DNA of 21,948 nucleotides from the IMG/VR virus record IMGVR_UViG_3300030328_005445, positions 1 to 21,948 of that record; one strand, 5' to 3'. The notes beneath the pieces were generated by a model that was given only the letters and a program-made list of their open reading frames with translations, did no database searches and was not told the origin of the DNA. This stretch comes from a virus. This document shows, one piece after another, positions 1 to 21,948 of the stretch; position 1 is the stretch's first letter, and each line of letters opens with the position of its first letter. Made by a program: the position numbers and the translations under genes.

Positions 1-468
1 TACGGAACCGAAGCTCCGGCGATTCTAAATCAGTACGCCCTAAACCTAGAAGGGATGCTCGATAGTGCTGTTTCTTGGGGAAAAGAAGCAACAAATACCC
101 TTAAAGGTTACGCTAATTTCGCGGTACGTGAGCACCAAGAAAACCTTGCTTATAACGAAATTTTAACTAATCCTGACGTTCTGTCGGATTACACGTTGAA
201 GTATTTCGGTCCTGAAGGTCCATGCCCTGTGTATGAATCTGAGCAAGAACTTGAAACACGTGGCTATCCTACTGCTCCTGTTCAACAGCAGCAAGGCATG
301 AATGTTGCTGGTCTTCCTGCTCCCCCAGCAGCTGAAGCCCCTCAGCAGCCCCAAGATTTCTGGGGTGCATTTAAGCAGCAAATGGATGTCGATCCTAGCC
401 AAGCTTGGCGCATTATGAACCAAGCAGATCCTCGTGTTATGGCAAACAAACTGTTTGTTATGGAGTGA
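1..468 (+). CDS. C-terminal part of a structural-module protein (5' end outside window)
   Basis: The reading frame is open from base 1 and runs to a TGA at 466-468, so this is probably the end of a longer gene. An ATG at 55 exists, but the codons before it read as ordinary protein and its purine-rich stretch lies almost on top of the ATG, so I do not favour it as the true start. The visible part has a helical, charged first half and a Pro/Gln/Ala-rich linker around residues 75-98 counted from the ATG at 55. It ends 4 bases before the next ATG and two genes before the capsid gene, which suggests a head-assembly protein such as a scaffold or portal-associated factor. I recognise no family, and that role is inference from position only. 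Confidence 0.7.
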   Translation, partial: YGTEAPAILNQYALNLEGMLDSAVSWGKEATNTLKGYANFAVREHQENLAYNEILTNPDVLSDYTLKYFGPEGPCPVYESEQELETRGYPTAPVQQQQGMNVAGLPAPPAAEAPQQPQDFWGAFKQQMDVDPSQAWRIMNQADPRVMANKLFVME

Positions 469-472
469 TCTA

Positions 473-1048
473 ATGCAATTGGCAGGAAAGTATTTGCAAA
501 AAGCAAATCAAAAAATTAAGCCTCTGCTTAATGATCCTGGCAACGCTACTGTAGCTGCCGGTGCTGCAGGTGCTGGCCTCGCTACTTTAGGTAATATTAC
601 GTCTGGGGAAGCTTCGCAAGAAGGCCCTGGACGTTTATTACTTGAAGCCGCTAATGCTGCACTTGTAGCAGGTGCTGCAGGTAGTGCTATTCCTTCAATG
701 CGTAGACTTCTTTCCAAACGAACCATTGCGGAAAACCTACGTGCTGAAGATATGGGCAAAAGAGGAACAGGACAAGGTGTTGAACTAGGTGCAAAATTTA
801 GTACCCCAGAAGGTACCAAAATGCGTGAATCCGCAAACCGATATGCAAAGGCTATTCCTTATGCACAAGGTGTTGCTGGTGCAGGTTTAATTGCCGGTGC
901 TGGCGGACTTGGCGGTTTATCAGGCGGCGGTTCAGCTAATTTTTATCAATCTATGGGAGTTCCTGGCTTCCAAAATGCTATTGATCCTGAATTACCTGGT
1001 TCATCTAATACAATAAACTCACGCCTTAATATGCAAGGCTATGTTTAA
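473..1048 (+). CDS. Gly/Ala-rich hydrophobic protein upstream of the capsid gene
   Basis: The start is placed at the ATG at 473 because GGAG at 462-465 lies 7 bases before it. A longer frame from 434 would overlap the preceding gene and has no such site. The 191-residue product has three stretches rich in small residues (about 22-42, 62-76 and 135-160 of this start) with GxxxG and AxxxG spacing, separated by a basic helical segment (RRLLSKRT). Such glycine-zipper-like segments can pack as membrane-inserting helices, so an internal virion or DNA-ejection protein is possible. No signal peptide or known motif is visible. It shares this composition with the protein at 4117-5226. Family unknown. 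Confidence 0.8.
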   Translation: MQLAGKYLQKANQKIKPLLNDPGNATVAAGAAGAGLATLGNITSGEASQEGPGRLLLEAANAALVAGAAGSAIPSMRRLLSKRTIAENLRAEDMGKRGTGQGVELGAKFSTPEGTKMRESANRYAKAIPYAQGVAGAGLIAGAGGLGGLSGGGSANFYQSMGVPGFQNAIDPELPGSSNTINSRLNMQGYV

Positions 1049-1050
1049 AA

Positions 1051-1072
1051 CAGTCTAATAAATTACAGACTG
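1051..1072 (+). other. Stem-loop 1 in the capsid gene leader
   Basis: CAGTCT at 1051-1056 pairs perfectly with AGACTG at 1067-1072 around a 10-base A/T-rich loop. It starts 2 bases after the stop codon of the preceding gene. The following CTAAAATTTT is not a clean U-run, so it is at best a weak terminator. It could instead protect or mark the 5' end of a processed capsid mRNA. Confidence 0.5.
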
Positions 1073-1091
1073 CTAAAATTTTCTTTAGATA

Positions 1092-1107
1092 GGGCAATAG
1101 AATGCCC
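1092..1107 (+). other. Stem-loop 2 in the capsid gene leader
   Basis: GGGCA at 1092-1096 pairs with TGCCC at 1103-1107 around a 6-base loop (ATAGAA). It lies 20 bases after the first hairpin and about 50 bases before the capsid start. No U-run follows, so a structured leader is more likely than a terminator. Confidence 0.5.
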
Positions 1108-1144
1108 GAATCTTTCACCCGATTACTTAATTTTCCGAATATCT

Positions 1145-1150
1145 GGAGGA
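1145..1150 (+). promoter_or_regulatory. Strong ribosome binding site for the GTG-started capsid gene
   Basis: GGAGGA lies 9 bases before the GTG at 1160. This near-perfect Shine-Dalgarno sequence is what decides the GTG as the start. It is the best ribosome binding site I saw in the window, as expected for the most abundant virion protein. Confidence 0.75.
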
Positions 1151-1159
1151 TAAAAGAAA

Positions 1160-2323
1160 GTGTTTCTTGATAACGATTTTCCCAAGATTTTAGGTGCGGA
1201 ATTATACCGCCCACATCCCGCGTATGTATGCGAGATGGCTGTTGAGCCTGTGGTAGTGCATGACTTCACTTCACAGCCCGGCCAAACTGTGCAGCTTGAT
1301 CGCTACAAGTTCTGGGGAGCCCCTGGTACAAAGGATAGCCGTGAGCGTATTGCTGATCAAACGATTGGTACAGCTAACAGCCGTAACATCACCAAAGAGA
1401 AAGTCTTGGTGGTGCTTAAGGAATATACTGGTCCTGCAGATCCGGGTGATCCTACCCAGCCTTCTACTTTTAAAATTGCTCGGGAAACTTTAATCACTGC
1501 TCAGCGTTTGCTGCTTGATACAGGTAACCTGAACATGTTCCACCAGTCCATCGGTAGCTTAACGCTGCTTGATGACTATCGTCGTTGGCGTGATCGCGTC
1601 TTTATTGACGAACTTGCTAAAGCTGAAGCCAATGGCGCTGCTTCATCTTCACAAGGTGGTTACTACTTTGCCGGTGGTAAAGAGAAGGATGCTAGTGGCC
1701 GTGTATCCTATACAACTGCTGAGTATGGTGATCAAATTCAACAGTTCTCTGTTCGCACTGACCTGTTAGAAACTGTCAAGGATTTACGTAAGCGCAACGT
1801 TCCTACGTTTGCTGATGGTCTGTATCGCTGTATCTGCGATCCTACCTTCATGCTTCACCTGCGTCGTGATCCTGACTTCCGTGAGATTGCACGTTACTCC
1901 GGTAATGCAGGACAAGGCATGTACATGGCTAACCCCATGATGCCTAACAACTCCAGTTTCTACATGGGTCCTCAGGCTGGTCAAGGCTACTTCCTGGCTG
2001 GCGAACCTGTAATGCCTACTGGTGTGCAGTTCGAAGGTGTTAAGTTCTTCGAGTCAACCAACTTCCCCAGCAAGAACGTAACTGCTTCTTTCGATGCTGG
2101 TTCTACCTACGCTGCTAAAGAAGTAGCACAAGGTTTCTTCTTCGGCCCACAGGCTGTTGGTGTTGGTATTGGCGGTCCGAACGCTCAAGTTCTGATTAAC
2201 AATAATGATGATTTCAGCCGCTTCATCATTCTGATTTGGCAGCTCTATGCTGGTTTTGAGATCTTAAACAAAGATTTCATTACTAATGCATTCAGCTTCG
2301 TCCAGGATGACGGTTCCGTCTGA
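1160..2323 (+). CDS. Probable major capsid protein (HK97 fold, N4 gp56-like)
   Basis: This 387-residue protein would form the icosahedral shell. The GTG start at 1160 is supported by GGAGGA 9 bases upstream. Its length, position between a putative assembly protein and a probable decoration protein, strong ribosome binding site and structured leader all fit a capsid gene. The segment around residues 212-240 (ADGLYRCICDPTFMLHLRRD) has the layout 'G-x-Y-x-x-x-x-x-P-x-x-x-x-x-L-x-x-D' that I associate with the N4 gp56 group of HK97-fold capsid proteins. An earlier part (about 95-160) has the helical and charged look of the spine-helix region. I see no resemblance to T4 gp23. There is no obvious cleavable N-terminal scaffold domain, so scaffolding, if any, is a separate protein. 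The family assignment is from memory and moderate; capsid function is the best reading of the context. Confidence 0.75.
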   Translation: MFLDNDFPKILGAELYRPHPAYVCEMAVEPVVVHDFTSQPGQTVQLDRYKFWGAPGTKDSRERIADQTIGTANSRNITKEKVLVVLKEYTGPADPGDPTQPSTFKIARETLITAQRLLLDTGNLNMFHQSIGSLTLLDDYRRWRDRVFIDELAKAEANGAASSSQGGYYFAGGKEKDASGRVSYTTAEYGDQIQQFSVRTDLLETVKDLRKRNVPTFADGLYRCICDPTFMLHLRRDPDFREIARYSGNAGQGMYMANPMMPNNSSFYMGPQAGQGYFLAGEPVMPTGVQFEGVKFFESTNFPSKNVTASFDAGSTYAAKEVAQGFFFGPQAVGVGIGGPNAQVLINNNDDFSRFIILIWQLYAGFEILNKDFITNAFSFVQDDGSV

Positions 2324-2327
2324 TTGT

Positions 2328-2335
2328 TATAAACA
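2328..2335 (+). promoter_or_regulatory. Promoter-like octamer TATAAACA upstream of 2362 gene
   Basis: TATAAACA lies 26 bases before the next start codon. The identical octamer occurs at 13745-13752 just before the endolysin gene, also between genes. There is no TTGACA-like -35 box at the usual spacing, which would fit a phage late promoter recognised mainly by its -10 region. Weak on its own. Confidence 0.35.
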
Positions 2336-2361
2336 AATTTCAAACTAATTTGGAGTAATAA

Positions 2362-3117
2362 ATGTCTTATTTGTCTGCTAAGAAGATTTACCCCGGTAAC
2401 TTCAACGAGCCTCTTAATGGTTGGTACAAAAATATCGATACCAACGATAGTGGAAGTAATGACGCTTCCACTGGCGGCCCCACTTCTGTTTTAGCTAATC
2501 CAGGTTGGCAGTTCTATCAGCTTCGTGGTTACGTTCCCGTGACTACCACTGGCTATACCTCTTCTGCCAGCGTGATCATTCCTTCCCCTTATCGGAACGA
2601 TGATACGCGCACTGACATCACTGGCATGGTGGTTTCTGCTGATACCACTCGTCCTGCTTATGTGTATCGTACAAACCTCTCTGTAGCCCAAGGTTGGGGA
2701 GACGGTCGCGTTGCAGAAAGCGGTCTGATGACCTCTGGTGGTACCCAGGTTGTTGCTTTCGGCCCTGCAGGTCCTGTAAGCACCTCTGGTGTTGTAGAAG
2801 GTGCAAACTTAACTGCTGCTTCTAATAACATCCCTGCAGGTACTGCTGGTTATGGTACTAATCCTTTCCAGAACATCACCGGTATTGTGACTAAGGAGTG
2901 GCTCTATGAAGAGCTGACTACCGACACCACTTTCGAGGTGTATTCCAAAGCAACTACTAACGCAACTGCATTGAATGGTGGCTTCTCTATTCATGCTGAT
3001 GACGTTGCTGCTGGACGTAAAGGTTACATCCTGGTTGAAGTTTGCTACATCCGTCCTGACACGGCAGTAGCTTACGCTGACATGGAACAGTACCTGCCTA
3101 ACCGCACTGTTAGCTAA
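2362..3117 (+). CDS. Probable capsid-associated (decoration or head-fibre) protein
   Basis: The ATG at 2362 is preceded by GGAG at 2352-2355. The 251-residue product is rich in Thr, Ser, Gly, Val and Tyr and looks almost entirely beta-stranded, with no charged coiled coil and no membrane segment. It begins with a short charged tail (MSYLSAKKIYPGNF) and ends NRTVS. The gene sits directly after the capsid gene, which is where decoration proteins are usually found. The Gly/Thr/Ser loops would suit an exposed surface protein. I recognise no family. The protein at 5993-6787 has a similar composition but no motif in common that I can align. Structural role is likely; the exact role is inference. 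Confidence 0.75.
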   Translation: MSYLSAKKIYPGNFNEPLNGWYKNIDTNDSGSNDASTGGPTSVLANPGWQFYQLRGYVPVTTTGYTSSASVIIPSPYRNDDTRTDITGMVVSADTTRPAYVYRTNLSVAQGWGDGRVAESGLMTSGGTQVVAFGPAGPVSTSGVVEGANLTAASNNIPAGTAGYGTNPFQNITGIVTKEWLYEELTTDTTFEVYSKATTNATALNGGFSIHADDVAAGRKGYILVEVCYIRPDTAVAYADMEQYLPNRTVS

Positions 3118-3133
3118 TAATTAAGGTAATATA

Positions 3134-3156
3134 GGACCAGAGATTACATCTGGTCC
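3134..3156 (+). other. Perfect 8-bp stem-loop abutting the next start codon
   Basis: GGACCAGA at 3134-3141 pairs without mismatch with TCTGGTCC at 3149-3156 around the 7-base loop GATTACA. The downstream ATG begins only 2 bases later (3159) and no Shine-Dalgarno sequence is visible outside the stem. The stem is followed by TTATGCTTT rather than a clean U-run, so it may attenuate transcription, protect the capsid mRNA 3' end, or limit translation of the next gene. Confidence 0.6.
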
Positions 3157-3158
3157 TT

Positions 3159-3569
3159 ATGCTTTATCAGCACGTAAAAACAGGAGCGCGAGTTAAAGTT
3201 GTTAGTGAGTGGGACGATGGCGATTGGTTTATGATCGAAGATCAAGACGGTCGTGTATTTACTGCTTATAAAACTGAAGTTGTTCCCGATCAAAAGGCAA
3301 CTAAACAAGTTAAAAGTCTTCAAGTAAAAGACGCAGCAGCTAAAGAAGAAGTTCGCAAATTTCCTCCTGAAACACGCCTTAATGTAAACTCAGCAACCGC
3401 ACAAATGATTGCTGATCATATTAAAGGAATTGGTTTAAAAACAGCTCGTGAAATTAAAGACTTACAACTTTCATTGTCGGGTGAAAGATTTCACAGTTTA
3501 GATCAATTAAAACAAATTAAACGTGTTGACTGGGATTCTGTTTTTGCCGCTGATTTAGTTAGAGTTTAA
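3159..3569 (+). CDS. SH3-like plus helix-hairpin-helix DNA-binding protein
   Basis: Residues 1-43 (HVKTGARVKVVSEW, DWFMIEDQDGRV) read as a small SH3- or KOW-like beta barrel. A charged linker follows at about 44-70. Residues 72-127 match the helix-hairpin-helix module of ComEA type: RLNVNSATAQMIADHIKGIG with the GIG hairpin at 90-92, then a second half, FHSLDQLKQIKRVDWD. That module binds the DNA backbone without sequence specificity. The ATG at 3159 is the only usual start in the frame, because TAG closes it upstream at 3132. It lies at the end of the head operon just before a terminator, so it may handle genome ends in the head or at the neck. Alternatives are a recombination or packaging accessory. 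The domain reading is fairly secure; the role is inference. Confidence 0.75.
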   Translation: MLYQHVKTGARVKVVSEWDDGDWFMIEDQDGRVFTAYKTEVVPDQKATKQVKSLQVKDAAAKEEVRKFPPETRLNVNSATAQMIADHIKGIGLKTAREIKDLQLSLSGERFHSLDQLKQIKRVDWDSVFAADLVRV

Positions 3570-3570
3570 T

Positions 3571-3594
3571 AAAAGCCCTTCGGGGCTTTTTTTT
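3571..3594 (+). terminator. Intrinsic terminator with TTCG tetraloop
   Basis: AAAAGCCC at 3571-3578 pairs perfectly with GGGCTTTT at 3583-3590 around TTCG closed by C-G, the very stable UUCG tetraloop form. The U-run continues to 3594. It begins 1 base after the stop codon of the preceding gene and ends the head operon. Confidence 0.9.
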
Positions 3595-3606
3595 ATTAAC
3601 GCAAAG

Positions 3607-3612
3607 TATAAT
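3607..3612 (+). promoter_or_regulatory. Candidate promoter -10 (TATAAT) after the terminator
   Basis: A perfect TATAAT lies 12 bases after the terminator U-run and 22 bases before the GTG at 3635. The position 17 bases upstream is GGCTTT, inside the terminator, so there is no -35 box. It fits a new transcript starting here, perhaps with a phage-modified polymerase. Confidence 0.45.
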
Positions 3613-3634
3613 AAAAAAATACCGGCGACTTACA

Positions 3635-4114
3635 GTGCAACTATCTGATTTTAATAAAAGTCGTGTTCGATATCATTTGGGATACTACGTTGTTAGTGTT
3701 CCTGCTGGTGACTATGCACGTCTAGAAGAATCTTTAAACTCTGTACCAGATGCAGTGTTTCATGACAAGATTATTCTTCAGATTGGTCGCTGTGATGCAG
3801 CCGAAAAGAAAACTCAACTTGCTTCGTTTGAGGATACATTCCAAGTACCCAGCACAAGAGTTGAAGGGATCATAGGTGACGTTGATCGAACAATTCGTTC
3901 AAGCAGTATTAAAGAAGCCCTGAAGCTTTGGGACGAGGTCTACATGTATGAGACCAATCGTCTTGCTCAGATTCTTTATGTTCCTAACTATAAAGATCCA
4001 ATGCAAGCCCGGTATCGTTATGAGCGATCAGGTGCTGAATTTATTCAGGCATTACCTGGCCCCGCTGATACTGCAATTGGCGCAAACGTTTACCTTCACG
4101 CCACAACGAGATAA
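3635..4114 (+). CDS. Unrecognised protein, first gene of second virion operon
   Basis: The 159-residue frame starts with GTG at 3635; I see no convincing Shine-Dalgarno sequence, so the transcript may have a very short leader. The protein is soluble, mixed alpha/beta, with a beta-rich first third (YHLGYYVVSVPAGDY), a central charged helix (SIKEALKLWDEVYMYETNRLAQ) and a Tyr/Arg-rich stretch (ARYRYERSG) near residue 130. No catalytic or metal motif is visible. It lies between a terminator-promoter pair and a chain of virion genes, so a head-completion or connector role is possible, but I do not recognise the family. Confidence 0.75.
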   Translation: MQLSDFNKSRVRYHLGYYVVSVPAGDYARLEESLNSVPDAVFHDKIILQIGRCDAAEKKTQLASFEDTFQVPSTRVEGIIGDVDRTIRSSSIKEALKLWDEVYMYETNRLAQILYVPNYKDPMQARYRYERSGAEFIQALPGPADTAIGANVYLHATTR

Positions 4115-4116
4115 TC

Positions 4117-5226
4117 ATGCCTTCTTACTTTGACAACGTTCCTTATAATCCTATGGGTTTTGGTATGGAACGTTATGGTGGTGCCAATCCAGCAAATATT
4201 ATTACTCGTTCTGCACCTAAGCAAGTAGTGCAACAGGGTGGTAAAACAATATTAAGACAAGGGGCAAAACAAGGAGTAGGAAGGTTTCTTGGACCAACAC
4301 TGAATCTTGGACTGGGAGGAATTCAAGCATATCAAGCAGCACAAGAAGGTAGAAATCCGTATCGTCAACTTGCAAAAACAGCAACTGAGATGGCTGCAGG
4401 AGGTTTAGCTGTAGCCGGAGGAGCAGCAGTTGGAGTACCTACTACAGGACCTATTGGCCTAGCTGCTTCTGCAGGTTTATACACACCTGTATCTATGGGA
4501 GCAGGAATAGCATTTGATGCTATGTTCCCAGAACAAGTCAAAGATAATTTTGTATATGGAAGGACACCTGGAACATTCCAACCTAAAAAAGATGGCAAAG
4601 GTGTAGACTTCTTACCCGGACAAGATGTTATTGGGCCAGTACCACAACCACGCACAGGTAAAGGTGGTTTTGTAGTAGTACCTAAAAAAGAAGGAGGAGG
4701 GATTCGTTGGGATCCCAATTTTGATCAATCTTCTGTTTACAAACAAACTTCTACTATTGTTCCTCCTATTAATCCCAACCAAGATCTTCCTGCTTCTGCT
4801 GAACAGTCTGTAGACACTACACCGTTCCAACATCAAATGGCACTGTACGATCAAGGTCGTCGTGCAGCAACTACACAAGCAGAACACAATCAAGTTCGTG
4901 ATTTAGGGCTTGCTATACACAAGGCACACAATCCTCATTTATATAGTAACTTCCAAGTGCCTATGAAAACAGATAGACCTTTTAATCCAACATTGAGGAA
5001 TCAACCGACAGCTGTTTTCCCTGATGGTTATCCTGAAACATTAGAGGCTTATATTAAAGAGGGTGGTGTACAAATGCCTTACACCATGACAGATAAAGAT
5101 GCACGTAATGAAGTCATTGAAGCCAATCGTTTAGAGGGACAGCAGGCTGCTGCAGCTCTGGCTCAAGAATTGCAGGCACAAGAATTCATGAAACTATTTA
5201 TGCAACAACAAGCAGGAAAGAAATAA
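4117..5226 (+). CDS. Glycine-rich, membrane-active-looking virion protein
   Basis: The ATG is 2 bases after the previous stop and the last base of its stop codon is the first base of the next ATG, so the genes are translationally coupled. Of 369 residues, about 53-70 and 91-137 form long hydrophobic stretches of Gly, Ala, Val, Ile and Leu with frequent small-residue spacing. A Pro-rich, glycine-rich middle follows (about 150-235) and the C-terminus is a Gln/Ala-rich helix (about 335-365, ending QQQAGKK). Proteins built like this in phage structural modules are often internal or ejection proteins that enter the host membrane. The neighbour downstream looks like a cell-wall hydrolase, which fits an injection role. 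Family unrecognised; function is inference. Confidence 0.8.
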   Translation: MPSYFDNVPYNPMGFGMERYGGANPANIITRSAPKQVVQQGGKTILRQGAKQGVGRFLGPTLNLGLGGIQAYQAAQEGRNPYRQLAKTATEMAAGGLAVAGGAAVGVPTTGPIGLAASAGLYTPVSMGAGIAFDAMFPEQVKDNFVYGRTPGTFQPKKDGKGVDFLPGQDVIGPVPQPRTGKGGFVVVPKKEGGGIRWDPNFDQSSVYKQTSTIVPPINPNQDLPASAEQSVDTTPFQHQMALYDQGRRAATTQAEHNQVRDLGLAIHKAHNPHLYSNFQVPMKTDRPFNPTLRNQPTAVFPDGYPETLEAYIKEGGVQMPYTMTDKDARNEVIEANRLEGQQAAAALAQELQAQEFMKLFMQQQAGKK

Positions 5227-5966
5227 TGGCACGAACAGTAAGTGAAATTTTAGGTTTTACTCCTGCACAAAGAGCTGCGTATTTAAATACTATTGCAGGA
5301 GAAGCTTTTCTTGGTGGAGGTGGCGGAGATATTGCAGGTGTTGCATCTAATTTAATTGCAAGAAAATTGTCTCCTTCTTTTTCAAATAATATGATGGGGG
5401 TTGTTACAGCTCCTGGTCAGTTTGAAGCTAATCAATATTATTCTGCAGAACAGTTAGCAAAGGAAAATTTAAGAGGACTGGCACAAAGAGATTATGATCG
5501 TTTAGTTTCTATAGCTGAAAACCCTGCTTTAGTTGGAGGAGCATTTCAAAAGACAGGAGGAGCAACTTCATTTAGAGGTCAAGCTCTTTTAAAAAACAAA
5601 CGTCCAGGAGACGTTATGTTTGAAGATAGAGGAAACTTTTATTTTGATCCTGTTTCACAAGAAGTACAAGCAAAAGGAGCTGCTTTATTAGGAGGGGACC
5701 CTGATGCTATTTCTACATATCAAGCAGGTATACAAGATCCTACAGTTCAAGTTAATAATTACTACACAGTAGAAAAGGAAGAAAAAAAGAAAAAAGAAAA
5801 AGATCCTTTTGAACGTTTTATGCTAGGGCAATTATACAGAGGTAGTAATCCTGTTGGTACTACTGGTAACCCTTTTCAGCAAATGTTGGGCGCTATTCAA
5901 AGACAAGGAAACGAATTAGCCAATGACTTGGTAAGAAAATATCAAAGCTTTGGTGGGTTACGATAA
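5226..5966 (+). CDS. Probable SleB-like (Hydrolase_2) virion cell-wall hydrolase
   Basis: The first 130 residues follow the order of the SleB/Hydrolase_2 fold. A helix carries IAGEA with Glu26 in the place of the catalytic Glu. Next comes GVASNLIARK (usual AxxNVxxNR), then GVVTAPGQFEA at 58-68 (usual V..PGQF), and later GGATSFRG followed by GNFYF (usual GAT.F ... H.FY). The enzyme would cut the glycan backbone of peptidoglycan. Residues about 175-195 are a dense Lys/Glu run, probably a flexible linker, and the C-terminus is a short helical region ending SFGGLR. ATG overlaps the upstream stop (TAATG). Placed among virion genes and apart from the endolysin at 13767, it more likely acts during entry than in final lysis. 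The match is by motif order only, with several family residues changed. Confidence 0.6.
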   Translation: MARTVSEILGFTPAQRAAYLNTIAGEAFLGGGGGDIAGVASNLIARKLSPSFSNNMMGVVTAPGQFEANQYYSAEQLAKENLRGLAQRDYDRLVSIAENPALVGGAFQKTGGATSFRGQALLKNKRPGDVMFEDRGNFYFDPVSQEVQAKGAALLGGDPDAISTYQAGIQDPTVQVNNYYTVEKEEKKKKEKDPFERFMLGQLYRGSNPVGTTGNPFQQMLGAIQRQGNELANDLVRKYQSFGGLR

Positions 5967-5992
5967 AATAGATAGATAAGACAGCAATTTAA

Positions 5993-6787
5993 ATGACAGC
6001 CACCAATACTAATAAGCAGCCTATGTTTGTTGATCGTCCTTTGTTAGCAAGGACTAGATTAACGAATCAAGTTGTTGGCAATAATACAGACCTTAATGTC
6101 CAAGGGGGACAAAGCCCTGGGCTACTGGTTGATATGGATGCAACCTTAAGTTCTGATAATAATAGTGGTGGTGTTGTTGATTCAATTACAATTTTGCGTG
6201 ACGATACATCAGATGCAGTACATGCTGATTACACTATTAATTCAGACACTTCAGGAACTTTTATTGGCCTGACAAAAGGACAAATTGTTTATGTAGAAAA
6301 TACAGGTGTTTTAGGAACACCTGCAGAAAGTGGACAAGGGTATTACACATATACAGGCAATACAGCATTAAATGTTGTTAATACTTCTATTCATTTTTCA
6401 GGTGTAGCAAGTCCTACAGCATCAGGATTTACTTTTAATTCTTTAAGTTCTACCAATCTTCCAGCCGTTACTTTTGTTGTTTACCATACTCGTGGAACTA
6501 CTGTTCCTATTCCAGGAGATGGTGACTACGTTCCGGTGTTTAGCAAGACAGTTCCTACTAATTCTGGCTTTGTTGATTGTTCAGATGTCATGCCAGAACT
6601 AGCTTCACCTGTACCACAACAAGGAAATACTGGGGGATTAGGACCTAGAACACCACTAAAAAATCGGGGTATTTATTTACAACGTGGAGATCGCCTTTAT
6701 GTAGGCGTGCTTCAGCGAGGCGTTTATAACACAGCTTCTGGATATATTCCTGGAGTCCATGTTGTAGCGCAAGGCGGCTTCTATTGA
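5993..6787 (+). CDS. Beta-rich virion structural protein
   Basis: The 264-residue product is rich in Thr, Asn, Gly, Val and Ser, with alternating hydrophobic residues through its whole length and no predicted coiled coil or membrane segment. It starts with a disordered tail (MTATNTNKQ) followed by PMFVDRPLLARTRLTNQ, a conserved-looking anchor, and ends in a strand-rich domain with GIYLQRGDRLYVGVL. The stop is 3 bases before the start of the next structural gene, so the two are probably made together and may form one complex. I associate such pairs with unassigned structural proteins of cyanophages, but I cannot name the family. Confidence 0.75.
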   Translation: MTATNTNKQPMFVDRPLLARTRLTNQVVGNNTDLNVQGGQSPGLLVDMDATLSSDNNSGGVVDSITILRDDTSDAVHADYTINSDTSGTFIGLTKGQIVYVENTGVLGTPAESGQGYYTYTGNTALNVVNTSIHFSGVASPTASGFTFNSLSSTNLPAVTFVVYHTRGTTVPIPGDGDYVPVFSKTVPTNSGFVDCSDVMPELASPVPQQGNTGGLGPRTPLKNRGIYLQRGDRLYVGVLQRGVYNTASGYIPGVHVVAQGGFY

Positions 6788-6790
6788 TTC

Positions 6791-8443
6791 ATGGTAAAAA
6801 AGAATAAAAACTCTTTTGGAGGAGGCAACTCATTTGGGCGCTTCCAAGGATCAGTTTTTAGTGGAAGTACACCTGAAGTTAAAAAGTATAAAGTAGAACC
6901 TGTTGAAGGAGTGTTTGGTGGTTCAATACCCAACTCTTTATATACAGTTGAACGAGAAGCTACCTGGTCAAGGTGGCGTAGAGGCTGGGAACTAGGTTCT
7001 GCAAACTTAACAAATACTGCCTACGAATATCCTTTTGAATATATTATTCCTACTACCACAGGAGCAGTTAATCAAATAGGTGCAAGAGAACCTTTAATGT
7101 CAGGAGTATTTAGAGGATTTCCAACAAAAAATAAAGAGTTAGGTATTCACTGGGCGGGAAAGATTGAGCCCGGAAATTTACGTTTCGACCGTTTAAAGGA
7201 TACGTCAGGAACATTGTTGGCAATCTCAGGAGAAGTAAACAAGAATACTTTATATTTAGGTGTACCACAAGACAATGAAAACTATTGGTACATTCAATTA
7301 AGTGGCACATTTAATACTGCTAATCCAGTTCCACCACCTTTGTTTGTAACTTTTTCTGGGACAAATCAAACCCTAAAACCTATTGTTGGCGACATAATTG
7401 AAGATAAAATTATTACAGTTTCGGGAGAAGCTATTGATCTTGAGAGTAGAGATCCAGCAACAAACCGTCGTTTTGGCTTTGTTCAAGCTGTACTGGCTGG
7501 CGTAGACCAGTTCCAAGGCATTTTAAAATTAGAGAAATTAGGTTCTGTACAAGGAACAATTGATGGAATCCTTGCTACTCCATCAAGAATCCCTCCACAT
7601 ACAGGACGATTTTTTCAAACAGGAGCTAGATATTGTTGTTCTTGTCAAGATTTTACACGTAGAGATTATGCTTATTTATCTAATTTAGGCGTAAGAAAGA
7701 AACCTTTGTTTCCTAGAGCAAATGTTTCAAGCATAAAACCTGGACGTATTGAAGAAGTATTTGAATTAGGACAACTATCAAATGCAATGATGACAGAAGT
7801 TAATGAAAAAATAGTACAAAATAGAACACTAACTATTGTTGCTCCAAGTGGTTTTCAGTTAGTTGGTGTTGGTACCAGTGGAGAAACAAAAGACGCAAGA
7901 GATCCCAAGGCTTTATATAGAGATTCTCCTGGACAATATAATGATTTTGGTAAAGTATATCGTCGTGGTTTTGGAGATAATCCTTCTCCAACTCAAGTAG
8001 CAGAGGGAATGCCAAAATATGGAGATTATAAACAAAGCGGATTAACAATTACACAAATTACAGATGATTGGACATATGTTTTAGATCAGTATCGTTATTG
8101 CAAACATATCTATGCAATGAAATATATAGCTGGAGAATTCCCTATTGAGCCTTCAGATTTTCCTATTGATGCTGGTTTAATGTCTGAATGGGAAAGTACT
8201 TTGATTGACAAAACAGCAAACGAACAAACTAAATCATTAAGTGAGTTCATTAACTACGGAGTTAGTCACATGGACATTCCGCCCTTTAACTGTCAATCAC
8301 CAGTAATGATACCTATGCTGCAAAAGCTCTTCAACTTTCCTTCAGAGTTTATTGAGCTTCAGCAGTTCATTATGCGAGATAAAAACGGGGTAGCTTACAT
8401 TCCAGCCTCTGGCCAAAAACCGAACGCAGATGGTCAGTCATAA
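6791..8443 (+). CDS. Large structural protein with split SWIM-like Cys/His motif
   Basis: The 550-residue protein begins with a Lys/Gly/Phe-rich tail (KKNKNSFGGGNSFGRF) and a mostly beta-stranded first half. Its notable feature is RYCCSCQDFTRRDYAY with Cys282, Cys283 and Cys285, and, 151 residues on, YRYCKHIYAMKY with Cys437 and His439. Together these give C-x-C ... C-x-H, the ligand set of SWIM zinc fingers, although in ordinary SWIM domains the halves are much closer. The region between them contains a helical stretch and a basic, Gly-rich loop. The gene follows 5993-6787 by 3 bases and is probably cotranscribed. From memory it recalls proteins called VrlC in cyanophages, which is weak. A tail or baseplate component is the most likely role. 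Confidence 0.75.
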   Translation: MVKKNKNSFGGGNSFGRFQGSVFSGSTPEVKKYKVEPVEGVFGGSIPNSLYTVEREATWSRWRRGWELGSANLTNTAYEYPFEYIIPTTTGAVNQIGAREPLMSGVFRGFPTKNKELGIHWAGKIEPGNLRFDRLKDTSGTLLAISGEVNKNTLYLGVPQDNENYWYIQLSGTFNTANPVPPPLFVTFSGTNQTLKPIVGDIIEDKIITVSGEAIDLESRDPATNRRFGFVQAVLAGVDQFQGILKLEKLGSVQGTIDGILATPSRIPPHTGRFFQTGARYCCSCQDFTRRDYAYLSNLGVRKKPLFPRANVSSIKPGRIEEVFELGQLSNAMMTEVNEKIVQNRTLTIVAPSGFQLVGVGTSGETKDARDPKALYRDSPGQYNDFGKVYRRGFGDNPSPTQVAEGMPKYGDYKQSGLTITQITDDWTYVLDQYRYCKHIYAMKYIAGEFPIEPSDFPIDAGLMSEWESTLIDKTANEQTKSLSEFINYGVSHMDIPPFNCQSPVMIPMLQKLFNFPSEFIELQQFIMRDKNGVAYIPASGQKPNADGQS

Positions 8444-8563
8444 GTAAATCTTAATAATATAGAATACTTACATCAAGTTTCCCGAAGGTTTCTTGAGATG
8501 ACAGTTTTTACTCACAGCAGAATAAGCCCTATGGGTATAGTTAGATCACTAGCGACATGAGCC
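8444..8563. other. 120-base gap before the mobile-like patch
   Basis: No gene fits here. The gap is A/T-rich at its left end (TTAATAATATAGAATAC) and has only weak pairing further on (CAAG and CTTG around CCCGAAGG). There is no clear terminator after the structural gene and no good ribosome binding site before the ATG at 8564. It may be the left boundary of inserted DNA. Confidence 0.4.
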
Positions 8564-9001
8564 ATGAATCTCCGTAGTGTGCCTCGCGATCAAGAAATTT
8601 TAGATGAATTTTTTTCCTTATCATCCAAGCCTGGATTTGAAAAGCTTGCTTGGTTATACGGAATGATTGCTGTATACGGCAAAGATCCAAACGAGTTAAA
8701 ACACTTTGTCTGGAATAAAGACAATAGTATTAGCCTTGAAAACAAAAAACGACCTCTACACCCACTACATCCTCAGTGGGTTTTCTTGTTTCAACTCAAA
8801 GAAAAACAGCCCTCTAAAATAAAGAGCTGTTGGGAGTCTCTTTCTCAAACACTAGCTGTAGCACAAGACACAGGTCTGGTGTCAAGGATTGACGATGTCC
8901 TCCTAGCTCACAAAGTACGTAAAATTTATTACACGCCGTCTAAGCGGCCTCAACCAGTGAGTTTCCAAAAGAAACAGAAATCACTTCTGTGTCCTGCTTA
9001 G
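8564..9001 (+). CDS. Degenerate tyrosine-recombinase-like fragment
   Basis: A TGA at 8558 closes the frame upstream, so ATG 8564 is the first start. Residues about 27-90 follow the start of the catalytic domain of cyanobacterial tyrosine recombinases as I remember them: LAWLYGMIAVYG, then PNEL, a short strand, KKRPLHPLHPQWV and FLFQL. In active enzymes the YG is followed by LRPHE, whose Arg is the first catalytic residue. Here it is KDPNE, so the Arg is absent. The protein has 145 residues and stops before the boxes with the H-x-x-R and Tyr nucleophile; the HKVR near residue 116 has no proper context. Its last 62 bases overlap, on the other strand, a frameshifted regulator gene. It is probably non-catalytic: a relic or a reused DNA-binding fold. 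Confidence 0.5.
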   Translation: MNLRSVPRDQEILDEFFSLSSKPGFEKLAWLYGMIAVYGKDPNELKHFVWNKDNSISLENKKRPLHPLHPQWVFLFQLKEKQPSKIKSCWESLSQTLAVAQDTGLVSRIDDVLLAHKVRKIYYTPSKRPQPVSFQKKQKSLLCPA

Positions 9002-9184
9002 CTTGCTCCTTTAGAATTTTTTTCATTTTAGGAACATTCCAGCGGAAGTTATCCCTTGACCTAGTCTCGGGGAATGTGTTCCAAGTTTACAGGTCCCATC
9101 ATCACGCATACGAAAAAGCTGCTTACGGTCAATTTGTAGCTCTTCCAGGGTTTCCTTAACGGAACACCAGATTTTGTTTTGCAT
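8940..9184 (-). pseudogene. Frameshifted helix-turn-helix (excisionase-like) gene
   Basis: From the ATG at 9184 the minus strand encodes IWCSVKETLEELQIDRKQLFRMRDDGTCKLGTH-like sequence: a helix-turn-helix of the small excisionase type followed by the expected basic wing. After 'KLGTHSPR' the frame turns into an unrelated tail and stops at 9023. The next frame continues exactly as the family should, RDNFRWNVPKMKKILKE, and runs to TAG at 8940. One extra base near 9070-9085 would restore an 81-residue protein. I see no classic slippery heptamer, although a CCCC run lies at the junction. Causes are a real inactivating deletion, ribosomal slippage, or a sequence error. TGTAG-AAA-CTACA lies just upstream and may be its operator. 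An upstream in-frame ATG at 9235 lacks support. Confidence 0.6.
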
Positions 9185-9189
9185 GATCG

Positions 9190-9202
9190 TGTAGAAACTA
9201 CA
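9190..9202. promoter_or_regulatory. Small palindrome upstream of the minus-strand HTH gene
   Basis: TGTAG at 9190-9194 and CTACA at 9198-9202 form an inverted repeat with a 3-base spacer, 5 bases before the ATG at 9184 on the minus strand. The position suits an operator for autoregulation by a dimeric repressor. TTGACG is present further upstream on the minus strand (9235-9230) but no -10 box sits at the right distance. Confidence 0.3.
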
Positions 9203-9256
9203 TACACAAGTTAAGTTCGTTATACAAAACGTCAACCGTGTTTACTTTAATTTAAG

Positions 9257-9304
9257 GCCGGTTATTTTTTATGAAGTTTAGTTCACTTAAAATAACATAA
9301 CGGC
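9257..9304. repeat. Interrupted inverted repeat just before the HNH gene
   Basis: GCCG plus GTTATTTT (9257-9268) pairs with AAAATAAC (9289-9296) and CGGC (9301-9304), with ATAA bulged out on the right arm. An inner AAGT/ACTT pair (9274-9277 and 9285-9288) can extend the fold. The HNH start codon is 10 bases later. It could be a transcript hairpin controlling the endonuclease, a terminator for the minus-strand gene, or a scar of insertion. Confidence 0.45.
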
Positions 9305-9313
9305 TAACAAAAC

Positions 9314-9673
9314 ATGTTCAGAACGGAGCACGAACCACTCGCCCTCCTCGTTGAACTGACACCACGATTAGCCAAAAAAAGATTTAGAGAAGAAATATAC
9401 AAAGATTGGGAACATAAATGCGCTTATTGTGGGGCAAAAGCAACATCTTTAGATCATATTGTTCCTAAATATAAATCAGGATGTAGTAATAGGCACAATT
9501 TAATACCTGCTTGCACTAGCTGTAATGCAAACAAGGGAAGCGAACCGATGGAAAGTTGGTATAGAAAACAAAATTTTTTTAATGAAAATAAATTTACAGC
9601 AATCATTAACTGGATCAAATCAAATACTTTAGAATTAGTGGATACTTATATGAGCAATAAAGCGACTGCATAA
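9314..9673 (+). CDS. HNH endonuclease, free-standing
   Basis: The 119-residue protein carries a complete HNH motif. C36-A-Y-C39 and C67-T-S-C70 form the zinc site, L-D47-H48-I-V-P gives the general base His48, and N62 and N71 (CNANKGS) complete the metal site. A basic helix precedes it (RLAKKRFREEIYKDW). Such enzymes cut double-stranded DNA, often as homing endonucleases. There is no intron or intein context, so it is free-standing. No good ribosome binding site is visible; a hairpin lies just upstream. The stop overlaps the ATG of the next gene (TAATG), so it is coupled to a virion gene. It sits in a patch with a recombinase fragment and a broken regulator, consistent with mobile origin. Confidence 0.88.
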   Translation: MFRTEHEPLALLVELTPRLAKKRFREEIYKDWEHKCAYCGAKATSLDHIVPKYKSGCSNRHNLIPACTSCNANKGSEPMESWYRKQNFFNENKFTAIINWIKSNTLELVDTYMSNKATA

Positions 9674-12600
9674 TGACACTTGATTTATATGGTGAATATG
9701 TCGGAAGAGAAAGTGATTTACCAGGAGGATTATCAGATACTGTTACTAATGAAAAAGCAAAAATAAGAGGATGGAACACATATTATGACGCCCATGGAAC
9801 TTTTCTTGATGGAGATGGAACAGAAGAAAATAAAGGCTTATGGGTAGATATTGGTAGCGATCGACAAAATAATTATATTAAAGATTTAGAAAAAGCACTT
9901 ATTACAGTACCTGTACTTACAGATGATGGCTTTAGAAATGAAACTTTTATTGATCAAAATACAGACGAAGGAAAATGGCTTGCTGAATCTATTAAAGATC
10001 AAATCTTTAAATCAAACGCAACAGGAACATCTATAGATACACAGCAAAAGCTTCCAAGTGCAGAAAAAGCTCTAGAACTTTGGAGTAGTATTGAAAATGA
10101 AACACGAAAAGAGAATTTATTAGTACATGCAGCTAAACGCCGCATGGCCTTTGAATGGCACAATGGAATAGGTGAATTTGGAAGTCCTGGACCTGGATAT
10201 CCTCCTGGAAATTCAAAAGAAAGAAATAACGGAAAAGGTTTAAATACATATAGCACCCTTGAAATGATAGGGACAGATGGAAGCATAAGAACTCATACAA
10301 CTACGTTAACTCCAGATAGTGAACAGTTTATAGATCAAAAAGCTGCTGACGAAACTGCAAATGAATATGGAAGATTTCATTGGGATTACTATGGCAAAAA
10401 TGAATCTAGAGCTTTACCTGGCTCTAAATTTAAAGTTGAAAATGGCAAAGTAACATATGACAAACAATTTGTTGGTACAGGATTACAACAAAACTACGAC
10501 AATATTGCTAAAAGTTTTAATGAATCAGGAGGTGGAGATTATAAAAATTTAATTGAAGGTGCCATTGCTTCTTTACCTGATAAATATACAGAAGACATAA
10601 TAAGAGTTGACAATCAAGGAAGAAGAGAAGGAGATATTAATACTTTTGATGGATATTATTTAGATAATAAAATAACATCAAAAGCCCCTGGAGACTATGC
10701 ACAACCTCCTAGTTTTGCTGTTGATGGTACAGGCTTTGATGCTGAATATTACGGCACGCAAACGACACATGGACTAGCCGCATTAGAAAACTGGAAAAAT
10801 GCACAAACAGGAGTTACTGCTGGAAACTACGCGTTACCTGATTTAGATGTTGTTGGTCCCTATATTGCAGATACTCCTGAAAATAGTCTAGAACTTTTTC
10901 TTCATGGTACATATACAGATATTAAAAATTCTGGTATTAAAGATACTGATAATAGAGGTAATGCTGCTGAAGCTACAGCATATGCTGATGCGTATTCGGA
11001 AACCTGGACTTCAATGGATCCTGGGCAACGAACATCTTATCAAGATAATTTATTAGGTTTAACAACACCAAGCAGTGGAAGTGGTCGCCCTACTATTGAT
11101 TGGGATGAGCCTTTTGTATTAGATTCAAATGGCAATATTGTGTATGAAGAAGATGAGTATGGAAATAGAATTCCTGTAGTTAATAAAGACGGTGTTAGTT
11201 TTTTAGAAAGCAGTATATTTAATGTTTTTGGTAAAAAAGATTTAGAAGAACAAGATAAGTTTCAAGCTTTAGCTTTTGATCTTTTAAAAACAACTACAGA
11301 CAAATTAAACCAAGAAAGAAAACGAGAAACTGAATTAAATATATATAGAGGACTACCAGGGTTTAATGAAATTTATGGTGCAAATTCTAGTATTGCAAAT
11401 TCATTAATAGGTGATAGTGGCATAGGTGGTTATCTGTCAATGGCAGGTATAAATGTAGATTCAGTGACAGAATCTTTAGAAAAAGGTTTAAGCAATGTAA
11501 CAGGAATATCTAATAACAGCAGTGTTTTTAATTGGCAAAAATGGTTTGATGAAACACTGCTTGAGCGTTATAACAACATGGAAGAAATTACAGGAAAATT
11601 AAAAGCAGATGTAGAAGGTTTAGATCCTATTTTAAACGAAAATCAATGGAATCGTTTTCAACAACAAATAAACAATAGGGAACCAGGGACAGAGCGTTGG
11701 AATGAATTGATGGATGCTAATAATCTTCCAAGAGGTACAAGCAAAGAAAGAGCATTAGAAATTAAAAGCCCAGATAACTGGGGCGCATTATTAAATAAAT
11801 ATGATTTAGATTCTAGTTTAAATAAAGAAGAAGCTCTTGAAATATTAACAGGTGCAGAAAGTGAAATTTTTAAAATCTATACAATTGAAGATCAATTTAG
11901 AGAATCATTTATTGAAGATTTTATTAAACCACGTTTTGATCAATCAAAATCAATGGATGAATTTATATCTTATTTAGATAGTTTAGATGAAAACGAACAG
12001 AATATTTTTCAAACGCAAGATGCAATGCAAGCATTGAAAACTACTGCCTCTGCATATGCATCAGCAAAACTAGAACAAATTCAAAATACAAGCCCACAGT
12101 ATTTTGATGCTGCATTTTATTTTGATCCTACAACTGCAATTGATGAAAGAGAAGGATTTGAGGGTCCAAAAGATGAAGATTATAGAAAACAAGCTGAACG
12201 TGTTCAAGCTGATTACGATGCAGCTAATGCTAATGCAAATACAGTTATTGCAGAAACTGTAAGTGAGGCTAATCCAAATGGAAATACTTGGGCAGACTAT
12301 GCATATTATTACGGTATTAATTTAGAAGATAAAGCTCAATTTGCACGTTTACATTTTGATGTACTTGGTAATGGAAAAGCAAAAGATGAAGAAGGTAATT
12401 ACGTTTTTTTTGATCCTGCCAAAGATGTTACTAGTGTGGCTGACATTAAAGGATATATCGCCGACACAGTTATACCAGCAGTTAATCAAACAAAAATAGA
12501 TTTAGATGGCGCTGTTTTTTCTGAGTTTACTACACCAGAAGAATTTGCAGATCACCTTTTAAAAGGTATAGATCCTACTGAAAACAATCCTGAATGGAAA

Positions 12601-13164
12601 GAAGTACTAGAACAGTTTGGAATGGAAGTAGATGCTTCTTTAGAAGAAGTTAAAGACTATATTATTGATATTACAAGAACTGGTGCAGCACAAGAAATAA
12701 GAGAAACTATTAAATATTTAAATGAAAAAAAATTAACACCAACACAAGAACGTATAGGTGTTAGTTACATAGAAAGAGAAGAAGATGCTAATCCTACAGA
12801 CCCAGAAGGGCAAACTGCTTTATTTCAAATCTTTAGTGATGCAGGATACGCAGGTTCACAAGACGAATTTTTTGCAGAATTTATGCCTGATGCAGACAGA
12901 GGAGATATGGAGTTAATTACACAAGCAATGCCTGGAGGCTCAGGGTTTAACTTAGAATCAATTTCCAGTGATCCTTTTACAGCTTTGTCACAAGTTGGCG
13001 GATTACTGGGAGGTTCAGAAAGTGTATTTGATACAGGGGGTTATGAGGATGATGATGATGAAGAAGAATCAAATTACTTTACGCTTTTTGATGAACCAAA
13101 AGATTATTATAGTGGTGCTGGGAGGGATTATATTAGTGAATATACTTCATTCTTTAGTTCATAA
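9673..13164 (+). CDS. Large acidic putative virion protein (1163 residues)
   Basis: This is the longest gene of the window and is coupled by TAATG overlaps to the genes on both sides. The product is soluble-looking, rich in Asp, Glu, Asn and Gln, with many predicted helices in the second half and no membrane segment or signal peptide. I see no catalytic motif or internal repeat. The last 40 residues (about 1124-1163) begin with an acidic run, YEDDDDEEES, and end in an aromatic tail. Size, place between structural genes and endolysin, and lack of enzyme motifs suggest an internal virion or tail protein. The two very basic small proteins made next to it could be partners. I do not recognise the family. 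Confidence 0.85.
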   Translation: MTLDLYGEYVGRESDLPGGLSDTVTNEKAKIRGWNTYYDAHGTFLDGDGTEENKGLWVDIGSDRQNNYIKDLEKALITVPVLTDDGFRNETFIDQNTDEGKWLAESIKDQIFKSNATGTSIDTQQKLPSAEKALELWSSIENETRKENLLVHAAKRRMAFEWHNGIGEFGSPGPGYPPGNSKERNNGKGLNTYSTLEMIGTDGSIRTHTTTLTPDSEQFIDQKAADETANEYGRFHWDYYGKNESRALPGSKFKVENGKVTYDKQFVGTGLQQNYDNIAKSFNESGGGDYKNLIEGAIASLPDKYTEDIIRVDNQGRREGDINTFDGYYLDNKITSKAPGDYAQPPSFAVDGTGFDAEYYGTQTTHGLAALENWKNAQTGVTAGNYALPDLDVVGPYIADTPENSLELFLHGTYTDIKNSGIKDTDNRGNAAEATAYADAYSETWTSMDPGQRTSYQDNLLGLTTPSSGSGRPTIDWDEPFVLDSNGNIVYEEDEYGNRIPVVNKDGVSFLESSIFNVFGKKDLEEQDKFQALAFDLLKTTTDKLNQERKRETELNIYRGLPGFNEIYGANSSIANSLIGDSGIGGYLSMAGINVDSVTESLEKGLSNVTGISNNSSVFNWQKWFDETLLERYNNMEEITGKLKADVEGLDPILNENQWNRFQQQINNREPGTERWNELMDANNLPRGTSKERALEIKSPDNWGALLNKYDLDSSLNKEEALEILTGAESEIFKIYTIEDQFRESFIEDFIKPRFDQSKSMDEFISYLDSLDENEQNIFQTQDAMQALKTTASAYASAKLEQIQNTSPQYFDAAFYFDPTTAIDEREGFEGPKDEDYRKQAERVQADYDAANANANTVIAETVSEANPNGNTWADYAYYYGINLEDKAQFARLHFDVLGNGKAKDEEGNYVFFDPAKDVTSVADIKGYIADTVIPAVNQTKIDLDGAVFSEFTTPEEFADHLLKGIDPTENNPEWKEVLEQFGMEVDASLEEVKDYIIDITRTGAAQEIRETIKYLNEKKLTPTQERIGVSYIEREEDANPTDPEGQTALFQIFSDAGYAGSQDEFFAEFMPDADRGDMELITQAMPGGSGFNLESISSDPFTALSQVGGLLGGSESVFDTGGYEDDDDEEESNYFTLFDEPKDYYSGAGRDYISEYTSFFSS

Positions 13165-13463
13165 TGGCAGAAAAATATAAAAAAGCAGCTAAAGCTGCAA
13201 AGTTAAATAAAGACAAAATGGCTTGTAATAAACCTAAAAAAACTCCTGGACATAAAACTAAATCTCATGTCGTAAAAGCTTGTGAAAAAGGGAAAGAAAA
13301 AATTGTTCGTTTTGGTCAGCAGGGTGTAAAGGGCGCTGGCAAAAATCCGAAGACAGCCAAAGAGAAAGCACGTAAGAAGTCATATTATGCAAGACACAAT
13401 GCTCAGGATAGCAAACCAAACAAAATGAGTGCTCGGTATTGGAGTCATAAAGTCAAATGGTAA
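13164..13463 (+). CDS. Small very basic protein conserved in cyanophages (possibly DUF6321)
   Basis: The 99-residue protein is dominated by Lys, with Arg, Ala and Gly. It contains KKTPGHKTKSHVVKAC, IVRFGQQGVKGAGKNP and a C-terminal SARYWSHKVKW. I remember this order of motifs from marine phage proteins of unknown function, which may be the family called DUF6321. It starts inside the stop of the large acidic protein (TAATG) and its own end overlaps the next small gene by 7 bases. Charge and context suggest nucleic-acid binding or a basic virion component. Function unknown; that the gene is real is nearly certain. Confidence 0.88.
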   Translation: MAEKYKKAAKAAKLNKDKMACNKPKKTPGHKTKSHVVKACEKGKEKIVRFGQQGVKGAGKNPKTAKEKARKKSYYARHNAQDSKPNKMSARYWSHKVKW

Positions 13464-13627
13464 CTGTACAAATAGAATTACCTCTTGAAGATGTAAGAGC
13501 ATTATATGAAGCAGTTTGTGAAGCTTTAAAATATTGGCCAGGAGGTAAGCCAGAAGAACAAAAAAAATATCAACAACTAAAATTATTTTTATTTAGTATA
13601 CTGTGTGAAGCTTCTTTAGATGTATGA
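13457..13627 (+). CDS. Small 56-residue protein between two basic proteins
   Basis: ATG at 13457 overlaps the end of the preceding gene by 7 bases, and its TGA is joined to the next ATG (ATGA at 13624-13627). The protein starts MVTVQIELPLEDVRALYEAV and continues as one or two amphipathic helices with a hydrophobic end (LFLFSILCEAS). Its two cysteines are at about residues 21 and 51. The tight overlaps on both sides are the main support, with a helical composition that would be unusual for a chance frame. No family recognised. Confidence 0.7.
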   Translation: MVTVQIELPLEDVRALYEAVCEALKYWPGGKPEEQKKYQQLKLFLFSILCEASLDV

Positions 13628-13737
13628 ACAAAGGTGGTGGCTACGTTGTCGGAAAGCCTAAGAAAACAAGGCAAGGAAAGGGGAAACATTCTCGTCCAAA
13701 TCACGGACGCAAAAAACTCCGTGGACAAGGAAAATAA
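13624..13737 (+). CDS. Tiny 37-residue Lys/Arg/Gly-rich protein
   Basis: It starts in an ATGA overlap with the preceding gene and ends with TAA at 13735-13737. The product begins MNKGGGYVVGKPKKTRQGKG and ends in KKLRGQGK; about half of its residues are Lys, Arg or Gly. I remember very similar tiny proteins in cyanophage genomes. It is a candidate DNA-condensing or virion-packaged peptide. Translational coupling and the clean stop just before a promoter-like sequence support it despite its size. Confidence 0.7.
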   Translation: MNKGGGYVVGKPKKTRQGKGKHSRPNHGRKKLRGQGK

Positions 13738-13744
13738 TATATAG

Positions 13745-13752
13745 TATAAACA
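13745..13752 (+). promoter_or_regulatory. Promoter-like octamer TATAAACA before the endolysin
   Basis: TATAAACA lies 14 bases before the ATG at 13767, in the first gap after the overlapping chain from 9314. The same octamer is found at 2328-2335. No -35 box is apparent. Could give a separate late transcript for lysis. Confidence 0.35.
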
Positions 13753-13766
13753 TATGCAAACCTCTA

Positions 13767-14420
13767 ATGTATCTTTATCAAGATGCTATTTCTATAATTA
13801 AAGCCTTTGAAGGTTTTAACGAAAAAGCTTACCCAGACCCTATTACTGGAAGCGATCCATATACTTTTGGATATGGAACACAATTTTATCCAGATGGTTC
13901 TCAGGTTAAGCAAGGTCATTGTTGTACCAAAGAAAAAGCATTAGAGTATTTGCTTTATGAAGTAAATGTTATTGCAGAAGAAATCGATAAATTAAATCTT
14001 GAAATTGATCTTGATATGAAGCAAGGATTGATTTCTTTTATTCATTCAGTAGGCTGGGACTCTTTTTTATATAGTCCTATTATTGATTTATGTGAAAATG
14101 AAAACTATGCACAAGCTGCTCAAGAGTTTGGCAAATGGATTTTCAATGAAGAACATGAAGTAATTGGAGGTTTATTAGATAGAAGAAGACAAGAAGCTTG
14201 TTTGTTTTTAGCTTTAGAAAATCTTCCTGGAGATTTATTGTTAAAAGCTTTTAGAAATTATTCAGCTTCTGCAGAACAAGTTGCTGCTATTAGGCAGCTT
14301 GAAACAGAAATAAACCCTTATGTTTTGTCAGAATTTGCTAATAAATTTAATGTTACATACAGTGGTGACTTTGATCTATCCGAAGAGGATTTACGTTTTA
14401 TTTTTGAATTCCAAAAATAA
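13767..14420 (+). CDS. Endolysin, GH24 phage-type lysozyme
   Basis: The enzyme cuts the beta-1,4 bond between N-acetylmuramic acid and N-acetylglucosamine. The N-terminus has the GH24 layout: FEGF with Glu15 as general acid, Asp24 in AYPDP, and Thr33 in YTFGYG, matching the Glu-Asp-Thr triad of T4 lysozyme. The Asp-Thr spacing is a few residues longer than in T4. Later landmarks are MKQGLISFIHSVGW (usual ALxSFxFNxG) and GGLLDRRRQEACLF (usual GLxxRRxxExxLF). At 217 residues it is longer than the usual 150-170: the last 65 or so are an extra helical region, perhaps for binding or regulation. There is no signal peptide, so a holin is needed. None is obvious next to it; the membrane protein at 18403 is a remote candidate. 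Confidence 0.9.
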   Translation: MYLYQDAISIIKAFEGFNEKAYPDPITGSDPYTFGYGTQFYPDGSQVKQGHCCTKEKALEYLLYEVNVIAEEIDKLNLEIDLDMKQGLISFIHSVGWDSFLYSPIIDLCENENYAQAAQEFGKWIFNEEHEVIGGLLDRRRQEACLFLALENLPGDLLLKAFRNYSASAEQVAAIRQLETEINPYVLSEFANKFNVTYSGDFDLSEEDLRFIFEFQK

Positions 14421-14458
14421 ATCTATACACTAGAATAAGTAGAGTAAAGGTTAATCGG

Positions 14459-14758
14459 ATGGGTGACTCAACATCTACCAAAGAGTTTGAATTGCCATTA
14501 CACCTGCAACTTGCCATGCGCAAAGCAGAATTAGAAGCACAAGAATTAACCTGGGACCAGCTTTATATTGCGTTGTTAAATTTATATCATCAACGTCTTT
14601 TCGAAATACAAGCTGTAAAAGACATGCTACAAGCTGAGAATATTGAGTTAGAGTTTGATATTCCAAGTGATATAGAGCTAGCACAGCTAGCCCTAACAAT
14701 CATGGCTAACCAAGACGATGATGAAGAGGATGATGATTTAACACCTTTCTTTGGTTGA
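14459..14758 (+). CDS. NblA-like small helical protein with acidic tail
   Basis: Residues 9-58 align without gaps to the NblA/Ycf18 pattern as I remember it: FELPLHLQLAMRK (NblA F-x-L-x-x-x-x-Q-F-x-L), then LTWDQL (ISREDL or MSxEQA), then LLNLYHQRL (LxxLYxQM), then VKDML. NblA is a small two-helix adaptor that binds phycobilisomes and directs them to Clp protease. Several freshwater cyanophages carry nblA. Differences here are an extra hydrophobic segment (about 62-83) and a strongly acidic end (QDDDEEDDD) that typical 55-65-residue NblA proteins lack. Expressed after the endolysin, it ends 1 base before the convergent minus-strand gene. It may instead be an unrelated coiled-coil virion protein. 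Confidence 0.55.
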   Translation: MGDSTSTKEFELPLHLQLAMRKAELEAQELTWDQLYIALLNLYHQRLFEIQAVKDMLQAENIELEFDIPSDIELAQLALTIMANQDDDEEDDDLTPFFG

Positions 14759-14759
14759 G

Positions 14760-15266
14760 TTACAAAGCTATTAATCTAGTTAAATACCACTGAGCCTTCT
14801 TCAGTGATTCAATACCCCCTTTATGCTTTTCGCGCCAAACATATTTTGCTACGTTACCTTTTAGGTAGCCTCTATATTCTTCTGGCGTTAGCTGTGCTTC
14901 GATGGCTTCAATACACTCAAGTCCTCCATCGTTGTAGTGAGAAGGGTGATTAACATTATCAACAAAAATTTCTTCGTGTTTTTTTACATAGTCATTCCAT
15001 ATTTTTTTGTCATACGTTATTTCATTGTCATCACCACTTGTATCAACAGCCCAAGGTACAGGACAAATACCTCCAGGACAATCTGATACTTCTTCTTCTG
15101 AAGTTACCGGTTCAAACCAGCTATCATCTTTCTTTGTTTCTTCTCGTCCATTTCCATTTCCTCCGGTGCGAAGTCGCCCATATCCACCATCAATTGTCGT
15201 GGTTGAGGCATTGCTCCCATTGCTATTCCCTGTTCCGCGCTCGGAATTGTGCCCGTTACTCCGCAT
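14760..15266 (-). CDS. DUF3310 (T7 gp1.7-like) protein; start uncertain
   Basis: Residues about 105-166 carry the DUF3310 signature: VNHPSHYNDGGLECIEAIEA, then YLKGNVAKYVWREKHKGG and LKKAQWYLTRLI. The family includes phage T7 gp1.7, a nucleotide kinase, and it fits with dCTP deaminase nearby. The start is a problem. The only ATG in frame (15266) lies 163 bases inside the upstream gene 15104-15463, and the first 45 or so residues are a Gly/Asn/Ser-rich shadow of that gene. AGAGGA stands about 9 bases before this ATG. No other usual start exists between the overlap and the domain. Since the frame is -1 to the upstream gene, a 234-residue fusion made by frameshifting, or a missing base in the sequence, is an alternative. 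Confidence 0.7.
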   Translation of the reverse strand: MRSNGHNSERGTGNSNGSNASTTTIDGGYGRLRTGGNGNGREETKKDDSWFEPVTSEEEVSDCPGGICPVPWAVDTSGDDNEITYDKKIWNDYVKKHEEIFVDNVNHPSHYNDGGLECIEAIEAQLTPEEYRGYLKGNVAKYVWREKHKGGIESLKKAQWYLTRLIAL

Positions 15267-15463
15267 CGTTGTAGTTCCTCTGGATCAATGGCTAAGTTAG
15301 TACGAGGACGCATTTCTTGTGTTACTGCAAGTCCTCTATTGAATTGATCATACACTGGAACGTCGTTATTTTCATTATCTAATTCTTGTCCAAAATCAGA
15401 AATTGTAACCATACGAGTCTTAAGCTCGTCATTGTCCTTAATAAAAGAGGATAAAAAATCCAT
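15104..15463 (-). CDS. Unrecognised protein upstream of, and overlapping, the DUF3310 gene
   Basis: The 119-residue frame starts at ATG 15463 beside a divergent promoter region. The product is acidic at first (SSFIKDNDELKTRM) with a Pro/Met-rich part (IAMGAMPQPRQLMVDMGDF) and a charged helical end (EEMEMDEKKQRKM). It resembles no family I know. Its last 163 bases are shared with the frame of the DUF3310 protein in the -1 phase. If the two are read as one, this would be an N-terminal extension of the DUF3310 protein. Confidence 0.65.
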   Translation of the reverse strand: MDFLSSFIKDNDELKTRMVTISDFGQELDNENNDVPVYDQFNRGLAVTQEMRPRTNLAIDPEELQRCGVTGTIPSAEQGIAMGAMPQPRQLMVDMGDFAPEEMEMDEKKQRKMIAGLNR

Positions 15464-15490
15464 GTCGTTTTATTCTCATTAGTTAAGTTC

Positions 15491-15510
15491 AATTATAATT
15501 CAACTATGAT
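15491..15510. promoter_or_regulatory. Divergent promoter region with palindromic -10 box
   Basis: AATTATAATT at 15491-15500 is a perfect palindrome that holds TATAAT on both strands, and TATGAT follows at 15505-15510. It lies between the minus gene starting at 15463 and the plus gene starting at 15528. Either strand could be served; -35 boxes are weak. Confidence 0.4.
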
Positions 15511-15527
15511 AATTTCTAAAAATAATA

Positions 15528-15869
15528 GTGGCAGCTAGCTCTGGTGGATTTGTTAATGATCTAACTCCTGAGCGAGCGTATGACGTAGATATTCGCCGTT
15601 TGGAAGATGACGAGAAACGTACTGCGTATGCTGGGGACATTCGCAACGAGCGACAGCAAGATCGTGTTGAAAAGTTTTTGAGAGCAAAGAGATCAGCCGG
15701 AAAGTTTCGGCAGAAGATGAATTACGATCAACCATTTACAGATAGGCAAGGACAAACACCAGCTTTTATTGAAGGAGACCCCTTTGGAAAAGCAGGCGCG
15801 ACTAACTATGCAAATAAACCACAACCTTCAACAAATCGTTTGTACTATCCATACACAAGTTTTTCTTAA
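15528..15869 (+). CDS. Unrecognised plus-strand gene inside the minus-strand cassette
   Basis: The frame starts with GTG at 15528; there is no clear Shine-Dalgarno sequence, so the start is provisional. The 113-residue product is hydrophilic, rich in Arg, Asp and Glu in its first half (PERAYDVDIRRLEDDEKRTA) with a likely helix at about 18-65. It is followed by a Gly/Pro/Tyr-rich, probably extended end (PSTNRLYYPYTSF). Its stop codon overlaps the stop of dCTP deaminase on the other strand by 3 bases within a 4-base overlap. It could be a virion or small regulatory protein. No family recognised. Confidence 0.6.
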   Translation: MAASSGGFVNDLTPERAYDVDIRRLEDDEKRTAYAGDIRNERQQDRVEKFLRAKRSAGKFRQKMNYDQPFTDRQGQTPAFIEGDPFGKAGATNYANKPQPSTNRLYYPYTSFS

Positions 15870-16450
15870 ACCTTAGATAAGACTACTTCATACGGTTGTT
15901 TTTGATATTTTCCTTTACGCATTTGATAATCAACTTCGCAAGGTTCTCCTTGAAAGAATAACAACTGGCAGATTCCTTCGTTAGCGTAGATTTTATTAAA
16001 CAAAGGAGTACAGTTGCTAATTTCTAATGTCAAATGGCCTTCCCAACCAGCTTCTGCTGGTGTAATATTTGCCATAATTCCAGCTCTTGCATATGTACTT
16101 TTACCTACTGCAACTACGGTAACGTCGCGGGGTAAAGCCAAGCGTTCAACAGCAACGCCGAGGCAATAGCCAAAAGGAGGAATAATAAAATAGCGTCCGT
16201 GTTCATCTTCATGGAGTTCAGTTTCTTTTAGGATTTCAGGATCAAAGTTTTTAGCATCACACATACCGTGCGGGACGCCACCAAATAACAAACATTGATT
16301 AGGTGATAGCCGAATATCATAACCATAGGAACTAAGACCGTAGCTAAGAATAGGAACTTCATTTTCCTTATTAATTAGAGAAGGTTGGAAGGGAGTAATC
16401 ATCCCTTCTTCTGCAAATACACGAATTTCTTTATCGCTTAAAACCGTCAT
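15866..16450 (-). CDS. dcd: dCTP deaminase (possibly bifunctional dUTP-forming type)
   Basis: The enzyme converts dCTP to dUTP to feed dTTP synthesis. The 194-residue protein has the Dcd/dUTPase landmarks in order: LSSYGYDIRLS at 39-49, GKSTYARAGI at 116-125 (Ser118 and Arg122 correspond to the E. coli Ser111 and Arg115), and AGWEGHLTLEISN at 134-146, with Glu143 in the place of the catalytic Glu138. A trimer is the usual form. A few residues in this group decide whether dUTP is also hydrolysed to dUMP, which I cannot tell here. It is followed by a convergent gene and lies 23 bases after the methyltransferase gene. The palindrome GAACTCAGTTC (16456-16466) sits just before its start. Confidence 0.92.
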   Translation of the reverse strand: MTVLSDKEIRVFAEEGMITPFQPSLINKENEVPILSYGLSSYGYDIRLSPNQCLLFGGVPHGMCDAKNFDPEILKETELHEDEHGRYFIIPPFGYCLGVAVERLALPRDVTVVAVGKSTYARAGIMANITPAEAGWEGHLTLEISNCTPLFNKIYANEGICQLLFFQGEPCEVDYQMRKGKYQKQPYEVVLSKV

Positions 16451-16473
16451 AACTAGAACTCAGTTCAAATATT

Positions 16474-17067
16474 TTACACAATAATTCTGCCTTTTTCAGA
16501 ATAAATATTAATAAATTCTTGAGTAGCTTCTTCTATATTGTTTCTTGGTTGCAGATAAACAACTAAGCTGCAACCTGTATTTCTTGACAAAATTTTATCG
16601 TCAGCATAATAATGACGAGTTAACGTAGGTCTTGATTTTAAAATACAGACAGGGTAATCAAAAATATCCTGACAATACATTGTCATATCAATAAAGTTAG
16701 AAAAATATAAACCTTGTTCAATTTCTCCCGATAACCATTTACGTTTTAATGTTCTCCACCATAAAGCATGGCCTGAAGTTAGTGTTGGAGATAATCCTCT
16801 TGTTATTTTCCAGCGTTGGCTTTTCTTGTGCCAAAAATAAGATTGGCTTGGAGGAAATAAATAAACATTACCAAACCATTTTTCTTCATTTAAGCCATCT
16901 TCTTTTGGAGTGTAGTAGTGTTTTGCTCCGACGTATTCGTTAGCAAATGCAGAGCTAGCTGGATCGAGATCAATTTGACCCATAAGGAGATGGGCAGAGT
17001 CAACCAAATCACGGTTAGTAATCCATTCAAATTCTTCTGAGCGTACGTTACCTCGCTTAAGACCCAT
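16474..17067 (-). CDS. Dam-like phage DNA methyltransferase with altered motif IV
   Basis: The layout follows the phage N6-adenine methyltransferase family (Dam, Pfam PF05869). IDLDPASS at 32-39 stands for motif I-like (D/E)LDA.AS, then AN, KHYYTPKEDGL, a conserved Trp (W64) and GNVYLFPPS. In active members the last element is NPPY or DPPY, the catalytic tetrapeptide; here it is FPPS (71-74), lacking both the amide and the aromatic residue. The rest (WKITRGLSPTLTSGH and onward) looks intact and strongly conserved in style, not decayed. It may be inactive, have another substrate, or be a binding protein. ATG overlaps the stop of the upstream gene (TAATG). Confidence 0.7.
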   Translation of the reverse strand: MGLKRGNVRSEEFEWITNRDLVDSAHLLMGQIDLDPASSAFANEYVGAKHYYTPKEDGLNEEKWFGNVYLFPPSQSYFWHKKSQRWKITRGLSPTLTSGHALWWRTLKRKWLSGEIEQGLYFSNFIDMTMYCQDIFDYPVCILKSRPTLTRHYYADDKILSRNTGCSLVVYLQPRNNIEEATQEFINIYSEKGRIIV

Positions 17068-17450
17068 TACTCAGATTCTTTATTATAGTCAATATAAAAA
17101 TAACGCATGCCTTGGTGATCGTTAAGAATGTAACCAGCTCCTGCGGTAGGGTCAATCTTTTGAACTGATTCTAAAATTCGTCTAAAAGATTCAGAAAGAT
17201 CTTCATTATTAGATGATTCTGCGTCTTCCTTAGCACTATGCAATTCACTTAAAGTCAACCAAAACATTGTACGTTCCGTATTGTTTGGTTGAAAACACAT
17301 TGCCCCTGGTCCTTCTATTTCCCAAAACTTTATATATTCTTTACCCATGTCACCAAGAATTAGCTTGATAGTGGCATCGGCATATTTGACGCTATTACCA
17401 TCAAGATCTTTTCCACACAAAGCAGTAAGAAGTTTTTCGCGTCTATCCAT
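17067..17450 (-). CDS. Unrecognised protein of the minus-strand cassette
   Basis: The 127-residue protein starts MDRREKLLTALCGKD, and overlaps the preceding gene by 8 bases and the methyltransferase gene by 1. It looks globular and alpha/beta: a helical start, a strand-helix middle (EYIKFWEIEGPGAMCF), a charged helix with a low-complexity insert (AESSNNEDL) and a strand end with YFYIDY. No motif known to me. Tight packing suggests it is made with its neighbours early in infection. Confidence 0.8.
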   Translation of the reverse strand: MDRREKLLTALCGKDLDGNSVKYADATIKLILGDMGKEYIKFWEIEGPGAMCFQPNNTERTMFWLTLSELHSAKEDAESSNNEDLSESFRRILESVQKIDPTAGAGYILNDHQGMRYFYIDYNKESE

Positions 17451-17904
17451 TTTTTAAAAGTTTTTGTTTTTGAAGTATTGAAAGCATTTTAGGTAACGGC
17501 TGATAAATAACAACCATTTTTCCTAAGATACCACGTTTTTTTATTAGTTTTCCATTCTCATCTTTTACTTTATCAAACTCACCAGAACGAATTAAATACT
17601 CAGCCACACAACGTAAACGACGCTTTAAAGGAAGATCTGCATTTGGAAAACGACTACAAATAGTTTCTGGTTTCATATCTTGAAAAGCTAAACGTAATCG
17701 ATTAGCTAATGTCATGCTGCTATTAGGATCTTCTAATTCAAAATCACGAATTGATTGAACATAACGGCGCATAATATTTTCATCAAAAGAACCTTGAGGA
17801 GGTAGAAATTTCTCTACTTGAGTAGCTAAACTTTTTGGTAAGTTCTTTTGATAGTTATCAAAAGTAAGTTCAGCTATTTTTATTCCATCAAAACGATGCG
17901 TCAT
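17443..17904 (-). CDS. Unrecognised protein, possible winged-helix end
   Basis: The 153-residue protein begins 1 base after the stop of the HTH gene. It is basic, mostly helical, and its C-terminal part reads helix (RRLRCVAEYLIRSGEF), then a Lys-rich hairpin (VKDENGKLIKKRG) and a strand (KMVVIYQPL). That would suit a winged-helix DNA-binding domain. Following a clear HTH gene, it could be a second regulator or a replication accessory. The assignment is weak. Confidence 0.78.
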   Translation of the reverse strand: MTHRFDGIKIAELTFDNYQKNLPKSLATQVEKFLPPQGSFDENIMRRYVQSIRDFELEDPNSSMTLANRLRLAFQDMKPETICSRFPNADLPLKRRLRCVAEYLIRSGEFDKVKDENGKLIKKRGILGKMVVIYQPLPKMLSILQKQKLLKNG

Positions 17905-17905
17905 T

Positions 17906-18370
17906 TTAATCTTCTACATTAGGAACAGAAGGATCAGGTATATGATCTAAATTCCTGCGTAAATCACCGGAATATAAATCAACAGAATTAATAGGATCAA
18001 ATGTTCTCAGATTAACATCTTCTCCTTTCCTGTAAGAAAGAATAAGCTGATTCCAAGGAATACGAATCATCTTTTTATGTGTTCCAACAGGCATAACAAT
18101 ATAATGAACACCTTGTTGCCAACCAAAATCTTTTCTTTTTTTACCTTGCAAAATCCAATTTCGAATTGTTTGATCTGTTACATTTAAACGACGCGCACAT
18201 TCTTCAGTAGAAATATATTCATCAGAATAAACCTCGGGTGATACTAGGTCAGTTTCTTCGTTTTGGTATCGACTGTGCCACATTGAAGACAAAATATTTC
18301 GAATTCCACGTAATTCAGCATTAATAGAATTCAATGCCTTAACGATTCCGCCTGTTTCAGTCTTGCTCAT
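17906..18370 (-). CDS. Helix-turn-helix regulator (excisionase/MerR-like), first gene of minus operon
   Basis: The 154-residue protein has an N-terminal amphipathic helix (about 9-30, likely dimerisation) and a helix-turn-helix at about 52-76: YISTEECARRLNVTDQTIRNWILQG. That is the pattern of the DNA-binding part of excisionases and MerR regulators. A following wing (VHYIVMPVG, MIRIPWNQLI) completes the fold. The acidic end (PDPSVPNVED) may contact partners. It is the first gene after a 32-base divergent gap and so may control its own operon and the oppositely directed fibre region. No ligand-binding domain is seen. Confidence 0.8.
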   Translation of the reverse strand: MSKTETGGIVKALNSINAELRGIRNILSSMWHSRYQNEETDLVSPEVYSDEYISTEECARRLNVTDQTIRNWILQGKKRKDFGWQQGVHYIVMPVGTHKKMIRIPWNQLILSYRKGEDVNLRTFDPINSVDLYSGDLRRNLDHIPDPSVPNVED

Positions 18371-18402
18371 CGCAAAAGGTTTTAATTAATGCTACACTTT
18401 CA
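18371..18402. promoter_or_regulatory. Short divergent gap between HTH regulator and membrane protein genes
   Basis: Only 32 bases separate the two divergent start codons. TACACT at 18393-18398 could be a plus-strand -10 but lies 4 bases from the ATG, and TTAATTAA at 18382-18389 is palindromic. Promoters serving these genes must overlap coding sequence, or the transcripts are nearly leaderless. Confidence 0.3.
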
Positions 18403-18864
18403 ATGAACAATAACCCAGTACTAATGGAAGATCAAGTCCCTTCCAGCAAGCAATATGTAACCCCTGGGCAAATGCCGCAAGAAAATAATTATTTTACAGA
18501 CCCAACTGGACCACGCTATCAAAATCCAGCTGAATTTGATCAAGCAATGTATGAACAGGCTATGGCAGCACAAACTCCTCAGCCACAACAACCAGGAGTA
18601 AAATTTAATGTGCCTGACTTTGAGGCAATGAGAAAAGAGGCTTTACAACAAGCTATCCAGCAAGTTACTCAAGCTCCTGCACCTCCTGCTCAAATGCAAC
18701 AAGCAGTCCAAGAAGAACCTAAAATTGTTTATGTAAGAAGGAATTTAACATTAGCAGAAATTTTAGTTATTTTTGTTCTTGCCAGTGGCATCGTCTTAGG
18801 TGTACAAGGTATTTGGTCATTTGCAACAGATATTTTACCTCGAATTGAAATTCGCGATAAATAA
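18403..18864 (+). CDS. Single-pass membrane protein with Pro/Gln-rich N-terminus
   Basis: The 153-residue protein has a long hydrophilic, Pro/Gln/Met-rich first part with a helix near 72-90 (FEAMRKEALQQAIQQV). At the C-terminal end, KIVYVRRNLTLAEI is followed by one transmembrane helix at about 117-140 (LVIFVLASGIVLGVQGIWSF) and a short charged tail. The two Arg before the helix suggest a cytoplasmic N-terminus. I remember similar small proteins in cyanophages, without known function. Candidate roles are a holin-like or superinfection-related membrane protein, or a tail-fibre accessory; a holin with one C-terminal helix is possible but unproven. Confidence 0.75.
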   Translation: MNNNPVLMEDQVPSSKQYVTPGQMPQENNYFTDPTGPRYQNPAEFDQAMYEQAMAAQTPQPQQPGVKFNVPDFEAMRKEALQQAIQQVTQAPAPPAQMQQAVQEEPKIVYVRRNLTLAEILVIFVLASGIVLGVQGIWSFATDILPRIEIRDK

Positions 18865-18871
18865 GCAGTCC

Positions 18872-18877
18872 TATAAT
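18872..18877 (+). promoter_or_regulatory. Candidate -10 (TATAAT) before the tail fibre gene
   Basis: TATAAT lies 28 bases before the GTG at 18906 and is bracketed by TCCTA (18869-18873) and TAGGA (18884-18888), which can form a short hairpin. TATAAATA, the form of T4 late promoters, occurs at 18897-18904, but it touches the start codon and so cannot serve this gene. Confidence 0.4.
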
Positions 18878-18905
18878 ATCAGTTAGGATTTGACTTTATA
18901 AATAG

Positions 18906-21338
18906 GTGGCAAATAGAAAGATCTCACAATTTCCGACGATTGAATCGGTAGATATTGCCAATGCAGATCTTCTGACCCTGGTTCATGTCTTTGAAGTTGA
19001 CCCTGCGTTAAGAAATAAAAAGATATCTTTTAGTGGTTTTAGAGACTATCTTGATCAATATTATATCAATGTAGGAGAAGATCCTACTTATAACAACATT
19101 ACTATTACAGGTAATTTAGGTGTAAGCGGCGATACTAGTCTTAATAATCTTACAGTTAGTGGTAATTCAGATTTTCAAGCGGTTATTGTTGGGGGTGATC
19201 TAACAACTAGTGGAAGTTTTTCTGTAACAGGAACGATCACTGGTAGTCAAATTGAAGTTAATAATGTTATTGCAGATTTTATTGAAATTAGTTCAGGCAA
19301 TTTTACGATTGTTACTGGCACAACAATAGATTTTGTTACGGGTTTCTTTGACACCATGTCAGGTGCGACCCTCACAGGAGAAAGTTTTGGTGTTGTTTCT
19401 GGAATTATTGTTGATGCTGATATCAACGACTTATACGCACAAGTAGCTCAAATAGATACTCTTAATGTAAACAATGCGACATTTACAGGAGTTTTAACTC
19501 ATAGTGGCACTATTAATAGCAATGACATTAATGCAACAGGCACTATTTCTGGTGCGACGATTACAGGTGACATCGGAAAATATACGACACTTACAGGTCA
19601 AACAGCCGTATTTACAACACAAGTCTCTGGTACAACCATTACCGGTGACTCTGCTTTCTTTGAAAGAACAACAGGAACATTTATTGATGTAACAAATTTA
19701 TCTGGTACAACAATCACTGGTGACAATGGCCAGTTTTTAAATGTTACTGGATTTAGTTCACACTTTACTTCTTTATCCGGCACAACAATTACAGGTGATA
19801 CTGCCAATTTAGCAGCTACTCACGGCACATCAGGATTTTTCACTTATCTATCTGGTACTACTGTTACTGGTGCTTCTGGTTTATTTACTTCATTACAAGC
19901 TCAAACATTAACTGCAGCAAACTTACAATTTAGTGGCGACCAAACTGTTAGTGGTAGCTTTACTGTATTAGAAAATTTACTAGTTAGTGGTTCAGGTTAC
20001 TTCGCTTCTGGTGTAACAATTACAGGAGAAGTAAGTGGTGAAACAATTACAGCACAGTCAGGTAATTTTGATACTATTATTACCTCTCCTTTAATTACTG
20101 GAACTTTATCAGGTGACAATGTATATGTAAGCGGAACCATTACAGGAACAACTCTTTCTACAACAAGTGGACATTTTGTAACTGCTACAGGTACTACTGC
20201 TTCCTTTACAACCTTTACAGGAACAAGTGGAGTCTTTACTAACGTAACAGGTACTTCATTCTCGGGAACAACAATTCATGCACAGACTGGTGTATTTGCT
20301 TCTGGAACTGCATTAAGACCTTCTATTAGTTTTGAAGGACAAGATGACACAGGTATCTTTGTTACCAGTGGAACTATTGATGGTAACCCAGCACAAGAAA
20401 AATATCTAGGTTTTACTACTAGTGGTCAGGAACGTTTCCGTATCAGTCGTTATGGTGCCCTGGGAATCTCAGGAGAAAACTACGGTGCTCATGGACAGGT
20501 TTTAGTTTCGCAAGGAGCAGGTGAAGCCCCTATTTGGACTAGCACGATTAGTGGCATTGTTATTAGTGGTGGTGAAATATCAATTACTGGTGACTTATTT
20601 GTTAGTAATACAATTACTGGCTATCGCATTTCAGGTGAATTTATTGATGCAGTACAAGAAATAACAGCAGCAAGCGGCGCATTTGCAGGTACTGTTACAG
20701 GTTTGACTGTACTTGCTAATACTGTTTCAGGTGCAACAATTTCAGGCCAAACAGTTACAGGTGTTAGAGCATTATTTGCAACAGGTACTTTCCAAGATTT
20801 ATTTGTCGATGATGACTTTGTTATTGGAGACAACCTTACTGTTAGTGGTGATTTAGAAGTCAGTGGCAATTCAGTCTTTGATAGTGGCATTGTTGTTAGT
20901 GGCTCCAGTGTTTTCCGTGAAGGCATTACAGTTACCGGTACAAGTAATTTTGTTAGCGGAATTCTTATCGGACAAAACCTAACAGTAACTGGAACTATTT
21001 CTGGTACTACTGTTACTGGAGAAACAGCAACCTTTACAACTGGTCAGTTCAATGATCTTTATATTGACGATATTTTTATTGTTGGAGACAACTTAACTGT
21101 TAGTGGAGATTTAAACGTAAGTGGAGAAGCTTATTTCCAGAGTGGATTACTAAGTCGAGATCAAGCTTTCTTCCCCTCAGGAAACCAAGCTAATCCTGGA
21201 ATCACTTTTATTGATGATGCCAACACAGGTTTATATAGCAGCTCAGGAGATGCAATTGAATTCACTGCTGGTGCAAGCAGAAAAGCGACAATCTCTTCTG
21301 GTGTCTATGGTGCGGTCCTAACAATTTGGGGTAACTGA
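18906..21338 (+). CDS. Repeat-rich tail fibre protein
   Basis: The 810-residue protein starts at GTG 18906. Residues 1-50 (NRKISQFPTIESVDIANADL ... YLDQYY) form the type of N-terminal anchor that joins fibres to the tail or baseplate. The body is built of short beta repeats with TxSGTTITGD-like turns. Four copies keep an exact 25-residue period (from residue 241), and an 86-residue module (TGxFxDLxxDDxFxxGDNLTVSGDL) is repeated at residues 626 and 712. Two globular insertions with xITFxDDxxTGxYS features are seen near 472-540 and 760-800. The protein probably forms a trimeric beta-helical fibre for host recognition. A second, related gene follows after 41 bases. Synonymous codons differ between repeats, so they are old, not freshly copied. 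Confidence 0.85.
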   Translation: MANRKISQFPTIESVDIANADLLTLVHVFEVDPALRNKKISFSGFRDYLDQYYINVGEDPTYNNITITGNLGVSGDTSLNNLTVSGNSDFQAVIVGGDLTTSGSFSVTGTITGSQIEVNNVIADFIEISSGNFTIVTGTTIDFVTGFFDTMSGATLTGESFGVVSGIIVDADINDLYAQVAQIDTLNVNNATFTGVLTHSGTINSNDINATGTISGATITGDIGKYTTLTGQTAVFTTQVSGTTITGDSAFFERTTGTFIDVTNLSGTTITGDNGQFLNVTGFSSHFTSLSGTTITGDTANLAATHGTSGFFTYLSGTTVTGASGLFTSLQAQTLTAANLQFSGDQTVSGSFTVLENLLVSGSGYFASGVTITGEVSGETITAQSGNFDTIITSPLITGTLSGDNVYVSGTITGTTLSTTSGHFVTATGTTASFTTFTGTSGVFTNVTGTSFSGTTIHAQTGVFASGTALRPSISFEGQDDTGIFVTSGTIDGNPAQEKYLGFTTSGQERFRISRYGALGISGENYGAHGQVLVSQGAGEAPIWTSTISGIVISGGEISITGDLFVSNTITGYRISGEFIDAVQEITAASGAFAGTVTGLTVLANTVSGATISGQTVTGVRALFATGTFQDLFVDDDFVIGDNLTVSGDLEVSGNSVFDSGIVVSGSSVFREGITVTGTSNFVSGILIGQNLTVTGTISGTTVTGETATFTTGQFNDLYIDDIFIVGDNLTVSGDLNVSGEAYFQSGLLSRDQAFFPSGNQANPGITFIDDANTGLYSSSGDAIEFTAGASRKATISSGVYGAVLTIWGN
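19626..19925 (+). repeat. Four 75-base tandem units in the fibre gene
   Basis: SGTTITGD-type octapeptides start at 19626, 19701, 19776 and 19851, spaced exactly 75 bases (25 residues) apart. A looser copy starts at 19548. The DNA of the units differs mainly at third codon positions. Confidence 0.8.
20781..21110 (+). repeat. 86-residue duplicated module in the fibre gene
   Basis: The segment starting at 20781 (TGTFQDLFVDDDFVIGDN) recurs at 21039 (TGQFNDLYIDDIFIVGDN), 258 bases apart, and both continue LTVSGDLxVSG. The first copy runs into the second, giving a tandem duplication inside the distal shaft. Confidence 0.7.
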
Positions 21339-21379
21339 GTTAGAATGTATTTAAAAGTAGTAGCTGAGATCTTTTAATC

Positions 21380-21948
21380 ATGCCACAGTTTGGCGAGGTT
21401 CGCGTTGATTTTATAACGTTTACTACAGGCGTTTCCCCAAACGAGGCAAGTATTACTGTACCTGTCTCAGGACTTCTACGTAATCCTACTTTTAGTGGTA
21501 ATGTCATCATCAATGGTGACCTAGATGTTCAAGGTGATATCACAAATAGTGGTAACTACAATACCGTAACAGGAAATATTACAACAACTAGTGGTACTAT
21601 TTCTGGTGCTATTGGTCGATTTACAACAGGAATTGTTGGAGATTTAACAGTTACCGGAACACTATCTGGTGTTGACCGAATTTATTTTGAAAGCGGTAGT
21701 GCTACTGAGCCGTCAATTACTTTTATTGATGACGAAAATACAGGCATTTTTACAGTTGCTCCCAACACTATTTCAGTTACTGCTGACGGTAATGAATGGA
21801 TACGTGTTTCAGGCAATGGAGATACACATTTATTTAGTAGTGGCGCATTAAAAATTCCGTCTGGTACAACAGCTGCTAGACCAGGGACTTCAGCTACCGG
21901 CATGATCCGGTACAACACTACCCTTAATCAATTCGAAGGCTATGACGG
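21380..21948 (+). CDS. Second tail fibre gene (3' end outside window)
   Basis: ATG at 21380 opens a frame that stays open to the last base. The 189 visible residues start PQFGEVRVDFITFTTGVSPN, then have SGN/TSG-type beta repeats like those of the first fibre. The segment SITFIDDENTGIFTVAPN parallels the GITFIDDANTGLYSSSGD segment of the first fibre. They continue into IPSGTTAARPGTSATGMIRYN, a motif common near receptor-binding ends of phage fibres. It therefore looks like a shorter fibre or a distal, tip-forming partner of the first gene. No strong ribosome binding site is seen. Confidence 0.8.
   Translation, partial: MPQFGEVRVDFITFTTGVSPNEASITVPVSGLLRNPTFSGNVIINGDLDVQGDITNSGNYNTVTGNITTTSGTISGAIGRFTTGIVGDLTVTGTLSGVDRIYFESGSATEPSITFIDDENTGIFTVAPNTISVTADGNEWIRVSGNGDTHLFSSGALKIPSGTTAARPGTSATGMIRYNTTLNQFEGYD

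Follow-up and report, generated by a model that had tools for sequence, protein, structure and literature searches.

A diverged relative of the phycobilisome adaptor NblA appears to be a core gene of S-EIV1-like cyanophages

What is encoded by the short open reading frame (ORF) that follows the lysozyme gene in a phage genome from IMG/VR, and is its resemblance to NblA, the cyanobacterial adaptor for phycobilisome proteolysis (PF04485; PDB 1OJH, 2QDO/2Q8V and 3CS5), a real one? The DNA analyzed, called the window below, is the 21,948-nucleotide stretch of record IMGVR_UViG_3300030328_005445; the features around the gene are listed in Table 1. An initial annotation, made from the letters alone, had proposed a divergent or modified NblA with an acidic extension. 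The ORF that it gave was confirmed exactly, with the same strand, length and ATG start. Over the core (residues 1–80), comparison with four close relatives gave dS of 0.53–0.86 and dN of 0.005–0.011, corresponding to 19–26 synonymous and 1–2 non-synonymous differences; owing to this low dN relative to dS, we regard the ORF as a real gene under strong purifying selection.

Relatives of the protein are numerous in IMG/VR, where a single-sequence search returned 102 of them and an alignment search returned 341 loci. Among GenBank phages there is one, AHV82245.1 of Synechococcus phage S-EIVl (S-EIV1), which is annotated as hypothetical, without function. It shares 63% identity with the window protein over residues 1–79 and has the same gene neighbors, and it is the ortholog; no DNA-level relatives of the window were found among GenBank phages. 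We also scanned genome contigs of 84,980 species with a procedure that depends on conserved peptides. No copy of the gene was found in a cyanobacterial chromosome, and the single match (L149, WTIG01000150.1) is a contig of 3.7 kb from a Puniceicoccaceae MAG. Its genes follow the complete order of S-EIV1-like phages; it is therefore binned phage DNA, probably misbinned cyanophage DNA.

Table 1. Positions of the NblA-related gene, its parts and its neighbors in the window
Feature	Position	Strand	Basis
Lysozyme/endolysin, constant upstream neighbor	13767..14420	+	Phage_lysozyme PF00959, E=5e-19
TAGAATA box, 21 nt before ATG, putative -10/late-type promoter	14431..14437	+	Conservation
NblA-related phage protein (P0001), 99 aa	14459..14758	+	ORF, ATG start
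NblA-like helix-loop-helix core, residues 9–58	14483..14632	+	Ungapped NblA profile match; AF2 helices
Extra predicted third helix, residues 71–86	14669..14716	+	AF2, block confidence about 61–74
Acidic, probably disordered tail DDDEEDDDLTPFFG, residues 86–99	14714..14755	+	Family-wide; low AF2 confidence 91–99
DUF3310 protein, constant convergent downstream neighbor	14760..15266	-	PF11753, E=6.6e-20

The gene has a fixed location. The initial annotation had placed it beside the endolysin, and indeed the Phage_lysozyme ORF ends 38 bp upstream; the same arrangement, with the NblA-like gene directly after lysozyme, was found in all 76 loci that have enough upstream sequence. On the other side, the DUF3310 ORF is convergent, its stop codon being 1 bp away, and a DUF3310 gene lies less than 600 bp downstream in 59 of 66 loci. 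Beyond the DUF3310 gene, the same small proteins, a dCTP deaminase and a methyltransferase recur across loci. The window and S-EIV1 arrange their genes alike in the region of lysozyme, DUF3310 and dCTP deaminase, which makes the window genome S-EIV1-like. Because of its constant place after lysozyme and before DUF3310, the NblA-like gene belongs to the core genes of these phages. The isolated phage S-EIV1 infects Synechococcus, and hli-type genes are present in S-EIV1 and in two relatives (G004 and G007), the latter close to the window's clade; the host is therefore a cyanobacterium. An S-EIV1-like prophage is reported from Synechococcus elongatus UTEX 3055 (PMC9239245). The CpeT and psbA families are absent from the 17 records examined. 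Next to the gene, the minus-strand DUF3310 ORF and a second minus-strand ORF (15104–15463, 119 aa) overlap by ∼160 bp in different frames, and this overlapping pair is retained in most relatives.

The window protein alone gave no Pfam match, its own clade likewise has no match to PF04485, and NCBIfam offered weak unrelated matches at most, the best being RepC, which we rejected. Due to the missing Pfam match, the NblA suggestion could not be confirmed from the single sequence. At the family level, the homology is well supported by profile comparisons. An hmmsearch of the PDB (177,635 sequences, E≤10) with a profile built from 26 family members returned a single chain, NblA 1OJH (E=0.0032), and aligned window residues 9–59 with NblA residues 4–54 without gaps. 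With a 57-sequence core profile, 1OJH was again found (E=0.004), the next match having an E-value of 2.4. PF04485 matches 12 of the 26 family members (best E=7.4e-5), and the L121/L147 clade reaches 23.7 bits by hmmscan (curated cut-off 25). A six-frame PF04485 scan of 16 related phage records found the gene in 10 of them, including S-EIV1, with a best score of 24.7 bits (E=1.9e-6); no family member is at or above the curated 25 bits. The PF04485 search that the initial annotation had suggested was thus negative for the window protein itself and positive, always below the cut-off, for some of its relatives.

We further built an independent NblA HMM from eight sequences and searched it against 5,037 ORFs; the first 40 ranks were all occupied by the NblA-like family, and the best non-family ORF had an E-value of 0.47. 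Profile–profile comparison also recovered the match to NblA. By hhalign, the family aligned with NblA over residues 9–58 (E=6.6e-5), and the core scored 28.9 (E=1.4e-5). None of 200 column-permuted alignments scored as well (maximum 17.2), and reversing the alignment gave a score of 8.2. Homology to NblA at the profile level is therefore beyond chance; the ungapped fit of residues 9–58 in the initial annotation was recovered by hmmsearch against the PDB, by hhalign and by PF04485 on the relatives. A tblastn search of the phages with Anabaena NblA gave no match.

The AlphaFold2 model of the full-length protein (mean pLDDT 68.5) contains three helices, residues 14–28, 32–59 and 71–86, followed by a disordered tail. 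When the core was modeled alone, two helices with the expected loop were obtained (pLDDT 86). Foldseek did not return NblA, either with the full-length model against PDB and BFVD or with the model of the core against PDB. Because a hairpin of two helices offers such a search little fold information, we do not count this miss as a refutation; structure prediction agreed with the suggested NblA-like region in its two helices and loop, and the fold search did not return NblA.

To locate what is kept and what is changed, seven NblAs were compared column by column with 74 distinct family proteins (1OJH numbering). The columns that are always hydrophobic in NblA (7, 13, 15, 18, 22, 25, 30, 33–35, 37, 42, 43, 48, 51 and 52) are hydrophobic in 88–100% of the family proteins, and the [LM]-[ST] helix-2 capping position is retained. 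Like NblA, the family thus has an ungapped core of ∼50 residues with the hydrophobic positions, the predicted helix-loop-helix, the E-x-L start and the helix-2 cap. Different from NblA, the family has Leu or Met in place of the invariant Gln of the N-terminal E-Q-x-F motif in 74 of 74 proteins; the Glu is kept in 13 of 74, and the aromatic position is Phe or Leu, so that the E-Q-x-F motif as such is absent. Position 53, mostly Lys and basic in NblA, is Gln, Ala, Glu or Thr. The family has its own invariant residues (P13, W32, R46 and E49), and several positions that are polar in NblA are hydrophobic here (L16, L25, Y36 and I50 of the window protein), which would fit packing of the third helix. 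Compared to NblA, of about 63 aa, the window protein is longer (99 aa) owing to the acidic tail and the third helix that is predicted before it, and it is not an NblA-type small protein of ∼60 aa without other domains. Since the scores stay under the Pfam threshold and both the E-Q motif and the length differ from NblA, the family should not be filed in PF04485. As judged from these alignments, it is a diverged NblA relative and not a canonical NblA. The initial description as a divergent form with an acidic extension is accurate, the homology being well supported at the family level; a role as adaptor for phycobilisome breakdown is putative, given the Pfam scores, the replaced Gln, the changed position 53 and the Foldseek result.

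The extra segment noted at the outset corresponds to residues 60–86 and includes the predicted third helix, a region in which the motif P-[ST]-x-x-E-L-x-x-L-A is conserved family-wide. The strongly acidic tail is real and universal, being present in 74 of 74 distinct family proteins; it is DDDEEDDDLTPFFG in the window protein and DDDDDDIDDLRKELAPF in the S-EIV1 ortholog. A Phe is located at the last position in 46 of the proteins and at the second to last in 28. Like the C-terminal tips of SSB proteins, many tails combine an acidic run with a terminal -PF (for example DDEEEAIPF, DDEEGVPF and DDDDLQPF), and the SSB of S-EIV1 itself ends in TDEPF. One could therefore imagine a mimic of the SSB tip, in which the tail captures host or phage replication and repair proteins and the hairpin merely presents it. 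However, the pockets that receive SSB tips use the terminal carboxylate, which a residue after the Phe would remove, and 28 of the 74 proteins have such a residue. Among them is the window protein, which ends in PFFG, as the Phe of its clade is not terminal; it has no acidic run closing in a C-terminal P-F. Unlike SSB, the family protein has no OB fold or DNA-binding domain, and in five relatives with a readable SSB tail, the SSB tails do not track those of the NblA-like proteins. Owing to the non-terminal Phe and the lack of tracking, this mimic is a weak rival, and we consider it very unlikely.

Replacement of the motif Gln may bear on function. NblA is reported to bind ClpC through a conserved N-terminal motif and phycobiliproteins through a C-terminal motif (PMC4103541), and E-Q-x-F would belong to the N-terminal one. 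With the E-Q motif lost, an NblA-derived anti-adaptor becomes a serious rival. Such a protein would pair with host NblA or fill its site on the phycobilisome and recruit no ClpC; antenna breakdown would be blocked, and light harvesting would continue until lysis. The core scaffold is retained, yet the invariant Gln is lost in every member; the additional hydrophobic positions at the surface (16, 25, 36 and 50) and the third helix point to a new interface, for packing or for a partner; hli, a gene that supports photosynthesis, is found in related phages; and NblA functions as a dimer (PMC7966870). However, a literature search for NblA with anti-adaptor gave no precedent, and in some clades, the altered motif keeps a similar shape (PLELQF versus SLEQQF). 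We judge the anti-adaptor unlikely. A broader version, in which S-EIV1-like phages turned NblA into either an anti-adaptor or a retargeted Clp adaptor, is likewise unlikely in our estimate. Under it, the scaffold would be kept and the E-Q lost, the third helix and Phe tail would form a surface for a new partner, and the phage would protect the host antenna or redirect Clp to another substrate.

The position of the gene raises another alternative, namely a late helper of virion assembly or lysis, such as a chaperone-like accessory of the lysozyme cluster, whose hairpin resembles NblA by coincidence. Its location directly after lysozyme in every one of the 76 loci, within a structural and lysis cluster, is consistent with this, as is a weak PHROG match to a tail assembly chaperone (phrog_2992) in 8 of 26 members (best E 0.0045). 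However, that match extends over residues 14–94, acidic residues of the tail included, and is not obtained with the core on its own; being driven by the tail-containing stretch, the chaperone identity was rejected. The NblA match, in contrast, survives the permutation, reversal and PDB-wide controls. The region upstream of the start codon is also informative. The TAGAATA box is exact in 61 of the 74 distinct relatives and has one mismatch in 13, at 19–26 nt from the start; its columns are invariant across 18 upstream regions that have diverged around it. Neither the window nor S-EIV1 as a whole is enriched in the box; a few further S-EIV1 genes also have it upstream, including those at 768, 49618, 50979 and 13572. 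The box is likely a phage promoter element, putatively of -10 or late type, and the NblA-like gene, the last of the lysozyme cluster, probably has a promoter of its own. Because of this conserved box, adjacency to lysozyme need not mean a joint function, and a role as assembly or lysis helper appears rather improbable.

Both the assembly or lysis role and the SSB-tip mimic fit less well than a role at the phycobilisome and Clp. The comparisons are best explained by a core gene that derives from NblA and is specific to the lineage of S-EIV1-like cyanophages. That its product acts on the host phycobilisome/Clp system through the NblA-type hairpin has, in our view, about an even chance. The small cytosolic protein would descend from NblA, or share ancestry with it, residues 9–59 corresponding to the NblA helix-loop-helix and helix 71–86 and the acidic Phe tail being additions of the phage lineage. 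When made during infection, its hairpin may bind host phycobiliproteins, which would be brought to the host Clp protease or loosened for it; amino acids would be freed and light input presumably lowered, and the tail may act as a flexible stretch for docking or engagement. The cyanobacterial hosts speak for an antenna role, as do other cyanophages with working NblA: according to PMC9602691, which cites Nadel et al. 2019 and Gao et al. 2012, expression of their NblA-type proteins triggers pigment loss. Against the adaptor reading stand the scores below the Pfam cut-off, the missing PF04485 match in the window's clade, the changed position 53 and the Foldseek searches. In addition, the Gln of the presumably ClpC-linked N-terminal motif is always Leu or Met in the aligned proteins, and a late position next to the lysis gene is unusual for a protein that should be made early; nblA of Ma-LMM01 is an early gene (PMC4103541).

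Like Ma-LMM01 and PaV-LD, these phages have an NblA-type protein in a cyanophage; the Ma-LMM01 and PaV-LD proteins are canonical and score 52.0 and 45.4 bits to PF04485, versus 17.4 for the S-EIV1 protein. The marine cyanophages S-TIM5 and S-SCSM1 are published NblA carriers by remote homology (PMC9602691) and, like the present family, represent distant NblA relatives in cyanophages. In their genomes, neither PF04485 (E≤10) nor the NblA-like family found a match; by that measure, the family is nearer to NblA. In a survey with nblA entries for other cyanophage groups, hli and ptoX were the only genes given for the S-EIV1 group (PMC5332604). The NblA likeness is absent from that survey and from the GenBank entry, and may have gone unrecognized in this group. 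If the reading is correct, a gene of NblA type for control of the antenna is fixed in the core genome of a whole, widely sampled cyanophage lineage, rather than being picked up now and then as an accessory. The altered motif, the added helix and the tail would then amount to a natural experiment that could tell on which regions of NblA the recruitment of ClpC depends.

Elsewhere in the window, a 136-aa ORF (3159–3569) within the structural gene cluster contains a helix-hairpin-helix-like stretch, LNVNSATAQMIADHIKGIGLKTAREI. Two ORFs near the end (18906–21338 and 21380–21946) encode long proteins of repeated SGTTITG-type units, which are probably tail-fiber or β-helical adhesins.
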